Below, piece by piece: positions 1-64,000 of a stretch of DNA of 64,000 bases (position 1 is its first letter; the number at the start of each line of letters is the position of its first letter). The stretch is from Methanoculleus caldifontis. GTDB lineage: Archaea; Halobacteriota; Methanomicrobia; Methanomicrobiales; Methanoculleaceae. Made by a program: the position numbers and the translations under genes. The stretch lies in contig NZ_WBKO01000001.1 of the NCBI RefSeq assembly GCF_032842345.1, positions 496,001-560,000 on the forward strand. Reading direction: 5' to 3'. The notes under the pieces are model-generated. The model made no database searches and was not told where the DNA came from. It was given only the letters and a program-made list of their open reading frames with translations.

Positions 1-675
1 CCCGCGACGCTCGACGACTACGCGTTCATGCTCTGGGCCCTCATCGAGGTCTACGAGGCGTCGTTTGCCCCCCGCTACCTCAGAACCGCCACAGAACTCT
101 CGCGGGACCTCGTCGCCCGGTACTGGGACTGCAGCCACGGCGGGTTCTTCTTCACCCCCGACGACGAGGACGTCCCCGTCCGGCAGAAACCGGTCTACGA
201 CGCGGCGATCCCATCGGGCAACAGCGTGGCTATGAACGCCCTCTTCATCCTCGGCCGGATGACCGCAAACCTCGAACTCGAGGAGACGGCGAACCGGATC
301 CGGCAGGTCTTCGCCGGGACCGTCCGGGCATCCCCGACCAGCTGCACCCACTTCCTCACCGGCCTTGAGTTCATGCTGGGGCCGAACTTCGAGGTGATCG
401 TCACCGGAATCACGGGCGCAGAGGACACGACGGCGATGGTCCGGGCAATCCGCTCGCACTATGCGCCCGACGCCGTCGTCATCTTCCGCCCCTCCGGCGA
501 GGAGAGCCCGGAGATCGTGGAGGTGGCCGGGTTCACCCGGGATATCGTGGCGATCGAGGAGTCGGCGACGGCGTACGTCTGCACCAACTATGCCTGCGAC
601 ATTCCGACGACCGATCCCGACGAGATGCTGCGGCTGATCGGGTCGAAGGAGCGGCCGCCGGAGCCGATCGTCTGA
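1..675 (+). CDS. YyaL/DUF255 thioredoxin-domain protein, C-terminal part (5' truncated)
   Basis: The reading frame is open from base 1, so the gene begins upstream of the window. The visible part starts with LDDYAFMLWALIEVYEA, a typical stretch of the alpha/alpha toroid half of the YyaL/SPATA20 (DUF255) family, which carries an N-terminal thioredoxin-like domain not visible here. The motif DAAIPSGNSVAMNAL (about residues 54-68 of the in-window methionine ORF) is also characteristic of this family. The molecular function of the family is poorly defined. The next gene starts 11 bases after the stop on the same strand, so they may share a transcript. The family call is from recognition of the C-terminal half only. 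Confidence 0.8.
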   Translation, partial: PATLDDYAFMLWALIEVYEASFAPRYLRTATELSRDLVARYWDCSHGGFFFTPDDEDVPVRQKPVYDAAIPSGNSVAMNALFILGRMTANLELEETANRIRQVFAGTVRASPTSCTHFLTGLEFMLGPNFEVIVTGITGAEDTTAMVRAIRSHYAPDAVVIFRPSGEESPEIVEVAGFTRDIVAIEESATAYVCTNYACDIPTTDPDEMLRLIGSKERPPEPIV

Positions 676-686
676 GGGGGGCCGCG

Positions 687-1226
687 ATGATGCGAAACGG
701 GGTCGATCTCGAGAGGCTGGAAGCCTTCAAGGAGACGGTGCAGAGAGAGGCCGGGGCGGGGAGACGGACCCTCTCCGGCATCACGAGCTGGAACGGCGGC
801 GCCCACTCCACCACCATCGTCCGGAACTTCGCCGTCCCCGCCGACGAGCCGGCCGCCGTCGGCGGGACCAACCGGGGGCCGAGCCCGACGGAGCTGGTGC
901 TGACGGGGCTCTCGGCCTGTATCGCGATCTCGATCGCATACAGCGCGGCTGAAGAAGGGATCGAGGTCGACCTGATCGAGATCGACGTCGCGGGCGACCT
1001 CGACCTTGCCGGGTTCCTGGGAGTCGGGAATGCCCGGCCGGGCCTTGAGGAGGTTCGCCTGACCGTCAGGGTGGATGCCGACGCACCGCGGGAGAAGATC
1101 CGGGAACTCGTCGACCACGGCTACCGGCGCTCGCCGGTCGCGGCTGCGCTCGAGGGCAGGGTGCCGGTCAGGGTCTGCATCGGGTGGGAGGAGACGCGGG
1201 CGGAAGAAGCCCGGACCGCCCCATAA
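687..1226 (+). CDS. OsmC family protein
   Basis: A 179-residue protein with the OsmC/Ohr fold signature: a beta-rich N-terminus, a central PSPTELVLTGLSACIAISI helix carrying one of the usual cysteines, and a C-terminal alpha/beta repeat ending VPVRVCIGW with a second cysteine. OsmC/Ohr proteins reduce organic hydroperoxides using two reactive cysteines; both candidate cysteines (in LSACIA and VRVCIG) are present here. Some members act in sulfur metabolism instead, so the substrate is not certain. It follows the DUF255 gene by 11 bases. Confidence 0.82.
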   Translation: MMRNGVDLERLEAFKETVQREAGAGRRTLSGITSWNGGAHSTTIVRNFAVPADEPAAVGGTNRGPSPTELVLTGLSACIAISIAYSAAEEGIEVDLIEIDVAGDLDLAGFLGVGNARPGLEEVRLTVRVDADAPREKIRELVDHGYRRSPVAAALEGRVPVRVCIGWEETRAEEARTAP

Positions 1227-1309
1227 CTTCCGATGGACGCGAGTCTTTGCCGTCCTCGCGAAACTCCGGATGCTTCAGCGGGTGACGGGGATGTCGTATC
1301 GTCAGGTCA

Positions 1310-1341
1310 GGCGGATCTCAATGTTCTGTGACGGATCCGCC
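1310..1341. terminator. Inverted repeat between convergent genes, possible terminator
   Basis: GGCGGATC at 1310-1317 is the exact reverse complement of GATCCGCC at 1334-1341, with a 16-base loop. It sits between the stop of the OsmC gene and the 3' end of the opposing sensor kinase gene. No strong T-run follows, so termination is only inferred. Confidence 0.25.
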
Positions 1342-1448
1342 TCATCGGCGATCCGCGTGCCTGAATAAACTGCAACTCAGTCACTTCTCTTTCTCGTTTA
1401 AACATCCTGCTAACACAAAAAGCGCGCAAGTTATGGGACACAACCATG

Positions 1449-3089
1449 CTACGGGCTCTTTTGAAGTGTGAACCGGAACGCCGCCCCACCCTCCGGGTGC
1501 CCGGGCACCCGGTCCTCGACCCGGACCTTCCCGCCGTATCGCTCGACGAGGGTCCGGCAGATGTAGAGACCAAGGCCCTGGCCGCTTGCTGCTGTCTGGC
1601 CCCGCTCGAACCGGTGGAAGAGCTTCTTCTTAGTCTCATCCGGAACGCCCGGTCCGGTGTCCTCGACCGAGACCAGCACCTCGCCGTCCCGCACCTCAAC
1701 CCGGATCCAGACCACTACATCCGGTCCGCCGAATTTGACGGCATTGCCAATCAGGTTTGTAAAGATCACCGGGAGGAGACCGTCGGCGCAGACCTTGATC
1801 GGCCGGCCTTCGTACCGGATCGAAGCCACCGGGAAACTCCCGATCTCCTCCCGTATTATGGTATCAAGGTCGATTGGCGATAGACCGGTAGAGTCCTCAT
1901 GAATCCGGCGAATGGTCGCGACATTTTGTAAGATCTCGTTGCTCCGCCAGATGCCGTTGTGCAATTTTTGCGCATATGTCTTCAGGTCGTCTTCAGCGAG
2001 GTCGAGTATGAGATCGGCATACGCCATGGAGACGTTATTCGCGTTCCGGACGTCGTGGGTGAGGATATCCAGGTAAAGGTTGGCTTCATCGCGCGCCGCT
2101 TTAAGCTCCCGGTTGAGGCGGTCGAGATCATGGGTATGGTGCAGAAGCGCTTCCTCCGCCTGCTTTCGTCTGGTGATGTCACGCATGACTCGAATCGATG
2201 CCATCTTGCCCTGATGAGGGACGCGTGCCCGCGAGCTCTCTACGTAGACATCCTGCCCATCGAAACGGATGATCTTGATCTCTACCGGCGGCACACTACC
2301 TTTTTCCAGTGTCTCTCGGGTCCGCGTATCAACGAGCGCGTGATAATCGGGATGGACAAGGTCGAAGCTGCTCTTGCCGATGAAGTCCTCCGGCGACGAT
2401 GCACGAAAGAGTCGGACCGCTGCAGGATTCGCGTAGGTGAATCTGTCGTCCTGCTGGAGCAGGATCGCGTCCGGGGAGAGTTCAACCAGAACCCGGTAGC
2501 GCTCCTCGCTCTCCTTCAGGATGTCTTCCGCCCTCTTCCGGTCCGTATCGTCATACATATAACTTCGGATCCCGACAAGCTCCCCGGCGTCGTTAAGGAC
2601 ACCTACAATGTTCGCAACGATGTTGACCAGCCGGCCGTCCCGACGGCGCAGGATCAGGGCATGATGATAGAGCGCCCTCTCCTTTTGGAGCAGGTGCAGG
2701 AGGTCGATTCTATCCCCCGGATCAGGGTAGAGCGACTTGATGTTGCTTGTCAGCGCCTCGTTGAAAGATTTAAACCCGAAAATGGTAAGGAAGGCAGGAT
2801 TACAGGCTAAAATTTGTCCTTCGGGAGAGAACAGGCTGTCGCCGGTGAGGTCGTCCCAGAAGAACCGAGCGTATTTTTCCTCACTCTCCCGCAACGCATC
2901 CTCTATCCGCTTGCGCTCTGCCTCACCCCGTTTGAGCTCCGCATTTTCCCGTCGGAGAGCCTCATTCTCCGCCTCTAATCGTGCGATACGTTCGGCATCC
3001 GGGCAGTCCTGCGCCCGAGCTTCCATAGCAGGATCGCGTCCCCTCTTGCTTTCCAGAGGATGAGGTGGCTCCGTCATATGCGTACCCAT
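1449..3089 (-). CDS. PAS domain sensor histidine kinase (soluble)
   Basis: 546 residues without a membrane segment. A charged coiled coil (about residues 25-65, rich in E, R and A) is followed by two PAS domains (about 70-190 and 195-315), a helical dimerisation region containing the phospho-acceptor motif LYLDILTHDVRNANN (His followed by Asp), and a HATPase domain with the N box (NLIGNAVKFGG), G1 (DTGPGVP) and G2 (GLGLYICRTLV) motifs. PAS domains commonly bind small ligands or haem; none can be assigned here. No response regulator is adjacent, so it is an orphan kinase. An alternative ATG lies four codons downstream. The gene is convergent with OsmC. Confidence 0.88.
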   Translation of the reverse strand: MGTHMTEPPHPLESKRGRDPAMEARAQDCPDAERIARLEAENEALRRENAELKRGEAERKRIEDALRESEEKYARFFWDDLTGDSLFSPEGQILACNPAFLTIFGFKSFNEALTSNIKSLYPDPGDRIDLLHLLQKERALYHHALILRRRDGRLVNIVANIVGVLNDAGELVGIRSYMYDDTDRKRAEDILKESEERYRVLVELSPDAILLQQDDRFTYANPAAVRLFRASSPEDFIGKSSFDLVHPDYHALVDTRTRETLEKGSVPPVEIKIIRFDGQDVYVESSRARVPHQGKMASIRVMRDITRRKQAEEALLHHTHDLDRLNRELKAARDEANLYLDILTHDVRNANNVSMAYADLILDLAEDDLKTYAQKLHNGIWRSNEILQNVATIRRIHEDSTGLSPIDLDTIIREEIGSFPVASIRYEGRPIKVCADGLLPVIFTNLIGNAVKFGGPDVVVWIRVEVRDGEVLVSVEDTGPGVPDETKKKLFHRFERGQTAASGQGLGLYICRTLVERYGGKVRVEDRVPGHPEGGAAFRFTLQKSP

Positions 3090-3165
3090 TGATGGCTGGC
3101 AGTATGGGGATATTACTTTCTTCTCTTAATAGATTCCACGCCTCGTGACGGCGGACAGGGGGGCT

Positions 3166-3300
3166 TCAATCCTGTTTCGGGTTCCCGGTGAACATTTTCG
3201 CGGCTACAAAGAGTCCGGCAAGGATTGAAATGAACAAACCGGCACCGGTTAAACTGCCGATGAGGCCAAATCGACGCCATTTACCAGATAAGACTGAATT
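3166..3300 (-). pseudogene. Possible remnant of a small hydrophobic protein
   Basis: Read on the minus strand, a frame open from a stop near 3290 encodes a stretch with a clear hydrophobic helix (GLIGSLTGAGLFISILAGL) followed by a short polar tail ending NPKQD at the stop 3166-3168. It reads like a one-pass membrane peptide, but there is no ATG, GTG or well-placed TTG before the helix. It could be a degraded gene, a gene with a non-standard start, or chance. It lies between the PAS kinase and TrkH genes. Confidence 0.2.
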
Positions 3301-3340
3301 TCAGGCTTATATCCGTGATAGAACAACATAATTACCAGTA

Positions 3341-4834
3341 TTGATCATGTATTGTGCACGCATGGCTCGGTTTCCGGACTTGTCGGCCATCGCCCCTGAT
3401 CTGGGTCGCATCTTCCTCTTCATGGGCCTGGTATCTTACCTCCCCCTGCTCATCGGCATCATCTACGGGGAATACGGAGCCCTTCTGCCGATGGCCTCCG
3501 CCCCGGCGGCTTTTACCGTGCTCGGGCTCCTCCTCGTCCGAATCCATAGACTCGAACGGGAACCGCCGCTCTCCATCGCTCTCGGATCGGTGGCCCTCAT
3601 CTGGCTTGTCGCCTCATTCGTCGGCGCTCTCCCGTTCACACTGGGGATAGGGATGCCGTACACCGATGCCGTCTTTGAGGCAATGTCCGGGTGGACCTCC
3701 ACCGGCCTGTCGTTGATCCTCGATGTCGACGCCGTGCCCCGAACGATCCTCTTCTGGCGGTCGCTCACCCAGTGGATGGGCGGCATCGGTATCGTTGCCT
3801 TCAGCGTCGCCCTTGCGAGCAGGTCCAGCCTGACGAGTTTCCGGCTCTACCGGTCGGAAGGCCGGAGCGAGACACTGATGCCCGGCGTGGTGGCAACTGC
3901 GGCCCAGATGTGGCGAATCTACCTTATCCTCACCGTAATAGGGGTCGGACTCGTCCTGCTCTCCGGCATTTCGCTCTGGGATGCCGTCAACATCTCCATG
4001 ACTGCGATAGCCACCGGCGGTTTCTCGGTACACACGCAGGGGATTATGTATTACCAGAACCCGCTACTTGAGATGCTGATTGTTCCCATCATGATCGCCG
4101 GCGCTCTGCCCTTCAAACTTTATTACCTGGTGTATCTCCGGAAGCAGACCGGCCTCTTTGAGGACGCGCAGGCGCGCCTGCTCTTCCTGCTGATCGCGTT
4201 CGGCGTCTTCCTCGTCACCTACGATCTCATCTTCCTCACGCAGGTTGTCCCACTCCAGGCTCTTCGGGAAGGGCTGTTCATGGTGACGAGCGCCATCACC
4301 TGCACCGGATTTAACAACACCAACCCGTTCGCCTGGTCCAGCGTCACGGTGCTCTTCCTCTCCGCGCTCATGCTCATCGGGGGCTCGTCAGGAAGCACCG
4401 CAGGCGGCATCAAACTCTCCCGGGTGAACCTCGGCATCGAGACCCTCGGATGGTGGTTCCGCCGGTTGTATACGGGCAGCCGGGTACTCACCCCATTCCG
4501 TCACAACGGAAAAGGGGTCGGGCTTACTATCGCGGAGTACGAAGTCTCCAAGAACATGCTCGTCATCGCACTCTTCATCCTGACCATCTTTGTTGGTTCG
4601 ATCCTGCTCCTCCATCTCGATCCTTCGTCGGCATTCGATTCGAGCGACGTGATCTTCGACGTGGTCTCCGCCATCTCCAATGTCGGGCTGTCCACAGGGT
4701 TCGTCAACCCGGAGATGAGCATGACCGGGAAATGGGTCTTCATCATAATTATGTGGGCGGGCCGTCTGGAGATTATTCCGCTGATCGCTCTTGCGATGGG
4801 ACTTTCCCGGAAGGTTAGCCAGAAGCGGGGATGA
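3341..4834 (+). CDS. trkH: TrkH-family potassium uptake membrane subunit
   Basis: A 497-residue polytopic membrane protein. It shows the four selectivity-filter-like loops of the TrkH/KtrB superfamily: TSTGLS, IATGGFS, TCTGFN and GLSTGF, in order through the chain. The motif SLTQWMGGIGI after the first loop and GGSSGSTAGGIKLSR before the last repeat are also diagnostic. The protein would import potassium across the cytoplasmic membrane with a TrkA-type regulatory partner, which is not next to it. The ATG at 3362 (MARFPDL) is a possible later start. The gene is convergent with the MBL-rhodanese gene across a 420-base gap. Confidence 0.92.
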   Translation: MIMYCARMARFPDLSAIAPDLGRIFLFMGLVSYLPLLIGIIYGEYGALLPMASAPAAFTVLGLLLVRIHRLEREPPLSIALGSVALIWLVASFVGALPFTLGIGMPYTDAVFEAMSGWTSTGLSLILDVDAVPRTILFWRSLTQWMGGIGIVAFSVALASRSSLTSFRLYRSEGRSETLMPGVVATAAQMWRIYLILTVIGVGLVLLSGISLWDAVNISMTAIATGGFSVHTQGIMYYQNPLLEMLIVPIMIAGALPFKLYYLVYLRKQTGLFEDAQARLLFLLIAFGVFLVTYDLIFLTQVVPLQALREGLFMVTSAITCTGFNNTNPFAWSSVTVLFLSALMLIGGSSGSTAGGIKLSRVNLGIETLGWWFRRLYTGSRVLTPFRHNGKGVGLTIAEYEVSKNMLVIALFILTIFVGSILLLHLDPSSAFDSSDVIFDVVSAISNVGLSTGFVNPEMSMTGKWVFIIIMWAGRLEIIPLIALAMGLSRKVSQKRG

Positions 4835-5254
4835 GAAAGGGGTGTGGGGCATCGGTGCCGGCCCGTGCCGAATGGCGGATCCTGCCAGAGCCCATGGTTT
4901 CCGTGCCGGCTATTGAACGGGCTTTCGGGTCCACGGAATGCTCTTTGAAGTCGCCTTGGAGTTCCCGGTGATTCGTCCGCTGGAAGATTAATGTTATCGA
5001 CTACCCCCAGGTTGATCCGCACGAAGTGGGGGGAGGGGGTCGCCAGTCCACCACACTCCATAACTATCCCTGGTGCCCACACCCACCCGCACCCCCCCCG
5101 GCCGCCTTGGCAACCAACTCCGGGGAAGACGGGTATCTGCAGGTTAAAGTTCAGGAAGGGTGGCCGTCCCGTATTCCAAAAGAGCGTGAAAGCATGCAGG
5201 GTCAGTAAGCCGGATCGTTTGACAGAGGCACCGGGTAAGGAGAAAAAGAGGTGA
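4835..5254. other. Convergent intergenic gap without a recognised gene
   Basis: This 420-base stretch lies between the stops of trkH and the opposing MBL-rhodanese gene. It contains runs of G and C (around 5027-5100) and open frames on both strands, but their translations have no coherent hydrophobic pattern or family motif. No tRNA-like or CRISPR-like structure was seen. Confidence 0.5.
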
Positions 5255-6625
5255 TCAGTCTCTGACCAGCGAGTAGTTCGCCGCTTCCCACCCGATGGTC
5301 CCCCCGAGCAGGTTCGTGACGTTCGAGAACCCACGCTTCTTGAGGATGCTTGCCGCAAGGCTCCCCTTATACCCAACATCGCAGTGGACGACGATCTGCT
5401 TATCCGCCGGGACCTCCGCGAGGTGCTCTTCCAGGTGCCCGACGTAGATGTGGTGGGAGCCCCGGATATGGCCCTCCTCCTCCCGGTGGTTGATGTTCCT
5501 GACGTCGAGGACCCAGACCGAGGGGTCCTCCAGGTGCTCGGCGAGGTCGGGGGGCGACCAGGTGCCGACCCGCTCGATGCTCTCCCCCTGCTTGAACCAG
5601 GCGGCAAACCCGCCGGCGAGGTATCCCGCGATGTTGTCATAGCCGAGCCGGACGAAGTGGCGCACCACGGAGTCGAGGTCCAGGTTGAAGTCGTCCACGA
5701 GGACGATCGGGTCCTCGTAGTTGAGGTAGTAGCCCATGTAGAGGGGGAGACCCTCGCGCCAGATGTTGAGAGTGCCCGGGATATGCCCGCCGGCGTAACT
5801 CGTCGGCGACCGGATATCGACGATCTGTGCCTTTTTCCCGAGAAGAGAGCGGATCTCCCGGGCCGAGTAGGGGCGGAGATGCGGCAGGTTGTAGATCAGG
5901 GGCGGGCCCTCCCGGTTGAGCCGCCGCATCATCTCGAAGTACGGCGGCTCGTAGATCTTCTCGTTCACCTTGTATTCGACAAACTCTTCCTCATCCATCG
6001 AGAGCAGCCGGTTCGTCGCCTTCTCGTAACCGATCGTCGTAAACTCCCGGTCGCTGATGTTTCCGCCGCAGACCGACCCCGCGCCGTGGGCGGGACAGAC
6101 GATCACCCCGTCGGGGAGGGGGAGGAGCTCCTCGTGCAGGCTCGCATAGAGCATCTGCGACATCTCCTGCCGCCGGTGTTCGCCGGCAAGATCGGTCCTC
6201 CCGACATCCCCGGCAAAGAGCGCGTCGCCGGTAAAGGCCATCAGCGGGTCGTCGGAGACGGAGCGGTCGCGGAGGAGGAGCGAGATGCTCTCCACGGTAT
6301 GGCCCGGCGTCTCGATCACCTCGAGCTCCAGGGAGCCGACCCGGAAAGTATCTCCCTCCCGGACACCGGTGCCGAACCCGAACTCCTCCCGCGCCCCGTG
6401 CAGGATCTCCGCCCCGGTCGGGCGGGCGAGCTCGCGGGAGCCGACGACGTAGTCCTCGTTCTTGTGCGTCTCGAAGATCTTCGTGATCTTCATGTTCTCG
6501 CGCTCAGCAATCTGAGCGTAGATCAGGCAGTCGCGCCTCGGATCGATGACCGCCGCCTCCCCGCCCGCCCCGACGATGTACGAGTTGTGGGCAAGGATCT
6601 CGGACTTAATCTTCTCAAACAGCAT
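5255..6625 (-). CDS. MBL-fold hydrolase with two rhodanese domains, persulfide-dioxygenase-like
   Basis: 456 residues: a metallo-beta-lactamase domain (about 1-250) followed by two rhodanese domains (about 255-345 and 355-455). The usual HxHxDH motif reads HKNEDY here (His54, Asn56, Asp58, Tyr59). The other expected ligands are present: His109 in TPGH and Asp134 in TGDALF. His54, His109 and Asp134 match the three iron ligands of ETHE1-type persulfide dioxygenases, so a single metal site is likely. The first rhodanese domain lacks the active cysteine (IVLVDDFN); the second has it in HCDVGYKGS. A role in sulfane-sulfur oxidation or sulfur transfer is inferred from this domain set. Confidence 0.82.
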   Translation of the reverse strand: MLFEKIKSEILAHNSYIVGAGGEAAVIDPRRDCLIYAQIAERENMKITKIFETHKNEDYVVGSRELARPTGAEILHGAREEFGFGTGVREGDTFRVGSLELEVIETPGHTVESISLLLRDRSVSDDPLMAFTGDALFAGDVGRTDLAGEHRRQEMSQMLYASLHEELLPLPDGVIVCPAHGAGSVCGGNISDREFTTIGYEKATNRLLSMDEEEFVEYKVNEKIYEPPYFEMMRRLNREGPPLIYNLPHLRPYSAREIRSLLGKKAQIVDIRSPTSYAGGHIPGTLNIWREGLPLYMGYYLNYEDPIVLVDDFNLDLDSVVRHFVRLGYDNIAGYLAGGFAAWFKQGESIERVGTWSPPDLAEHLEDPSVWVLDVRNINHREEEGHIRGSHHIYVGHLEEHLAEVPADKQIVVHCDVGYKGSLAASILKKRGFSNVTNLLGGTIGWEAANYSLVRD

Positions 6626-6729
6626 CCGTATTCGTCTCCCCGGCGGGGCTCCGCCCCCCCGCTCCGATACAGCGGAATACGGAAGAGAATATTAAAAAGG
6701 TTGCGGGATTCCAGAGAGAGGAGGCGGAG

Positions 6730-8832
6730 TCACCGCCCGCCGCCCCGACGGGGCGCTTCGCGGGCGGGAACGGACCGCTCGCCCGCCCGCGCTGTCCTGA
6801 CCTCGAGGATGCCCCCCACCGCCTTGAACGCATCCTCAAGCTCCGAGAAGTTCGGGATCCGGGAACCCCGGAGGATCCGGAGGCCGCTCCTGATGCTGTC
6901 GCCCCCGAGCATGCAGCCCACCACCACCTTCTCCGTGTTCCGGGAGAACCGGACGATCTCGTTTGCGACGTGCGCCGGGTCGGCGAGGGTGGTCGGCACG
7001 GCGATCACGAAGGCGATGTCCCAGAACTCCTGGTGCCGGATCAGCACGTCGAAGAGGGCGGCGAACCGGGCGGCATCGGCGTCCCCGAGGATGTCCATGG
7101 GATTTGCATGGTTCCAGAACGCCGGGAGGAAGGCGTTCAATTCGCGGAGCACGTCGTCGGGGAGGTCGACCATATCGACCCCGTAGGTCTCGGCGTAGTC
7201 GGAGGCGAGGACGGCGAACCCACCCGCGCTGGTGACGGCGATCGCGCGCTTTCCCTGCGGGTAACCCTCGGACGCCAGGAGCTCGGCCAGGTTGAAGGCG
7301 TCCCGCAGGCTCCGCGCCGGGATCACCCCCGCCTGCCGGAACGCCGCGATGTAGACGTCGTAACTCCCGGCAAGCGACCCGGTATGGGACGACGCCGCCG
7401 CCCGGCCCTTCCGGGACGACCCGGACTTCACCGCCACCACCGGCTTTCTCGCGGCGACATCGCCCACGATCTGCAGAAATCCGCGCCCGTCCTGGATCTC
7501 CTCGACGTACAGGGTGACCGACCGGGTCTTCTCGTCCTCCTCGGCAAACCGGAGGTAGTGCTCGAAGCCGAGGTCCGCCTGGTTCCCGACGCTGATGACG
7601 CTTGAGAACCCGAACTCCTCCGGAAGGCTCCAGTCGACGACGGTGGTGATGATCGCGCCGCTCTGGGAGATGAAGGCGACGTCACCGGGTTTCGGGGAGA
7701 CCGGGTCGAACGTGGCGTTTATCCCCATATGAGGCATCATCACGCCGAGACAGTTCGGGCCGACGATCCGGATCCCGTACTTCCTCGCGATCGCCGCGAC
7801 CCTCTCCTCGAGCTCGACGCCCTCGCCCCCGATCTCCTTAAAGCCGGCGGTGACGATGACGGCGAGACGGACACCTTTCTCCCCGCACTCCTCCATCACC
7901 TCCGGGACGAGGCGGGCCGGGACGGCGATGACCGCCCAGTCGACCGGACCGTGGATCGCCTTCACGGAAGGGTAGGCCTTCCGCCCGAAGAGCTCCGCCC
8001 GCGAGGGGTTGACCGGGTAGAGGTCGCCGGGGAAGGAGAGCAGGTTCCGGAGGACGGAGTAGCCCACCTTGTTCGGGCTTGCGGAAGCCCCGATCACCGC
8101 GATGGATTTCGGGTAGAAGAGGTCCGGGGGTGCCCGGACGCTGAGCCGGGCGGCCCCGCCCCCGGCAGCATCCCCGACGATGATCCTCGCATCGACGACG
8201 CTCGCCCCATGCTCGTAGACGATCACCGGGTTTAAGTCGAACTCCCGGATCCGGGGGTCCTCGACGAAGTTGCGTGCCATCGTCGCGATGATCCGGACAA
8301 GCGCCTCCTCGTCCTTCGGGGGCTCCCCCCGGTAGCCCCGAATGAGCCGGTAGCCCTCTATCTCCCGGATCATCGCTCGGATCTCATCTTCCGTGACGGG
8401 GAGGACCCGGATCGAGATATCCGCGAGGAACTCCACCAGCCTCCCGCCGAGGCCGAACGTGAGCACCTTCCCGAACGAAGGGTCGGTCTTCCCCCCGATC
8501 AGGACCTCAAGCCCGCCGGGCATCTGCTTCTCAACGATGATGCCGGTGACGGTCGCCTCCGGGGCGCGGGCGGCGCTGTTCCTCATGATTGCCGAGAAGG
8601 CCTCTTCAGCCTCGTCGGGCCCCTCGATCCCGGTGATCACCCCGCCGACGTCGCTCTTGTGGACGATCTCGGGAGAGATGACCTTCATCACGACAGGATA
8701 GCCGATCTCTCCCGCCACCGTCCGTGCATCGCCGGCGCTGGTGACCAGGCGGTGGGGCGGCACGGGTATCCCGCACGAGTCCAGCAGGCGGTATCCCTCG
8801 GACTCGGTTAACATCCTCTCCGGCATGTGCAT
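6730..8832 (-). CDS. ADP-forming acetate/acyl-CoA synthetase, fused beta-alpha subunits
   Basis: 700 residues. An N-terminal ATP-grasp region (about 1-225, with GYPVVMKVISPEIVHKSDVGG) is followed by a CoA-binding Rossmann domain (about 235-360, VIGASASPNKVGYSVLRNL) and succinyl-CoA-ligase-like domains. ASSHTGSLAGS contains the histidine phosphorylated during catalysis in this family. The enzyme interconverts acyl-CoA plus ADP and phosphate with acid plus ATP in the cytoplasm. The order beta then alpha is the reverse of many bacterial fusions, with no GNAT domain. In a hydrogenotrophic methanogen it may serve acetate or aryl acid activation; the substrate cannot be read from sequence. Confidence 0.88.
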   Translation of the reverse strand: MHMPERMLTESEGYRLLDSCGIPVPPHRLVTSAGDARTVAGEIGYPVVMKVISPEIVHKSDVGGVITGIEGPDEAEEAFSAIMRNSAARAPEATVTGIIVEKQMPGGLEVLIGGKTDPSFGKVLTFGLGGRLVEFLADISIRVLPVTEDEIRAMIREIEGYRLIRGYRGEPPKDEEALVRIIATMARNFVEDPRIREFDLNPVIVYEHGASVVDARIIVGDAAGGGAARLSVRAPPDLFYPKSIAVIGASASPNKVGYSVLRNLLSFPGDLYPVNPSRAELFGRKAYPSVKAIHGPVDWAVIAVPARLVPEVMEECGEKGVRLAVIVTAGFKEIGGEGVELEERVAAIARKYGIRIVGPNCLGVMMPHMGINATFDPVSPKPGDVAFISQSGAIITTVVDWSLPEEFGFSSVISVGNQADLGFEHYLRFAEEDEKTRSVTLYVEEIQDGRGFLQIVGDVAARKPVVAVKSGSSRKGRAAASSHTGSLAGSYDVYIAAFRQAGVIPARSLRDAFNLAELLASEGYPQGKRAIAVTSAGGFAVLASDYAETYGVDMVDLPDDVLRELNAFLPAFWNHANPMDILGDADAARFAALFDVLIRHQEFWDIAFVIAVPTTLADPAHVANEIVRFSRNTEKVVVGCMLGGDSIRSGLRILRGSRIPNFSELEDAFKAVGGILEVRTARAGERSVPAREAPRRGGGR

Positions 8833-9045
8833 TCCTCACAGTATGCCGGTCGCCCGTGGGTTGCACGGCCGGCGTCTCCATACCCGGGATAGGTTCGGCC
8901 GCCCATAATAGTTATCCGGCCCCCGGAAAGAGACCCGGTTCCGGTCACAGAAGATGGCAGAAGGACAGCGGGGGGGTAGAGAGGGACCCGCCGCCGGGAC
9001 AGGTAATACGAATCTGCATTAAGTCACACAGGATAGATCTAAATT

Positions 9046-9095
9046 CGACAACTATAATAAACAGTGTTACTAGTATTGTTGATAGTATGTTGTCG
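9046..9095 (+). promoter_or_regulatory. Promoter with imperfect dyad for the iron ABC operon
   Basis: A TATA-like box (ACTATAATAA, 9051-9060) is centred about 31 bases before the ATG at 9087, predicting a transcript with almost no leader. The box overlaps CGACAACTAT (9046-9055), whose reverse complement reappears, split by four bases, as ATAGT (9082-9086) and TGTCG (9091-9095) around the start codon. A palindrome TACTAGTA lies at its centre. This layout fits a repressor site, for example for a metal-responsive regulator, but the regulator is unknown. Confidence 0.4.
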
Positions 9096-10253
9096 TTCCG
9101 CTACGCTGGATTGCTCACGGCCGCAAGCATCGCGGCCCTCACTCTCTTCGTGCTCACGGCCGGGTGCACCGGCACCGATACCGGTTCAGCCCTCGTCCAG
9201 AGCGGCACCGGCCAGACCGCCGCGGTCACCGACGGGTTCGGCCGGACGGTCACCGTCCCGTCGCCTCCCGAGAGCGTCGTCTGTTCGGGCTCAGGGTGCC
9301 TCCGCTACCTTGTCTACCTCCAGGCACAGGATCTCGCTGTCGGCGTCGACGACCAGGAGAAGAAGGACCAGCCGATGGAGGGGCGGCCCTATGCCCTCGC
9401 ATACGGGTCGCAGTTCAAAAATCGTCCCCTGATCGGTGAGCTCCGGGGCAAGGACGATCCCGAGAAGATCCTCGGCATCGGCCCTGCGGTCGTCTTCAAG
9501 ACCGGATCTACCGGGACATCGTACAGCACCAGCGCCGTCGATGCCGACAAACTCCAGGGGAGGACCGGCATCCCGGTCGTGGCGTTCGCGTACGGCTCGC
9601 TCCGGAACGACGCCGAGAAGGCCGAGATGTACGCCGGGCTCCGCGTGATGGGCGAGGTTCTCGGAAGAGAGGATCGGGCCGAAGAGGTGATCGCCTACAT
9701 CGAGGCGACGATAGCCGACCTTGAGAACCGGACCGGCGATATCCCCGAAGCGGAACAGAAGACGGTCTACATCGGCGGCGTCTCCTCGGCGGGCGCCCAC
9801 GGCATCATCTCCACCGAGCCCGCCTACCCGCCGTTTGCCTGGGTCCACGCAAAGAACGTCGCCGCAGGCCTCGGCACGGCCCACGCCGACGTCGCGAAAG
9901 AGGCGCTCGTCGACTGGGACCCCGAGTACATCTTCATCGACCTCGGCACGACCCAGATCGACGGTGGCGGAGCGATCGGGGAGTTGAAGAACGATCGCGC
10001 ACTCCAGGGCCTCTCCGCCGCAAAGGAAGGCAGGGTCTACGGCGTCCTCCCGTACAACTTCTACAACGTGAACTACGAGACCATACTCGCCGACGCCTAC
10101 TTCATCGGGAAGACCCTGTATCCCGACCGGTTCGCCGACGTCGACCCGGAGAAGAAGGCAGACGAGATCTACACGTTCTTCGTCGGAAAACCGGTCTTCG
10201 CCGACCACAACAGCGAGTACAGGAACCTCGGCTTTGCGGAGATCCCGCTGTAA
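9087..10253 (+). CDS. Iron/cobalamin ABC transporter substrate-binding lipoprotein
   Basis: 388 residues. The N-terminus MLSFRYAGLL begins a hydrophobic signal ending in the lipobox LTAGC, followed by a T/S/G-rich linker. The mature part begins AVTDGFGRTVTVPSPPESVVC, the standard opening of BtuF/FhuD-like class III binding proteins. I chose the ATG at 9087 because it gives a normal lipoprotein signal and sits next to a TATA-like box; a longer open frame upstream has no signal character. It captures a ferric chelate, haem or corrinoid outside the membrane and passes it to the permease encoded downstream. Confidence 0.9.
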   Translation: MLSFRYAGLLTAASIAALTLFVLTAGCTGTDTGSALVQSGTGQTAAVTDGFGRTVTVPSPPESVVCSGSGCLRYLVYLQAQDLAVGVDDQEKKDQPMEGRPYALAYGSQFKNRPLIGELRGKDDPEKILGIGPAVVFKTGSTGTSYSTSAVDADKLQGRTGIPVVAFAYGSLRNDAEKAEMYAGLRVMGEVLGREDRAEEVIAYIEATIADLENRTGDIPEAEQKTVYIGGVSSAGAHGIISTEPAYPPFAWVHAKNVAAGLGTAHADVAKEALVDWDPEYIFIDLGTTQIDGGGAIGELKNDRALQGLSAAKEGRVYGVLPYNFYNVNYETILADAYFIGKTLYPDRFADVDPEKKADEIYTFFVGKPVFADHNSEYRNLGFAEIPL

Positions 10254-10281
10254 TCCCGGGTTTGAACAGGAGGGTATGACA

Positions 10282-11394
10282 ATGCACTTTGCAGACGGGA
10301 CCATTCCCGCGAGCTACCGGGGCTACGTGCGGAGGAAGCACCTCTGGATACTCGGGGGGACTGTAATCCTCTTCCTCCTCCTGATCGTATCCATATCGGT
10401 CGGTGCGGTCAGCATCCCTCCATACGACGTCTTCCTCTCTCTCGTGAACGGAACCCTCGACCGGATCAGCGCACTGCTCCACCCGGGAACCGCAGTGAGC
10501 GTCTCCAGCACCGACCGGATCGTCTGGAACATCCGCCTCCCGCAGGCCCTTGCCGCGATCGTGGCCGGCATCGGGCTCTCGGTGGCCGGCGTTGCCATGC
10601 AGTCGATCCTCCGTAACCCGCTCGGCTCCCCGTTCACGCTCGGCATCTCGAACGCCGGCGCATTCGGGGCGGCCGTCTCGGTCATCCTCCTCGGCACCGG
10701 GCAGATGCACTCGACGGTCGCCGATGCCGTCACCTTGAACAACCCCTACGTGACGACGATGGTGGCGTTCATCTTCTGTCTCCTCGCCACCGCCGTGATC
10801 CTGCTCATCTCCCGGATACGCGGGGCGTCTCCCGAGGTGATGGTGCTCGCCGGCGTCGCCCTCTCCTCCCTCTTCACGGCGGGGACGATGTTCCTCCAGT
10901 ACTTCGCGAGCGACGCCCAGCTCGCCGCCGTCGTCTTCTGGACGTTCGGCGACGTCGGCCGGGCCAGCTGGCAGGAACTCTCGATCATGGCCATCGTCGT
11001 CGCGGCCGCCACCCTCTACTTCGTCGCGAACCGCTGGAACTACAACGCGATCGATGCCGGCGACGAGACGGCAAAAGGGCTCGGCGTCAACGTCGAGCGG
11101 ATCAGGGATATCGGAATGGTCGTTGCAGCGCTCGTATCCGCCGTGATCGTCTCGTTCCTCGGCGTCATCGGCTTCGTGGGCCTGGTCTGCCCGCATATGG
11201 TGAGGAGGCTCATCGGCGACGACCAGCGCTACCTGATACCGGGCTCCTGCGTGATGGGCGGGATCCTCCTCCTCGCCTCCGATACGGTCGCCCGGATCAT
11301 CGTGGCGCCCTACATCCTCCCGGTTGCCGTGTTGACGGCATTCCTCGGAGCGCCGGTCTTCATCTATCTGCTTCTCGTGGGGTACCGGCGATGA
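10282..11394 (+). CDS. FecCD/BtuC-type ABC transporter permease
   Basis: 370 residues with about ten membrane helices and the FecCD motifs RLPQALAAIVAGIGLSVAGVAMQSILRNPLGSP near the N-terminus and GFVGLVCPHMVRRLIGDD near the C-terminus, the latter contacting the ATPase. AGGAGG at 10268-10273 is eight bases before the ATG at 10282, which favours this start (MHFADG) over the ATG at 10276, which is too close. It forms the channel for the chelate or corrinoid delivered by the preceding lipoprotein. Confidence 0.92.
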   Translation: MHFADGTIPASYRGYVRRKHLWILGGTVILFLLLIVSISVGAVSIPPYDVFLSLVNGTLDRISALLHPGTAVSVSSTDRIVWNIRLPQALAAIVAGIGLSVAGVAMQSILRNPLGSPFTLGISNAGAFGAAVSVILLGTGQMHSTVADAVTLNNPYVTTMVAFIFCLLATAVILLISRIRGASPEVMVLAGVALSSLFTAGTMFLQYFASDAQLAAVVFWTFGDVGRASWQELSIMAIVVAAATLYFVANRWNYNAIDAGDETAKGLGVNVERIRDIGMVVAALVSAVIVSFLGVIGFVGLVCPHMVRRLIGDDQRYLIPGSCVMGGILLLASDTVARIIVAPYILPVAVLTAFLGAPVFIYLLLVGYRR

Positions 11395-12161
11395 TCCTCG
11401 ACGTCGACGGCGTGGCCTTCAATTACCGGAGCGCATCGGTCCTCCGGGAGATCACGTTCGACCTTCCTCCGGGGCAGGTCCTCGCAATCCTCGGACCGAA
11501 CGGCGTCGGGAAGACGACGCTCTTGAAGTGCATGAACGCCATCCTCCGGCCGAAGGCAGGATCCGTCCTCGTCGGAGGGACGAATCTCCTCGAAGCAGAC
11601 CGGATGGAGATCGCGCGGAACGTGGGCTATGTCCCGCAGCGGTGCGAAGCCGGCCGGATGACCGTCTTCGACGCCGTCCTCCTCGGCCGTCGGCCGCATA
11701 TCGGGTGGGACGTGAGAGAGACGGATATCCGTATCGTCGAGGCGGCGATCCGGATGCTCCACCTCGATGGTCTAGCGCTGCGCTACATCGACGAGATGAG
11801 CGGCGGGGAGCTCCAGAAGGTGAGCATCGCCCGGGCACTCGTCCAGGAGCCCCGGGTGCTCCTCCTCGACGAACCGACGAGCAGCCTCGACCTCAAAAAC
11901 CAGCTCGAGATCCTCGGGATCGTCCGGCGGGTGGCGGAGGAGCACAACGTCGCCGCGGTGATGACGATGCACGACCTGAACATGGCGCTCCGCTACGCCG
12001 ACCGATTCATCCTCCTAAAGGACGGCATCATCCACGCCGCTGGGAGCCGGGAGGTGGTGACGCCGGAGAGTATTGGGGCGGTCTACGGCGTCCCGGTCAC
12101 GGTCGAACAGTATAACGGGTTCTCCGTCGTCGTCCCGCTGGCACCGGAGAGCGCCTGTTGA
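11391..12161 (+). CDS. Iron/cobalamin ABC transporter ATP-binding protein
   Basis: 256 residues with a complete ABC ATPase set: Walker A GPNGVGKTT, Q-loop region YVPQR, signature MSGGELQKVSIARAL, Walker B VLLLDEPTSSLD, and the H-loop in TMHDLN. The start overlaps the permease stop (ATGA), showing translational coupling. Together with the two preceding genes this gives a complete importer. It resembles FecE/BtuD proteins; the cargo cannot be decided between iron chelate and corrinoid. Confidence 0.93.
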   Translation: MILDVDGVAFNYRSASVLREITFDLPPGQVLAILGPNGVGKTTLLKCMNAILRPKAGSVLVGGTNLLEADRMEIARNVGYVPQRCEAGRMTVFDAVLLGRRPHIGWDVRETDIRIVEAAIRMLHLDGLALRYIDEMSGGELQKVSIARALVQEPRVLLLDEPTSSLDLKNQLEILGIVRRVAEEHNVAAVMTMHDLNMALRYADRFILLKDGIIHAAGSREVVTPESIGAVYGVPVTVEQYNGFSVVVPLAPESAC

Positions 12162-12259
12162 GACTCCTCCCGGACTTTCAGCCCGGGAACCCGCCCTCTA
12201 TCCTCCTGCAACCCGAACTGTAACCTATAAGCCGTTCGCCGGCAATCTGCTCGCCGGAT

Positions 12260-12592
12260 ATGGTCCTTGAGACGTTGGTCGGGATCGCCGGGACGGCTCT
12301 CGGGGTATTCGGCGGACTCTTCATCGTTTACGGGGCGGCTATCGCGATCATCGAGCTCCTGGGCCGGGAGACGCGCGTCAGGCCCCATAGCTACCACGAG
12401 ATCAGGTGGAAGTTCACCATCCGCATCCTGATCAGCCTTGAGTTCTTTGTCGCCGCCGATATCCTGAGGACGATCCTCGCACCGACATACCATGAACTGA
12501 TCACGCTCGGAGCGCTCGTCGCCATCAGGACCGTCGTGAGTTACTTCCTCGGAAAAGAGGTGAAGGAACTCCCGGAAGAGAGGAAGATGTGA
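12260..12592 (+). CDS. DUF1622 family membrane protein
   Basis: 110 residues with three predicted membrane helices. The pattern matches DUF1622: an N-terminal helix with GGLFIVYGAAIAIIELL, a basic loop, then RILISLEFFVAADILRTI and a final helix followed by a charged tail ending in EERKM. Members are small inner membrane proteins of unknown function. It is not clearly in the ABC operon, as about 100 bases separate it from the ATPase gene. Confidence 0.8.
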   Translation: MVLETLVGIAGTALGVFGGLFIVYGAAIAIIELLGRETRVRPHSYHEIRWKFTIRILISLEFFVAADILRTILAPTYHELITLGALVAIRTVVSYFLGKEVKELPEERKM

Positions 12593-12617
12593 GGGGAAAC
12601 CGACGCGCGGTCCTCGG

Positions 12618-13049
12618 TCACCCGCTCATCGGGCCCCCGGCCGCGGCCAGGTGCTCATGTGCTCTGCCGACAACCCTTCTTGAGTTTCCAAACGTGATCG
12701 CTTCCATTGCCTCACCGTAGGGGAGCCACCGGTAGGCGATATGCTCGTCCGAGAGCGTCACCTTCTCTTCAGGGGTCTCGATCAGGTAGTAGACGACTTC
12801 CTTGTAGACTGTCCGCCCCCGGCGCTGGAAGAAGTAATGGATCTCCTCACGGAAGCCGGGTATGAACGCGGCCTGCGTGATCCCGGTCTCCTCCTCGAGC
12901 TCCCGGAGCACGGTCTCCTCTTCGCTCTCGCCGCGTATGCCGTGCCCCTTCACCAGGTCCCAGTGTCCGGCCCCGTACTGCAGGATAAGGTACTGGAGAA
13001 CCGTATCCCGCCGGACGACAACCGCTCCGTATGATCGCTCTTTTGCCAT
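12618..13049 (-). CDS. NUDIX hydrolase, diadenosine tetraphosphatase-like
   Basis: 143 residues. The NUDIX box GHGIRGESEEETVLRELEEETGI fits the consensus GX5EX7REUXEEXGU exactly, with catalytic glutamates present. The N-terminus (SYGAVVVRRD, then LILQYGAGHWDLVKGH) resembles asymmetric bis(5'-nucleosyl)-tetraphosphatases. Such enzymes clear Ap4A and related stress nucleotides. The gene lies 6 bases downstream of the uracil-DNA glycosylase gene on the same strand, suggesting an operon for nucleotide and DNA hygiene. Confidence 0.88.
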   Translation of the reverse strand: MAKERSYGAVVVRRDTVLQYLILQYGAGHWDLVKGHGIRGESEEETVLRELEEETGITQAAFIPGFREEIHYFFQRRGRTVYKEVVYYLIETPEEKVTLSDEHIAYRWLPYGEAMEAITFGNSRRVVGRAHEHLAAAGGPMSG

Positions 13050-13055
13050 GAGAGT

Positions 13056-13673
13056 TCAGTCCTCTCGTGCAGACCCTCCGGCCTCAGTGAGTTCGCGCCT
13101 GACGATCGTAAAATCCTCCTCCAGGGCTTTTCGATACGCCGGGTTGTAGAGCGCGGCGGCGGGGTGGAGGGTGGGGATGAGGCGGACCGGGTGGCCGAAG
13201 AGGAGGCCCGGGTAGACGGTCCCGCGGATCTCCGTGATCCGGTTAAACTCCACGGGCAGGAAGGAGAGGATGTACCTGCTCGAGTGCCTGCCAAGCATCA
13301 CGACGACTTTCGGCCCGATCAGCCGGATCTGCTCCTCGAGATACGGGGTACAGGCCCGGATCTCCTCGTCCCGCGGGTCGCGGTTCCCGGGCGGCCGGTG
13401 CTTGACGATGTTCGCGATGAAGACCTCGTCCCGGACAAGGCCGATCCCCGCAAGGAGGCTGTCGAGCAGCTTTCCCGCCCGCCCGACAAACGGCCTCCCG
13501 GTGAGATCCTCCCGCTCTCCCGGCGCTTCGCCGATGAACATGAGGTCGGCCCGGATGTTCCCGTCCCCCGGGACCGCATGATGGGTATTCTCCCAGAGAG
13601 GGCACTTCCGGCACTCGCCGATGACCGCGGCGAGCCTCTCCATCGCTACCTCTCTCCCCGTCTCCTCTTCCAT
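13056..13673 (-). CDS. Type-4 (Fe-S) uracil-DNA glycosylase
   Basis: 205 residues. The early pair C-x2-C (ECRKCPLW) and later cysteines fit the 4Fe-4S cluster of family 4 UDG. The active site motif GEAPGEREDLTGRPFVGRAG and the downstream TLHPAAAL motif are diagnostic. It removes uracil from DNA arising by cytosine deamination. The start at 13673 (MEEETG) is preferred over a longer frame because a TATA-like box (GGTTATACGA, about 13695-13705) is centred 26-27 bases upstream, predicting a leaderless mRNA. Confidence 0.92.
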   Translation of the reverse strand: MEEETGREVAMERLAAVIGECRKCPLWENTHHAVPGDGNIRADLMFIGEAPGEREDLTGRPFVGRAGKLLDSLLAGIGLVRDEVFIANIVKHRPPGNRDPRDEEIRACTPYLEEQIRLIGPKVVVMLGRHSSRYILSFLPVEFNRITEIRGTVYPGLLFGHPVRLIPTLHPAAALYNPAYRKALEEDFTIVRRELTEAGGSARED

Positions 13674-13784
13674 GCCCACACTATTGACGATAACTCGTAT
13701 AACCTTCTTATGCATTGCGATCTGGGCCGGCGCGGGCAGACTCCGGGGGCGTGGCCGTTCCCGTGTGTCCGGGAGGCGGTGCAC

Positions 13785-13977
13785 TTCGCGTTCTTCGCGG
13801 CTCGCACCTGGTGGCCCGTCGCTGCTCGCACTTGCAGTGCTCTAACTCCGGCCCTGCGGCCTGTCGCTGCTCGCACTTGCAGTGCTCGAGCTCCGGCCCT
13901 GCGGCCCGTCGCTGCTCGAAAACGCTTCGCGTTTTCTCGAGCTCCGGACGTTCCGTCCGTCGCTCACTCAACCTTAA
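13785..13977 (+). repeat. Modular hairpin repeat, copy A (two 45-bp units plus variant units)
   Basis: Two near-identical 45-base units start at 13818 and 13863 and a divergent unit follows at 13908. The conserved linkers GTCGCTGCTCG and CTCGAGCTCCG alternate with hairpins of different sequence: GCACT-TGC-AGTGC (13828-13840 and 13873-13885), GAAAACGC-TTC-GCGTTTTC (13918-13936) and CGGACG-TTC-CGTCCG (13945-13959). The linkers stay fixed while the stems change. It lies in the divergent gap between uracil-DNA glycosylase and LysRS. Related copies occur near 28611, 37491 and 62441. Confidence 0.75.
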
Positions 13978-14102
13978 TACCCCCGAGAGAAACATTATAC
14001 TAGAATTTCCCGGTGAAGGGTGCGGCCCTGCCCCATCAGACGGCGGCAAAGATGCATTTGGGGCTCGATATGGTCTGCAGGGCGAAGGGAGCTGAATACG
14101 TT

Positions 14103-15629
14103 ATGAGTGATACTGATCGTCTCTGCTTTGACACGACAAAGATCGATAAACTGCAGGAACTGCGCGAGCGCGGGGTGACGCTGTACCCCTACACCTTCGA
14201 GCGAAAGGATACCGTCACGGGGATCAAGGAACGGTTCTCCGGGATCGGGCACGATAAAAGCGAGGAGGAGGTCAGCACCGCCGGCCGCGTCTACGTCGTC
14301 CGCCAGCACGGCAAGACGATCTTTGCGGACATGGGGGACTCGGACGGCAGGCTCCAGCTCTACCTCAGGAAGAACGATCTCGGCGAGGAGCAGTTCGACC
14401 TCTTCCGGCAGTACGTCGACGCCGGGGACATCATCGGCGTCGTCGGCCACGTCTTCCGGACGAAGATGGGCGAGATCACGATCTGGGTCGACCGGTTCGA
14501 ACTCCTGACGAAGTCGGTCTGCCCGCTCCCGGAGAAGTTCCACGGGCTCAAGAACGTCGAGACCCGCTACCGGCAGCGCTACCTCGACCTGATCATGAAC
14601 GAGGAGAGCCGCGAGACCTTCCGGACCCGGAGCAGGATCATATCGCTCCTGCGGCAGTTCCTCTTCGAGCGGGAGTACCTGGAGTTCGAGACGCCCACCC
14701 TGCAGCCGATCTACGGCGGCGCGAACGCCCGGCCGTTCACCACTCACCACAACGCTCTCGACCAGAAACTCTACCTCCGGATCGCGCCGGAACTCTACCT
14801 CAAGCGCCTCGTCGTCGGCGGGTTCGACAGGGTCTTTGAGATCGCAAAGAACTTCAGGAACGAGGACATCGACACCAACCACAACCCGGAGTTCTCGATG
14901 GTGGAGATCTACGAGGCCTACCGGGACTACAACGACATGATGGACCTCACCGAGGAGATCTTCTCCTACCTCGCAGAGACGATACACGGAAAGCCCGTAT
15001 GCTCGTTTGCCGGGCAGGAACTTGACTTCACCCGCCCCTGGCGCCGCCTCTCGATGGAGGAAGCGGTCCGGGAGTACGCCGGGATCGACATCAACGCGAT
15101 GAGCCTTGAGGAGCTCCGGGCGTTCGGTCTCGAACGCTGCGTCGAGGGCTGCGAGAGCGCCACGACCCGCGGCGAGTACCTGGTGCTCTTCTTTGAGCAC
15201 TTCGGCGAGAAGCAGCTCGTCCAGCCGACATTCGTCTACGACTTCCCCGTCGAGAACTCGCCGCTCGCAAAGAAGCACCGCTCAAAGGAAGGGATGACGG
15301 AGCGGTTCGAGCTCTTCATCGCCGGGATGGAGATGGCGAACGGTTTCTCGGAGTTGAACGACCCGCTCGACCAGAAGGCGCGGCTCGAACTGCAGGACGC
15401 GAAGCGCCAGAGGGGCGACCTCGAGGCGCAGATGGTCGATTACGACTTCATCAACGCGCTCGGCTACGGGATGCCCCCGACGGGCGGCGTCGGGATCGGG
15501 ATCGACCGGCTCGTGATGCTCCTCACCGGCAAGGACTCCATCAAGGAGGTTCTCCTCTTCCCGCAGATGAGGACCCCCGTCTCCGGCTCGAACGGGTCGG
15601 AACCGGAGCAGGACGGCGGCGAGGAGTAA
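14103..15629 (+). CDS. lysS: Lysyl-tRNA synthetase, class II
   Basis: 508 residues. An N-terminal OB-fold anticodon-binding domain (about 50-150) precedes the class II catalytic core. Motif 2 is [22 protein letters not shown]-like at about 290-310 and motif 3 is [15 protein letters not shown] near the C-terminus. It charges tRNA-Lys with lysine. The start at 14103 (MSDTDR) is preceded by GAAGGGAG with about ten bases spacing; an upstream GTG at 14013 would add an unlikely N-terminus. Many archaea use class I LysRS, so the class II enzyme is notable though not unusual in methanogens. Confidence 0.93.
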
Positions 15630-15649
15630 CCCCGCCGCTTGATGCTGCC

Positions 15650-15844
15650 ATGAACGGACAGAACCGGGCCGCCATCCGCCCCGGGATGACGGTGGATATC
15701 ATGCTCAAACAGGATCAGAAGACCGGGAAGCGCACCCGCGGAATCGTCGCCGAGATCCTGACGAACTCATCGTTTCACCCGCACGGGATCAAGGTCCGGC
15801 TCCAGAACGGCCAGGTCGGCCGGGTGCAGGAGATCGTCGGGTGA
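15650..15844 (+). CDS. YwbE family protein
   Basis: 64 residues matching the YwbE family: [18 protein letters not shown], then [17 protein letters not shown] and HPHGIKVRL. The protein is a small beta barrel of unknown function, found in Bacillus and methanogens. It lies 20 bases after lysS on the same strand and is probably co-transcribed with it. Confidence 0.85.
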
Positions 15845-15856
15845 GCGAGGCCGGCG

Positions 15857-17734
15857 TCAGGCGGCCTTCCGGAGCGTGAGCCTGATGGCCGCCCCGCATT
15901 CCGGCCGGCCTTCCACCCGATCCTCTGCCCGGATCGTCCCGCCGTATCGCGTGACAAGCATCCGACAGATGTAGAGGCCAAGACCCCGGCCGCTTTTTTC
16001 GCTCTCGCCCCCGCTGAAACGGTTGAAGAGGCTCCGCTTCCGCTCGTCGGGGATGCCGGGCCCGGTATCCTCGACCGAGACCAGGACGAACTCGCCCTCG
16101 TCCTCCACCCCGACGGCGATCTCGACTGCAGGGCCGCCGAACTTCGCCGCGTTCCCGATCAGGTTCGTGAAGATCTCAAAGATGAGATCGTCAGCAAGGA
16201 CAACTGCCGTGCTGCCCGGATACGTGATCTTCACGTCAGAGTGGTGCCCGATCTCCGACCGGATGACGGGGTCGAGCGCGATAGGTCGAAGGACCGCGGT
16301 TTCTTCCCGGATCTGCCTGATGGTGTTGACGTTCCTGATGATCTCCGTGCTCTTTCCAAGACTCCTCTGTATCTTCTCGGTATAATTCCGCGGCTCCCCC
16401 TCGAGCTCTTCGAGGAGGAGATCCGCATAAAGGCTCGCGGTGTTGGTGGCGTTCTTGATATCGTGCGTCATGATATCCAGGTACAGGTTCGCCTTCTCCG
16501 TCGACTCCTGCAACTCCGCCGTCCGCTCCTCGACCTGCTCCTCCAGGTTCTCGCTGTACTCCCGGATCGTCTCCTCCGAGTCCTGGAGGCGCCGTATGCC
16601 CGCTTTCAGGCTCGCGACCATCGTGTTGATGCTCCGCTCGAGCCTCATTACCTCGCGGGTCGCCGAGGTCCGGACGGTGTGATCGAGGTCTCCCTGCGCG
16701 ATGACGTCGACGTCATCGATGATCTCTTCAATCGGGCGCGTGAGGCGGCGGGCTACGAGGAAGATGATCCCGCTGCAGAGAACTATCGCGAGGGTTGCAA
16801 CGGCAGCGCGGTAGTAGAGCATCTGGTCGAGCTGGCTCTGGATGAGTGCGGTGTTGTACGTCAGCTCGACGACGACGCTCGGATCCGAGGGGTAATCCGG
16901 ATCTTTCAGATCGATGAAGAGGTACCGGACCTGCCTTCCGCGATCATCCCGCATCTCGTAATCCGCTCTCCCGGGGATGACGGTCCCGGTGACGAGTGCC
17001 CGGTTTTCGGCGTCGGGGGGCTCACCGGTCTCTCCGACAGGGTTCCCGAAGGTGTCGTAGACGCGGATCGACTCGAGATACGGGTTTAAGGCGACGAACT
17101 CCTGCGTGCTCTGCTGTGAGCGCAACCGGTTCCGTTCCTCCACGAACGCACCCGGCACGAGCCCGATCTCGAGAAGGTACCGGTGGTCCGGCGTCGGCAT
17201 ATAGGCATACTTCCGGACCTGCCCGGTTGCGCGCTCGTATACCACGCGATCGGGGAAGAATTCGTCTCCGAGACGCATCCGGGTGATCTCCGCATAGAAC
17301 TCCGGCATCTCTCTGAAGTCAAGGCCCTGGTCGGGAGGATAGGTGGTGTACTCGACGACCCCAGATTGGTTGATGACGTAGAGATCCATATCGCCCCCGA
17401 GCTCTCTTTTGATTGCGAAGAGATCCATCTGGGACGGGTCCCCTCCCGCCCGCTCATACTCTTCAAGAAAGAGCGTAAGCCCTCTTTGCAACCGGAGATT
17501 GAGCGAATCGTCGAAGAGCTTGAGCCCGGCATCCGTATCCGTGATCGATTCGCGGATGCTCTTCTCGGTGACGCTCTGCAGGGTGGCGAGGTCCGAGGTC
17601 ATCCTCGCTTCGGCCTGCACGTAGTCATAGACAGAGAGGAAGCCGATAGCGGGGATGACGATGAGAAGGATGGCTATAATAAGGGTGGACGCGAACGGTC
17701 GGGTCCCGGGAACAGGTGCGCGAGCGCTCGTCAT
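15857..17734 (-). CDS. Membrane sensor histidine kinase (Cache-HAMP), paralogue 1
   Basis: 625 residues. A first membrane helix (about 19-41), an extracellular Cache-type sensor (about 45-315), a second helix (about 318-340), a HAMP domain, a coiled coil, and the kinase core. The H box reads LYLDIMTHDIKNATN; the ATP-binding domain has NLIGNAAKFGG, DTGPGIP and GLGLYICRMLV. It probably binds a small extracellular ligand and autophosphorylates in the cytoplasm. It is closely related along its full length to the next two kinase genes, which points to local duplication. No response regulator is nearby. Confidence 0.9.
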   Translation of the reverse strand: MTSARAPVPGTRPFASTLIIAILLIVIPAIGFLSVYDYVQAEARMTSDLATLQSVTEKSIRESITDTDAGLKLFDDSLNLRLQRGLTLFLEEYERAGGDPSQMDLFAIKRELGGDMDLYVINQSGVVEYTTYPPDQGLDFREMPEFYAEITRMRLGDEFFPDRVVYERATGQVRKYAYMPTPDHRYLLEIGLVPGAFVEERNRLRSQQSTQEFVALNPYLESIRVYDTFGNPVGETGEPPDAENRALVTGTVIPGRADYEMRDDRGRQVRYLFIDLKDPDYPSDPSVVVELTYNTALIQSQLDQMLYYRAAVATLAIVLCSGIIFLVARRLTRPIEEIIDDVDVIAQGDLDHTVRTSATREVMRLERSINTMVASLKAGIRRLQDSEETIREYSENLEEQVEERTAELQESTEKANLYLDIMTHDIKNATNTASLYADLLLEELEGEPRNYTEKIQRSLGKSTEIIRNVNTIRQIREETAVLRPIALDPVIRSEIGHHSDVKITYPGSTAVVLADDLIFEIFTNLIGNAAKFGGPAVEIAVGVEDEGEFVLVSVEDTGPGIPDERKRSLFNRFSGGESEKSGRGLGLYICRMLVTRYGGTIRAEDRVEGRPECGAAIRLTLRKAA

Positions 17735-17937
17735 AGACCTCCATCGTGCGAGAGGGCGAGGCGCGGAGGCGGGGCGTCGGTACGCAGCCCCCGGCCGGAC
17801 CGGCCGGGCAGGATCGCGCTCACCCGCGAGAGCAAGGTCTCCATCTTAGCAACCGCATATGGGGTCATCCCACCTAAACCTTCGCGCGGAAAAGGATCCG
17901 GGATCGTGGGGTAATGACAGGATAATCCGGGTGCCTG

Positions 17938-19824
17938 CTACTCCTCCGGGACCTTCCGGAGCGTGAACCGGATGGCTGCACCCAGGTCCGGCCGGCCCTC
18001 CACCCGGTCCTCCACCCAGATCCTTCCGCCGTAGCGCTCGACAAGCATCCGGCAGATGTAGAGGCCGAGGCCTGCGCCGGCGAGCGACCCCTCCCCCTTC
18101 CCGAACCGGCGGAACGCGCCGCTCTTGACCGCGTCGGGGATCCCCGGCCCGGTATCCTCGACCGAGACCACGATCTCCTCGCCCCGCTCCTCGACCCGGA
18201 TGGCGACCTCGACCCCCGGCCCCCCGAACTTGACGGCGTTCCCGATGAGGTTCGCGAAGACCTCGGCAATCAGCCCGTCGGCGAGGACCGTGGCCGGCCG
18301 GCCCTCGTACCGGATCGTGGGGTGATCCGCCGCCTGCGTCCGGATCACCCGATCGAGGTCCACCCGCGTCAGTGCCTCCCCGCTCTCACGGACCTTCCGC
18401 AGCGTGGCGACGCAGCCGATGATCCCCGAACTCTGGTCCAGCCGCGAGAGCATCTTCTCGGCCATCTCCCGCCGCTCGCCCTCGAGTGTCTCGATGAGCA
18501 GCCGCGTATACCCGATGGCGATGGTGTTCGCGTTGTTGATGTCATGGACCATGATATCGAGGAAGAGTGCGGCCGCGCGGTTCGACTCCTCCAGGTCGGC
18601 CGTCCGCTCCCGGACCTGGTCCTCGAGCAGGGTGCTGTACTGCCGGGAGGTCTCCTCCGACTCCCGGAGACGCCTGATATTCTCTTTGAGGGAGTCGACC
18701 ATGGCCCCGATGCTGCTCTCCAGACGGGCGAACTCGGTCCCCGTGGATATGCGGATCCGATGATCGAGGTCCCCGCGGGCGATCTGGTTGACGTCGTCGA
18801 CGATCTCCCGCACCGGCCGGGTGATCCGCCGCGAGACCGGGACCGCGATGCAGCAGGCGATCAGGCTCGAGAGGAGGACGACGAAGGCATGGCCAAAGCG
18901 CATCTCCGCGAGCCGGGCGTCGAGGGGAGCGGTGGTATAGGTCAGCTCGACGACCCGGCTCGTGTCGGAGGGATACCGGGGATCGGAGAGATCGACAAAG
19001 ATGTATCGGGTGATCGTCCCGGCAGCCGGATCCGCCAGCGTCCTCCCCTCCTTCCTCTCAAAGACCTCCAGGGCGACCGGGTTTAAGGCTGCAGGCCCGA
19101 CAGGATCTTCCGAATCCGTCACGTTGATGACCCTCCCGTAGCAGTCGAAGATCCGGATCCCCGCAAGTGCCGGGTTCAACTGCATGAGATCCTCCTTTAA
19201 GGCCTGGTACCGGGGGTCGTGACGGTCGGGGTCGGCCACGCTGCAGACGAGGCCGAGCTCAAAGAGGTAGCGATGGTCGGGGGAGGGCATGTATGCGTAC
19301 TTCCGTAACACCCCCCCCGCCGGCTCCGTCACGACGCGATCCGTCTCGAAAGCATCGCCGAGCCGGAGAGCCGTGATCCGGTCGTAGAAGTAGGGGATCT
19401 GCCGGAAATCGAGACCGAGATCGGGAGAGTAGGTGGTATACTCGATGACGCCCGACGCGTTGATGACGTAGATATCCATCTCCCCACCGATCTCCTTCTG
19501 GACGCGGGAGAGGTCCATGGCACCCGGATCCCTGCCTGCCCGTTCGTACTCGGCAAGGACCGGGCCGAACCCCTCCTGCATCCGGCGGTCCAGCGTGGCG
19601 TCAAGAAGCCCCAGCCCCGCATCCACAAGACGTAACGACTGAACGACGCTCTTCTCCGTCTGTTCCCGGAGCAGGTCGTTTCCGGCGATCAGCTCCGCCT
19701 CGACCTGCTGATAGTCCAGCACCGCGATGAGGCCGATCACCGGGAGCGTGATCAGGATCATGGCGAGCGCGAGATACGTGCCGAAATGCCGGGGCCCGCC
19801 CCCGCTGCTGCCCAACAGGGTCAC
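17938..19824 (-). CDS. Membrane sensor histidine kinase (Cache-HAMP), paralogue 2
   Basis: 628 residues from a GTG at 19824. The same layout as its neighbours: helix (about 14-36), Cache sensor, helix (VLLSSLIACCIAVPV), HAMP, coiled coil, H box LFLDIMVHDINNANT and HATPase with NLIGNAVKFGG and DTGPGIP. The GTG start is chosen because it overlaps the stop of the upstream kinase gene as GTGA, and GGAGGTG lies four bases before it. This coupling shows paralogues 2 and 3 are made together, so they may form mixed dimers. The ligand is unknown. Confidence 0.9.
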   Translation of the reverse strand: MTLLGSSGGGPRHFGTYLALAMILITLPVIGLIAVLDYQQVEAELIAGNDLLREQTEKSVVQSLRLVDAGLGLLDATLDRRMQEGFGPVLAEYERAGRDPGAMDLSRVQKEIGGEMDIYVINASGVIEYTTYSPDLGLDFRQIPYFYDRITALRLGDAFETDRVVTEPAGGVLRKYAYMPSPDHRYLFELGLVCSVADPDRHDPRYQALKEDLMQLNPALAGIRIFDCYGRVINVTDSEDPVGPAALNPVALEVFERKEGRTLADPAAGTITRYIFVDLSDPRYPSDTSRVVELTYTTAPLDARLAEMRFGHAFVVLLSSLIACCIAVPVSRRITRPVREIVDDVNQIARGDLDHRIRISTGTEFARLESSIGAMVDSLKENIRRLRESEETSRQYSTLLEDQVRERTADLEESNRAAALFLDIMVHDINNANTIAIGYTRLLIETLEGERREMAEKMLSRLDQSSGIIGCVATLRKVRESGEALTRVDLDRVIRTQAADHPTIRYEGRPATVLADGLIAEVFANLIGNAVKFGGPGVEVAIRVEERGEEIVVSVEDTGPGIPDAVKSGAFRRFGKGEGSLAGAGLGLYICRMLVERYGGRIWVEDRVEGRPDLGAAIRFTLRKVPEE

Positions 19825-21713
19825 CGGCCACCTCCCGCCCCGGCCTTCCGGAGCGTGAACCTGATGGCCGCCCCGCACTCCGGCCGGCCTTCCACCCGGT
19901 CCTCTGCCCATATCCTTCCGCCGTATCGTTCGACGAGCATCCGGCAGATGTAGAGGCCGAGCCCGGTCCCCGCCGCCCGGTGGGTTCCCCGGCTCAGCCG
20001 GTCGAAGAGCCGCGGCTTCACGGCATCGGGGATGCCCGGCCCGTCATCCTCAACGGAGATGACGACCTCCTCCCCGTGCTCCTCGACCCGGATGGCGATC
20101 CCGATCTCCGGGCCCCCGAACTTGACGGCGTTGCCGATGAGGTTTGCAAAGACCTCCGAGAGGAGGTCGTCGGCGAGGACGACGGCGGTGCTGCCCGTAT
20201 AGGCGATCCTCGCGCCGGGAGACTGCTCGATCTCGCGCCTGATGACCAGGTCGAGATCGACCGGACTGGGCGACAGCAGGCCCCCCTGGATGTGCTGAAT
20301 GGTGTTGACGTTCCGGACGATCTCGATGCTCTTTGCGAGCCCGATCTTTGCCTTCCGGAGCAGCTCGGCTTCGGGCTGCCCCTCGATCTCTGTAAGGAGG
20401 AGGTCGGAGTAGAGGTTTGCGACGTTGTTCGCGTTGTTGATGTCGTGCCGCATGATGTCGAGGAAGAGGGTCGCCATGCGGTTCGACTCCTCGAGATCGG
20501 CCGTCCGCTCCCGGACCTCCTCTTCGAGGGTATGGCTGCGCCGGATAATCTCCTCCTCCGACGCCCGGAGTTTCTGCATCGTCTCCTTCAGGGCTCCAAC
20601 CATCGCCGAGACGCTCTCACCGAGGCGTACGAACTCCTCGCTCCCGTCCACTCTGATGGGGTGGGAGAGGTCGCCCCGCGCGACGGCATCGACGTCCTCG
20701 ACGAGGTTGCGCACCGGCCGCGCAAGGACATGCACGGCGAAGGCGGAGAGGCAACTGATGAGAACGAATCCGACGAGGAGAACCCCGACCTGCCGGGCAA
20801 ACAGATCCGCGATCTTCTCATCTGCGGCCTTCGTGGAGTAGGTCAGCTCAACGATCATGCTCATATCCGACGCATAATCACTATCCGAGAGATCGACGAA
20901 GAGATACCGGGTCAGTTCACCCGCGGTGGCGTTCACCTCCTCAAGCGTGGTCTTCTCGCGGTACGCCTGCCGCACCAGCAAGAGTCGGTGATCGTCGTCG
21001 GGATGTGCCTTGCCGGTAACCCGGGTGCCCATACAGTCGAAGATCCGGATCTCCCGGATCCCCGGATTCAGGTTCACCAGATCCCTGACCGCGTCGCCGT
21101 ATTTCAGCGTCGTACGGTACCGCCGGAACTCTGACTCCGCAAGGCCGAGCTCGAAGAGATAGCGGTGGTCGGGTGAGGGGAGATACGCGTACTTCCGGAA
21201 CTCCCCGGTGGCGATCCCGGCAACGACCCTGTCGGCCGCGAAGGTCTCGCCGAGCCGGATCTCCGTGATGCGGTCGTAAAAGGATGGGTATTCCCTGAAG
21301 TCGCATCCCAGATCGGGGAGATAAGTGGTGTACTCGATGACGCCGCTCTCGTTGATGATATACACGTCCATCCCGCCCCCGAGCGCCTCCTTGACCCGGA
21401 GAAGGTCCATCCGGGCCGGGTCACCTCCCGTCCGCTCGTATTCGGCGAGGACGGGACCGAATGCCTCCTCCATCTCGCGGTCCAGGGTGCCGTCGAAGAG
21501 TTTCAACCCCGCATCGACGAGGCTCAGGGAGAGGATGGCACCGTATTCGGTCTGTTCACGAAATTCTTCGGCATTTGCCTCCAGCCCCTGCTGGACCCCG
21601 ATGTAGTCGATACACGAGATCAGGCAGACGACGGGGCCCATCGCGAGCACGATGGCAAGCAGGAGGTAGACCATGAACGGGAGCGAGGGCCGTGCCGCTC
21701 TCTTTGCCGCCAT
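19821..21713 (-). CDS. Membrane sensor histidine kinase (Cache-HAMP), paralogue 3
   Basis: 630 residues: first helix (about 12-36), Cache sensor (about 40-285), second helix (about 288-312), HAMP, coiled coil, H box LFLDIMRHDINNANN and a HATPase domain with DDGPGIP and GLGLYICRMLV. The sensor shares motifs with the other two, for example DLL-type and VIEYTTY segments followed by GLDFR or GCDFR, so the three probably sense related ligands. It is the first gene of the kinase operon. A TATA-like GATAAATATCC lies near 21793-21803. Confidence 0.9.
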   Translation of the reverse strand: MAAKRAARPSLPFMVYLLLAIVLAMGPVVCLISCIDYIGVQQGLEANAEEFREQTEYGAILSLSLVDAGLKLFDGTLDREMEEAFGPVLAEYERTGGDPARMDLLRVKEALGGGMDVYIINESGVIEYTTYLPDLGCDFREYPSFYDRITEIRLGETFAADRVVAGIATGEFRKYAYLPSPDHRYLFELGLAESEFRRYRTTLKYGDAVRDLVNLNPGIREIRIFDCMGTRVTGKAHPDDDHRLLLVRQAYREKTTLEEVNATAGELTRYLFVDLSDSDYASDMSMIVELTYSTKAADEKIADLFARQVGVLLVGFVLISCLSAFAVHVLARPVRNLVEDVDAVARGDLSHPIRVDGSEEFVRLGESVSAMVGALKETMQKLRASEEEIIRRSHTLEEEVRERTADLEESNRMATLFLDIMRHDINNANNVANLYSDLLLTEIEGQPEAELLRKAKIGLAKSIEIVRNVNTIQHIQGGLLSPSPVDLDLVIRREIEQSPGARIAYTGSTAVVLADDLLSEVFANLIGNAVKFGGPEIGIAIRVEEHGEEVVISVEDDGPGIPDAVKPRLFDRLSRGTHRAAGTGLGLYICRMLVERYGGRIWAEDRVEGRPECGAAIRFTLRKAGAGGGR

Positions 21714-21995
21714 TCATGCACCCTTTCCGCTCTTCATGCGTCTGCTTCCCGTCCCGACCGAAACGGCCTCAAATAGGGGTATATCCGCAGGATATTTATC
21801 ATAACCGATCTTGATGCAGGCGTCTCGAATGAGACAACGCCGATCTTCAGGCAGCCGGATGAGAGGAATGGGCGCACGGAGCGGCTTACCCCGGAGGAGC
21901 TTTTATAAGAAGGAGGCACGCCGGATGGGCCGTAGAAAGGGAAAATCCGGGGCCGGATCGGGCCCCGGAATGTATCACGGGACGGTACGGTGATC

Positions 21996-23651
21996 TTACA
22001 TCGGGGGCATGCCCATGCCGCCCATGCCACCCATGCCGCCCATATCCTCCATGCCCGGTGCGGGGCCGGCGGATTTGGATGCGGCGATGACGTCGTCGAT
22101 CCGGAGGATCATGACGGCGGCTTCGGCGGCGCTGGAGACCGCCTGGGTCTTGACCCGGAGGGGTTCGACGACGCCTGCTGCGAGCATGTTGCCGGAGGCG
22201 GCGTTGAGGACGTCGAGCCCCATGTACTTCGCGTCTGCGCCGCCCTTCTCGTGGGATGCGCGGAGAGCGACGAGCATGTCGATCGGGTCGAGGCCTGCGT
22301 TCTCGGCAAGCGTTCTCGGGATGATCTCAAGAGCGTTCGCAAACGCCTCGATGGCGAGCTGGGCGCGACCGCCGACGGATGCGGCGTACTCGCGGAGCCG
22401 GAGGGAGAGCTCGATCTCGGGTGCACCGCCGCCGGCGACGAACTTCTTGTCCTCGACGGCAACGCTGACGACGCGGAGTGCGTCTTCCATCGCGCGGTCG
22501 AGTTCATCGACGACGTGCTCGGTGCCGCCGCGGATGATCATCGAGACGGCCTTGGGGTTCTCGCAGCCGGTGACGAAGATCATCTCTTCGCCGGAGACCT
22601 TCTTCTCCTCGACGCTGCATGCCTTGCCGAGCTCCTCGGGGGCGATGGCGTCGATGGAGCTGACGACGGCGGCGCTGGTCGCGCGGGCGAGCTTCTCCAT
22701 GTCGCTCTTCTTGACACGCCGGACGGCGAAGATGCCGGCCTTCGCGAGGTAGTGCTGGGCGATGTCGTCGATACCCTTCTGGCAGAAGAGGACGTTCGCA
22801 CCGCTTGCAACGACCTTGTCGACGATGCCCTTGATCATCCGCTCCTCTTCATCGAGGAACATCTGGAGCTGGTCGGGGCTGGTGATGCTGATCTCGGCGT
22901 CGACCTCGGTCTTCTTGAACTCGACGGCGGCGTTCAGGAGGAGGATCTTTGCGTCGGCAACGACACGGGGCATGGCGGGGTGCACGCGCTCCTTGTCGAT
23001 GATCATGCCTTCGACGATCTCGGAGTCCTCGATGGACCCGCCGACCTTCTTCTCGACCTTCACGAACTGGGTGTCGACGGTGCCGTCGGCGTCCGCGACC
23101 ATCGTGATCGCCTTGACGACGAGCTCGGTGAGCTTGTCCTTCGCGGCCTCGGCGCCCTTGCCGGTCATGGCGGTGTCGGCGATCTTTCTGAGCAGCACCA
23201 TGTCGTCGGGCTTGACGTCGATGGCGATATCCTTGAGGATATCCTGCGCCTTATCCGCAGCCATGCGATAGCCGTGGGCGATGACCGTGGGGTGGACGTC
23301 CTGCTCGAGGAGGTCCTCGGCCCGCTTCAGGAGCTCGCCCGCAATCACGACTGCCGTCGTGGTGCCGTCGCCGACCTCGTCGTCCTGGGTCTTTGCGATC
23401 TCGACCATCATCTTCGCGGCAGGGTGCTCGATGTCCATCTCTTTCAAGATGGTCACGCCGTCGTTCGTGATGACGACGTCGCCGATGGTGTCCACGAGCA
23501 TCTTGTCCATGCCCTTGGGGCCGAGTGTCGTCCGTACTGCACTTGCGACGGCCTTTGCGGCAGCAATGTTGCCGGACTGAGCGTCACGGCCGCGGGTACG
23601 CTGACTACCCTCTTTCAGGATAAGGATTGGTTGTCCTCCAAGACTTGACAT
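21996..23651 (-). CDS. Thermosome subunit (group II chaperonin)
   Basis: 551 residues. The N-terminus [21 protein letters not shown] and the ATP-binding motifs [14 protein letters not shown] and [15 protein letters not shown] are standard for archaeal group II chaperonins. The C-terminus ends in repeated GGM units and PPM, the tail that fills the ring cavity. It folds proteins inside a double ring with built-in lid. The start at 23651 (MSSLGGQ) is preferred over a GTG three codons upstream because GGTGA lies at good spacing. A TATA box (23694-23704) precedes it. Confidence 0.96.
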
Positions 23652-23693
23652 GAGTATCACCGTTGTTAAGCGATAGAAAGGTAGGTTTGTAGT

Positions 23694-23704
23694 TCTATAT
23701 AAAG
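23694..23704 (-). promoter_or_regulatory. TATA box of the thermosome gene
   Basis: On the minus strand the sequence CTTTATATAGA lies about 48 bases before the ATG at 23651. Transcription would start near 23672, leaving a short leader with GGTGA. It separates the thermosome gene from the HTH gene that precedes it on the same strand. Confidence 0.5.
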
Positions 23705-23708
23705 ATAT

Positions 23709-24623
23709 TCACTCATTTATCATATCTATGAGTTCTGAGCCATCTTCGAGGGTGCGGAGATGTTCTTCGCCGATAAGGAGGGTTTTCCCGATCTTTTTCT
23801 GCTTTTTGTAATCCGTGACGACGCACATCGCAAACGTCCGCGTGATCTGGGAGATGTTGCCGATCAGGGAAGCGCGCTTGACGATCTTCTGGGACGTGCC
23901 GTATGCCGTCAGGATCGTATGCCGCTCAAAGAGCGCCAGCGCCTGGAACGGCGCCTGCCGCATCGCGTGGATCTCCATCCCCATGCGTTCGAGGTCGACG
24001 AGGACGTCCCCGGTCGCGGACTCCGGGGGCTTTTCCGGCTCGGGCGAGCGATAGCCGACGAGATCGATCGTCTCGACGAGCGGGGCGTTGAAGAGCTCTT
24101 CGAGCCTGATGGCGATATCGAGCGTGGTGCCCATCCCGCTCTCGTACTTGCTGATAGTCCGGCGCGAGACCCCGAGCTGCGACGCGAGGTCGCCAAGCGA
24201 CATCCGGGAACGCTCCCGCACCTCTTTGAGAAGGTCGCCTTTGATCTTCACGTAGAGGCCGCCGGGAGAAGCGTAGACCATCGGCGAGGTCCCCTCCGCG
24301 AAATAGTCGTAAAGCGTCTCCGGACTGAGAGCAAAGAGGCCGTAGCGGATGTAGACGACCCCCCGCTCGAGCTCGGTGTCTCGCGCCCGCTCCCCGACGA
24401 TGAGCGGGGTGGCCTGGAGGTACCGGGCGATCAGGTTGAGGTCGCTTGCTATGTCGGCACTCACGCTGTCGATGTGCGAGGCGACTTTGATGATGACGAG
24501 GGTGTCGCCTTTCTTCGCGATAAGGTCGAAACTCCGCGGGCGGATGTTGCACCGCTCCGAGACGTCGAAGTCTGCAAGGAGCATGATGCTGATGACCATC
24601 TGGGGGAGGCGATCCTGCGACAT
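23709..24623 (-). CDS. Archaeal HTH-type transcriptional regulator
   Basis: 304 residues, the usual length of a conserved euryarchaeal regulator family. An N-terminal nuclease-fold-like region (IRPRSFDLIAKKGDTLVIIKV) is followed by an XRE-type helix-turn-helix (about 135-178, with LGDLASQLGVSRRTISKYE) and a C-terminal sensor-like region. The target is unknown; the adjacent thermosome gene downstream and TiaS divergent upstream are candidates. A TATA-like box (ATTTATATCAT, about 24650-24660) is about 32 bases before the ATG, so the mRNA has almost no leader. Confidence 0.82.
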   Translation of the reverse strand: MSQDRLPQMVISIMLLADFDVSERCNIRPRSFDLIAKKGDTLVIIKVASHIDSVSADIASDLNLIARYLQATPLIVGERARDTELERGVVYIRYGLFALSPETLYDYFAEGTSPMVYASPGGLYVKIKGDLLKEVRERSRMSLGDLASQLGVSRRTISKYESGMGTTLDIAIRLEELFNAPLVETIDLVGYRSPEPEKPPESATGDVLVDLERMGMEIHAMRQAPFQALALFERHTILTAYGTSQKIVKRASLIGNISQITRTFAMCVVTDYKKQKKIGKTLLIGEEHLRTLEDGSELIDMINE

Positions 24624-24632
24624 AACCCGTAA

Positions 24633-24661
24633 GAATCGATATAGCCGGAGAATGATATAAA
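24633..24661. promoter_or_regulatory. Overlapping divergent promoters of the HTH regulator and tiaS
   Basis: Only 48 bases separate the two divergent start codons. GATATAAAT (24651-24659) reads as a TATA box for the minus-strand regulator, and CGATATAGCC (24634-24643) lies about 33 bases before the tiaS ATG. Both transcripts would have leaders of under about ten bases. Binding of one RNA polymerase would exclude the other. Confidence 0.4.
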
Positions 24662-24671
24662 TTGTAAGGTT

Positions 24672-25913
24672 ATGTGGATCGGCATAGATGATACGGATTC
24701 CCCTGCCGGGATGTGCACCACCTACATCGGAGCGGTCCTGGTGCGGCGGCTCGAGCGTGCGGGAATGCGTATCGTCGACGCCCGGCTGGTCAGGCTGAAC
24801 CCGAACGTCATCCATAAGACCCGGGGGAACGCGGCGGTCTCGATCGAGGCGGTGGGGGACCCGGCGACGGCCTTCGCAATCACCTGCGCGTGCGTGGAGG
24901 CGCTCGCGGAGTTCGACGACCCGAGAACCAACCCGGGCGTGGTGGTTGCCGCCGTCCGGCCGCCGCCGGACTTCTACTACGCGGCGCTCCGTGACTTCTG
25001 CACTGTCGAGGAGGCGGTCGGGGTGCTTGAGTCGGTCGGGGCCTGCTACCGGGGCTACAAGAACCGGCGCGGGCTCATCGGAGCGACCGCGGCGGTGGCA
25101 AGCGATCTGGCAGACCGGACCTACGAGCTCCTCGTCTACCGGAAGCGGGAGGTGTGGGGCACCCCGCGGCAGGTGGACCGGACGAGCCTCTTCCATGCTG
25201 AAGCGGCGACCTATCCCCGGACCTGGGACACGGTGGACCCGGCAAACGACGTGGTGGTCTGCGTGCCCCACACGCCCGATCCGGTCCTCTTCGGGATCCG
25301 GGGGGAGAGCCCGGATGCGGTCCGGGAAGCCGGCTCGTTCGTCCTATCGGAGGAACCGGCGTGCAAGCAGGTCTATACCACCAACCAGGGGACGGACGCC
25401 CACCTGGTGCCGGGAACGATCGGGACACTCCGGGAAGGCCGTTCGTACCTGGTGCGGGGCACGGTCGCGGGCGTTCCGTCCACCGGGATCGGGGGCCACG
25501 TCTCGTTCGCCCTTGCAGACGGCGGGAAGGAGGTCCGTTGCATGGCCTACGAGCCGACCAAGGGTTTCCGGGACGTCGTGCGGGCCCTCGTCCCGGGCGA
25601 CGTGGTGGCCGCGGCCGGGAGTTACAAGGGAGAAAGCCTCAACCTCGAGAAGATCGGCGTCTGCCGCCTCGCGGACGCCGTCCGGGTCCGGCCACCTCTC
25701 TGCCCGGTCTGCGCGAAACGGATGACGAGCGCCGGGGCTGGGAAGGGCTACAAGTGCCGGGCCTGCAGCGCACGCAGCAGGGAAGCCGAGATCGAGCGGG
25801 TCGAGCGCCGGATCCTGCCGGGATGGTACGAGGTCCCCCCCACGGCCCGCCGGCACCTTGCCCGGCCGCTGGTGCGCGGGATCCTCGCGTGGGAGGCAGA
25901 GTTCTGCAACTGA
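24672..25913 (+). CDS. tiaS: tRNA(Ile2) 2-agmatinylcytidine synthetase
   Basis: 413 residues. The opening MWIGIDDTDSPAGMCTTYIG is the hallmark of TiaS. A kinase-like domain, an OB-fold (about 270-330) and a C-terminal zinc ribbon with CPVCAKRM and CRACSARS follow in the expected order. The enzyme attaches agmatine to C34 of tRNA-Ile(CAU) using ATP so that it reads AUA codons. It is essential in archaea. Long antisense frames across it have no protein character. Confidence 0.95.
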   Translation: MWIGIDDTDSPAGMCTTYIGAVLVRRLERAGMRIVDARLVRLNPNVIHKTRGNAAVSIEAVGDPATAFAITCACVEALAEFDDPRTNPGVVVAAVRPPPDFYYAALRDFCTVEEAVGVLESVGACYRGYKNRRGLIGATAAVASDLADRTYELLVYRKREVWGTPRQVDRTSLFHAEAATYPRTWDTVDPANDVVVCVPHTPDPVLFGIRGESPDAVREAGSFVLSEEPACKQVYTTNQGTDAHLVPGTIGTLREGRSYLVRGTVAGVPSTGIGGHVSFALADGGKEVRCMAYEPTKGFRDVVRALVPGDVVAAAGSYKGESLNLEKIGVCRLADAVRVRPPLCPVCAKRMTSAGAGKGYKCRACSARSREAEIERVERRILPGWYEVPPTARRHLARPLVRGILAWEAEFCN

Positions 25914-26096
25914 ACCGCTGCATTGGAAGAGCCCGGAGCAGGCAACCGCCTTTTGAAGAGGTCCCGGATCGCCAGAGGCCGCGACCGGGTCCGGGCGGAT
26001 CGGCCTTCCGACCGCACTCCATGACGACTCTGTAAAAAGACGATCCCTTATCGTGCATGAGTACCAACATCTCAGGAGAGCTGGTGTACCACTATC

Positions 26097-27032
26097 ATGA
26101 CCTTCAAATACGGGGATGCAGTACAACAGGCACGGGTACGCGCCGGTATGACGGTCGGCGAACTCGTCGACGAACTCGGCAAGGCCGGGGCCTATAACGG
26201 CGGGTCCCTCTGGCAGGCGGTCAACATCTACGAGCGGATGCTCCGCGACGAGAAAGCGCTGAAGTTCTTCGGCCTCTCCGGCGCCATGGTGCCCGGCGGG
26301 ATGGGCGGGATCGTCGCCGACCTCATCCGGCAGGGGCATATCGACGTCCTCGTCTCGACGGGGGCAAACCTCACCCACGACGTCATCGAGGCTGTCGGCT
26401 GCCACCACTACCACGGAACCTGTCAGGTCTCCGACGCCGAACTCTGCGAGGAGGGGGTCAACCGGATCTACGACATCTTCCTCCCGAACGAAGCCTTCAT
26501 CAGGTTCGAGGAGTTCATGCAGGACGTCTACTCGTCCCTCCCGGAAGGCTCGACGATCTCGATCTCCGGCCTCCTCAACCAGGTCGGGAGCAGGCTAAAG
26601 ACCGGGATCCTCGCCGAGGCGGCAAAAGCCGGGGTGCCGGTCTACTGCCCGGCGATCCAGGACTCGATGATCGGGCTGCAGTACTGGCTCTTTGCCCAGA
26701 CGCATAAGGTCACGGTCAGCGCCTTCGACGACATGCCGGGACTCCTCGACCGGTGCTTTGAGGCCGAACGGGCCGGAGCAATCCTCGTCGGCGGCGGCGT
26801 CCCGAAGAATTACATCCTGCAGAGCAAGCTGATGACCGAGAGCGGATTCGACTACGCGGTGCAGCTCACCGGCGACCGGCCGGACCTCGGCGGACTGTCG
26901 GGCGCGACGCTCGACGAAGCCCGGTCGTGGGGAAAACTCACCGGCGAGGCGACCGCCGCGACGGTCTACGGCGACGCGACGATCAACCTGCCGCTCCTGG
27001 TGGCGGCAACGCTGGAGAGGCTGGAACGATGA
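26097..27032 (+). CDS. Deoxyhypusine synthase-like protein lacking the catalytic lysine
   Basis: 311 residues. The NAD-binding parts match deoxyhypusine synthase: SGAMVPGGMGGIVADLI, DVLVSTGANLTHD, and GGGVPKNYILQ, whose lysine matches human Lys287. At the C-terminus the human catalytic stretch VKVYADAS corresponds to ATVYGDAT here, with Thr289 in place of the lysine that forms the enzyme-imine intermediate (human Lys329). It could be an altered enzyme, a homospermidine-type relative, or part of a two-gene system with another paralogue. The stop overlaps the start of pyrF (ATGA). Confidence 0.8.
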   Translation: MTFKYGDAVQQARVRAGMTVGELVDELGKAGAYNGGSLWQAVNIYERMLRDEKALKFFGLSGAMVPGGMGGIVADLIRQGHIDVLVSTGANLTHDVIEAVGCHHYHGTCQVSDAELCEEGVNRIYDIFLPNEAFIRFEEFMQDVYSSLPEGSTISISGLLNQVGSRLKTGILAEAAKAGVPVYCPAIQDSMIGLQYWLFAQTHKVTVSAFDDMPGLLDRCFEAERAGAILVGGGVPKNYILQSKLMTESGFDYAVQLTGDRPDLGGLSGATLDEARSWGKLTGEATAATVYGDATINLPLLVAATLERLER

Positions 27033-27664
27033 CCGAACTCATCCTCTCCCTCGATGTCCTCGACCGGCAGCGGGCACGCGCAATCGCGGAGTCCTGCGCT
27101 CCCTTCATCGACGCGATCAAGGTCGGCTACCCCCTCGTCCTCTCGACGGGCCTCTCGATCGCCGGGGACCTCGCGGAGCTCGGCCTCCCGCTCATCGCCG
27201 ACTTCAAGGTCGCGGACATCCCGAACACCAACCGCCTCATCTGCGAGGCGGTCTTTGCCGCCGGCTTTGACGCCGTCATCGCCCACGGCTTCGTGGGGGC
27301 CGACGCCGCACGGACCTGTGTCGAGGTGGCGCACAGCCACAGCGGGGAAGCCTATATCGTCGCCGAGATGAGCCACCCCGGCGCGACCGAGTTCTTCCAC
27401 GGCGGCGTTGCCGAACGCCTCGCAGCGCTCGCCGTAGCCTCCGGGGCCGACGGTATCATCGCTCCCGCGACCCGGCCCGACCGGGTCCGCGAGCTCCGCG
27501 AGATCGTCGGCAAGAGAAAGATCTACTCCCCCGGCGTGGGAGCCCAGGGCGGCGACCCCGATGTGGTGGCCCGGCTGGTCGACGGGATCATCGTCGGGAG
27601 GAGCATCTACGAGGCGGAGGACCCTGCGGCCGAAGCCGAGCGCCTCTCCCGTATCCGCCGGTGA
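27029..27664 (+). CDS. pyrF: Orotidine 5'-phosphate decarboxylase
   Basis: 211 residues, the archaeal short form. The N-terminus LILSLDVLDRQRA and the catalytic array DFKVADIPNTN (Asp-x-Lys-x-x-Asp) are clear, as is the phosphate loop near SPGVGAQGGD and GIIVGRSIYEA. It makes UMP from OMP, the last step of pyrimidine synthesis. The ATG overlaps the preceding stop, so it is translationally coupled to the deoxyhypusine-synthase-like gene. Confidence 0.94.
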   Translation: MTELILSLDVLDRQRARAIAESCAPFIDAIKVGYPLVLSTGLSIAGDLAELGLPLIADFKVADIPNTNRLICEAVFAAGFDAVIAHGFVGADAARTCVEVAHSHSGEAYIVAEMSHPGATEFFHGGVAERLAALAVASGADGIIAPATRPDRVRELREIVGKRKIYSPGVGAQGGDPDVVARLVDGIIVGRSIYEAEDPAAEAERLSRIRR

Positions 27665-27749
27665 TGAGTTCTCCGTTCCGATCCCGCAGGGGAGATGACG
27701 AGCCCTATGAGTGGTCTGAGGCGGATGCGGCTCATCCCGCATCTTAAGG

Positions 27750-27759
27750 GTTATATGTT
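27750..27759 (+). promoter_or_regulatory. TATA-like box before the NrdD-like/CbiZ gene pair
   Basis: GGTTATATGT lies about 26 bases before the ATG at 27780, which predicts a leaderless transcript for the NrdD-like gene and the coupled CbiZ gene. Confidence 0.4.
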
Positions 27760-27779
27760 CTCCTGCAGATACAGGTAGC

Positions 27780-28142
27780 ATGAACTGGAGCCCCGAACAG
27801 CAGAAACTGGCGGAAAAATACCATAGCCTCGCCGAAATCCCCGTTGCCGAGCGGCGGTACAAGTGCCACACCTGCCATTTCGTCGTGGACGAGACGCCCT
27901 GCCCTCACTGCGGGGAGGCTACGCTAGAGGTCATGTGCCCGCTCGACCACTGCGACTGCCACCACTCCATCGTCGAGAGCATCGATTACTGCCCGCTCTG
28001 CGGCCATGCCGTCTGCCCGGAGTGCGGGAGCCACGACGTCGTCCAGATCAGCAGGGTTACCGGATACCTCCAGGACGTAGCGGGCTGGAACGCGGGTAAA
28101 CAGCAGGAGCTCAAAGACCGGGTTCGCTACTCCGCCGTATGA
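27780..28142 (+). CDS. Stand-alone NrdD-type C-terminal domain (zinc and glycyl radical region)
   Basis: 120 residues. It is rich in CxxC and CxC pairs (KCHTCHF, PCPHCGE, YCPLCGHAVCPECG) and ends with ISRVTGYLQDVAGWNAGKQQE. This tail matches the C-terminus of class III anaerobic ribonucleotide reductases, where RVxGY carries the glycyl radical (Gly95 here) and NAGKQ follows. The large catalytic barrel is absent. It could be a spare radical domain, a zinc protein derived from NrdD, or a subunit of a split reductase. The stop overlaps the start of the CbiZ fusion. Confidence 0.75.
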   Translation: MNWSPEQQKLAEKYHSLAEIPVAERRYKCHTCHFVVDETPCPHCGEATLEVMCPLDHCDCHHSIVESIDYCPLCGHAVCPECGSHDVVQISRVTGYLQDVAGWNAGKQQELKDRVRYSAV

Positions 28143-29068
28143 GATATTCTGTCAGCGGCGGCACTCTTTTTCTGCGCGGCCGGTTCCGTGCGGCGAGCAC
28201 CGGGGTCCACGGGGGTCTCGCCGACGCCACGACGGTCTTCAACCACACGGTGCCGCACGAGTTCCGCGACGATCCGGCACGCTACCTGGAACTGCTCGCC
28301 GCCCGGCACGGCCTCTTTCGGGACTATTTCGGCCTACTGACCGCCGTCGAGATGCGCCACCTCTGCGTGCTCCAGTACGACTTCGTTACGGTCTTTATCA
28401 CCGCCGGGGTGACGAACCCGACCGGGGCACCCAACGCCCCGCACACGATCAACATCGTCGTCTACAGCAGGGAGGGGATGGTCGACGCGGCGCTTCTTGA
28501 GACGATCATCACCGCGACCGGGGCGAAGGCCCAGGCGCTCCACGGCCTCGGCTACGACTTTCCCGGTACGACGACCGACGCGGTCGCCGTCGCCTGCGAT
28601 CGCGACGCCGCTCAAGCGCACCTTCGGTGCGCCTGCTCCGGCCCATCGGCCCATCGCACCCTTCACGCCTACGCGGGAGCCCTGACCGAGGTCGGCCGGC
28701 GGGTCCACGCAGCGATCCTCTACGGCCTCCCGGAGGCCCTCGCCCGGCAACAGGGGAAGGTCCGGCGGAGCGAACCCTCGTTCTTCATCTACAGCCGCTA
28801 CGGCGGGGAGCACTGGGTCGAGTGGGAGAAGGACGGATGCCCCTACTACCCCTGCCACTTTGCCGGACAGCGGTGCGACTACTGCTACTGCCCCTGTTAC
28901 CCCTGCGCCGACGAGGAACTCGGCGAGTGGGTCGAGAGTTCAAGCGGCGGCAAGGTCTGGGGGTGCGCGAACTGCACGCTCCTGCACCTCCCCGGTGTCG
29001 CGGAGTATATGAAAAGGAATCCCGAGGCGACTCTCGCGGAGCTCAAGCGCCTCCGGGAAAAATTATAA
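28139..29068 (+). CDS. cbiZ: Adenosylcobinamide amidohydrolase (CbiZ) fused to a Cys-rich small domain
   Basis: 309 residues. The first two thirds match CbiZ: VTVFITAGVTNPTGAPNAP, HTINIVVYSR, and GTTTDAVAVA followed by YAGALTEVGRRVHAA. CbiZ cleaves adenosylcobinamide to adenosylcobyric acid to salvage corrinoids. The last 85 residues form a cysteine-rich domain (CPYYPCHFAGQRCDYCYCPCYPC) known in methanogens. Between the two conserved CbiZ blocks, residues about 158-174 are encoded by a hairpin repeat (28611-28660), so this loop is probably an insertion. It overlaps the NrdD-like gene by four bases. Confidence 0.86.
   Translation: MRYSVSGGTLFLRGRFRAASTGVHGGLADATTVFNHTVPHEFRDDPARYLELLAARHGLFRDYFGLLTAVEMRHLCVLQYDFVTVFITAGVTNPTGAPNAPHTINIVVYSREGMVDAALLETIITATGAKAQALHGLGYDFPGTTTDAVAVACDRDAAQAHLRCACSGPSAHRTLHAYAGALTEVGRRVHAAILYGLPEALARQQGKVRRSEPSFFIYSRYGGEHWVEWEKDGCPYYPCHFAGQRCDYCYCPCYPCADEELGEWVESSSGGKVWGCANCTLLHLPGVAEYMKRNPEATLAELKRLREKL
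28611..28660 (+). repeat. Modular hairpin repeat, copy D, inside cbiZ
   Basis: CTCAAG is followed by the perfect hairpin GCGCACC-TTC-GGTGCGC (28616-28632), then CTGCTCCG and a second GGCC-containing hairpin. The linkers resemble those of the copy at 13785-13977. It is read through in frame by cbiZ. Confidence 0.55.
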
Positions 29069-29070
29069 GC

Positions 29071-29265
29071 TCACGCCTCGGGAATGTCGAGGGCGGAGAG
29101 CATCTCTTCGAGAGGAATACCGTGTGCCTGGGCGGCTTCCCGGACCGTCTCGTTATTTGCGATTGCACAGCCAAGGCAACCCATTCCGAACCGGAAGAGG
29201 ATCTGTGCCGATTCGGGCTTCTCCCGGAGGAGTTCAGCGATTGTACTGTCCGCATTCAATACCAT
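29071..29265 (-). CDS. DUF1858 domain protein
   Basis: 64 residues. It matches DUF1858: a short helical domain with TIAELLREKPESAQILFRFG followed by MGCLGCAIA, giving a CxxC pair, and a helical tail. The domain occurs alone or fused to hybrid cluster and redox proteins and may bind or transfer sulfur or metal. A TATA-like box TGTATATATAGG lies about 29 bases before the ATG at 29265. It is convergent with cbiZ, whose stop is 3 bases away. Confidence 0.82.
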   Translation of the reverse strand: MVLNADSTIAELLREKPESAQILFRFGMGCLGCAIANNETVREAAQAHGIPLEEMLSALDIPEA

Positions 29266-29597
29266 ACACCTGATGTTGTCCCTGCCCCTATATATACATT
29301 CAAGGAACGGGTGCGGATAGTCGACATCCGGGCGCGAACGGCAAAACGGCGCATCCGCCCGCCTCTTCCGGGGAGGGCTGCCGTGCCGGGCCGGGAGGCC
29401 CCGCTGCGCCGGACGGGGCGGGCCCCCGGACCGCCCGTTGCACGCATGAGAACAGAGGGCAGCAGGATGGGAGCATCCGCCCCCCCACCGTGGCCGGCCG
29501 GACGCGGGCTTCCCCGCGAGGCACCGCCCTTCAGTTTCACCCCGCACGCCGAGTCTTAATAGTCTCAGGAGGTGAAGTACAGACTGGAGATGTATGA
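29266..29597. other. Divergent intergenic region upstream of DUF1858 and RPA
   Basis: 332 bases. It holds the DUF1858 TATA box at the left end (about 29288-29299) and a TCTTAATAG element near 29554 before the RPA gene, with GGAG at 29586-29589 at good spacing. The middle is very GC-rich with short inverted repeats; no gene or known RNA was recognised. Confidence 0.5.
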
Positions 29598-30833
29598 ATG
29601 AACCTATCTGAGGTAACCGAAAGAATCTCCCGGAAACTTGAATCGAATGGTGCACAGCCCGATCGGCAGAAGATCGAATCACGCCTCCGCCGTCTCGTCG
29701 ATGAGTTCGGCGTCAACGCCGCAGAGGCCGAGAGGACGGTGACGGCCGATCTCGCCCGCGAGTATCACATCACCGGTGTCGGGACCAGTGGAAGCTCTTC
29801 CACAGAGCTCCGGCAGATATGTGAGGTCGCCCCCAACGACTGGGTGACGATCGAGGGCAAGGTCGTTGCCCTGACGAGACCCGTCTCACCCTCAATGGCG
29901 CAGACCGGGATCATCGCCGACTCGAGCGGCGCCATCCGATTTGTCGCCTGGGCACGAGGGAACCCCCCTGCGATGGAGTACGGCGAATGGTATCGGATCG
30001 AATCCGCTGTCATTGATGAGTACAGGGGCACGCCCAACCTGAGCATCCACTCGGGCACCACCATCTCCCAGATCGAGAAAGATATCCCTCTCCTCCCCTC
30101 GATAACCCCGATCGCCGAGCTGAAGCCCGGCGTGGGGAGCGTAAGGGCCAAGGTCGTCCAGGTTAGAGAGGCCCCCCACGACCGGATGCTCCAGGCGGGG
30201 CTCCTCGGCGACGAGAGCGGCACCATCAGGTTTGTCATCTGGAACGAAGAGGGCAAGGATAAACTGGAGCTCGATGCCGTCTACAACGTCTTCTACGCCA
30301 CCGTCGACGAGTACAACGGCAGGCTCTCCCTCGTCCTGAACACCGCGATGTACATCACCGACGAGGGTGACATCGAGGTCGGAAAGAACGAAACAGGTGT
30401 CCAGGGGGCCCTCGTCCACATCGCTCCCGGTTCGGGCCTGATCAAGCGCTGCCCGGTCGAGGGGTGCAACCGGACCCTCTCGCGGCAGAACTACTGCCCG
30501 GTGCATGAGATCCAGCCCGAGTTCCGCTACGACCTCCGCCTGAAAGGAGTCCTCGACGATGGTGTTCATGCGAAGAACGTCCTGATGCGGCGCGAGGTCG
30601 TCGAGAGACTCGCAGGCATCACCCTCGATGAGGCCGTCCAGATCGCCGAGACGAACCCGCTCGGCATGGACGAGATCTTCTACCGCATCCAGAACGCGGT
30701 GCTCGGTCGCTACTACACCTGCGGCGGGAGCGAGTTCGACGGCAGGCTGCTCGTTGATTCCTGTACCGCGAGCACGTTCGAGCCCGCGGAACTGGCCAGT
30801 CTGCTGAACCGCGCCGGAGGTGAGCCGGCATGA
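29598..30833 (+). CDS. Replication factor A (RPA), large subunit
   Basis: 411 residues. An N-terminal helical segment is followed by at least two OB folds (about 70-165 and 170-270; both contain the strand pattern DSSGAIRFVAWAR / DESGTIRFVIWNE), a zinc finger CPVEGCNRTLSRQNYCPVH and a third OB-like domain. It binds single-stranded DNA in replication and repair. GGAG lies eight bases before the ATG. The stop overlaps the start of the partner gene. Confidence 0.92.
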   Translation: MNLSEVTERISRKLESNGAQPDRQKIESRLRRLVDEFGVNAAEAERTVTADLAREYHITGVGTSGSSSTELRQICEVAPNDWVTIEGKVVALTRPVSPSMAQTGIIADSSGAIRFVAWARGNPPAMEYGEWYRIESAVIDEYRGTPNLSIHSGTTISQIEKDIPLLPSITPIAELKPGVGSVRAKVVQVREAPHDRMLQAGLLGDESGTIRFVIWNEEGKDKLELDAVYNVFYATVDEYNGRLSLVLNTAMYITDEGDIEVGKNETGVQGALVHIAPGSGLIKRCPVEGCNRTLSRQNYCPVHEIQPEFRYDLRLKGVLDDGVHAKNVLMRREVVERLAGITLDEAVQIAETNPLGMDEIFYRIQNAVLGRYYTCGGSEFDGRLLVDSCTASTFEPAELASLLNRAGGEPA

Positions 30834-31408
30834 GACCCCAGAGCAAATTCGAGCCGGCACGTGAACGCGAACCGGCGCGCAGAGTCTTCGCATCCGAGCT
30901 CCGCGAGACCCGGTACCAGTTCAAGGACGGCGAGGACGAGAAGAGCCCTAACTTCGTTATCCTCCCGACCGGTATCCGGAGCAACCGGATCTTCATCGTC
31001 GGGACCCTGACGGAGAAACAGCGCCAGGGCGACCAGAACATCTTCTACCGCGGGAGGGTGGTCGACCCGACGGGAACCTTCTTCATCTCGGCAAGTTCCT
31101 TCCAGCCCGAGGCGATGCAGCAGCTCGCCCGTATCGAAGCACCGGCCTTCGTCGCCGTAGTCGGGAAACCGAACCTCTACACGACTCCGGACGGCGCCTG
31201 TCTCGTCTCGGTCCGGGTGGAGTCGATCACGGTCGTGGACCGCGAGACCCGCGACCTCTGGGTCCTCGATACCGCCCGCGAGACCCTGGACCGACTCGAT
31301 GCCTTCGGGACGACCGATGACTCGAAGAAGGCACAGGAGGAGTACGGGACGCGGCCGGAACTCTACAAGAAGATCGTCTACGACGCTCTCTCCCAGGTGC
31401 AGTTGTAG
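30830..31408 (+). CDS. RPA-associated OB-fold protein
   Basis: 192 residues with one OB fold (FIVGTLTEKQRQGDQNIFYRGRVVDPTGTFFISAS) and a helical C-terminus. Its start overlaps the stop of the RPA gene by four bases, the arrangement seen for RPA-associated proteins (COG3390-like) in Euryarchaeota, which form a complex with RPA. A T-run follows the stop (31432-31440) and is a probable terminator. Confidence 0.85.
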   Translation: MRPQSKFEPAREREPARRVFASELRETRYQFKDGEDEKSPNFVILPTGIRSNRIFIVGTLTEKQRQGDQNIFYRGRVVDPTGTFFISASSFQPEAMQQLARIEAPAFVAVVGKPNLYTTPDGACLVSVRVESITVVDRETRDLWVLDTARETLDRLDAFGTTDDSKKAQEEYGTRPELYKKIVYDALSQVQL

Positions 31409-31431
31409 GGCTGCAATCTCCCTCCAACCGC

Positions 31432-31440
31432 CCTTTTTTT
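31432..31440 (+). terminator. T-rich terminator after the RPA operon
   Basis: A run of seven T residues begins about 26 bases after the stop of the RPA partner gene. T-runs end archaeal transcripts without a required hairpin. Confidence 0.4.
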
Positions 31441-31608
31441 GACGAAACCATCGAGTTTGTCCCGAACGGGACGTTCCTCCAATCAACGGTACGGCAGCAG
31501 TTCCTGCCTCTCTCCGGGTCGAGCAGCGGATACCGGGGAAGAAGGAGGCCGGAGAGGTACGGGTGGCCGGGAAAAGAGATCTCGAAAGAGAGGGGGGGCC
31601 CTTGCGGG

Positions 31609-32274
31609 TTACTCGATCGGCTCCTCCGCCGGCATCCCCTCGCCGGGCTCCTGCCGGGCTCCCTTCCACTCGCCCTTCAGTTCGGGATAGTCCGCGAGAA
31701 TCTTGCTGACCGTGCTCCGGCTGACGTCAAACATCCGGCAGATCTGGCTGATGCTGGTCCCGCCCTGCCTTATCGTCACGAGGGCCTCGATCTGACCGTC
31801 GTTCAGCGCTCTCGGCCTTCCTATCGGCCGGCCGTCCTCCTTCTTCGCCCTCTGCGAGACCTGGGGGGCGGCCTTCCGGGCGTTCTCCCGGTACTGGTCC
31901 ATGTATGCAAGGAAGTTGTCGACGGCCTCCCTTCTCAGCTGACCGTCGTCCCGCGATCCGAAAAAGTCGTTATTTACGCAGTAGACCGTATACTGGTCGT
32001 TCAGGGTCTTAAGCGCTGCAAGCCCGGCATCCATATCCCGGGCAAGACCGAAAAGGTCATGGATGATGATATCGGGGCAGTTGTTCGCGGCACAGTAGTC
32101 GAGCATCTCAGAAAAGCCCTTCCGCTTCTCAGGAGGCGTTGCGTTCGCCCGGTGGTCATGGAAGATCTCGGCGATCTGAAACCGGTATTTGCAATAGTTC
32201 TCGACCTCACTCTTGTATGCTGCAAAATCCCCCTTCTTTCTGGTATTCAAGTATGCTACAGCATCTTTTTTCAT
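31609..32274 (-). CDS. Serine-recombinase-like protein without catalytic serine, HTH
   Basis: 221 residues. The N-terminal fold (about 5-130) follows the resolvase/invertase plan, including the DIIIHDLFGLARDMDAGL helix, and the C-terminus has a Hin-type HTH (GRPRALNDGQIEALVTIRQ, then ISQICRMFDVSRSTVSKIL). The YARVS motif of active enzymes reads YLNTR here (residues 8-12), so the catalytic serine is replaced by Arg12 and the following arginine pair is also changed. It is likely a DNA-binding regulator derived from a recombinase. A TATA box at 32299-32304 predicts a leaderless mRNA. The gene and its flank look more AT-rich than the neighbours. Confidence 0.7.
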   Translation of the reverse strand: MKKDAVAYLNTRKKGDFAAYKSEVENYCKYRFQIAEIFHDHRANATPPEKRKGFSEMLDYCAANNCPDIIIHDLFGLARDMDAGLAALKTLNDQYTVYCVNNDFFGSRDDGQLRREAVDNFLAYMDQYRENARKAAPQVSQRAKKEDGRPIGRPRALNDGQIEALVTIRQGGTSISQICRMFDVSRSTVSKILADYPELKGEWKGARQEPGEGMPAEEPIE

Positions 32275-32295
32275 CAGTTTATCATACCGTACAAT

Positions 32296-32306
32296 CGTAT
32301 ATATGG
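32296..32306 (-). promoter_or_regulatory. TATA box of the recombinase-like regulator
   Basis: CCATATATACG on the minus strand is centred about 27 bases before the ATG at 32274, which predicts a leaderless transcript and supports that start. Confidence 0.45.
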
Positions 32307-32449
32307 TTTTTGAAGCACCAGAAGCGGCGCGTTTTTATGGCACGCCCGGGAGCCCGATGCATTATTCGGCCCGGCACCCGCGATGTGTAAAAAGAGCTCC
32401 GGCAACAACAGGATTGGGACGGGTGGTGTCCCGGCCGGAAGAAGAGGTT

Positions 32450-33127
32450 TCAGTCCCCGTGCTTCCGCGACTCCCACCGGTCGAGGACGTCCTGCCCCTC
32501 GATGAAGACCAGCCCGTGCTTTCGGGCGTAGGCCATCGCGTCCTCCTTTGAGAGGGCAAACCCCGTCTCGTCGTCCAGCATCTCGCAGATGGTGACCGCC
32601 GGGGTGATACCGGCCATGGTGGCGAGCGCTATCGAGAGCTCGGTCTGCCCCCGCCGCTCGTCGAGGAGCGTCTCCGCGGCCCGGAGGAGGGCCATATGGC
32701 CCGGCGTGCGGAAGTGTGCGGCAAAATTGTGCCCGCCGCCGTTGAGCGACTTCTTCACCTCGTCCGCGATCGCGGTGACGGTCAGGGCACGGTCCCGGTC
32801 CGTGATCCCGGTGTAGGTCTCCCGGTGGTTCACCCAGAGGGAGAACGAGGAGTGGTTCTTCGGGTCGTAGGGGACCTCACCGTCCCTCTCGACGAGGCTG
32901 CAGGCCCGGAGGACGTCGTGGGCGAACGGCAGGCCGAGCCGCTTTGCCGCTTCGGGGTGGACCGCCGTGCAGATCAGGCCGCCGCCGTCCTTGCGCATCT
33001 GCCGGATGTGGGCGGGTGTGACGGCGTCTGAGCGGATCGCAAAATCGGTCTCGCGTTCGCGGTTGTCAAAGTCGTAGAGCAGGACGAATTCGCCCCTCGC
33101 GAGGGCCTGTATGGCTGCGTCAATCAT
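32450..33127 (-). CDS. ribB: 3,4-Dihydroxy-2-butanone-4-phosphate synthase
   Basis: 225 residues. The N-terminus IQALARGEFVLLYDFDNRERETDF carries the acidic metal-binding motif, and later motifs (RKDGGGLICTAV, HRETYTGITDRDRALT and FRTPGHMALLRA) match RibB. It makes the four-carbon unit of riboflavin from ribulose 5-phosphate. The start overlaps the stop of the riboflavin kinase gene by eight bases. Confidence 0.94.
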   Translation of the reverse strand: MIDAAIQALARGEFVLLYDFDNRERETDFAIRSDAVTPAHIRQMRKDGGGLICTAVHPEAAKRLGLPFAHDVLRACSLVERDGEVPYDPKNHSSFSLWVNHRETYTGITDRDRALTVTAIADEVKKSLNGGGHNFAAHFRTPGHMALLRAAETLLDERRGQTELSIALATMAGITPAVTICEMLDDETGFALSKEDAMAYARKHGLVFIEGQDVLDRWESRKHGD

Positions 33128-33788
33128 GGGTAATCTCCACCTCGATCGTATCGTTATCGTTCAGGTTCAGGGCTTTGCGGAGCTCGCACCCGGCGATCAC
33201 CTCGATGATGTCGTCGGGGTAGTGGGTGCGGGAAGGCTCGACGATCGCACACCGGTGCCCCCCGATCCGGCAGGGGAGCACCCGGGCGCCGCCGAATGTC
33301 CGCTCGTTCGCCGTGAATCCGGGGACCTCGATCCATGCGGCGTGGTCGAGGTGTTTGCGGACTTCAGTGCTCGCCGGATCGAGCCTGATGTTCAGGGTCC
33401 CGGGGAAGGGTTCAAACCCCAGGCATCCGCCGAACTGCTCCTTGTAGTGAGGGATGCTCATGTAATAGCGCCCCTCGCCGAGACCGCTGATCACGGCGCC
33501 GGTCAGGAGATGCTGCCTCCGCTCCGGGTTGAATATACGGACGTAATCCGCGTACTCCCGCTTCAACGCCTGCTCGCCCTCACGGGTGACGGCGACGTAC
33601 TGGCCGTCGGGCTTCATCGACCGGGCGATGAACTGCTGCCGCTCGAGCGCGATCAGCCGCCGCGAGGCGGTCTGGGGACTGATCTCCAGTTCCTTCCCAA
33701 GCGACTGGGAGGAGAGCCGAATTGGACCTCTCGACCCGCCGAGCAGGGCGATCGTCTTCAAGGACTGCAGGTCTTCCGCTTCAACCAT
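33120..33788 (-). CDS. ribK: CTP-dependent riboflavin kinase with N-terminal winged helix
   Basis: 222 residues. A winged-helix domain (about 1-90, with LGKELEISPQTASRRLIALE) precedes the archaeal riboflavin kinase domain (GAVISGLGEGRYYMSIPHY, then FPGTLNIRLD, and HYPDDIIEVIA). The kinase makes FMN using CTP. Proteins with this fusion (RbkR) have been shown to regulate riboflavin genes in archaea. The start at 33788 is chosen because a TATA box (ACTATATAC, about 33810-33818) is centred 26 bases upstream, giving a leaderless mRNA; a longer frame is less likely. Confidence 0.92.
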   Translation of the reverse strand: MVEAEDLQSLKTIALLGGSRGPIRLSSQSLGKELEISPQTASRRLIALERQQFIARSMKPDGQYVAVTREGEQALKREYADYVRIFNPERRQHLLTGAVISGLGEGRYYMSIPHYKEQFGGCLGFEPFPGTLNIRLDPASTEVRKHLDHAAWIEVPGFTANERTFGGARVLPCRIGGHRCAIVEPSRTHYPDDIIEVIAGCELRKALNLNDNDTIEVEITHD

Positions 33789-33845
33789 TGTATCAGAATT
33801 GAGATGCATACTATATACGGGTTGCGCATCGATCGGGGTCAGGCA

Positions 33846-33869
33846 CCTCTTCGTGAAATGTCGAAGAGG
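33846..33869. promoter_or_regulatory. Perfect inverted repeat between ribK and the HTH regulator
   Basis: CCTCTTCG (33846-33853) is repeated as CGAAGAGG (33862-33869) with an eight-base spacer. It lies between the two divergent promoters (TATA of ribK near 33814, TATA of the HTH gene near 33885). The size and place suit an operator for a dimeric regulator, either RibK itself or the divergent HTH protein. Confidence 0.45.
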
Positions 33870-33877
33870 CATACGCT

Positions 33878-33888
33878 AATTATTTAAG
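33878..33888 (+). promoter_or_regulatory. TATA box of the HTH regulator before the mevalonate operon
   Basis: AATTATTTAAG is centred about 27 bases before the ATG at 33911 and there is no ribosome binding site, so the transcript is probably leaderless. Confidence 0.45.
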
Positions 33889-33910
33889 TACGGATGCTAA
33901 CAGTACCTGT

Positions 33911-34621
33911 ATGAAATCCGGGGTGCGGCATCAGCTTGCCGAGAAAATGGCAGGAGAGATCACACTCTCGGACTCACCGGGACAGGCCTTGAAGAAGTGG
34001 CGGCAGAGTTTCAATATCCCTCCGGGGATTCTCGCCGAGCGCCTCGAGGTCTCTCCCTCAGTTATCAGCGATTACGAAAGTGGACGACGAAAGAGTCCGG
34101 GAACCGCGATCGTCGGCAAGATCGTCGATACGATCCTCTCGATCGACGAAGACAACGGCGGTCGGTTCATCAACAAATTTGCGAAAATCCTGTACAGCGA
34201 ATTCGACGAAGACGTCATCTACGACATCCACGAGTATGCGTCTGCCGTGAGCCTCACGGACTTCGCGGAGGCCATCGGCGGCGTCACGCTCTGCGGCACG
34301 ACGGACCAGACCATCTACGGGTATACGGTGATCAACAGTCTCAATGCGATCCTCCAGCTCTCTTCGAGCGAGTTCAACCGCATCTACGGCTGGAGCACGG
34401 AGCGTGCCCTCATCTTCACCGAGGTCTCGACCGGCAAATCCCCCATGGTGGCGATCCGGGTCACCCCCTTCAAGCCCCGCTGCGTGGTGCTGCAGGGGAT
34501 CACCCCCGGAGAGGTCCACCCGCTGATACCGGGGCTCGCGGAACGCGACCGGATCACGGTAATCTGTACGCAGATGGGTGTCGAGGCGATCATCAGTTCA
34601 CTACGAGGAAAACTATGGTAG
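33911..34621 (+). CDS. HTH transcriptional regulator linked to HMG-CoA synthase
   Basis: 236 residues. An XRE-type HTH (about 24-72, with [21 protein letters not shown]) is followed by a conserved C-terminal domain of unknown ligand ([20 protein letters not shown], then [12 protein letters not shown]). The family (COG1709-like) sits next to HMG-CoA synthase in many Euryarchaeota. Its stop overlaps the HMGS start by seven bases, so the regulator and the enzyme are co-translated; feedback control of isoprenoid synthesis is inferred. Confidence 0.82.
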
Positions 34622-35667
34622 GCATCTACACATACGGCGTCTACATCCCCCGATACCGGATCAAAGTCCCGGAGATCGCGCGGGTATGGGGTGCCAACGC
34701 AGAGGACATCACGAGAGGTCTCGGTGTCTTTGAGAAGTCCGTTCCGGATCTCGACGAAGATACCGCAACGATCGCCGTCGAGGCGGCACGTGCCGCCCTC
34801 CGGCGGAGAGCCGTCGATACCGAAGCGATCGGCGCCATCTACGTGGGCAGCGAGTCCCACCCCTACGCGGTCAAACCCACCGCCTGTACGGTCGGCGAGG
34901 CGATCGGGGCGACCCCCAACATGACCGCCGCCGACTACGAGTTCGCGTGCAAGGCGGGAACGGCAGGCATCCAGACCTGCATGGGCATGGTCAAGAGTCA
35001 GATGATCCCCTTTGGGGTCGCCATCGGCGCCGACGTGGCCCAGGGCGCTCCGGGGGACGCGCTCGAGTATACGGCCGCGGCCGGCGGAGCAGCGTTCGTC
35101 ATCGGTGACAACGACCCCATCGCCGAGATCCACCGGACCTGCTCGTTTACCACCGACACACCCGACTTCTGGCGGCGCGAAGGGCAGAACTACCCCCGCC
35201 ACGGCGGGCGGTTCACCGGCGACCCCGGCTACTTCAAGCATGTCCAGGGCGCCGCCCGGCTGATGCTCGAGCAGGCAGGGACGAGCCCGAAGGACTACGA
35301 CTACGCCGTCTTCCACCAGCCCAACGCCAAATTTCCGCAGCGGGTGGCAAAGATGCTCGGCTTCACCGACGCACAGATCCGGCCCGGCCTGGTCGTGCCG
35401 AGGCTCGGCAACACCTACTCGGGAGCATCGATGATCGGGCTCGCGGCGACGCTCGACGTAGCGAAGCCCGGCGAGCGGATCTTCGTCACCTCCTTCGGCT
35501 CCGGGGCCGGGAGCGACGCGTTCGACATCACCGTCACCGACGCCATCGACTCCGAAGAGTTCAACAGGGCGGCGGCGCCGAGCGTCGAGAAACTGCTCGC
35601 AAACCCGACCTACCTCGACTATGCACTGTATGCCAAACACAAGGGAAAGATCGTGATGCAGAAATGA
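34615..35667 (+). CDS. Hydroxymethylglutaryl-CoA synthase, archaeal type
   Basis: 350 residues. The nucleophile is Cys112 in [10 protein letters not shown]; the catalytic glutamate lies in GSESHPY and the histidine in [11 protein letters not shown]. The enzyme condenses acetyl-CoA with acetoacetyl-CoA. It starts a set of HMGS, thiolase and DUF35 genes whose products form one complex in methanogens, with DUF35 holding the shared CoA. The products feed archaeal lipid synthesis. Confidence 0.95.
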
Positions 35668-36824
35668 GAGACGTAGCAGTAATCGGAGTCGGGTGCACGG
35701 AGTTCGGGGAGCACTGGAGCACCTCGTTCCGGGACCTCTTCGTCAACGCCGGAGCGCTGGCGCTCGAGGATGCCGGGATCTCCGGCGAGAAGATCGACGC
35801 CCTGTACGTCGGAAACATGAGTGCCGGGCGGTTCGTCGAGCAGGAGCACATCGGGGCCCTGATCGCCGATTACGCCGGACTTGCGACGAAGAACGTCCCC
35901 TCGACGAGGGTCGAGGCGGCCTGTGCCTCCGGCGGGCTTGCCTTCCGGCAGGCGGTGATCGCGGTCGCAAGCGGCATGGAAGACGTCGTGGTCGCCGCGG
36001 GCGTCGAGAAGATGACCGACGTCGGGACCGGGGCGAGCGTGGATATGCTCGCGAGCGCCGCGGACCGCGAGTGGGAAGGGTTCGCCGGAGCGACCTTCCC
36101 CGGCCTCTACGCGATGATCGCCAACGACTACATGAACCGCTACCCGCTCACCCGCGAGCAGCTCGCACAGGTCGCGGTCAAGAACCACGAGAACGGCGCA
36201 AAGAACCCGATCGCCCAGTTCCGGAACCGGATCTCGGTCGATACCGTTCTCTCCTCCTCGCTCGTGGCCGACCCCCTGCGGCTCTTCGACTGCTCGCCGA
36301 TCACCGACGGTGCGGCGGCGGTCGTGGTGGTGCCGCTCGAGCGCGCCCACGAGTTCACCGATTCGCCTGTGCGGGTGCTTGCAAGCGCCCAGGCGAGCGA
36401 CACCATCTCGCTCCACGACCGGCGGGACATCTCCACCCTTGACGCCACGGTCGCCGCAGGCAAACGGGCGTTCGACCTGGCCGGACTCAGCCACAAGGAC
36501 ATCGACCTCGTCGAAGTCCACGACTGCTTCACGATCGCCGAGATCTGTGCGATCGAGGACCTCGGCTTCTGCAAGAAGGGCGAGGCAGGGAAGCTCACCG
36601 CAGAGGGAGTCACGGCCCTCGGCGGGAAGATCCCGGTGAACACGAGCGGCGGCCTGAAGGCCTGCGGCCACCCGGTCGGTGCGACGGGGATCAAGCAGAT
36701 CTGCGAGGTCGTCACCCAGCTCCGCGGCGATGCCGGAGCACGGCAGGTGGACGCGGAGATCGGTATGACCCACAACGTGGGCGGCACCGGCGCAACGGTC
36801 GTCGTGCACATCCTGGGGGTGTAA
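35664..36824 (+). CDS. Acetyl-CoA C-acetyltransferase (thiolase) of the HMGS complex
   Basis: 386 residues with thiolase motifs: the nucleophile in [12 protein letters not shown], the histidine-containing [10 protein letters not shown] region, and the C-terminal [14 protein letters not shown]. It makes acetoacetyl-CoA and passes it to HMGS. The start overlaps the HMGS stop by four bases. Confidence 0.94.
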
Positions 36825-36826
36825 AC

Positions 36827-37219
36827 ATGTCGGTATCACGATTCTGGAGAAAGATCCCGCAGCGGTATAACCTCGTCGGGACGCAGTGCACGAACTGCGG
36901 GCGGCACTTCTTCCCGCCCCGGTCGCTCTGCCCGGACTGCCGGAGGAGCGGCCATATCGTCGACCACCAGTTCAACGGCGAGGGGACGGTCGTGACCTAC
37001 ACGGTGATCCGGTCGGCGAGCGACCAGTTCGAGCACACCACCCCCTACGTCCTCGCCATCGTCGAGCTCGACGAGGGGCCGAGGCTCACCGCCCAGGTCG
37101 CCTGCCTCCCCGAGGAAGCGAAGATCGGGATGCGGGTCCACAGCGTCTTCCGCCGGGTGGCTGCGGACGGCGAGAGCGGCACCATCCACTACGGCACGAA
37201 GTTCGTGCCGTCGGAATAA
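36827..37219 (+). CDS. Zn-ribbon OB-fold (DUF35) protein of the thiolase/HMGS complex
   Basis: 130 residues. A zinc ribbon (CTNCGRHFFPPRSLCPDC) is followed by an OB fold (VVTYTVIRSASDQFEHTTPYVLAIVEL). In the characterised methanogen complex this protein bridges thiolase and HMGS and holds the CoA moiety. It starts 2 bases after the thiolase stop and ends the operon. Confidence 0.93.
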   Translation: MSVSRFWRKIPQRYNLVGTQCTNCGRHFFPPRSLCPDCRRSGHIVDHQFNGEGTVVTYTVIRSASDQFEHTTPYVLAIVELDEGPRLTAQVACLPEEAKIGMRVHSVFRRVAADGESGTIHYGTKFVPSE

Positions 37220-37369
37220 CATCTCATTTTGGGCTGCTCGGAGAGCATCCCCGGGTAGATGGCGACCCGTTCCGCGCCCTGGCGCGAGACGCCATCACTA
37301 TACCTCCACCATCGATTTACACAAAGGTGCAAAGGGGTCGTCGAACTCCTACGCCGGACTTCGCGTCTT

Positions 37370-37424
37370 TTCGCGGCTTCGCGTGAGGCCATATTACGGG
37401 CAAAATCTCACGCGAAGCCGCGAA
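37370..37424. repeat. 18-bp perfect inverted repeat
   Basis: TTCGCGGCTTCGCGTGAG (37370-37387) is exactly inverted at 37407-37424, 19 bases apart. Weaker similarity extends outward on both sides (ACTTCGCGTC against GATCGCGAAG). It lies in the convergent gap after the DUF35 gene and could form a terminator hairpin or be a mobile repeat. Confidence 0.6.
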
Positions 37425-37490
37425 GATCGCGAAGGGGAGTTGCAGCAACCCTGCCGGCTTCGTACCTCGAAGACCTTCGATCTTCTCAAA

Positions 37491-37567
37491 CTCGCTTTGC
37501 TCGCACTTCGCATCTGACGGTGCTCGAGCTCCGTTCTTGCGGGACGTCGCACTTTGCGTGACCGCTC
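37491..37567 (+). repeat. Modular hairpin repeat, copy B
   Basis: Contains the linker CTCGAGCTCCG (37523-37533) next to a hairpin GTTCT-TGC-GGGAC (37533-37545) that needs G-U pairs, then GTCGC. This is the same linker order as the copy at 13785-13977. It lies in the convergent gap between the DUF35 and tRNA methyltransferase genes and runs up to the stop of the latter. Confidence 0.55.
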
Positions 37568-38498
37568 ACCGGTCCTCTTTCTCCACAATGATATCGTAGA
37601 CCGCGTGCCACTTCCCCGGCGAGTAGGTCCGGACCTGCCGCTCCGTGACCTCCCCGGAGGTGACCGCCCGGATGAGGGGGAGGCACTCGCCCTCCCGCTC
37701 CTGTAAGGCATAGAGGTGGATCGTCCCGCCGTCCCGGCAGAGTGCGGCGGCCGCCGGGAGGAACTGCGCTGCGGCGAGGGGGAGGTTCATCACGACCCGG
37801 TCGAAGGGGGCAAAGCCGAGCCGGGAGAGGTGCCCGGCGTCCGCGAGCATCGGAACGACGTTTGTTGCCCGGTTGAGCGCGATGTTCTCGACCAGGAGGT
37901 GGACCGCAGCAGGGTTGAGGTCTGCCGCGACGACGACTCCCGCCCTGCGGGCGAGGGCGATCGCGAACGGCCCGACGCCGGCGAACATATCGAGCACCCG
38001 CTCCCCTTCCTCCATCAGGCCAAGAACCCGCTGCCGTTCGGTCGAGAGCCGGGCCGAGAAGTAGGCGAGGGCGAGGTCCACGTCGAAGTGAAGGCCGTAC
38101 TCGGTCACCCGGGTCCGTGTCGCGGGAACGCCGGCGAGGACGGCGAACCGCCGGGTCCGGTACTCCCCCTCGACGGCGGTCTCCGGGAAGAGCACCGTCT
38201 CGAGCGACGGCCGGGAGGCGAGCAGCCGGCGGGCCGCCTCCAGGTCGTTCTCCTGCATGATGGCGATCCCCCCCACGAGTTCGTGGCGGGGGAGTTCAAG
38301 GCGTTCCGGCACGGCCGCAAAGTCGCACCGGACGGCGCCCGCGACCTCCTCCGTCACCGGGAGGAGGACGGCGTCCCCTTCGGAGCGCGGTTTGTAGCGC
38401 CGGTCGAGGAGCCCCTCGTCAAGCAGCCGACGCCGCGTCTGCTCGGCCTCTCGTTTCGGCACCGCAAGGCACCACTGTTCCTCTTGCACGTTGACCAC
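37566..38498 (-). CDS. tRNA (guanine-37-N1)-methyltransferase, Trm5 family
   Basis: 310 residues. A Trm5-type N-terminal region is followed by a class I SAM-binding core: LDMFAGVGPFAIALARR (motif I), VVVAADLNPAA (motif II) and VMNLPLAA with the NLP motif of Trm5. It methylates G37 next to the anticodon to prevent frameshifting. The start is a GTG at 38498. It could also be a Tyw2-like paralogue. It is divergent from hmgA with a 34-base gap. Confidence 0.88.
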   Translation of the reverse strand: MVNVQEEQWCLAVPKREAEQTRRRLLDEGLLDRRYKPRSEGDAVLLPVTEEVAGAVRCDFAAVPERLELPRHELVGGIAIMQENDLEAARRLLASRPSLETVLFPETAVEGEYRTRRFAVLAGVPATRTRVTEYGLHFDVDLALAYFSARLSTERQRVLGLMEEGERVLDMFAGVGPFAIALARRAGVVVAADLNPAAVHLLVENIALNRATNVVPMLADAGHLSRLGFAPFDRVVMNLPLAAAQFLPAAAALCRDGGTIHLYALQEREGECLPLIRAVTSGEVTERQVRTYSPGKWHAVYDIIVEKEDR

Positions 38499-38511
38499 CA
38501 GCCATCTTTAG

Positions 38512-38527
38512 GTATGGGATCTCATAC
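38512..38527. promoter_or_regulatory. Near-palindrome between trm5 and hmgA
   Basis: GTATGGGATCTCATAC is a palindrome except for one symmetric pair (14 of 16 bases). It occupies the space between a TATA-like element (CATCTTTAGG, about 38503-38512) and the hmgA start at 38533, a usual place for an archaeal repressor site. Confidence 0.35.
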
Positions 38528-38532
38528 TATTC

Positions 38533-39741
38533 ATGGATGATTACATCGGGAGGCTGAAAGAAGGCTCCCTCAAACTCTATGCGCTCGAGAAGGAACTCCC
38601 GCCCGAGGAGGCGGTCCGGGTGCGGCGGGAGTTCGTCGAGGGCGAGACCGGCACCTCCCTCCCCGCGGTGGGGTCGTTCTCCATCGGGGTCGAGCGGGTG
38701 GTGAAGCGCAACATCGAGAACATGATCGGCGCCGTGCAGGTGCCGCTCGGCGTCGCGGGGCCGCTTCCCGTGAGGGGCGAGTATGCCATCGGGTCCTACT
38801 ACCTCCCCCTCGCGACGACCGAAGGAGCCCTCGTGGCGTCGGTGAACCGCGGGTGCTCCCTGATCGCCCGGGCGGGGGGCGCGGACGTGCGAATCATGCG
38901 GGACGGGATGACCCGGGCTCCGGTCTTTGCCGCCCGCGACGTCGTCCACGCCCGCAGCGTGGTCGCCTGGGTCGAGGAGCACACCGCCGAGATCCGCGAG
39001 ACCGCGGAGAGCACCACAAAACACGGGGAGTTCCTCGAAGCCGTCCCCTACGTCGCGGGAACGAGCGTCTTCGTCCGGCTCGAGTTCGACACCAAGGACG
39101 CCATGGGGATGAACATGGTGACGATCGCAAGCCAGAAGGTGGGCGAACTCATCGAGCGGGAGACCGGCGCCCGCCTCGTCGCCACCTCCGGAAACATGTG
39201 CACCGACAAGAAGCCGGCGGCGATCAATCTGGTCAGAGGCAGGGGGAAGACCGTGGTCGCGGGCGTACGGCTGACCGATGCGATGGTCGCCGACCTCTTA
39301 AAGACCGACGCGGAGACCCTGATCGAGGCCAACTACAGGAAGAACCTGGTGGGCTCGGCGCGGGCGGCCTCGTTCGGGTTCAACGCCCACGCGGCAAACG
39401 TCGTCGCCGCCACGTTCATCGCCTGCGGACAGGACCCCGCCCATGTCGTCGAGGGGAGCACCGCGATCACCACCGTCGACCGGGTGGAGGGCGGCGTCTA
39501 CGTCTCGGTCACCCTCCCCTCGCTCCCGGTGGGAACTGTCGGCGGCGGGACGGGGGTCGATACCCAGCACGAGTGCCTCAAGATGCTCGGCGTCGCCGGG
39601 GGCGGGGATCCGCCGGGAACCCATGCAAAAGCGCTCGCAGAGATCGTCGCGGCAGGAGTCCTCGCCGGGGAACTCTCCCTCCTCGGCGCCCTCGCGGCGC
39701 AGCACCTGGCCCGGGCACACCAGGAGCACGGCCGGGGATAA
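38533..39741 (+). CDS. hmgA: Hydroxymethylglutaryl-CoA reductase (NADPH)
   Basis: 402 residues. The class I motifs are ENMIGAVQVPLGVAGP near the N-terminus, EGALVASVNRG with the catalytic glutamate, DAMGMNM with the catalytic aspartate, TDKKPAA with the lysine, and GTVGGGTG late in the chain. It makes mevalonate, the committed precursor of archaeal isoprenoid lipids. The gene lies 1.3 kb from the HMGS/thiolase/DUF35 operon. Confidence 0.96.
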   Translation: MDDYIGRLKEGSLKLYALEKELPPEEAVRVRREFVEGETGTSLPAVGSFSIGVERVVKRNIENMIGAVQVPLGVAGPLPVRGEYAIGSYYLPLATTEGALVASVNRGCSLIARAGGADVRIMRDGMTRAPVFAARDVVHARSVVAWVEEHTAEIRETAESTTKHGEFLEAVPYVAGTSVFVRLEFDTKDAMGMNMVTIASQKVGELIERETGARLVATSGNMCTDKKPAAINLVRGRGKTVVAGVRLTDAMVADLLKTDAETLIEANYRKNLVGSARAASFGFNAHAANVVAATFIACGQDPAHVVEGSTAITTVDRVEGGVYVSVTLPSLPVGTVGGGTGVDTQHECLKMLGVAGGGDPPGTHAKALAEIVAAGVLAGELSLLGALAAQHLARAHQEHGRG

Positions 39742-39763
39742 TAAGAGGTTGCGGTTCCGGTTT

Positions 39764-40228
39764 CTAGAACCGGAACCACTTCATCATGACGAGGGCGTCC
39801 TCGTCGTTCGCATAATAGGAAGCGATCTGGAAGACCTCGCGGTAGCCGAGACGGCGGTAGAACTCCTGCGCCCCGGCGTTGCCGATCCGGACCTCGAGCT
39901 GGACGCCGCTCGCGCCGAGGATGGCGTACTCCTGTTCGAGGCGGCGGATGAGCTGCTGTCCGACCCCCCGGCGCCGGTAATCCGGGGCGACCGCGAGGTT
40001 CATGATATGCCCGTAGACCTCCTCGCCGGTATCCTCAACGCCGCCGGCGACGAACCCGGCGATGCTCCCGTTATCTTTAGCCACAAAAAACGACTCGGGA
40101 TAGAAAGCAAGCGATTCCCGGAGCGTCTTCTCGTCCCAGGGGTCGGTGAATGCTACCCTCTCGATGGCGGCAATCTGCGGGATATCTGCGGGCTGTGCCC
40201 TGCGAATAGTGAGCTGGAGCGGCATCAT
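39764..40228 (-). CDS. rimI: GNAT N-acetyltransferase, RimI family
   Basis: 154 residues with a GNAT fold and the acetyl-CoA loop DYRRRGVGQQLIRRL. Other RimI features are FTDPWDEKTLRESL and LEVRIGNAGAQEFYRRLGY. Archaeal members acetylate protein N-termini. GGGAGG lies about eleven bases before the start. Confidence 0.9.
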   Translation of the reverse strand: MMPLQLTIRRAQPADIPQIAAIERVAFTDPWDEKTLRESLAFYPESFFVAKDNGSIAGFVAGGVEDTGEEVYGHIMNLAVAPDYRRRGVGQQLIRRLEQEYAILGASGVQLEVRIGNAGAQEFYRRLGYREVFQIASYYANDEDALVMMKWFRF

Positions 40229-40281
40229 CGTTACCGATTCCTCCCTTCGGGAGTGCCTGATCTAATATAGTGTCAGAAGAC

Positions 40282-40290
40282 AAAATAATA
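40282..40290 (+). promoter_or_regulatory. TATA box of the DUF1015 gene
   Basis: AAAATAATA is centred about 28 bases before the ATG at 40314. The GTG at 40302 would fall before the predicted transcription start, so the ATG is the better start. Confidence 0.4.
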
Positions 40291-40313
40291 GGCACATACG
40301 AGTGGCGGTTTCC

Positions 40314-41576
40314 ATGGTCCAGATATATCGTTTTCCGGCAGTCCGTCCGGACCGGCAATACTCCGAAGCTATCCCCTCCGTACCCTACGACGTGGTGACG
40401 GTGGAAGAGGCACGGGAGTGTATCGAGAAGAATCCCCAGAGTTTCCTGCGGGTCAGCAGGCCCGACGCCGAACTCCCCGACCTCCCCTCGAACGACGAGC
40501 GGGTCTACCGCCGGGCGCGGGAGGTCTTTGACGAGATGGTTGCGGACGGACGGCTGCAGCGGGACCCTGAGCCCGGCATGTACGTCTATCGGGCTGTCCA
40601 GGACGGCGACGAGTTCATCGGCCTAGTCTGCTGCGTGGGAACGGAGGACTACGAGAACCGGCAGATCCGGCGGCACGAACTCACCCGGTACGACAAGGAA
40701 GAGGACCGGACCCGGCATATCGACGTGGTCGGCGCGAACACCGGTCTCGTCTTCCTGCTCTACCGCGACCCCGGCGATATCTCCTCCTACATCAGATCTC
40801 TTGCGGAGACGGCGGAGCCCGACGGAAGCACCACGACCGCATCCGGCGTGCTCCACCAGGTCTTCCGGGTCACCGACGAGACGGTCCTCTCGCACCTCGA
40901 CGGCCTGTTTGCCGCCGTCCCCGAGGTCTACATCGCCGACGGGCATCACCGGGCCAAGTCGGCCGTGAACGTCGCGGAGCGGCGCAGGAGCGAGGGCAGG
41001 TTCACCGAAGAGACGGGGAAGTTCATGGTGGTCCTCTTCGCCCACGATCGCGTCCGGATCCACGGCTACAGCAGGCTCGTCACTGACCTCGGCGAATACA
41101 CCCTTCCGGGGCTCATCGGCACGCTCCTGGATTCCGGCTGGGATGTCCGCCCCTACGGGAAGGTCGACGCCAGAGGCTATCAGATCACACCGCTTGCAGA
41201 CGGCGACGAACCGATGCACGTCATGCACTTCTACATGCAGGGGACCTGGTACGAGGTCTCCCGACCGGTCGAGGATCCCTCCGACCTGATCGGGTCTCTC
41301 GACGTCTCGGTGCTGCAGAAGGAGGTTCTCGAGGGGATGTTCGGCATATCCGACCCCCGGGGCGACCAGCGGCTCCACTACATGGGCGGGGCGAAACCCC
41401 TCTCCGCTCTCGAGAAGCTCGTGGACTCCGGCGAGTACGCGCTCGCCGTGGCCATGCAGCCGGTGCGGGTCGAGACGGTGCTCTCCATCGCCGACGCAGA
41501 CGGCGTCATGCCCCCGAAGTCCACCTGGTTCGAGCCGAAACTCCTCTCGGGGCTCGTAATCCACACGATCGACTGA
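40314..41576 (+). CDS. DUF1015 family protein
   Basis: 420 residues. The opening PAVRPDRQYSEAIPSVPYDVV and the central YIADGHHRAKSAVN are typical of DUF1015, a conserved cytoplasmic family whose function is not known. The family is sometimes linked to serine or phosphoserine metabolism, but nothing in the sequence proves this here. It is probably transcribed before hisG, which follows after 49 bases. Confidence 0.88.
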   Translation: MVQIYRFPAVRPDRQYSEAIPSVPYDVVTVEEARECIEKNPQSFLRVSRPDAELPDLPSNDERVYRRAREVFDEMVADGRLQRDPEPGMYVYRAVQDGDEFIGLVCCVGTEDYENRQIRRHELTRYDKEEDRTRHIDVVGANTGLVFLLYRDPGDISSYIRSLAETAEPDGSTTTASGVLHQVFRVTDETVLSHLDGLFAAVPEVYIADGHHRAKSAVNVAERRRSEGRFTEETGKFMVVLFAHDRVRIHGYSRLVTDLGEYTLPGLIGTLLDSGWDVRPYGKVDARGYQITPLADGDEPMHVMHFYMQGTWYEVSRPVEDPSDLIGSLDVSVLQKEVLEGMFGISDPRGDQRLHYMGGAKPLSALEKLVDSGEYALAVAMQPVRVETVLSIADADGVMPPKSTWFEPKLLSGLVIHTID

Positions 41577-41625
41577 GAGATCCAGATCACCACCTTTAAC
41601 CCCTTTTCTGCCCGAACACCTCTTC

Positions 41626-42498
41626 ATGATCACGATTGCGCTCCCGAAGGGGAGCCTCGAGGCGCAGACGCTCCAGCTCTTCAAGGAGGCGGACCTCGAG
41701 GTCAGGCGGACCGACCGCGACTACAACCCCCGCATCAACGATCCCCGGATCGGGAGGGTGAAGATCCTCCGGCCGCAGGAGATCCCGCTCTACGTCCAGA
41801 TGGGCTACTTCGATCTCGGGATCTCCGGGCTCGACTGGGTGCAGGAGAGCGGCGCCGATGTTGAGGAGGTCGCGAACCTCTCTTACAGCAAGACCGGCGA
41901 CGGGAACGTCAAGATCGTGGTCGCGGTCCACCGCGAAGAGCGGATCGAGAATGTCGGAGACATCCGGCCGGGCAGCCGGGTGACGACCGAGTACCCGCGG
42001 CTGACCGAGCGGTTCTTTGCGGACCTCGGTATCCCTGTCAGGCTCTTTCCCTCCTACGGGGCCTCGGAGGCGAAGGTGCCCGACCTGATGGACGTCGTCG
42101 TCGACCTCACCGAGACGGGGAGCACGCTCAGGAAGAACGGGTTGAAGATCGTCGGGCAGATCGTGGAGTCCCACACGGCGCTGCTTGCAAACCGCGAGTC
42201 TCTCGGCGACCCGGAGAAGCGCCGGGAGATCGAGGAGATCGTGACCCTCCTTCTCGGGGTGATCGAGGCGCGCCACCAGGTCCTTCTGACGATGAACGTG
42301 CCCGCAGCGGCTCTCGACGGCATCATCGAGGCCCTTCCCGCGATGAAGAAGCCCACCGTCAGCAGGCTGCACGGCATCGACTACTTCAGCATCCAGACGG
42401 TGGTGCAGAAAGGGCTGGTCAACAGTCTCATCCCGCGGCTCAAGGCCGCGGGCGCCGAGGATATCCTCGAGATCCCGATCGCAAAGATCGTCCGGTGA
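41626..42498 (+). CDS. hisG: ATP phosphoribosyltransferase, long form
   Basis: 290 residues: a periplasmic-binding-like catalytic part (ITIALPKGSLEAQTLQLF, then DLGISGLDW and DVVVDLTETGSTLRKNGL) and a C-terminal regulatory domain of about 75 residues (MMN-type AALDGIIEALPAMKKPTVSRL). This long form binds histidine for feedback inhibition and does not need HisZ. It performs the first step of histidine synthesis. No other his gene is adjacent. Confidence 0.95.
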   Translation: MITIALPKGSLEAQTLQLFKEADLEVRRTDRDYNPRINDPRIGRVKILRPQEIPLYVQMGYFDLGISGLDWVQESGADVEEVANLSYSKTGDGNVKIVVAVHREERIENVGDIRPGSRVTTEYPRLTERFFADLGIPVRLFPSYGASEAKVPDLMDVVVDLTETGSTLRKNGLKIVGQIVESHTALLANRESLGDPEKRREIEEIVTLLLGVIEARHQVLLTMNVPAAALDGIIEALPAMKKPTVSRLHGIDYFSIQTVVQKGLVNSLIPRLKAAGAEDILEIPIAKIVR

Positions 42499-42510
42499 GG
42501 AGGCCTCTCC

Positions 42511-43152
42511 TCACCAGCCCCGGGAGTACTCGCGAGAACAGGCGTAGCAGACGAACTTGCCGTCCTCGACCCGGACCCGGGACTCCGCGGTCATCTCGCC
42601 GCACCTCGCGCACGGAACCGACGAAAAGATCCGGGCCCGCTCCGGGATCTGGATGTTGAGATCCTGGATCTTGAAGATCTCTTCTGCAGGCATCTCCAGA
42701 AGGGTATGAACGACTTTATGGACACGCTCGTGGAACTCGGCGTGCTCGGTATCGGTCGCCTCCCCCCGCATCACCCGCGCCCGGAGGGGAGCAAGGGCGG
42801 GGTCGAGCGTGTCGACGTTGAACGACGGGTTTACCGCGACCCGGACCGCGGCCCCGGTCCGGCGGTTGATGAACGTGAAGGCGTGCTTCCCGTAGTCCTT
42901 GAAGATGAGGTTCCCCTTTCCGGCGGTGCATCCCGTCAGGACCTGGATGGCGTCGACGCCGCAGGCGTCGGTCTCGGTGATGACGACGAGCTCTTCGTCC
43001 TCCGACCGGCCGGAGCGGAGTTTCGCAAGGGCGACCTCCGCCGCCCGGTAGCCCATGGCGAGGCCGGGACAGATGTGGCCATGGAAGGCTGCCGCTTCGG
43101 CGAACCTGTCATGTGCTTCTCCCGGCGTGCCGGGGGGGGTGGTATCACACAT
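42511..43152 (-). CDS. FmdE family protein with zinc ribbon
   Basis: 213 residues. The FmdE motif FHGHICPGLAMGYRAAEVAL opens the domain, followed by TDACGVDAIQVLTGCTAGKGNL. The C-terminus carries a zinc ribbon (CARCGEM...CYACSREY). FmdE is linked to the molybdenum formylmethanofuran dehydrogenase of methanogenesis, but stand-alone members may have other roles in metal or cofactor handling. AAGGTAAT lies just before the ATG. Confidence 0.9.
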   Translation of the reverse strand: MCDTTPPGTPGEAHDRFAEAAAFHGHICPGLAMGYRAAEVALAKLRSGRSEDEELVVITETDACGVDAIQVLTGCTAGKGNLIFKDYGKHAFTFINRRTGAAVRVAVNPSFNVDTLDPALAPLRARVMRGEATDTEHAEFHERVHKVVHTLLEMPAEEIFKIQDLNIQIPERARIFSSVPCARCGEMTAESRVRVEDGKFVCYACSREYSRGW

Positions 43153-43400
43153 ACAATTACCTTGCAGAGATATTGTTACAAATCTAAAGATAAATGTTAC
43201 GCCAGGGCCCCCGGAGGCCGCGGCCCGGTCCCCCGTGCATATAAGGGCCCGACCATCGCCGGCTGCGAAGCGGCATTTCTGGTGAAATATTTTTGCTGCC
43301 GGATATCTGCACGTTTCCGCTATCCAGATAGAACGGCAAATTTTTGCAGATCTCAGAGAGGTGGTTATTTATACGCCTTCGTGTCTAATGACTGCTTTAC
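43153..43400. promoter_or_regulatory. Divergent region before the pilin-like cassette
   Basis: 248 bases between the divergent FmdE-like and pilin-cassette starts. TGGTTATTTATACG (about 43361-43374) reads as a TATA box about 30 bases before the first cassette gene at 43401, which has no ribosome binding site. Confidence 0.4.
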
Positions 43401-43967
43401 ATGAGAGCCCCCGGGGGAGTCCTGGCCCTTCTTGTCGCAGCCTTCGTCTTCTGTACCACCTGTGGTTGTCTCGGTGCATCCACGTCACCGACCGGCGGCG
43501 GCATCACCCCCGTCGATCTGCCGGAACCGCCGGGGTCATCGACCTTCGCCGAGGCTCTTGCGGAACTCGATCTGCTCGGCGCCGAAGGCAACCTCAACGT
43601 CACCGGAACCACGGTGCATCAGGTGCTCGGGACCGGCGTGGACCTCGACGGCCGGGCAACCTCCTGGGCCCTCGGCCTCCGGGACGGGGACGGGGGCGTC
43701 CGCTGGCTGACCTTCGGCAGGACGGGCTGGAAGGAGATCTCGCTCAGGGCCCCCGTGCCCGCGGAGGAGGTGGTCCTCGCCGACGCCCTCTCTCCCGCGG
43801 ATCTCTTCGGCGGGCAGGGTGAGACGATCTCGGCGGCAATGACCCGGCTCGGTGCCGACACGGTCGACCTCGCGCTCGCCGAGGGGGCCTACGTCGTGAC
43901 CGTCAGGACAGACGCCGGGATGGAGACCTTCGTGTTCCGGGCCGATACCGGGGAGGCGATCGTATGA
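43401..43967 (+). CDS. Secreted lipoprotein-like protein, first gene of the pilin-like cassette
   Basis: 188 residues. A hydrophobic N-terminus (GVLALLVAAFVFCTTCGC) ends in a lipobox-like CGC, followed by a P/G/T-rich linker. The rest is predicted to be exposed; no family was recognised. The stop overlaps the next start by four bases. It may anchor the products of the genes behind it. Confidence 0.65.
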   Translation: MRAPGGVLALLVAAFVFCTTCGCLGASTSPTGGGITPVDLPEPPGSSTFAEALAELDLLGAEGNLNVTGTTVHQVLGTGVDLDGRATSWALGLRDGDGGVRWLTFGRTGWKEISLRAPVPAEEVVLADALSPADLFGGQGETISAAMTRLGADTVDLALAEGAYVVTVRTDAGMETFVFRADTGEAIV

Positions 43968-45022
43968 GACCTGAGTCCGAAGACGGCGTGATGTCGCTCG
44001 ACTTCCTCGCGGGGTTCACGATCTTCATGCTCGCCCTGATCATGGTCGTGAGCATGGTGCCGGGGCTCCTTGCAGGCCTCGAGAGCAGCGGCATCGACTA
44101 CGATGCCGTCGCCTACCGGACAGGGGTGATCCTGGTCGAGGACCCCGGCTGGCCGGTCTATCCCCCCTGGGAGATGAACGATGCGTCCCACAAAGGCGAG
44201 ATCCAGCGGATCGGCCTTGCGGTCTCAAAGGAGACCCCGAACGTCCTCCTCTCGACGAAGGTCGATAAGCTCTTTGAGGCGGGGTTCTTCGCCCCGGAGG
44301 ACTACCGCAACAAGGCGATCTTCGGGGATATCCCTTACTCGTATAACTTCTCGCTCAATATCTCGCAGGCCGGGGGGAATTATGAGCTCAAGCAGACCGG
44401 CAGCCCTCTCCCTCCCGGCTACGGCTATATCCGCCGGGTGGTGAAGATCAAGGAGCCGGGAGTGGCGAACGTCGGATATAGCAATAGTTATACTGCAGCC
44501 GATCCTTTGAGCCCGGCCCGGACATTTACCATTCGGCTCGACTTCAACCAGCTGCTGGACCCGAAGCGGGGGCCGGCGTACCGAATCGATCCGAGAACCG
44601 AGCCGGTGACGGTGAAAATCGACCTCGACAATTACCTCGTCTCTCCTCACGCTGAAGCAACGCTCCAGAACGTGACGTTCTGGAAGATGGACCCGACGAG
44701 GCCGAATCCCCGGTTCACCCGGATCCCGTTCTCGTATAACGATATGGACTCGAATCTCTACACCCTCACCCTCAACAGTGGCCCAAGCAACCTCGTGCCG
44801 GCCCAACCGGTCAGAGGGAGCATCGCCCTTGAATTGCAGCCGGCCGCCACCTCGCAGTTCACCCTGGACCAGAACAGCATCCTGGATATCCGGTTCGCCT
44901 TTCAAGAAGCTGCAGAGGATGAGCCGCAGCACACCAGCATCAACGGCACCTACCTCTACGACTACGGTAACGTGGACCTTCCTCCCCTGAAGATCGGGGT
45001 TCTGGAGGTTGCCATATGGTGA
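43964..45022 (+). CDS. Pilin-like membrane protein, 352 residues
   Basis: A short charged leader (MRPESEDG) precedes a hydrophobic helix (VMSLDFLAGFTIFMLALIM) and a large exposed domain rich in N, Y and P. This is the layout of archaeal type IV pilin-like proteins with class III signal peptides, although the protein is longer than usual. Overlaps of 4 and 7 bases join it to its neighbours. Related proteins exist in haloarchaea and methanogens as unnamed DUF families; function is unknown. Confidence 0.65.
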   Translation: MRPESEDGVMSLDFLAGFTIFMLALIMVVSMVPGLLAGLESSGIDYDAVAYRTGVILVEDPGWPVYPPWEMNDASHKGEIQRIGLAVSKETPNVLLSTKVDKLFEAGFFAPEDYRNKAIFGDIPYSYNFSLNISQAGGNYELKQTGSPLPPGYGYIRRVVKIKEPGVANVGYSNSYTAADPLSPARTFTIRLDFNQLLDPKRGPAYRIDPRTEPVTVKIDLDNYLVSPHAEATLQNVTFWKMDPTRPNPRFTRIPFSYNDMDSNLYTLTLNSGPSNLVPAQPVRGSIALELQPAATSQFTLDQNSILDIRFAFQEAAEDEPQHTSINGTYLYDYGNVDLPPLKIGVLEVAIW

Positions 45023-45534
45023 ACGATAGAGGACAGATCTACACGATGGAGGGCGTCGCAGCCGGGCTCATCATGCTCCTCACCGCGTATATCGTCATCA
45101 GCACGACGAGCATCTACACGCCTGGCGATACGCACATCCCGGACATGCAGCTTGAGCAGCTCGGGAGCGACGTCCTCGCGATGATGGATACGCCGGATAC
45201 TAACGGGGGTGAGAGCAGGCTGATCGAGCTCGTCAGAGGTGGGACCGGGACCGGTGACGCGCTCCGAGATGAGTTCCTCGCCGGCTGCAAGATGCGATCC
45301 GGGGGTCCGGACGACGACCTCCGGGCCCAGGTCTACCTCTCCTACAGGACTTCGGGTGGCAGCGTGAAGATGATCCCGCTCTCCTCGACGGATCCGGAGT
45401 TTACGGGGCGGGAGAACACCGTGCGGGTGACCCGGTGGGTGCAATTGCAGACAAGACCTACGACAGGTATGCCAGGCGATATGGCTCTCCGCCCCCAGGC
45501 CGTCCTCGTGGAGGTGCTCTTATGGCGTGCATGA
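45016..45534 (+). CDS. Pilin-like membrane protein, 172 residues (DUF7288-like)
   Basis: MVNDRGQIYTMEGVAAGLIMLL shows a charged leader, a Gly-Gln processing-like junction and a helix with glutamate early in it, as in class III signal peptides. The rest is soluble and predicted exposed. I relate it to the DUF7288-type proteins by pattern; this needs a profile search. It overlaps both neighbours. Confidence 0.6.
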   Translation: MVNDRGQIYTMEGVAAGLIMLLTAYIVISTTSIYTPGDTHIPDMQLEQLGSDVLAMMDTPDTNGGESRLIELVRGGTGTGDALRDEFLAGCKMRSGGPDDDLRAQVYLSYRTSGGSVKMIPLSSTDPEFTGRENTVRVTRWVQLQTRPTTGMPGDMALRPQAVLVEVLLWRA

Positions 45535-45905
45535 ACGAAGAAGGGCAGTGGATCGTCCTGATGGGCCTCCTCGTCGCCGTGGGGCTGTTCTTCCTCGCGC
45601 TGATCATCAACCAGTCGGCGCTTGTCGGGCAGACGACCGCGGAGGGGGTGCTCGAGTTCCCGAAGAACGACATCCGGGACCTGCGGTCGGCGATCTTCGA
45701 CTACACCAAGGGATTCGGCAATGTCGATAACATCAGTAGCAGATCCGTTCAAGATGACATCACCATGATCTCTCTCGAACGGAAGAACGCCGTGGTGAGT
45801 TTCACGGTCGGAGAGAAGATGGACGTCTCCGGGCGCTGGCTCCACCCGGTCCAGATCCACTACAACAACGGGGTGACGGAGTACGATGAGACCGCGTATC
45901 ACTGA
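45522..45905 (+). CDS. Pilin-like membrane protein, 127 residues
   Basis: MACMNEEGQWIVLMGLLVAV shows the same EEG-Q leader and helix as the other cassette genes. The start could be the ATG at 45522 or 45531. The exposed part is short. Its 5' end overlaps the previous gene by 13 bases. Confidence 0.6.
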   Translation: MACMNEEGQWIVLMGLLVAVGLFFLALIINQSALVGQTTAEGVLEFPKNDIRDLRSAIFDYTKGFGNVDNISSRSVQDDITMISLERKNAVVSFTVGEKMDVSGRWLHPVQIHYNNGVTEYDETAYH

Positions 45906-46332
45906 ACCGATGAACGAGGAGGGCGTCACCCGACTCATGGAGTACATCATCATCACCGGCGTGCTGCTCGTGCTGATGATCGTGATGATGTTCACCGTCA
46001 ACGCCGTCCTCATGGAAGGGCCGGCGGACAAGCTCCGCTACCACGCTTTCGTGGACATCGGGAACGGGGTCAGCACCCGGATCGTCGACCTCTATGTCAT
46101 CGCGCCCGGCAACGGGACCATCGCGACGAAGTTCGACATCCCCGACGAGGTTGCCGGAAGGGACTACTTTGTGGACGTGGGGATGGCGGGTGCGAGCCAG
46201 GCGATCCGGGTGCAGGGTGGCAACATCCAGAGCAGCGTCGCCATCGGCGGCATCGGGGCGACGCGGGGCGTCGTCGGCAACACCACCGGCGCGGGATGGA
46301 ACATGATTCAGTACGATTCCAAGGGATTTTAG
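45886..46332 (+). CDS. Pilin-like membrane protein, 148 residues
   Basis: The helix EYIIITGVLLVLMIVMMFTV follows a short acidic leader MNEEGVTRL, the same pattern as its neighbours. The start is either 45886, overlapping the previous gene by 20 bases, or the ATG at 45910, which gives the shorter leader shared by the cassette. A glycine-rich exposed segment is seen near the C-terminus. Confidence 0.6.
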   Translation: MRPRITEPMNEEGVTRLMEYIIITGVLLVLMIVMMFTVNAVLMEGPADKLRYHAFVDIGNGVSTRIVDLYVIAPGNGTIATKFDIPDEVAGRDYFVDVGMAGASQAIRVQGGNIQSSVAIGGIGATRGVVGNTTGAGWNMIQYDSKGF

Positions 46333-46347
46333 GGGAGAGAGATATCC

Positions 46348-47109
46348 GTGATGATGAATGAGAAGGCGGTCTCCGAGGCGATCGGGTTTGTCCTGATCCT
46401 CGGGATCGTCATCAGCGGCATCGGCCTCGTTACGCTCTACGGCTACCCGGTGCTCGTCAAGGAGCAGAGCAACACCGACGTGAAGAACATGGAGCGGGCG
46501 ATGATCGTCATCCAGAACGACATGAAGAGCCTCTGCTTCAAGAATGTCCCCTACAAGGAGACGTCGCTCCAGGTGAGCGGGGGGACGCTCGAGGTGATCG
46601 ATGCCGGCAGCTCAGCACCAACATTCGAGATCTCTTGTGACGGTTTCGGACCGGTTGAGTTCCACCCCGGCGGACTGGTCTACCGGTCCGACCGTGGCAC
46701 CGAAGTGATCACACTCGAGAACGGTGCGGTGATGAAGCGTCAGGAGGACTCGACGGGTTCGGTGATGCTTGCCGAGCCGCGGTGGTTCTACGATGTCAAT
46801 CCGGTGACGGGCGAAAAGACGTTTGTCATCTATATCATGAACATCAGCACCGACGAGACAACGGCAAAATCCGGGATGGCTACAGTGAGGATGAGCCTGG
46901 AAGGTACAATCCCACATATGCCTCCAGGTGACGCCGTCGACGTCATGGTGCGGTATACCGGGGACACCGAAAACGATCTTACCACAGCATGGGAGAACTA
47001 CCTGACGGGCGGTTCGCCGGGTATGAGTGGATCGGGCGGCATCTACACCCTGGCGGGGGTAAAGAAGCTCATCGTCAAAGAGTACAGGATCAAGATCCAC
47101 GGGGTCTAG
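46348..47109 (+). CDS. Archaeal type IV pilin-like protein, 253 residues (DUF7289-like)
   Basis: MMMNEKAVSEAIGFVLILGI is very close to the N-terminus of archaeal type IV pilins (KAVSPVIGxILMV in haloarchaea). A short charged leader is followed by a single hydrophobic helix and a large exposed domain ending in a glycine/serine stretch and a basic tail. GAGAGAGA-like purines precede the ATG. It is the last gene of the cassette. Confidence 0.7.
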   Translation: MMMNEKAVSEAIGFVLILGIVISGIGLVTLYGYPVLVKEQSNTDVKNMERAMIVIQNDMKSLCFKNVPYKETSLQVSGGTLEVIDAGSSAPTFEISCDGFGPVEFHPGGLVYRSDRGTEVITLENGAVMKRQEDSTGSVMLAEPRWFYDVNPVTGEKTFVIYIMNISTDETTAKSGMATVRMSLEGTIPHMPPGDAVDVMVRYTGDTENDLTTAWENYLTGGSPGMSGSGGIYTLAGVKKLIVKEYRIKIHGV

Positions 47110-47215
47110 CGTTTTTCATCCCCTGGCCCCTGGGGAAGAGAGCGACCGCCCTCTCTTCCTGCCATGCGGCCGTGCCTCTTGCCAGACAAGAAGTTACGGG
47201 CGCAAAAAAGAGAAC

Positions 47216-47572
47216 TCAGAGATACCGGTTCTTCCTGAGCCACTCGACCTGGGGTTTCGTGTAGCGGTAGACGATATCGCACTTCTCGTCCTGGAAACTC
47301 CAGGGGACGACCACCAGGACATCGCCTTCCCGTATCCAGACCTTCTTCTTGATCTTGCCCTTGATCCGCCCGGTACGCGTCACCCCGTCGAAACAGCGGA
47401 TCTTGATGTGGTTTGCCCCGAGCATCAGTTCGGCGCTGCCGAACATCTCTCGATTCCTCTTGTTTGGAAGGCGCACGCGGATAACTTCTTCCCCCGCCCC
47501 GGCAGCCCCGGACTCGGGTTTACGCTTTGTAGCATCCGTCAGTTCATCAACTCCGTTTTTTAGAGCGTTCAA
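47216..47572 (-). CDS. Translation initiation factor 1A
   Basis: 118 residues. The OB fold VIRVRLPNKRNREMFGSAELMLGAN and GRIKGKIKKKVWIREGDVLVV match aIF1A. The basic/acidic N-terminus is normal. The start is uncertain: a TTG at 47572 gives the full N-terminus, but a TATA-like TATAAATA (47587-47594) lies close to it. It helps assemble the initiation complex on the small subunit. Confidence 0.93.
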   Translation of the reverse strand: MNALKNGVDELTDATKRKPESGAAGAGEEVIRVRLPNKRNREMFGSAELMLGANHIKIRCFDGVTRTGRIKGKIKKKVWIREGDVLVVVPWSFQDEKCDIVYRYTKPQVEWLRKNRYL

Positions 47573-47649
47573 ATTTTCGTGCGTTCTATTTATACAGCTG
47601 CTAGTTTATCAAATATTCTCCCCGATACAGCGGTGCCACCGGGACGGTT

Positions 47650-48357
47650 ATGTATATTGCCGGGACCATCTACCTGCACGGGGTAACACTCATGGCATGC
47701 CTGGACCCACCACGCGGAGCCTATCTCACTTACGTCATCCAGGGGCTCATTCTCCTGAGCGCGGTCTCGAGCGTCACAACGGGGAGGTACTTCCTCGGGT
47801 TCCTCGCGGGGGTCACCTTCATCCTCGCACTGGTGCCGGCCGTCGTGCAGAGGAACACGCCCCTCTGCCTGCCCTGGGAGGTCCATTTCCTGATCGCCGT
47901 CTCCCTGTATCTCCACATCATGGGGCACGTCGGGGACTACTACGTCACCTTCGCGCCCTACTACGACAAACTCGCCCATTTCGTCGCCTCGATCACCGTC
48001 GCCCTCCTCTCCATCTCCCTTGCGGCCCTCGCGGAGCACCAGGGGCTTGTTCGGCTGACGAGACCGGCGCTCGCGGTTTTCGTCCTGGTATCCACCCTGG
48101 CGGCGGGGGTGGTCTGGGAGATCTACGAGTTCGTGGTCGACCAGGCTCTCGGGACGGGCCTCCAGCTCGGGAACACCGACACCATGCTGGATCTCATCGT
48201 GGATTTCATCGGAGCGGCGATCATTTCGGGGATCGTTGCTTTCGCACCCGAATCCTCCCTGAAACTCCAGTTCACCGGAAAACTCGATGAAATATCCCCG
48301 GACCTCGAGCCGGGCAGTATGCAGGGCGGAGCACCGGATCCGGTCGAAAGCCGCTGA
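47650..48357 (+). CDS. DUF2238-like integral membrane protein
   Basis: 235 residues with about six helices. YDKLAHFVASITVALLSISL and the pattern WEIYEFVVDQALGTGLQLGN followed by DLIVDFIGAAI are typical of the DUF2238/YjdF family, whose function is unknown. A later ATG at 47692 would remove 14 residues. Confidence 0.8.
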   Translation: MYIAGTIYLHGVTLMACLDPPRGAYLTYVIQGLILLSAVSSVTTGRYFLGFLAGVTFILALVPAVVQRNTPLCLPWEVHFLIAVSLYLHIMGHVGDYYVTFAPYYDKLAHFVASITVALLSISLAALAEHQGLVRLTRPALAVFVLVSTLAAGVVWEIYEFVVDQALGTGLQLGNTDTMLDLIVDFIGAAIISGIVAFAPESSLKLQFTGKLDEISPDLEPGSMQGGAPDPVESR

Positions 48358-48415
48358 TCCTGCCCCCCTCAACAGATCGAATCGTATTAATATAAAAAAA
48401 GTAGAATAAAATACA

Positions 48416-49366
48416 GTGATCCTGAGCGCCCCCAGCACAAAACAGATGGCATTATTCATGCTCGTCATGCTTCCGTCGATGACCGGCTATATGGCCTGGG
48501 AAGCACGGGCGGTCGAGGTGACCGTGCTCGAGATCGACGGGGCACCCGAAGGCGTCGTCTTCATCACCGATCCCCACATCCAGGACTCGAACATCGACCA
48601 CGTCAGGAAAGTGATCGGCGAGGTCAACCGCTTAAACCCCTCGCTCGTCCTGATCGGCGGCGACTTCGTCACCGGCCACGAGTCGGATTTCTCCTCCCAG
48701 ACCGTGTGGCGGTCGCTCAATGCCCCGGCCTACGCCGTGCTTGGGAACCACGACTACGGGGTGGGCATCGACGGCCCGACGGGAGTCGAGCGGCTGCTCG
48801 CCACCCGGGCCTACGCCGCGGTCACCGCGGACGGATATGACGTCTCCGGCTTGAACGACGGTTCCGCCGACGTCGCGTTTGCCGACGCGCTCGAGAAGGC
48901 GCTCGAGGAGAACGGCGTGAATGTCCTCCGCAACGAACACGTCCGGGTCTCTGTCGGAGGGAAGGAGATGGTCATCGTCGGGCTCGACGACGGCTGGGCC
49001 GGGATGACGAACCCGCCCGACGTGCCGGCGACCGACGCGTTCACGCTCTACCTCATCCACGAACCGTCCTGCAGGGCCGACTGGGACGCCGACCTCATCC
49101 TCGCCGGGCACACCCACGGCGGCCAGTTCCTCCCCCCGATCGTCAAACAGTTGAACGACTTCGGGATAGTCGAACTTGCAGGCCTCTTTGCCAGGGACGG
49201 AAAGACCCCGGCCTACATCTCCCGCGGGATGTGCAGCGCAAGTTTCGCAGGGGTGGACCTCCGGTTCAACTGCCGGCCCGAGATCGTCCTGATCAACCCG
49301 ACAGAGGAGCAGCTCCGCACTCTCAACGGCTCTGCGAACACGGTTCGGGTGACCCGCACGGCGTGA
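48416..49366 (+). CDS. Membrane-anchored metallophosphoesterase
   Basis: 316 residues. One N-terminal hydrophobic segment is followed by the calcineurin-like motifs TDPHI, GGDFV, GNHDYG and LAGHTHGGQ. It resembles the YkuE/LpxG group, which hydrolyses lipid-linked or nucleotide phosphoesters outside or at the membrane. The start is a GTG at 48416 or the ATG at 48446; a TATA-like TTAATATAAA is at 48388-48397. Confidence 0.88.
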   Translation: MILSAPSTKQMALFMLVMLPSMTGYMAWEARAVEVTVLEIDGAPEGVVFITDPHIQDSNIDHVRKVIGEVNRLNPSLVLIGGDFVTGHESDFSSQTVWRSLNAPAYAVLGNHDYGVGIDGPTGVERLLATRAYAAVTADGYDVSGLNDGSADVAFADALEKALEENGVNVLRNEHVRVSVGGKEMVIVGLDDGWAGMTNPPDVPATDAFTLYLIHEPSCRADWDADLILAGHTHGGQFLPPIVKQLNDFGIVELAGLFARDGKTPAYISRGMCSASFAGVDLRFNCRPEIVLINPTEEQLRTLNGSANTVRVTRTA

Positions 49367-49435
49367 GCGGGGGGCCTGCCGGCCACCCGCGGGCCGACCC
49401 CGCAAATTAAATAGATCTTCCCCCACTCTCCGCCG

Positions 49436-50818
49436 ATGGTCTCTCGTGCCGGCAGGCGGTATACGCTCCTTGCAGTCGCACTCGGATCCTCGCTTGCGCC
49501 GTTCATGGTCGCCGGGCTCACCGTGGCGATCCCGACCGTGGGCGAGGAGTTCGCGACGGACCCGGTGACCCTGAGCTGGATCCCGACCGCCTTTTTCCTC
49601 GCCGCGGCCATGTTTCTGATACCGTTCGGGAGGATCGCCGATATCTACGGGATGAAGCGGCTCTTCCTGATCGGCCTTGCCGTATACCTCGTCTCCGCCC
49701 TCATCGCCGCCCTCGCCCCGACGGCGGCTGTCCTCATCGGCGCCAGGTTCTTCACCGGCGCCGGGGCCGCGATGATCTTTGCCACATCCTTCGCTCTCCT
49801 CGGGCTCGTCCTTCCCGACAGCGAGCGGGGGACCGCTCTCGGCATCAACATCGCCGCCAGTTTTGCCGGGTTCGCGCTGGGGTTCCTCGCTGGCGGCCTC
49901 CTCACCTACTACAGCACCTGGCGGGTGCTCTTTCTGGTACCCCTGCCCGTCGCCCTGCTCGCCATCGGGATCATCCGGCAAAACCTGCCCGGCGAGTGCG
50001 CTCTGTCGGGAGGAACGCGCCCGGACCTCCCCGGCATCGTCCTCAGCACGACGACGATTCTCCTCGTCATGGTCGGGCTCTCCACCCTGCCGGCGATGCA
50101 GGGTGCCGCCGCCCTCGCCGCCGGGTTCGCGGCGCTCGCCGCCTTCATCACCCGCGAGACCCGGACCAGAGATCCGATCCTCGATCTCCGCCTCCTCTCG
50201 CACAACCTGCCGCTCGCTCTTGCGAACGGTGCTGTCCTGATCTACACCGCGGCATCGTTCGCCTCCATCTACCTCTTCAGCCTGTACTTCCAGTACGTCC
50301 AGGGATTCGACGCCCGGCTGGCCGGGGGTATACTCCTCGCCACGAGCCTGATCACGGCGTCCCTGGTCGGGTACGCCGGCCGGCTCTCGGACCGGGGGAG
50401 CCCGACCGGGGTCGCGATGGCCGGCATCGCGATGACGGTCGCGGGTCTTGCAGTCCTCTCGTTCATCGGCCCGGCCATGCCCGTATCCGTCGCCGTTCTT
50501 GCGCTGGCGCTCCTCGTGGCGGGGACGGCATTCTTTCAGCCGCCGGTCTACAGCACCGTTATCGGGGCGGCCGAACGAGCGATGTACGGCGTGGCCGCGG
50601 GGCTCGTGGAGACGATGCGGCTCCTCGGCATGACCGTCAGCATGGCCGTGACCATCGTCGCCTTCGCCTTCTTCTTCGGAAGCACGGAGATCGCCGGCGA
50701 GAACGCCCCCCGGTTGCTCGAGAGCATGCAGGTGCTCTTCCGCATCTACTTTGTTCTTGCCGTGGCGAGCCTCCCCGTCACCTATCTTGCCGGGCGAGCC
50801 GGGGGGAGCGCCCCGTAG
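49436..50818 (+). CDS. MFS multidrug efflux transporter, DHA2-type
   Basis: 460 residues with about 12-14 helices. The motif GRIADIYGMKRLFLIGL between helices 2 and 3 is the MFS signature A, and RFFTGAGAAMIFATS and GLVLPDSERGTALGI follow the EmrB/QacA pattern. It probably exports hydrophobic drugs by proton exchange. The gene is convergent with the nuclease gene 8 bases away. Confidence 0.9.
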   Translation: MVSRAGRRYTLLAVALGSSLAPFMVAGLTVAIPTVGEEFATDPVTLSWIPTAFFLAAAMFLIPFGRIADIYGMKRLFLIGLAVYLVSALIAALAPTAAVLIGARFFTGAGAAMIFATSFALLGLVLPDSERGTALGINIAASFAGFALGFLAGGLLTYYSTWRVLFLVPLPVALLAIGIIRQNLPGECALSGGTRPDLPGIVLSTTTILLVMVGLSTLPAMQGAAALAAGFAALAAFITRETRTRDPILDLRLLSHNLPLALANGAVLIYTAASFASIYLFSLYFQYVQGFDARLAGGILLATSLITASLVGYAGRLSDRGSPTGVAMAGIAMTVAGLAVLSFIGPAMPVSVAVLALALLVAGTAFFQPPVYSTVIGAAERAMYGVAAGLVETMRLLGMTVSMAVTIVAFAFFFGSTEIAGENAPRLLESMQVLFRIYFVLAVASLPVTYLAGRAGGSAP

Positions 50819-50826
50819 CCCGAGGC

Positions 50827-51657
50827 TTACGGCTCGAGGATCGCACGCGCCCGGCCGGCGACCAGGAGCGTCTCCGGGAGGGAGAGGCCTGAACTATGCG
50901 CGATTACCCCCGCATCGCCATAGGCGACCTGCTTTGCCGTGACAAAACCGGCGGCGGCCAGTCGTGCGGAGACGGACGGGCTCACCCCCGAGACGATCGT
51001 GACCGGGTAGGACTGCGTTTCCTCTATCATCGTCCTGAGGTTCTTCTCGGCCGGGTAATCCCACCCGATCTGCCCGATCCCCCGGCAGGCTGCGTAGCGT
51101 TTTGCATGCTCGGAGAGTTTGGTGTTGCAGACGATCAGGGCGCCGTCGATCGAGACGGGACACCGCCCGGACCGGAACCCCTCCTGGAGATCCTCGACGA
51201 TCGCCCGGGCGATCCGACCTTCATCGAGGCCGGTCATCCGGTGGTGGCTCACGTGATGTTTCACCTCGACAAAGAGGGTGGTGCCGTCCCTGTGGGCGAC
51301 GGCGTCCACCTCGTGCTCCCCGCACCGGCCGGCGAGGATGCACCCGGTCTCCACCCGGTAGCCGTGCTCCCGGAGGAGAACCCTGACGAACTCCTCGAAA
51401 TCCGGCTTCGGGCGGAGGAGAGCGAGCGCCCGCCGGAGGTTGGTCCGGTGGCGGACGGCAGGCCGAACCGCTCGGGCCCGGGTACGGATCAGCCGGAGGA
51501 CCCCGGCGGTCCGCACACCGTCCGGCACCGAGGCCTCGATCTCGCCGGCGATCCGGTCGGCGTCCTCTCCGCGGAGTCCGAGGTTTTCAAGTGTCCGCCG
51601 GACCTTCGTGCGATCGAACCGCTGCCGGCTGCCGTCGGCCTTCGTGACGTGCTTCAT
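50827..51657 (-). CDS. ATP-cone domain fused to Mrr-type restriction endonuclease
   Basis: 276 residues. An ATP-cone (about 3-85, with KADGSRQRFDRTKVRRTL at the start) is followed by an Mrr-like nuclease core (about 88-205) with FEEFVRVLLREHGYRVE, then HEVDAVAHRDGTTLFVEVKHH, which gives the D and ExK active site. The C-terminal part (GVSPSVSARLAAAGFVTAKQ) looks like a helix-hairpin-helix region. The ATP-cone senses nucleotides in ribonucleotide reductases; here it may gate DNA cleavage. No methylase is adjacent, so it is not a simple restriction pair. Confidence 0.8.
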   Translation of the reverse strand: MKHVTKADGSRQRFDRTKVRRTLENLGLRGEDADRIAGEIEASVPDGVRTAGVLRLIRTRARAVRPAVRHRTNLRRALALLRPKPDFEEFVRVLLREHGYRVETGCILAGRCGEHEVDAVAHRDGTTLFVEVKHHVSHHRMTGLDEGRIARAIVEDLQEGFRSGRCPVSIDGALIVCNTKLSEHAKRYAACRGIGQIGWDYPAEKNLRTMIEETQSYPVTIVSGVSPSVSARLAAAGFVTAKQVAYGDAGVIAHSSGLSLPETLLVAGRARAILEP

Positions 51658-51720
51658 CCGGTACGGGATCTCGGCCCCAGAAGCAAAAAGCGTTCGCTAC
51701 CGGGCTCTCCGGCAGCGCGC

Positions 51721-52428
51721 TCACTGGGTGATCGTGATCACCTTGAACTCGACGATCGACGAGGGTCCGGGGCTCGTTCCGGTCGTCGGATCGGTCGTCT
51801 GGGTGCTCGCCCCTCCCGCGTAGCCGTACTCGGCGCCCTGGAAGACGAGCCCGGAGGTCTTCTCGACAACCCAGCGGTAGTGCGCGATCGGCTCGAGCCC
51901 CGGCGGAGTCGTGCTCTGCAGCACGAAGGCCGGGACGATCTCGCCCGTCGGGAAAGTATACCCGGTCTCGCCCACCACCGTCACCTCCTGGCCATTCGGC
52001 CCGGGCTGGAGGTTCTCGAGGTCGATGAAGAGCAGGCCCGGCCGGTTCTCCTCGCCGAGGGTGTAGGTCCATGGGGTCTCCCCCGGCGGGACGCCGGGGG
52101 TGAGCGGGCTCGTCATCGTGGTCACGCCCGAGTAGGTGTTCCCGTCGACCGACTGCAGGACGACCGATTTGACGAATTCCCCGGCATAGGGCGGCTTTTC
52201 GAACTCGGCATCCGGTCCGGTTCTCGGGTTCGACGTCGGGTCGATCCACCAGACCTCGTCGAGCGTGATCGTCGTCCCGGGCGTGTACCAGGCGGGGAGC
52301 TGGTTGAGCACGTCCGCCCCGTACATCCCGCGAACCCCTGCCGATGCGGCCGGGACCATGGCAGCCCCGACAATGGAGAGAATGATAAGGACCCGGAGAA
52401 GGTTCCAGGCCACGCTTCCGGCACTCAT
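51721..52428 (-). CDS. Secreted protein of unknown function
   Basis: 235 residues with a clear signal peptide (VLIILSIVGAAMVPAASAG). The mature protein is beta-rich, with many G, P and T residues and no cysteine cluster. It was not recognised as a known family. No ABC or peptidase partner is adjacent. Confidence 0.7.
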   Translation of the reverse strand: MSAGSVAWNLLRVLIILSIVGAAMVPAASAGVRGMYGADVLNQLPAWYTPGTTITLDEVWWIDPTSNPRTGPDAEFEKPPYAGEFVKSVVLQSVDGNTYSGVTTMTSPLTPGVPPGETPWTYTLGEENRPGLLFIDLENLQPGPNGQEVTVVGETGYTFPTGEIVPAFVLQSTTPPGLEPIAHYRWVVEKTSGLVFQGAEYGYAGGASTQTTDPTTGTSPGPSSIVEFKVITITQ

Positions 52429-52537
52429 ACCACCGCCTCACCTCATTCTGGTGGGGCCCCATCCGCGCGGGCGCATATAATAGTTGCGGGCAGGCTCGTC
52501 ATTATCTGGTCCGGCATCCTATAGAACCCGCGAGCAG

Positions 52538-53485
52538 ATGGAGTCATTACAACGTCCGGTTCTCCTGATCCTCGGCGCAGGAGCGGTCGGCCTCTCGCTC
52601 GCCGGGAAGCTCTCCGGCACGGCGAGAGTATACGTAGCATGCCGGCCGGCGCACGCCGACGCTATCCGCGAGCAGGGGCTTGCGATCGAGGGGATCTGGG
52701 GGAACGGCACCGTCGACGGGATCATCTGCGTCACGGATTCTTGGGAGGTCCCGGCCGGGGTCGAGTTCGTCATCGTCACCGCGAAGGGTACCGACACCCG
52801 GGCGATCTGCGAGGAGTACGCGGAGGTGATCCGGGGCCTCCCGGTGGCAAGCCTCCAGAACGGCATCGGAAACGAGGAGATCATCGCGGAGTACACCGAT
52901 ACCGTCGTCGGCGGGACCGTGACGACGAACTTCTCGGTCGTGGGCCCGGGGCACGTTCGGGTCCGGAGCGAGAGCGCCCCGATGCAGCTCGGGGTCTGGT
53001 CCGGCGACGGGGCCGCCGCGGCCCTCGACCGCCTGATCGGGATCGTCCGGGCGGCCGGGATCCCCGTCGAGGCGAGCGACGATATCCGCGCCGGAAAATG
53101 GACGAAGGCGCTCCTCAACATCGCGGTGAACCCGCTCTCCGCCCTTCTCAGAGCCCCGGTCGGGGCCGCGGCCGACGACGATCTCCGGGAGATCGTCGCC
53201 GGGCTCATCCGCGAGACCTTCGCGGTCGCCGGCGCCGAAGGAGTGCGCCTCCCCTGGACGACCGCCGACGACTACCTCGAGCACCTCTTCTGCGTTCAGG
53301 TGCCCGACTTCGCCGCGGTCTACCCCTCCATGTACTACGACCTCCGGCTCGGCCGCCGGACGGAGATCGACCTCCTCAACGGGTATATCGTACGCCTCGG
53401 CGAGCGCCACGGGATCGAGACGCCGTATAACCGGTGCATCGCCGGACTCATCCGCTACGCCGGGGCGCACCCGGACGCACGGTAG
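52538..53485 (+). CDS. panE: 2-Dehydropantoate 2-reductase
   Basis: 315 residues. The Rossmann motif LILGAGAVGLSLAGKLSG and the conserved DIRAGKWTKALLNIAVNPLSAL with the catalytic lysine are clear. It makes pantoate for coenzyme A. The ATG at 52538 (MESLQRPV) gives a normal N-terminus; an upstream GTG at 52484 is less likely. Confidence 0.93.
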   Translation: MESLQRPVLLILGAGAVGLSLAGKLSGTARVYVACRPAHADAIREQGLAIEGIWGNGTVDGIICVTDSWEVPAGVEFVIVTAKGTDTRAICEEYAEVIRGLPVASLQNGIGNEEIIAEYTDTVVGGTVTTNFSVVGPGHVRVRSESAPMQLGVWSGDGAAAALDRLIGIVRAAGIPVEASDDIRAGKWTKALLNIAVNPLSALLRAPVGAAADDDLREIVAGLIRETFAVAGAEGVRLPWTTADDYLEHLFCVQVPDFAAVYPSMYYDLRLGRRTEIDLLNGYIVRLGERHGIETPYNRCIAGLIRYAGAHPDAR

Positions 53486-53494
53486 GGGCCCGCC

Positions 53495-53674
53495 TCACTT
53501 CCCGGCCAGCTTCTCCGCGAGTCTCCGGGCCGCCTCCCGTGCCTTCGCCTCGGTCCTCCAGAGCCCCGTCCTTCCCACAGGGGTCCCTTCCCGATCATAG
53601 AGCTGCACGTAATAGCCTCCTTCCTGGCGGGCGAACCGGACTTCGCCGACGATCCCGGGGCCGTACTCCTGCAT
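53495..53674 (-). CDS. Small conserved-looking protein, 59 residues
   Basis: This short frame on the minus strand encodes a beta-hairpin-like part (IVGEVRFARQ, then YYVQLYDREG) and a basic alpha-helical tail rich in A, R, E and K. The pattern is regular and fits a real small protein of unknown function; it might be related to YegP-like proteins. It is convergent with panE, 10 bases away. Confidence 0.5.
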   Translation of the reverse strand: MQEYGPGIVGEVRFARQEGGYYVQLYDREGTPVGRTGLWRTEAKAREAARRLAEKLAGK

Positions 53675-53780
53675 GCCCTGATCTTGCCCGCGCGAAGGAT
53701 ATGAACATTCCGCGTCCCGGACCCCGATCCTGCTGCTTCTGTAAGGGAGGGAGAGCGTAAAGCCCCGCAGAGCGGGCGTG

Positions 53781-54154
53781 ATGATCCTTATCGGATACCC
53801 ACTCTCCTGGCAGGGGCATACGGAGAAGGTGGCGGCGGCGCTCGTCAGGCGGATCGAGCGTCGTCAGGGAGGAGTGATGGCGTTCTTCGGCATGCGGGCG
53901 GCAATCGACCCGGTGACGACCGACCTTCCGGCGTCGACTTCCTAATCGTCGCGACCCCGGTCTGGTCGCGGAAGGTCCCGCCCTACGTCAACGGATATCT
54001 CTCCCGCGTCACGAACGCCCGGGGAAAACCTTTCGCCGCCCCCGCCGAGATGAGGGGGGGCGGGACCGAGAGCGCCGTCGATGCCGGGTATATCGACCAC
54101 GCGCTCGAGGAACTCGCCCGGACGATCGCCGGGGCTCCCGCACCGGCCCGGTGA
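53781..54154 (+). pseudogene. Frameshifted and internally deleted flavodoxin
   Basis: The first frame (53781-53945) starts MILIGYPLSWQGHTEKVAAA, the FMN-binding start of flavodoxin, and stops at TAA 53943. A second frame overlaps it and encodes VDFLIVATPVWSRKVPPYVN, the next conserved block, up to the stop at 54152-54154. The section that should follow is missing: EMRGGG continues straight into the C-terminal helix ALEELARTI. The two frames together are about half the normal length. Confidence 0.75.
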
Positions 54155-54171
54155 GTGGAGGCCGCGGCCCC

Positions 54172-54447
54172 TCACAGTGTCAGCGGGATCCCGAGGAGGT
54201 GCAGCACCACCGTGACCAGGACACCGAAGATCCCACCGATCGCGCAGATGAGAACCGTGATCAGGTTGATGGGGATGTCGGGCCGGCCGACGAGGCTCAT
54301 CAGATTGAGGAGGTTGATGAGCCAGAGCAGGATCACGCCCACGACGGCGTTGATGATGAGCCCGGTGACGCTTTTGACCACTTTATAGAGGACGAAGGCG
54401 ACGACGATCACCAGGATCAGGGCAAGGAGCGCTGTGAACAAGCTCAT
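54172..54447 (-). CDS. BofA-like small membrane protein
   Basis: 91 residues with three hydrophobic segments; the second contains GLIINAVVGVILLWLINLL. This is the pattern of the pro-sigmaK processing inhibitor BofA family, found in methanogens where the Bacillus sporulation role does not apply. The archaeal function is unknown. Confidence 0.85.
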   Translation of the reverse strand: MSLFTALLALILVIVVAFVLYKVVKSVTGLIINAVVGVILLWLINLLNLMSLVGRPDIPINLITVLICAIGGIFGVLVTVVLHLLGIPLTL

Positions 54448-54503
54448 ACTGCCCGTTTGACGCGCCCGGTAATGAATCTTCCCGGGATAGGTGCGGAGAT
54501 CAT

Positions 54504-55052
54504 TCAGAGATACCCCAGCGTCTTAAAGACCGGCTGGAGACAGACCCCGTTGCCGGTCTTCACGCACCGGACCCCCGGCACCCCCTCGTAGGCGCCCATC
54601 GTCCGGCCGTCTCCGAGCTCGACCCAGTCGTGGACGGCGACGCCTTTTCCGAGGATCTCGACGTGGAGGGCGTTGGTCTTGAACGTCCCCGCATTCCAGA
54701 TCATGAGCCCGTGAACCGGCTTTGCGGGGATCCCGTTCCGGCGGAGGACCTCCACCCGCAGGAGCGCGAGGTCGGTGCAGTCGCCTACCCCGTGCGCGAG
54801 GGTCGCGTCGATGCCCACCGGGAAGAGGCGGGGCGTCCCGTCGACGCAGGAGAACGTCGTCCTGTCCACGCGATCGATGAGCGCGTCGGGGGAGGGGTCC
54901 GGCAGAGGATCGGGATACCTCGAGAGAGCGGCGATCCTCTCGGCCGATACTTCTTCGGCGGCACCGAAACCGGAGCCGCCGTCGTAGATCAGGTGTCCCT
55001 GGGGAATAAACACGGAGAGGAGAAGAATCGTGTGAAGAATGCTCCAAATCAC
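54504..55052 (-). CDS. Secreted transglutaminase-like cysteine protein
   Basis: 182 residues. After a short hydrophobic signal (SILHTILLLSVFIPQG), the motif GVGDCTDLALLRVEVLRRNG contains the nucleophile, with NALHVEI and HDWVEL supplying the histidine and aspartate of a transglutaminase-type triad. It may be a peptidase or cross-linking enzyme at the cell surface. The start is a GTG at 55052 after a long AT-rich region with several TATA-like elements (55060-55140). Confidence 0.72.
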   Translation of the reverse strand: MIWSILHTILLLSVFIPQGHLIYDGGSGFGAAEEVSAERIAALSRYPDPLPDPSPDALIDRVDRTTFSCVDGTPRLFPVGIDATLAHGVGDCTDLALLRVEVLRRNGIPAKPVHGLMIWNAGTFKTNALHVEILGKGVAVHDWVELGDGRTMGAYEGVPGVRCVKTGNGVCLQPVFKTLGYL

Positions 55053-55232
55053 GTTACTAACTCAATACAATTGAATGATTTTAACAATATAATAAAATAT
55101 CCATTTTTATCGCGCCATTTATATACAGTAAAGACGGTTTACAGGCGTGACCTGCGGAGCATATCCCGGACGCGCCTGTCCGGGGCTATCGTTGCCGGTG
55201 AGCGAGAGGGGGCTCCGGCGGGAGCCCGCAGA

Positions 55233-56465
55233 TCACCGGGAAGATTTCGTGCCGGCGATATGCCGGGCGGCGAGGGCCGCGGTGGAGAACGCTGCCTGGA
55301 GGTTGTAACCCCCCGTGTCGCCGTCGATATCGAGCACCTCGCCGATGCAGTAGAGGTTTTGCACGGTCTTAGAAGCCATCGACCTGGGGTTGATCCCGTC
55401 GAGGGCGACCCCGCCCCGGGTCGCCATCGCCTCGGCAAAGCCCCCGAGCCGCGCCACACTGAACGGGAACTCCGCAACGGATGCCGCGAGCGCGCTTCGG
55501 GCCTTCTTACCGAGATGGGCGCAGGACTCCCCGGGCGAGACCCCGGAAAGGTCGAGCAGACGCCGGGCGAACCGCTCCGGGAGGGGGAGGGCAGAGAGGA
55601 CGGTCTTCGCCTGACGGGCTCCGCCCGCCGCAATCGCGTCGGCGACCCGCTTCCGGACCGCCTCGGCGCTCGCCTCCGGGAGGAACGTGACCCGGAGCAC
55701 GTCGCCTGCAAGAATAGAGCGGGAGAGATCGAGGATGCCCGGCCCTGAGAGGCCGGTGTGCGTCAGGAGGAGGTCGCCCGTGTGCCGGCGGACCAGTCTT
55801 CCGCCCCGGTAGACGGCGATCCCGGCCTTCTCAAACGATATCCCGGCAAGATCCGCGAACGGGTAGTCCGCGACGTAGACCGGAGTGAGTGCCGGGGCGA
55901 TCTCCGTGACCGGCTGGCCGAGGGCCCGGGCGAAGGCGTAGCCGTCCCCGGTCGAGCCGGTGGCAGGGTAGGAGGCCCCGCCGGTGGCGAGGACGAGGAC
56001 GCGGGCCCTAGCGACCCCTCTCTCCGTCCGGACGAGGAACCCGTCCCCGTCCCGCTCCACCGCCACGACCGGCTCGCTGCGGCGGAGTTCCACCCCCCGG
56101 CCGGCGCACTCGGTAAGGAGGACGTCGAGGACGTCCGAGGACTTCCGGGTCTCCGGGAAGACCTTCCCCCCGGGCTCGGCCTTCATCCCCAGACCCCTCG
56201 CGGCAAAGAAGGCTATCAGATCGCGGTTCGTAAAATTCATCAGCGCCGGCCGGAGGAACGCGCCGTGGTCGCCGTAGTGCGAGAGGAAACCGGCGATCTC
56301 CCCGTCGTGGGTGATGTTGCACTGCCCGGACCCCGCGACCAGGAGTTTTCGTGCCGGCGCGGGTTTCTTCTCAAAGACGATCACCCGCTCCCCCTCTCCT
56401 GCTGCCTCGAGGGCGCAGAAGAGCCCGGCCGGGCCTCCTCCGATGATCACGACGGCATCGTTCAC
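55233..56465 (-). CDS. NAD(P)/FAD-dependent oxidoreductase, HI0933/BaiN family
   Basis: 410 residues. The Rossmann motif IIGGGPAGLFCALEAAGEG and KKPAPARKLLVAGSGQCNIT are typical of the HI0933 family, with GGASYPATGSTGDGYAFARA and a C-terminal GEVLDIDGDTGGYNLQAAF. The substrate is unknown. It is divergent from the secreted PKD protein gene. Confidence 0.92.
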   Translation of the reverse strand: MNDAVVIIGGGPAGLFCALEAAGEGERVIVFEKKPAPARKLLVAGSGQCNITHDGEIAGFLSHYGDHGAFLRPALMNFTNRDLIAFFAARGLGMKAEPGGKVFPETRKSSDVLDVLLTECAGRGVELRRSEPVVAVERDGDGFLVRTERGVARARVLVLATGGASYPATGSTGDGYAFARALGQPVTEIAPALTPVYVADYPFADLAGISFEKAGIAVYRGGRLVRRHTGDLLLTHTGLSGPGILDLSRSILAGDVLRVTFLPEASAEAVRKRVADAIAAGGARQAKTVLSALPLPERFARRLLDLSGVSPGESCAHLGKKARSALAASVAEFPFSVARLGGFAEAMATRGGVALDGINPRSMASKTVQNLYCIGEVLDIDGDTGGYNLQAAFSTAALAARHIAGTKSSR

Positions 56466-56561
56466 GGCACTAATCGCATAACCGTGCTCCCCCGGAGAAC
56501 ATCAGCATTGGGGTGCCGCGGGGCCGCTACACGGATATAGGGGCGGGCCGTAGGGAGGGGG

Positions 56562-57794
56562 ATGATACGCATGAATGCAGGCCGGATCCTACTCGCCGCC
56601 GGGGTCTTCCTGGCGCTCCTCGCCGTCCCGGCCGCCGCCGTTTCCGGGACAGCCGGACCGACCCTCGTCGCAAACGTCACCTGCGCTCCCGCGCCCGCCG
56701 GGATCCTCTTTACGGATGCATCGGAGATCCCCGGCGTGATCGCCCGGAACTGGTCGTTCGGCGACGGGACCTGGCACAACACCTCCGCAGAGGGGGAAAG
56801 GACAGTCGTGCACACCTACCGCGAGCCGGGCACCTACAGCGTGACCCTCTCCGTCGCCATCCCCGGCTCCGTCACCTGGACCTCCGGGACCGTCGAGGTC
56901 TTCGCCCGGCAGCAGGCGATAACGATCGAGAACCCCTCTCCGGTCGACGGCCTTGCAGCCCTCTTCAATGCCACATACCTTGACGGGATGGAGCCGGACT
57001 TCGCCGACATCCGGTTCCTCGACGGGAACGGGGCCGTCGTCCCCCACTGGACCGCAGCCGTCACGGAGCGTTCGCACGCGGACGTCTGGCTCGCCCTCCC
57101 CGAGGGCGCGACGGCGATCACCATGCTGTACGGCAACCCGGCGGCCCGTGACGCAGGCGACCCCGATACCGTCTTCCTCTTCTTTGAGGACTACGAGCGC
57201 GCCGACCTCTCAAGGTGGTCATATTGCGGCTCAAACGCCGCCGTTCAGGCGGAGGTCGTCCATGACGGCGCATATGCCGGGGATATCAACGTCTCCGAGC
57301 CCGACCTCCGGAGACTCGCGAACAACCGGATCTGCCTTGCGAACATCTCCGCCGGTCCGATCGTCATCGAAGGGGACTTCCAGGTCAGCAAGTTCGGGCG
57401 GTGGTGCGGGTCGGGCTATATCCAGGCCTGGAGCGGAGCCGACCGGGTCTACGCTCTCCACCTCCGGAACAGCTCGGTGCAGTACTACGACGGGGCCCAC
57501 CGGAATTTCTCCGCCGACTACCTGGCCGAGACGGGGACATGGTACCACATCAGGGTCGTCCTCGACACGCTGAACGCCACGGAGAGTGCATGGCTGGACG
57601 GCGGGTACCTGGGGAGCGCGCCCCTCCGGTTTGCCGACGGCTCGCCCGTCCCGCCCGAGACGATCTTCTCCGACGTCGCGCTCATCGGGTCTTCTGCGTG
57701 GGAACGCGGCGACCCGCACCACTTCTACGTCGACAACATCGTCGTCAGGGACTACGTCCCCGTCGAGCCGGTACTCTCCTATACGAGAGGTTAG
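56562..57794 (+). CDS. Secreted PKD/DUF2341 surface protein
   Basis: 410 residues. A signal peptide (ILLAAGVFLALLAVPAAAV) leads to a PKD domain (WSFGDGTWHNTS, then VVHTYREPGTYSVTLSVAI), then a DUF2341 segment (FADIRFLDGNGAVVPHW, VWLALPEGATAITMLYGNP) and a lectin-like jelly-roll domain. It is likely exposed on the cell surface and may bind sugars. No anchor sequence was seen. Confidence 0.85.
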   Translation: MIRMNAGRILLAAGVFLALLAVPAAAVSGTAGPTLVANVTCAPAPAGILFTDASEIPGVIARNWSFGDGTWHNTSAEGERTVVHTYREPGTYSVTLSVAIPGSVTWTSGTVEVFARQQAITIENPSPVDGLAALFNATYLDGMEPDFADIRFLDGNGAVVPHWTAAVTERSHADVWLALPEGATAITMLYGNPAARDAGDPDTVFLFFEDYERADLSRWSYCGSNAAVQAEVVHDGAYAGDINVSEPDLRRLANNRICLANISAGPIVIEGDFQVSKFGRWCGSGYIQAWSGADRVYALHLRNSSVQYYDGAHRNFSADYLAETGTWYHIRVVLDTLNATESAWLDGGYLGSAPLRFADGSPVPPETIFSDVALIGSSAWERGDPHHFYVDNIVVRDYVPVEPVLSYTRG

Positions 57795-57826
57795 ACCTAT
57801 ATCCCGGCAGGGCGCACCGGACCACT

Positions 57827-58291
57827 ATGTGGCGCCCCGCCGTCATCTTTCTTGTCGCCGTCCTGCTCTTCAGTGCCGGCTGCATACATCTGCCGATCAA
57901 GGAGCCGACCGTCACCGTCGACGGGATCGGGATCGAGAGGGTCACGTTGGGGAGGACCGACCTCTCGCTCCGCCTCGTCGTCGATAACCCCAACCCCATC
58001 GGCGCCACCATGGCCCGGGTCTCGTTCGACATCTACTTCCTTGAGGGCGGGCGGGCGGTCTACCTCGCGCACGGGGAGCAGGAAGAGATCGAGATCCAGC
58101 CCAACGGCAAAACCAGCGTCACCATCCCGGTGACTGCCGACAACGCGCCGCTCGTCCGGGCATTCCTGCGCGGCCTGCAGGACGGAGCGATCGTGCTCCG
58201 GGCAAACGGCTCCGCGACGCTCGACTACGGAATTGCGACGTTCGAGGTACCCTTCAACCGAACCGTCGAAGTGCGGCCGGAACAGGGATGA
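57827..58291 (+). CDS. LEA14-like lipoprotein
   Basis: 154 residues. A signal ending in the lipobox LLFSAGC precedes a single LEA type 2 (water-stress) domain with LSLRLVVDNPNPIGATMARVSF. Such proteins bind to membranes or proteins under desiccation or salt stress. The ATG at 57827 gives the lipoprotein signal. It follows the PKD gene after 32 bases. Confidence 0.85.
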   Translation: MWRPAVIFLVAVLLFSAGCIHLPIKEPTVTVDGIGIERVTLGRTDLSLRLVVDNPNPIGATMARVSFDIYFLEGGRAVYLAHGEQEEIEIQPNGKTSVTIPVTADNAPLVRAFLRGLQDGAIVLRANGSATLDYGIATFEVPFNRTVEVRPEQG

Positions 58292-58304
58292 GGACGGCTG
58301 CCGT

Positions 58305-58898
58305 TCATCCCGGCGGCCGGGAGAGGTCCGTCGCCCCCCGGACGTGAAGGAGCCGGGAGACGGCGGTAGCGTTCGTCGCGACCGCGAGGATGACGAGCGC
58401 CGGGAGGACGAAGCCGGTGAGCAGCCCGATGATGATGATCGCGATCCGCTCCGGCCGGGCAAAGAGGCCGGCCCGGCACTCCACCCCGAGCCCCTCGGCC
58501 CTGGCCCGGGCGTAACTGACCATCAGCGAGCCCGTTGCCGCCGCAAACGCGGCCCCGACACCCCAGGGCGCCGCGGTCCAGGCATAGTAGGCGAGCAGCC
58601 CGGCGTAGATCGCCGCTTCCGCGTAGCGGTCCAGGAACGAGTCGAGGAACGCGCCGAAGGCCGAGGCGGCACCGCTCGCGCGGGCAAGCGCCCCGTCGAG
58701 CGCGTCAAAGACGCATGATGCGGAAACAACGACTCCGGCGGCAAAGAACGAGCCGGCGGCGCAGAGGGCCCCGGCGACCGCCATCCCCACAAATCCGAAG
58801 ATAGTGAGGGTATTCGGGGTCGCGCCGGTCCGGGCGATGAGGGTGGCGATCTGCGTGAGCAGCCCGTTCGTCCTTGCCCGAAGCCGATCCTCGATCAC
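58305..58898 (-). CDS. CDP-alcohol phosphatidyltransferase
   Basis: 197 residues with about six helices. The catalytic motif [20 protein letters not shown] followed by LDSFLDR fits DxxDGxxAR...GxxxDxxxD exactly. It makes archaeal polar lipid head groups, for example archaetidylinositol phosphate. A GTG at 58898 is preferred as start. It is convergent with the LEA14 gene and downstream of a decayed arsM. Confidence 0.88.
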
Positions 58899-58914
58899 CG
58901 GCCCGCCCCCCCGG

Positions 58915-59270
58915 AAATGAGTCTCACGAGTGCCCCCGACCGCGCCATGGCAGGGAGTCGTCGCTGCTGGAAGATAAGGATGTCTCTCCCGGCGGCCGGT
59001 TGTGCCCGGAGCCGGGAGCGGTACCGCCAGAACGATATCGGAGACCATGAGCCTCCCTCCGGACGGAGAACCCGGAGGGCTTCCCGGAAGACCTGCGATC
59101 TGTCCGTAGAAAGGTTCGTGACGCAGTTTGAGGGGACCGCGCCGACCGAGTTGTCCGCCACCGGCAGGTGCTCGATCTTGCCGGGACGGAACTCCACGTT
59201 CCCCTGACCGCCCTTCGCTACGTTCTCCCGCGCTCCCGCCGCCAAGATGCAGTCGCACCTGCGGAAGACG
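58915..59270 (-). pseudogene. Decayed arsenite methyltransferase (arsM)
   Basis: One frame encodes [20 protein letters not shown] and then NCVTNLS...[12 protein letters not shown], which are diagnostic ArsM blocks (normal form: IISNCVINL). The sequence then shifts frame and continues as [16 protein letters not shown] from about 59060. The upstream part jumps from a fragment resembling FDCFLAA directly to ARENVAKGG, so the SAM-binding core has been deleted. The remaining gene is about a third of normal length and cannot be functional. Confidence 0.75.
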
Positions 59271-59451
59271 CCGGTACATGACACGCATATCGATCCGGAA
59301 GAATCGCGACCCTTTTTCAGGCTCTTGTGCCAATATGGCGACAAAGAAACATTCATTTCATAGATTTTGGGAATAATATACCCGAATCATCAAGCAAGTC
59401 TTAAATAATTCTTCCCGAAATAATCCATTAAACAGAAAGGAGTGTCCCATT

Positions 59452-60264
59452 TTGGCACCGTGGCAGCACAGCCTTCAGACGAAGCTGACAGTCAGTTTCA
59501 TTGTCCTCATCCTGGTGGTATCAGGACTCACATTCATGTACACGTACGGGGAGACGAAGAATGCGCTCAAGGAGACGACACAGGACGAGTTGAGAGGGCT
59601 CGCATCGATCATCGCGACCCAGATCGACGGCGACGCAATGGCAGCGCTCCGGCCGGGCGATGAGGAGACACCGGCGTTCGTCGCCATCCGCCACCAGCTC
59701 GAGACGATCCGGCAGTCGAACCCCGATATCCTCTACCTCTATACGATGCGGCAGGCCGGGGATACCGTTGAGTTCATCGTGGACGCAGACTACGGCGTCG
59801 AAGACGGAGCCGCGATCGGCGAGGTCTACGACAGGGTGTTCCCGGAGCTGCTTGCCGGATTTACGGCTCCCTCCGTCGACAGCGAGTTTACCACCGACGG
59901 GTGGGGCACTGTCCTCTCCGGATACGCCCCCGTGAGGGACTCGAGCGGCACCGTCGTCGGGCTCGTGGGCGTCGATATGGACAGCAGCCGGGTGATGCAG
60001 CGCCAGGACTTCATCGGCAATACCATCTTCGTCATCATCGGGATCGCCGTCCTCATCGCCGGCGGGATCATCGCCCTCTTCTCGCGGACGATCATCCGGG
60101 ACATCAAGACGCTCAACGCGACGGCGAACGCGATCAGCACCGGGAACACTGGCGTAACCATCGGCATCGAGCGGAGAGACGAGATCGGTGAACTTGCAGA
60201 CTCTTTCGGGCGGATGGTGGCCAGCCTCAAGATCATGATGGACACGGATGCCGGAGAGAAGTAG
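59452..60264 (+). CDS. Membrane Cache-HAMP sensor without output domain
   Basis: 270 residues from a TTG at 59452. A helix (about 8-27), an extracellular Cache-like sensor (about 35-185, with YLYTMRQAGDTVEFIVDADY), a second helix (about 190-212) and a HAMP-type domain that ends the chain shortly after IGELADSFGRMVASL. There is no kinase or methyl-accepting domain. GGAG lies nine bases before the start. The next gene, 10 bases downstream, may encode its cytoplasmic partner. Confidence 0.8.
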   Translation: MAPWQHSLQTKLTVSFIVLILVVSGLTFMYTYGETKNALKETTQDELRGLASIIATQIDGDAMAALRPGDEETPAFVAIRHQLETIRQSNPDILYLYTMRQAGDTVEFIVDADYGVEDGAAIGEVYDRVFPELLAGFTAPSVDSEFTTDGWGTVLSGYAPVRDSSGTVVGLVGVDMDSSRVMQRQDFIGNTIFVIIGIAVLIAGGIIALFSRTIIRDIKTLNATANAISTGNTGVTIGIERRDEIGELADSFGRMVASLKIMMDTDAGEK

Positions 60265-60273
60265 GAGGTCCGG

Positions 60274-60504
60274 ATGAGTCAGGTCTCGCAGCAGGTACTG
60301 GACATAGCCGTCCAGTACCTCGGTCCGGCAGCCGAACGATTCCTCGAACGGCAGACGAAGGCGCACATGGACAACCTGCCCTTTGCCGACTTAAAGAGGT
60401 CAGACATCCCCACACTGGCCTCCTGGGTCAGAACGTCGGCAGCACTGATCATCGATAAAAAGAAGGCGGAGGAACTGGCGGAGAGGATCTCGCGGCTGGG
60501 GTGA
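60274..60504 (+). CDS. Small conserved-looking protein, 76 residues
   Basis: A helical, charged protein of unknown family. AGGAGG lies eight to ten bases before the ATG and the gene is 10 bases after the Cache-HAMP gene, so the two are probably co-expressed. It has no membrane helix and could act in the cytoplasm downstream of the sensor. Confidence 0.65.
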   Translation: MSQVSQQVLDIAVQYLGPAAERFLERQTKAHMDNLPFADLKRSDIPTLASWVRTSAALIIDKKKAEELAERISRLG

Positions 60505-60554
60505 CCAGGGGAAGCGGGGCCCGCGGCCCCCTCACCTGTGTCGCGGCGGAGACC

Positions 60555-61730
60555 TCATGGGCAGACCATCCGCTCTTCCAGCCGCTCGCTCCCGAGGTAC
60601 TCGTGCGCCGAGATCGCCGCCTTCGCTCCCTCGCCGGCGGCGACGATGATCTGCTTGGCCCGGACGCAGGTCACGTCTCCCGCTGCAAAGAGTCCGGGCA
60701 CGTTTGTCTCGCTGTTCTCATCGATGAGGATCTCGCCCCGCTCGTTCAACGCCACCAGGTTATCAAGGAACCCTGTCTTCGGCACAAGCCCGATCGCGAG
60801 GAAGAGCCCCTCCACGTTGAGGACAGTCTCCTCTCCGCTCTCGCGGTTCCGGAGCGTGATCCCGGTCAGGCCCGCGTCCCCGTGGAGTTCCGTCACCTCC
60901 TGGTTGAGGAAGACCCGGATACCCTCCTTCTCTGCCTGCAGAGCGTAGACCTCGTCACACCGGAGGGCGCTCCGGACGATCAGGGCCACGGAACTTGCGA
61001 ACTTCGTCATCTCAATCGCGGTCTGGAGCGCTGCATTTCCGCCCCCGACGACGGCGACCGGTCTATCGCGGAAGAGCGGGGCGTCGCAGACCGCGCAGAC
61101 GGAGATGCCCTTTCCGATGAGCCGATCCTCGCCGGGGAGCCCGATCTTACGCGGCTCCTTCCCGGAGGCAAGGATGACCGTCCGGCAACGGTACGTATGG
61201 TCCGAGACCATCGTGATAACGAACAGATCGCCCTCTTTCTTGATGCTCCGGACGCTGTCAAGTTCGAGACGGACATCAAATCCCCTGACCTGCTCTTCGA
61301 ACTTCCGGACGAGCTCCTCCCCGGTGATCGTCGAGAACCCCATATAGTTCTCGATCGCCCAGCTCCAGGTAGCCTGGCCGCCGATGTTCTCCGCTATGAC
61401 GACGGTCTTCATAAGGTTCCGGGCGCAGTAGACCGCGGCGGTCAGTCCCGCCGGCCCGGCGCCCACAATGACGGTATCGTATACTCCACCCTCGATCGGT
61501 GTCCCGAAGAGTTCCCGGAGCCTCTTTGCGTCGAACCCGACGATCACCTCGTCGCCGAAGATGGTGACCGGCACACCTCGTTGGCCCGAGGCCGCTATCA
61601 TCTCCCGTGCCGCCTCGCGGTCCTTGCCGACGTCGATATGTTCGTACTCGACATCGTGCTTCTTCAGGAACGCCTCGACCATCCGGCAGTAGGGGCAGCT
61701 CTCCGTCGTGTAGACCTTCACACCTGCCAT
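60555..61730 (-). CDS. Glutaredoxin-thioredoxin reductase fusion
   Basis: 391 residues. The N-terminal domain (about 1-80) is a glutaredoxin with CPYC (VYTTESCPYCRMVEAF). It is followed by a thioredoxin reductase: FAD motif VIVGAGPAGLTAAVYCARN, redox CAVCD, NAD motif VVGGGNAALQTAIEM and the C-terminal GLFAAGDVTC. The fusion lets one polypeptide pass electrons from NAD(P)H to the glutaredoxin disulfide. The ATG at 61730 gives the glutaredoxin start. A rubrerythrin gene follows upstream, which fits an oxidative stress role. Confidence 0.9.
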   Translation of the reverse strand: MAGVKVYTTESCPYCRMVEAFLKKHDVEYEHIDVGKDREAAREMIAASGQRGVPVTIFGDEVIVGFDAKRLRELFGTPIEGGVYDTVIVGAGPAGLTAAVYCARNLMKTVVIAENIGGQATWSWAIENYMGFSTITGEELVRKFEEQVRGFDVRLELDSVRSIKKEGDLFVITMVSDHTYRCRTVILASGKEPRKIGLPGEDRLIGKGISVCAVCDAPLFRDRPVAVVGGGNAALQTAIEMTKFASSVALIVRSALRCDEVYALQAEKEGIRVFLNQEVTELHGDAGLTGITLRNRESGEETVLNVEGLFLAIGLVPKTGFLDNLVALNERGEILIDENSETNVPGLFAAGDVTCVRAKQIIVAAGEGAKAAISAHEYLGSERLEERMVCP

Positions 61731-61851
61731 AGAGTGGAATATCTCGGGGCCTCTATTTAAGTTGTGGGGAGTTAAGCGGAGCGGAGTTAGAGGACAGCCA
61801 GAGGGCCGGTTCGGGCACCTCATGACCGATTGCGGGCCAGAAAAAAAGGGG

Positions 61852-62352
61852 TTACTGGATCTCGCGGAACATGCGTGCCGGGACGCCGCAGATCGGGCAC
61901 TTCTCCGGTGCCGCGCCGAGCTCGATGTTGCCGCAGACCGGGCAGAGGAAGACCTTCTCCGCATCGAGGTCTTTCCCCTCGCGGACGGCCTCGAGCGCCT
62001 GGAGGTAGAGGTTCGCGTGCACCTCTTCTGCCTTCATCGCGTGGGTGAAGACGATTGCGGCCTCGTTCTTCCGCTCCTCTTTCGCCTCGGCGACGAACGG
62101 GGGATACATCTCCATGAACTCGTGGTTCTCCCCCTCCATCGCACCTTTCAGGTTCTCCTCGGTGCTCCCGACGGCATTCATGATAAAGAGAAGGCGCTTT
62201 GCATGGATGGCTTCCGCCTCGCTTGCGGCGCGGAAGAGCCTTCCGACTGCTGCGTAGCCCTCAGCGGCGGCTTTTTCGGCAAAGACCGAATATTTCCTGT
62301 TCGCCTGGGACTCCCCGGCGTATGCATTCCGGACATTCTCATCAGTCGACAT
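61852..62352 (-). CDS. Rubrerythrin family protein
   Basis: 166 residues. The ferritin-like diiron domain has the two ExxH-type motifs (AYAGESQANRKYSVF and KAEEVHANLYLQALE) and the C-terminal rubredoxin part has CPVCGN and CPICGVP. It reduces hydrogen peroxide in anaerobes. The start at 62352 gives the standard MSTDEN N-terminus. It is divergent from the CDF gene. Confidence 0.94.
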   Translation of the reverse strand: MSTDENVRNAYAGESQANRKYSVFAEKAAAEGYAAVGRLFRAASEAEAIHAKRLLFIMNAVGSTEENLKGAMEGENHEFMEMYPPFVAEAKEERKNEAAIVFTHAMKAEEVHANLYLQALEAVREGKDLDAEKVFLCPVCGNIELGAAPEKCPICGVPARMFREIQ

Positions 62353-62437
62353 ATCAGGATCTTTCCGGGAGCGGCGTATTAAACCTTTCACCCCCCTCCG
62401 GAAACCCTATGCCGGGGGAGTGCCATTACCGCAGCGC

Positions 62438-63394
62438 ATGCGGGACGACGCGTCGGGTCGGAGCTTGAGCACGGAAGATGCGAGTCCGGAGCCTCCGAAG
62501 GCCGAAGGCCTTCGAGGTGGAGCACCGGAGGTGCGGGTCCGGGTGCAGCGGATCTTCATCATCGTTCTCGCTCTGAACCTCACTGTTGCACTCGCAAAAG
62601 CAGTCTTCGGCCTCCTCGCCGGGTCGGTGAGCATGGTCGCGGACGCCGTCCATTCGGGCTTCGACTCGTTCTCAAACGTCGTCGGGATCGTTGCCCTCTA
62701 CTTCTCGACGAGGCCTCCCGACCCGGAGCATCCCTACGGCCACGGCAAGATCGAGACGCTCGGAACCCTGGTCATCGGAGCGATGCTCCTCCTGACCGCC
62801 GGCGCGATCGTCCTTGAGGGCTATCGGCGGCTCGTCGACACCGCCGTTCCCGACATCACCCCGGTCACCGTCGGGGTGATGGTCGCAACCCTCGCCATCA
62901 ACCTCGCCGTCTCCACCTACGAGAGGAGAAAGGGCGAGGAGTACCGGAGCCAGATCCTCATCGCCGACTCCATGCATACGAGGAGCGACGTCTTCGTCTC
63001 GATCGCCGTCCTCGGCGGCTTCCTCGCCGTCACGCTCGGTTTTCCCGAAGCCGACCCGGTCATCGCTCTCGCCATCGGCCTCCTCATCGCGAGGATGGGG
63101 ATCGGGATCCTCCACAGCGCAGCAAAGGTCCTCACCGATACGATGGACCTCCCCTGCGACCCGGCGCTCATCCGGGCGGTGGTGATGGATACCCCCGGGG
63201 TTGCCGGATACCATGATTTCCGGTGCCGGGGGAAGCCGGGAGAGATCTTTGCCGATATTCACATCACCGTCGACCCGGTCCTCTCCGTCGCCGGGGCCCA
63301 CGAGATCTCCGAGGAGGTGGAACGGCGGCTCCGGGAGACGGTGCCGGGACTTGCCGAGGTCGTCGTCCACATCGAGCCGGACGGATTACGATGA
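62438..63394 (+). CDS. Cation diffusion facilitator (CDF) family transporter
   Basis: 318 residues from the ATG at 62438. After an unusual polar N-terminus (about 30 residues, made by a hairpin repeat) come six helices with the metal motifs ADAVHSGFDSFSN and ADSMHTRSDVFVS, then a C-terminal CDF domain ending in a histidine-containing strand. It exports zinc, iron or cobalt by proton exchange. An upstream GTG at 62420 or a GTG near 62530 are alternative starts; the latter would remove the repeat-encoded part. Confidence 0.9.
   Translation: MRDDASGRSLSTEDASPEPPKAEGLRGGAPEVRVRVQRIFIIVLALNLTVALAKAVFGLLAGSVSMVADAVHSGFDSFSNVVGIVALYFSTRPPDPEHPYGHGKIETLGTLVIGAMLLLTAGAIVLEGYRRLVDTAVPDITPVTVGVMVATLAINLAVSTYERRKGEEYRSQILIADSMHTRSDVFVSIAVLGGFLAVTLGFPEADPVIALAIGLLIARMGIGILHSAAKVLTDTMDLPCDPALIRAVVMDTPGVAGYHDFRCRGKPGEIFADIHITVDPVLSVAGAHEISEEVERRLRETVPGLAEVVVHIEPDGLR
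62441..62535 (-). repeat. Modular hairpin repeat, copy C, at the 5' end of the CDF gene
   Basis: Read on the minus strand: GCACC-TCC-GGTGC (62522-62534), CGAAGGCC-TTC-GGCCTTCG (62496-62514), then CTCGCATCTTCCGTGCTCAAGC and TCCG, matching the linker and hairpin order of the other copies. It overlaps the first 30 codons of the CDF gene. Confidence 0.6.
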
Positions 63395-63994
63395 AGGGCT
63401 ACCGCCGGTGAGGGCCTGCCCGAGTTCGCGCCCCTTCCGGTACGCCGCCTCCATAACCTCAGGGCGCGTCGCGATGTCCCGGATGGTATCCATATCGTTC
63501 TGGAGCACCTCGCCCCAGAGGGGGCAGTCGACGATCTCCCCGAACGCGTGGACGGTCAATTTGACGCCATCAAAGACGTTCGGGATCTTCATCCCCGCGA
63601 TCGCTATGAAGAGCATCTTGCGTTCTTTGCGCCTCTCCGGAGAGATGAGGGATCGTCCCCGGTGGTATTTCGCCATGTAGAAGACCTGAAACCGGTCCAT
63701 GAAGGACTTGAGCCTGCCGGGGACACCCATCGTCATCACGGGGGTCGCGATGATCAGGCCGTCCATCTCCCGGAACTTCTGAAAGATCTCCGCCATCTCG
63801 TCCTGGATAAGACAGGTCTCGCTCTCCTTGCACTGGAAGAACTCCATGCAGGGCAGGACGTCCATGTGTGCGACCTCGATCTTCTCGACCTCGCATCCGG
63901 CTTCCTCGGCACCCCTGATGGCCTCATCGAGGAGACGGGCGGTGTTCCCATCGAGGATGGGGCTTCCGAGTAAGGCGATAACCTTCTTTCGCAT
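63386..63994 (-). CDS. Flavodoxin-fold NAD(P)H-dependent FMN reductase
   Basis: 202 residues. LLGSPILDGNTARLLDEAIRG is the FMN phosphate-binding start of the iron-sulfur flavoprotein/NADPH-FMN reductase superfamily, and VGxx-type GRLKSFMDRF follows. A cysteine pair in EFFQCKESETCLIQ fits a redox role, but the full Fe-S motif is not certain. The gene ends 8 bases inside the CDF stop, a tail overlap. Confidence 0.87.
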   Translation of the reverse strand: MRKKVIALLGSPILDGNTARLLDEAIRGAEEAGCEVEKIEVAHMDVLPCMEFFQCKESETCLIQDEMAEIFQKFREMDGLIIATPVMTMGVPGRLKSFMDRFQVFYMAKYHRGRSLISPERRKERKMLFIAIAGMKIPNVFDGVKLTVHAFGEIVDCPLWGEVLQNDMDTIRDIATRPEVMEAAYRKGRELGQALTGGSPSS

Positions 63995-64000
63995 GGTGGA

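Follow-up and report, generated by a model that had tools for sequence, protein, structure and literature searches.

A double-hairpin repeat of Methanoculleus that is probably a very small non-autonomous mobile DNA element

The window analysed here, a stretch of 64,000 nucleotides of the Methanoculleus caldifontis genome (contig NZ_WBKO01000001.1, positions 496,001 to 560,000), contains a repeat in which two hairpins of changing sequence are held in a frame of fixed short linkers. We consider this double-hairpin repeat to be, probably, a very small non-autonomous mobile DNA element that inserts at pyrimidine triplets and acts as a DNA hairpin. The mobile unit would be about 42-48 bp long, comprising hairpin Q, the linker TCRNRCTC, hairpin P and the end TCGCA or TCGCN, and would insert at pyrimidine triplets (CTC, TTC, TCC), leaving a 3-bp duplication. 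If this is right, it ranks with the smallest mobile DNA units so far described (~45 bp) and provides a clear example from nature of conserved structure without conserved sequence.

The array upstream of lysS and its relatives

The array occupies 13813-13969 of the window and consists of head-to-tail tandem units of 45-51 bp, each with two hairpins (Q and P) in the frame CTC-[Q]-TCRNRCTC-[P]-TCGCN (Table 1). The linkers of neighbouring units are identical while both hairpins differ (units 1 and 2 versus unit 3). GTCGCTGCTCG occurs exactly at 13818, 13863 and 13908, and CTCGAGCTCCG at 13885 and 13936. The initial annotation had described linkers and perfect hairpins at 13785-13977, and these are present where it placed them. 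Its list of hairpins is correct for those it named but overlooked that units 1 and 2 also have a hairpin in their second slot (GGCC-CTGC-GGCC), every unit having two hairpins. Its span holds for the array but not for 13784-13800, which belongs to a different, commoner palindromic repeat. Matches to this second palindrome (query bases 1-26) often lie near opposite-strand copies of themselves.

The folding of 13813-13970 beats that of shuffled sequences (z of -3.26 as DNA and -3.29 as RNA). The array is located between divergent genes, a uracil-DNA glycosylase-like gene on the minus strand and lysS on the plus strand, and upstream of both predicted promoters. The long open reading frame at 13164-14003 was judged to be a high-GC opposite-frame artefact, and a protein-coding reading of the array was rejected accordingly.

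Table 1. Double-hairpin units and adjoining features in the window
Feature	Position	Strand	Basis or comparison
Uracil-DNA glycosylase-like gene, apparently leaderless: predicted start and upstream sequence with TATA-like GGTTATACGAG, directed away from the array	13673-13725	-	Direct reading, ORF list; promoter putative
Fragment of the second palindromic repeat, CTTCGCGTTCTTCGCGG, separate from the double-hairpin unit	13784-13800	+	Query bases 1-26 match many places independently
Damaged first unit, CTCGCACCTGGTG joined to GCCCGTCGCTGCTC	13801-13827	+	Direct reading; D1 repeat family
Unit 1: Q1 GCACT-TGC-AGTGC (13828-13840), linker TCTAACTC, P1 GGCC-CTGC-GGCC, TCGCTG	13828-13869	+	Sequence
Unit 2: leading CTC (13870-13872), Q2 GCACT-TGC-AGTGC (13873-13885), linker TCGAGCTC, P2 GGCC-CTGC-GGCC (13894-13908), TCGCTG	13870-13914	+	Sequence
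Unit 3: leading CTC, Q3 GAAAACGC-TTC-GCGTTTTC (13918-13936), linker TCGAGCTC, P3 CGGACG-TTC-CGTCCG (13945-13959), TCGCTCACTC	13915-13969	+	Sequence
Predicted lysS promoter ATTATACTAG (ACTATATAGAATTT in relatives) and leader, directed away from the array	13994-14103	+	Conserved at orthologous loci; promoter inferred
Clean single unit inside the cbiZ-like gene: GCGCACC-TTC-GGTGCGC, linker, CGGCCCATCGGCCCA, TCGCA	28616-28658	+	Absent in 29/29 aligned relatives
Two-unit array set inside a CGCGAAG palindromic repeat	~37466-37550	+	Sequence comparison; in relatives the site holds different hairpins or nothing
Degenerate copy	62441-62552	-	Sequence

The related copies that had been noted at 28611, 37491 and 62441 all exist (Table 1), and further copies were found elsewhere in the M. 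caldifontis chromosome sequence and in most Methanoculleus genomes. BLAST recovered 74 matching pieces from the genome of M. caldifontis, with hairpin-part matches in 27 separate places. Nearly all of the 24 other Methanoculleus genomes first tested have copies, several of them tens, and some small genomes almost none. The sampled genomes of sister families of the order have no copies, only 18-26-base matches. A first count of hairpin flanks used loci that had been retrieved for their resemblance to the window and was thus partly circular; the flank ranking in unbiased samples serves as the check on it. CTC..TC is the top-ranked hairpin flank pair in the unbiased sample of five relatives (30 hairpins in 380 kb), and is found only 0-1 times in samples of 80-120 kb from three other Methanomicrobiales. 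An unbiased 400 kb sample of the M. caldifontis genome, used for flank and placement counts, has a weaker enrichment (8 hairpins of stem length 6 bp or more); a cluster of two or more is present at 10 places. Database records with the exact Q hairpin are mostly from Methanoculleus. The viral contigs searched do not contain this hairpin, and a viral origin was rejected on these grounds. As far as sampled, the double-hairpin element thus appears to be specific to Methanoculleus.

Stem covariation and the loop rule

P hairpins were selected by their linkers alone (A[AG]CTCC...GTCG[CT], with 15 nt between), without requiring pairing, a choice that fixed the first C-G pair. Across the 51 distinct sequences obtained, 89.5% of cells pair, versus 65.9 ± 1.8 after shuffling, and the covariation score is 0.530, versus 0.150 ± 0.023 in shuffles (0 of 500 as high) and 0.152 in the best slid control. 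Five of the six P-stem pairs have both-sided changes. Perfect inner stems make up 34% of the unfiltered 70 sequences (3% when shuffled, maximum 11%), and more than 50 different stems are found among the perfect hairpins in frame. Q hairpins vary in length and align badly between copies. The changing stems with intact pairing reported in the initial annotation are therefore beyond chance, and the linker-based alignment that it proposed yields pairing and covariation far above shuffles. Its reading of this pattern as a sign of selection for structure goes further: the covariation is real, but selection is one possible cause of it, since palindrome-restoring template switching or conversion would give covariation too.

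Whole hairpins are replaced between adjacent or orthologous units without an intermediate, and orthologous slots with identical linkers hold wholly different hairpins (L034 and L113); intermediates changed in a single arm of the stem are also observed. Perfect pairing could be maintained by the need for a hairpin, by template switching between the arms, or by both. A passive satellite, in which slippage amplifies the units, template switching keeps the palindromes perfect and covariation simply reflects mutation, would produce tandem arrays of identical units and the replacement of whole hairpins, with the one-sided intermediates; satellites of 45 and 51 bp are among those catalogued in Methanoculleus marisnigri (PMC6749651). 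Such a process may explain part of the stem changes. As a full account we regard it as distinctly unlikely, because it leaves unexplained the dispersal to unrelated sites, the insertion in cbiZ, the nested units with 3-bp repeats (see below) and the conserved loop rule.

The loop rule is as follows. A TNC or TNNC loop is present in 75% of the frame hairpins with stems of at least 6 bp, versus 6.6% of 1972 control hairpins from the same DNA, so that one loop type is common to more than 50 different stems. These loops read GNA or GNNA on the opposite strand. Among 391 perfect frame hairpins, 77% have a GNA/GNNA loop and 60% combine it with a C-G closing pair and a second G-C pair. GNA/GNNA loops on G-C pairs form extraordinarily stable DNA mini-hairpins, and d(GCGAAGC) melts at about 78 C (PMC4686876); d(GCGAAGC) is the tip of the commonest long Q hairpin. 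Given that the frame loops match the rule for these DNA mini-hairpins, we infer that the element folds as a single-stranded DNA hairpin.

Covariation is also commonly taken as proof of a functional RNA. The units might be transcribed, as hairpins at mRNA 3' ends or as a small RNA, protecting transcripts or stalling ribosomes, with stems that covary by selection on the RNA. We consider this unlikely. On the sense strand, most tetraloops are GNYA, unlike the GNRA of RNA, and a search with the Rfam covariance models gave no match with E up to 1, which led us to reject identity with a known RNA family. Counts of G-U versus A-C pairs, meant to separate selection on RNA from selection on DNA, are mixed with background hairpins and give no clear signal. 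Placement relative to genes, described below, bears on both sides of the RNA explanation. If the element is mobile DNA read as a folded single strand, covariation can stem from this source as well.

Insertion, turnover and placement relative to genes

The cbiZ-like gene at 28.6 kb contains one in-frame unit in M. caldifontis that is missing in 29 of 29 aligned relatives. The segment with the unit is ~45 bp longer than in most relatives and the reading frame is kept; a clear 3-bp duplication was not seen at this insertion. At the lysS site, an array occupies the corresponding position in about half of the aligned relatives, and its hairpins differ in most lineages; G007, G041 and G047 have no array there, and four closely related genomes have a nearly identical one. 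Arrays at the 37.4 and 39.75 kb sites vary or are missing between species. In L225-L254, the region downstream of the gene holds an array straight after the stop codon in several species and unrelated sequence in others.

Some arrays hold their position across species, which could mean that they have a function. One such function is a BIME-type role in DNA architecture, where the repeat would be retained for binding a chromosomal protein such as gyrase and would spread by conversion. Retention at some sites in several species despite differing hairpins fits this role, as do the mosaic, mostly intergenic hairpin arrays with fixed linkers, which are BIME-like in the features described for BIMEs in PMC2817692. 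However, the stem sequence is free, so that a double-stranded binding site would be limited to the short linkers. Several related species also have no array at the same site and some Methanoculleus genomes have almost no copies, and we regard the architectural role as very improbable.

Movement is also visible in nested copies. Whole units are found within the hairpin loops of other copies, bounded by 3-bp direct repeats, the insert starting with the first base of Q and ending in TCGCN, TCGTT or TCGTTC. These cases, small in number, include CGGACGTTC[unit]TTCCGTCCG (L227), CGGGCGTTC[unit]TTCCGCCC (L262), CTGTCC[unit]TCCTACGGACAG (L127), CGTTCCTC[unit]CTCCGGAACG (L040 and L198) and GCACCTTC[unit]TTCGGTGC (L071 and L247). 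For 10 of 292 units, excision of the unit together with one 3-bp repeat rebuilds a hairpin that spans the junction, although one of the ten (L044) is better seen as an ordinary tandem neighbour; shuffling the flanks among units gives 1.5 such cases on average and at most 5 in 100 shuffles. A 3-mer repeat at offset 5 is present in 17 of 127 non-CTC units (single flank counts), versus 5.9 expected and a maximum of 12 in 500. The left triplet is CTC in 168 units, TTC in 51, GTC in 20 and CCC in 15 (n=295), with CTC or TTC accounting for 219 of the 295. Apart from the nested and tandem copies, we recovered no pair of empty and filled sites that shows a clean duplication, in part because the flanks have diverged by 10-16%. 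The initial annotation had named a mobile repeat as one option, and this option is upheld by the in-gene insertion without counterpart in relatives, the nested insertions with 3-bp duplications, and the presence or absence of arrays at orthologous sites.

We propose that a mobilising factor would read the feet and the GNA/GNNA-looped hairpin in single-stranded DNA, ignoring the stem sequence. As such an enzyme would not read the stem, stems would be free to change provided that they pair. The TTC loops and CTC linkers of the element are themselves target triplets, and copies would therefore pile up beside and inside earlier ones, forming arrays and nested copies; some arrays would then be amplified by tandem duplication. 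If correct, this self-targeting of hairpin loops offers a simple route from a single insertion to arrays. Insertions in genes would mostly be lost, leaving survivors just past stop codons or between convergent genes, and this purging may have caused the stop-codon pattern.

Placement counts are approximate, being based on home-made gene calls from codon usage. The 77 clusters comprise 32 between tandem, 30 between convergent and 15 between divergent genes, whereas the 232 background intergenic regions of at least 150 bp comprise 107, 41 and 84, respectively; arrays are thus enriched between convergent genes (30/77 vs 41/232) and depleted between divergent ones. Orientation is single in 62 of the 77 clusters, with units head-to-tail. 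All 24 arrays that begin 0-8 nt past a stop codon have one polarity, the nearest array of the other polarity being at 27 nt. Both the convergent enrichment and the stop polarity favour transcribed RNA hairpins, as does the effect on translation reported for E. coli REPs that lie within 15 nt of a stop (PMC12306157); by analogy, the near-stop arrays of Methanoculleus may have such a function. Against the RNA explanation, orientation is even in tandem contexts (15 arrays with the genes, 17 against) and more than 8 nt from stops (43:39), and the lysS array lies outside both transcripts, between two predicted divergent promoters. The stop polarity is itself accounted for by a pyrimidine-triplet target, since a TGA stop with A or G as its next base appears as TTCA or CTCA on the element strand, so that an insertion there would spare the gene, whereas insertions at the many such triplets within genes would be lost; TAA stops (TTA on that strand) are also frequent at stop-adjacent arrays and fit this target more poorly. 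The RNA with a scaffold function that the initial annotation had considered is not supported, given the balanced orientation in tandem contexts, the lack of an Rfam match and loops that obey the DNA rather than the RNA stability rule.

Known systems, candidate enzymes and associated palindromes

REP and BIME sequences are widely regarded as non-autonomous mobile DNA. The Methanoculleus element resembles them as a short, high-copy hairpin repeat, mostly intergenic, in mosaic arrays with linkers and frequent near gene ends and stops. REPs carry GTAG or CGTC tags at the hairpin foot, and CGTC REPs also occur without a RAYT gene (PMC3733652). In contrast, the feet in Methanoculleus are CTC and TCG without a GTAG or CGTC tag, on more than 50 different stems, the units run head-to-tail instead of in alternating head-to-head pairs, and nearly all copy-rich genomes have no associated Y1 (RAYT) transposase. 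The element is furthermore archaeal, with 3-bp duplications and freely varying stems. It works like a REP/BIME yet fails three tested marks: the tag, the RAYT and the alternating order.

Like MITEs, the element is short, non-coding and dispersed, with 3-bp repeats at nested copies (few cases). MITEs also share terminal inverted repeats with an autonomous transposon; the element has no fixed repeat of this kind because its stems vary, and no autonomous partner emerged among the PF01797 and PF01609 families. Double-hairpin or repetitive hairpin elements of mitochondria (Allomyces, sponges) are ~50 bp long, have two hairpins and are inserted at many sites. The Methanoculleus unit shares these features, a likeness of design, theirs being elements of eukaryote organelle genomes. 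Rickettsia palindromic elements are palindromic and insert in-frame into genes, as the cbiZ unit does, but are longer and have a conserved sequence. A further proposed analogy is with IS200/IS605 and integron attC sites, where folded single-stranded DNA is recognised by structure over sequence; however, no TnpA was found with the Methanoculleus element, and IS200/IS605 leave no duplication. Prokaryotic satellites share the head-to-tail tandem arrays but do not account for the dispersed single units.

Two satellite families of M. marisnigri, Fam_48_45_4 and Fam_102_51_3, are listed by length, the list itself describing neither hairpins nor mobility (Subirana and Messeguer 2019, PMC6749651). Compared by length alone, their 45 and 51 bp equal the array periods of the double-hairpin repeat, and they are probably its tandem form. 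Our literature search for such a Methanoculleus repeat returned only this satellite list, with no named family and no description of the unit or its mobility.

No transposase could be tied to the element among the Y1_Tnp (PF01797) and DDE_Tnp_1 (PF01609) families tested. Y1_Tnp is absent from the M. caldifontis genome and nearly all copy-rich relatives. A RAYT/Y1 transposase was rejected as the driver, as it is missing in nearly all copy-rich genomes (G010 being the exception) and present in several copy-poor ones. The copy-poor genome G020 has 19 Y1 transposase matches, many of them broken. DDE_Tnp_1, which the copy-rich genomes G005, G008, G015 and G048 lack, was rejected as a driver across the genus, and PDDEXK_3 (GxxExxY), found in only 6 of 35 Methanoculleus genomes, was rejected as a driver too. 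In G020, a PDDEXK_3/GxxExxY gene (C237:18568-18917) has a CGCGAAG palindrome (L060, C237:18327) ~240 bp away. If the element is mobile, it points to a further mobilising enzyme in methanogens, and its feet, loop and YYC target provide a defined substrate for seeking it.

Beyond the genus, the exact 24-mer CTCGAAAACGCTTCGCGTTTTCTC is also found in several Lachnospiraceae MAGs, Butyrivibrio FCS014 and Halorussus ruber. The Lachnospiraceae and Butyrivibrio genomes have the exact GAAAACGC-TTC-GCGTTTTC hairpin in the CTC...TCG frame, with several copies per genome (L265, L294, L298, L302, L314, L324, L330, L332, L345). Next to this Q-type hairpin stands a second one of constant sequence, GGGCATT...AATGCCC or ATTTGGC-TTC-GCCAAAT. 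The CTC...TCG frame also holds GAAAATGC-TGC-GCATTTTC at one Butyrivibrio locus. H. ruber has a single exact Q hairpin, located close to a tRNA-like sequence, along with a few further sequences of the form CTC-hairpin-TC (L333, L374-L380). As only one hairpin type is common to Methanoculleus and Lachnospiraceae, convergence on a very stable DNA hairpin appears as likely as common descent. The Lachnospiraceae hairpins, with the same CTC...TCG frame and loops, might extend the element to a cross-domain class of mobile DNA recognised by shape alone (GNA/GNNA-looped single-strand hairpins with short feet), whose stems drift and whose members insert into their own loops with 3-bp duplications, an idea that we put forward as a doubtful though possible generalisation.

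Two other palindromes accompany the arrays. The second palindromic family (CTCACGCGAAGCCGCGAAG ... CTTCGCGTTCTTCGCGGCTTCGCGTGAG) is found within 200 nt of 22 of the 30 arrays in the M. caldifontis genome and often hosts double-hairpin units internally (13784-13800 and 37355-37450 in the window; L017, L021, L024). A third, GC-rich palindrome (GACAGGGGAGGGGG...CCCCCTC and ACTCCCCGTCAGCCCC) flanks arrays in several species (L071, L096, L044, L039, L084), and these are set at its CCCCCTC. Elsewhere in the window, 15862-16547 and 19843-20334, about 4 kb apart, each match the other's counterparts in relatives with 72-77% identity, and are probably paralogous histidine-kinase-type genes.

Follow-up and report, generated by a model that had tools for sequence, protein, structure and literature searches.

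A conserved six-gene pilin operon of Methanomicrobiales and its probable service in trans by an unlinked motor

The six-gene operon we investigated in Methanoculleus caldifontis probably encodes the pilins of a euryarchaeal type IV pilus that is driven in trans by one of the motors encoded elsewhere in the genome, here called motor A. The gene content, the leaders, the conservation across the order, the co-occurrence with A and the homology to motor-linked pilin sets were observed and support this reading; the assignment to A in particular is suggested by the co-occurrence. Natural gene losses tie a block of families known only as DUFs to one motor of three in a major methanogen group, and the pairing of an archaeal pilin set with its motor thereby becomes directly testable by a few deletions.

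The operon and its products

The operon occupies positions 43401-47109 of the window, the stretch of 64,000 nucleotides that was analysed, and all of its genes lie on the + strand. The first gene, p1 (43401..43967), encodes a putative lipoprotein of 188 aa; upstream of it lies a TATA-like element, TTATTTATA (43365..43373, + strand), which may act as the promoter and which, read by eye, recurs at a similar distance in the Methanoculleus-type loci inspected. The five genes that follow encode pilin-like proteins, namely p2 (43964..45022, 352 aa), p3 (45016..45534, 172 aa), p4 (45522..45905, 127 aa), p5 (45886..46332, 148 aa) and p6 (46348..47109, 253 aa); the neighbours of the operon are hisG, an FmdE-like gene and an eIF1A-like gene. 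An earlier note on this DNA had described six genes at this place with four overlapping junctions of 4 to 20 bases and a 15-base gap before the last gene. A codon-usage gene caller also recovered the six ORFs, with the start of p6 set at ATG 46351, and the junctions from p1 to p6 measure -4, -7, -13, -20 and +15 bases.

The division into a lipoprotein-like first gene and five genes with leader and helix, also made in that note, holds up as well. A single fixed motif (a charged leader whose last two residues are [KRDE][GA], then a hydrophobic helix) matches all five of p2-p6 versus 2 of the 59 other genes in the window; p1 shows no class III leader and helix by this test and has a lipobox-type cysteine, Cys23, which 90% or more of 35 orthologues retain. 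Orthologues devoid of leader and helix would have spoken against a pilin set. This was not what we found, as the strict leader motif is present in 50/51 orthologues of p3 and 46/51 of p6; the counts for p4 and p5 are 46/54 and 46/55, and for p2 15/47, with many p2 orthologues having no usual start codon before the leader.

Pfam matches exceed the cut-off for p2 (DUF7287, at the N-terminus, 29.5 bits), p3 (DUF7288, 37.9 bits) and p6 (DUF7289, 84.1 bits). The matches of p4 to DUF7261 and of p5 to DUF7266 fall below it, and a DUF7266 match at E<=0.1 occurs in all 46 members of the p5 alignment (A6). The range DUF7286-7289 anticipated beforehand was therefore right for three families; DUF7286 was not found, and the remaining two proteins are DUF7261- and DUF7266-like. 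A search of NCBIfam with p1-p6 returned no family; p1 belongs to no family in Pfam either, and its 35 orthologues gave scattered single weak Pfam matches only. A literature search on DUF7261, DUF7266, DUF7287, DUF7288 and DUF7289 found no paper.

The cassette is kept across most of the order Methanomicrobiales: a strong p6 orthologue is present in 107/150 genomes of the order, and the p3 family (DUF7288) extends to 161/246 genomes of the phylum. Its gene order is common to six families of the order, p1 is called at the same position in most order loci, and even the exact overlaps are retained (p2/p3 at -7 in 45/47 loci, p3/p4 at -13 in 47/51). The conserved order and overlaps reveal that the cassette is more than a chance arrangement, and we reject the possibility that it consists of chance ORFs.

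Motor A and its co-occurrence with the cassette

The earlier note had remarked on the absence of an assembly ATPase and a membrane platform. Indeed, the four T2SSE and four T2SSF matches of the genome all lie outside the window, and in 28/28 order loci examined the cassette sits at one conserved position with no motor alongside. The genome encodes one archaellum, two pilin-less motors (A and B) and one detected prepilin peptidase; a genome without the peptidase would have contradicted the pilin reading. The peptidase gene (C1:159869-160672 in G000) carries the single Peptidase_A24 match of the genome (C1:159920-160261) as well as an Arc_PepC_II domain. Beside it, about 380 kb from the cassette, lies the gene for the ATPase of motor A (C1:156528-158786), whose split platform is encoded by two genes (C1:155608-156531 and C1:154551-155606); motor B adjoins the ATP synthase operon.

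We scored co-occurrence in 108 genomes of the order that are at least 90% complete, with counts transcribed by hand from the search tables. The cassette was called from the p6 model at E<1e-40, ArlJ (the archaellum platform) at E<1e-50 and B at E<1e-130; for A we required a strong orthologue, judged on identity and on E (E<1e-50 or a stricter limit). The platform of motor A is present in 82/82 genomes with a strong p6 orthologue, and all 15 genomes without A are also without the cassette; Fisher's test, which ignores kinship, gives p = 9e-12 by genome and 0.006 by genus (28 genera). Twelve of the 15 A-less genomes belong to one genus, and removal of that genus leaves A with p = 0.0025, the archaellum with 0.04 and B with 1.0. 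Motor A is also present in 11 of the 26 genomes that lack the cassette, at least two of which (G022 and G162) are cut by contig ends. Where A occurs without the cassette, either A serves further clients or the cassette can be dispensed with.

The earlier note had proposed a filament that borrows a motor encoded elsewhere. Motors are encoded elsewhere in the genome, but "borrows" is probably too loose a word, since the co-occurrence points to one unlinked, apparently dedicated motor. We infer that p2-p6 would be inserted in the membrane via their hydrophobic helices, that their leaders would be cut by the single detected peptidase, and that motor A would push them into a filament. The product of p1 would be a membrane-anchored lipoprotein made together with p2-p6, perhaps a chaperone or an anchor at the base of the filament.

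Related pilin sets and motor lineages

In haloarchaea-like loci the homologues of p2-p6 adjoin a PilB/PilC pair: DUF7287 was identified in one locus (L072) and DUF7288, DUF7261-like, DUF7266 and DUF7289 in another (L074), in the same order as in p2-p6. Outside the order, PilB lies within the fetched stretch in 12/35 loci. From their large size and from passages of Makarova et al. 2016 (PMC4858521), we read the cassette-adjacent motors of the haloarchaea-like loci as PilB4. The family order of p2-p6 resembles the PilB4-type set of the euryarchaeal clade 2 type IV pili outlined there, which stands beside PilB/PilC; the cassette differs in having no adjacent motor and a lipoprotein gene added in front, and the motor with which it co-occurs represents a different ATPase lineage with a split platform.

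An adjacent ATPase and platform are not required for an archaeal type IV pilin set, as passages on PilB3-type pilins encoded in trans indicate (PMC4858521). The PilB3-C3 locus of Haloferax volcanii is described there, and in part of PMC6491452, as free of pilins, with the pilins PilA1-6 encoded in trans; the latter source also reports that a pilB1-C1 mutant is rescued by PilB3-C3. The likeness to our case is a locus of ATPase and platform without pilins; however, the trans pilins of Haloferax volcanii are stand-alone majors, whereas in our case five pilins unlike one another are encoded together in a conserved operon. Archaea are already known to encode pilins apart from their motor, and the cassette adds another case. 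We reject the simple equation of motor A with PilB3. Its PilB3_N and PilB3_C domains score 27.1 and 30.4, barely above the cut-off of 27, whereas those of the pilin-less motor of a haloarchaea-like genome (L213) score 71 and 98 bits, and the tree does not join A to L213.

Trees of the ATPases and platforms did not identify the cognate motor. The lineages of A, of B and of the motors linked to the cassette in other taxa branch deeply and are resolved only in part, long branches were flagged, and the ATPase trees do not put A beside those cassette-adjoining motors.

Minor pilins, a separate filament and other readings

Within the preferred explanation, we tentatively assign the five single-copy pilins a minor role, in priming or at the tip, in pili built mainly of a stand-alone PilA-like pilin. 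Bacterial sets such as FimU-PilV-PilW-PilX and GspH-GspI-GspJ-GspK likewise consist of dissimilar pilin-like genes in one operon, with the major subunit encoded elsewhere. The likeness to the cassette lies in the gene arrangement; the AlphaFold2 model of p2 (pLDDT 88.8), a helix with a large beta-rich head, has no significant PDB match. Foldseek returned nothing from the PDB at E<=0.001 (best 2.6e-3, TM 0.15), and VIA-align reached Z 6.0 at most, with beta-sandwich domains from unrelated proteins, which is below a meaningful level, so that we draw no function from these folds.

The alternative that survives best, though we consider it rather unlikely, is that the cassette is self-sufficient, with p5 or p4 as the major subunit of a separate filament that motor A builds independently of the PilA-like pilins. 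For the PilB4-type system, passages of PMC4858521 propose its own major pilin, the predicted arCOG03926, within the associated set, and our pilin set moves as a block across order loci and haloarchaea-like loci. In addition, among the three aligned pilins conservation is highest in p5 (mean column identity 57%, versus 46% for p6 and 39% for p2); the AlphaFold2 model of p5 is poor (pLDDT 57.8) and trustworthy in the helix only. However, PilA-like Pilin_N genes score above the cut-off in 12/12 searched genomes that have A as the only non-archaellum platform found, the major pilins known from archaea often come from genes that stand alone (PMC4858521), and none of the cassette genes occurs in extra copies in the order loci that we examined. 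We slightly favour the minor-pilin set, for priming or the tip, over a filament of its own. The two readings share the assignment to motor A and compete only over the role of the five pilins.

A broader proposal, which we put forward as doubtful, is that the block DUF7287-7288-7261-7266-7289 is an exchangeable minor-pilin module for initiation or the tip across the phylum, linked to at least two and perhaps three motor lineages. In Methanomicrobiales it would initiate pili made of stand-alone PilA-like pilins together with motor A, encoded in trans and with a split platform, and would be an archaeal counterpart of the bacterial priming complex. If the block were such a priming module, this would explain one shared assembly start for the scattered stand-alone PilA-like genes.

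It is improbable that the cassette is served by motor B, by the archaellum motor, or indiscriminately by all three motors. Euryarchaeal type IV pilus ATPases can serve different pilin sets, as stated in passages of PMC4858521, and the motor that adjoins a p2-p3-p4 set in one locus (L086) is B-like: the smaller of the two trees groups it with B (87/81), and the larger does not resolve it. However, 23 of the 82 genomes with the cassette have no B, and in three (G253, G320 and G344) ArlJ was not detected. Conversely, the single-contig genome G214 (99%) carries B and the archaellum, G324 has B only and G008 the archaellum only, and all three are without A and without the cassette. In 16 of the 23 B-less cassette genomes the B query recovered just the two platform genes of A. 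The B-type motor of one genus (g14) is below the B threshold, yet the tree puts a g14-type ATPase (L229) with B; the B-less rows for this genus may therefore be wrong, which weakens the link to B further. The distribution of ArlJ in G253, G320 and G344 on the one hand and in G008 and G214 on the other also leads us to reject the cassette as a part of the archaellum.

Least probable of all is a short pseudopilus or a membrane-bound secretion or sensor complex instead of a surface filament: five dissimilar pilin-like proteins, one of them large-headed (p2), and a lipoprotein recall type II secretion sets, but the operon's neighbours suggest no substrate, and the homologues appear to occupy loci that passages of PMC4858521 read as pili.

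Layout and conservation of the operon

The window covers bases 496001-560000 of contig C1 in an archaeal genome of 2.62 Mb in 4 contigs. The cassette consists of six called ORFs on the plus strand: p1 (43401-43967), p2 (43964-45022), p3 (45016-45534), p4 (45522-45905), p5 (45886-46332) and p6 (46348-47109). Successive genes overlap by 4, 7, 13 and 20 bases, and a 15-base gap precedes p6, as the earlier note described. On one side are what we take to be hisG and an FmdE-like gene, on the other presumably an eIF1A-like gene. Because a TATA-like element just upstream of p1 is seen again in Methanoculleus-type relatives, p1 seems, judging from sequence, to be the first gene of the operon.

A fixed leader rule (leader end [KRDE][GA], then a 14-residue hydrophobic stretch) is passed by all five of p2-p6 versus 2 of the 59 other window genes; it also selects three archaellin-like genes at the archaellum locus. 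The proposed profile search for DUF7286-7289 gave DUF7287 in p2, DUF7288 in p3 and DUF7289 in p6; p4 and p5 give subthreshold Pfam matches to DUF7261 and DUF7266, respectively. All 46 scanned p5 sequences match DUF7266 at E<=0.1. In public genomes, those p5 relatives that carry a name place the genome with Methanoculleus and other Methanomicrobiales. The AlphaFold2 model of p2, a helix with a beta-rich head, is confident (pLDDT 88.8) and has no significant structural match in the PDB; that of p5 is confident in the helix only. The putative lipoprotein p1 passed no pilin test and matched no Pfam family; at least 90% of the 35 orthologues compared retain its lipobox-type cysteine. Elsewhere in the window, three adjacent minus-strand genes (15857-21713), whose products of about 625-630 aa resemble one another in their N-terminal membrane segments, are apparently tandem paralogues.

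DUF7289 is present in 29 of 31 relatives, this genome included. At 23 of the 28 loci fetched around it the gene caller finds all six genes in order; at the remaining five, p1 or p3 was not called or a contig end cuts the locus. Neither PilB nor PilC was matched at any of these 28 loci of the order (Methanomicrobiales), where the cassette has the motor-free form first noticed in the window. HisG, DUF1015 and eIF1A are recurring flanks. The p2/p3 junction is -7 in 45 of 47 loci, p3/p4 is -13 in 47 of 51, and p4/p5 is -20 or -23 in 39 of 52; p1/p2 and p5/p6 vary.

In the window p2 starts at 43964 with an ATG overlapping the p1 stop TGA (ATGA). ATA occupies the homologous codon in 20 of the 41 loci among L126-L172 that have p1 and p2. 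Sixteen of these are Methanoculleus-type; they keep an in-frame leader with a DDG, DDA or DEG cleavage motif, a GGAGGT-like site precedes the ATA, and spacings of 17, 20 or 23 bases to an internal start preserve the frame. This suggests either AUA as the p2 start codon or a shift to the internal start, which would leave p2 without its leader. A GTG within the leader might alternatively act as start in two of the 16.

Candidate motors and their co-occurrence with the cassette

The idea that the cassette borrows a motor encoded elsewhere is compatible with the genome's contents, as our search found two candidate motors, A and B, and one prepilin peptidase. A profile search returned four T2SSE ATPases. 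One is the archaellum ATPase (contig C2, locus L042), adjoining the three archaellin-like genes; another is a PIN-domain ATPase (C1:161726, in L040), a type not found in secretion contexts according to PMC4858521. Downstream of the motor A ATPase (C1:156528-158786) lie two separate T2SSF genes; the motor B ATPase (C1:850276-851964) is followed by a single gene with two T2SSF domains. The leader rule selects no pilin genes near A (L040) or B (L041). The single Peptidase_A24 peptidase, with an Arc_PepC_II tail, adjoins motor A.

At L116-L121 and at L229 (G154, genus g14), motor B adjoins a KaiC-like gene, and most of these loci have an ATP synthase gene at its opposite flank; no pilins were recognised in this fixed neighbourhood. 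A third motor class, C, with short PilA-like pilins alongside, occurs at L122-L125 and L230 and was not found in the window's genome.

We searched 150 genomes of the order with the p6 profile, the first A platform, the B platform and the archaellum platform ArlJ, taking the 108 genomes at least 90% complete as the main set. Cassette and A occur together in 82, the cassette alone in 0, A alone in 11 and neither in 15. The corresponding counts are 59, 23, 10 and 16 for B, and 79, 3, 11 and 15 for ArlJ. Counted by genus at the same completeness, A gives 22, 0, 3 and 3 (p 0.006), and B shows no link to the cassette. Across all 150 genomes, the cassette lacks A in two, G281 (56% complete) and G309 (82% complete). 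Two of the 11 genomes with A alone are assembly cuts, contig ends holding the end of p6 (G022) or p2-p4 (G162). Genus g14 accounts for 12 of the 15 genomes without A and cassette. Outside it, G214, a single contig, retains B and the archaellum, G324 retains B, and G008 the archaellum. Of the 23 genomes that have the cassette but lack B, 16 gave just the two A platform genes with the B query, leaving A as the sole non-archaellum platform found in them. G320, in which the searches detected neither B nor ArlJ, weighs little, because its p6 is in two pieces and its A match partial.

In the working we propose, the leaders of p2-p6 would be trimmed by the prepilin peptidase, and motor A would push the proteins into a filament. 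We place slightly ahead the reading that p2-p6 are minor subunits starting or capping PilA-like pili, a reading that fits the distribution of PilA-like Pilin_N genes. Of 19 genomes searched, 18 have such genes above the cut-off, among them all 12 whose sole non-archaellum platform found is A; G008, without A, B and cassette, has one marginal match (E 1.9e-4). However, according to PMC4858521 the PilB4-type system has its own predicted major pilin, which counts against the minor-subunit reading and leaves a filament with its own major pilin close behind.

The block elsewhere in the phylum

DUF7288 occurs in 161 of 246 genomes of the phylum, and PilB lies within the fetched stretch at 12 of 35 loci outside the order. 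Among haloarchaea-like loci, L072 has DUF7287 beside PilB and PilC (Pfam), and L074 has DUF7288, a weak DUF7261, DUF7266 and DUF7289, in p2-p6 order, beside both. The five domain families stand in this order, with no motor, at L087, a locus from another family. In the ATPase trees, the ATPases linked to the block in haloarchaea-like loci cluster together (100/100), those of L081, L084 and L093 group with other euryarchaeal motors (97/94), and that of L086 is near B or unresolved, depending on the tree. The motor A ATPase is placed with the split-platform motors found in family f8 (89/77). As the ATPases beside the block belong to separate lineages, the pilin block seems, from these sequence comparisons, to have switched motors; motor exchange has been argued for archaeal pili generally by Makarova et al. 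2016 (PMC4858521).

Assembly of pilins by an unlinked motor is established for Haloferax PilB3-C3 (PMC6491452, PMC4371748). Homologues of the p2-p6 set fall among the euryarchaeal type IV pili surveyed in 2016, as we read that survey. Within the literature searched, three points appear new: an orphan operon kept across the order, the lipoprotein added to it, and the link that natural losses draw between the operon and motor A; the survey's supplementary neighbourhood tables may hold this operon already.

Divergent blocks occur in family f9 and in genome G235 (L089, L090, L091, L096-L099 and L101-L103), where the p5-like protein has about 750-960 aa and there are two p6-like genes rather than one.
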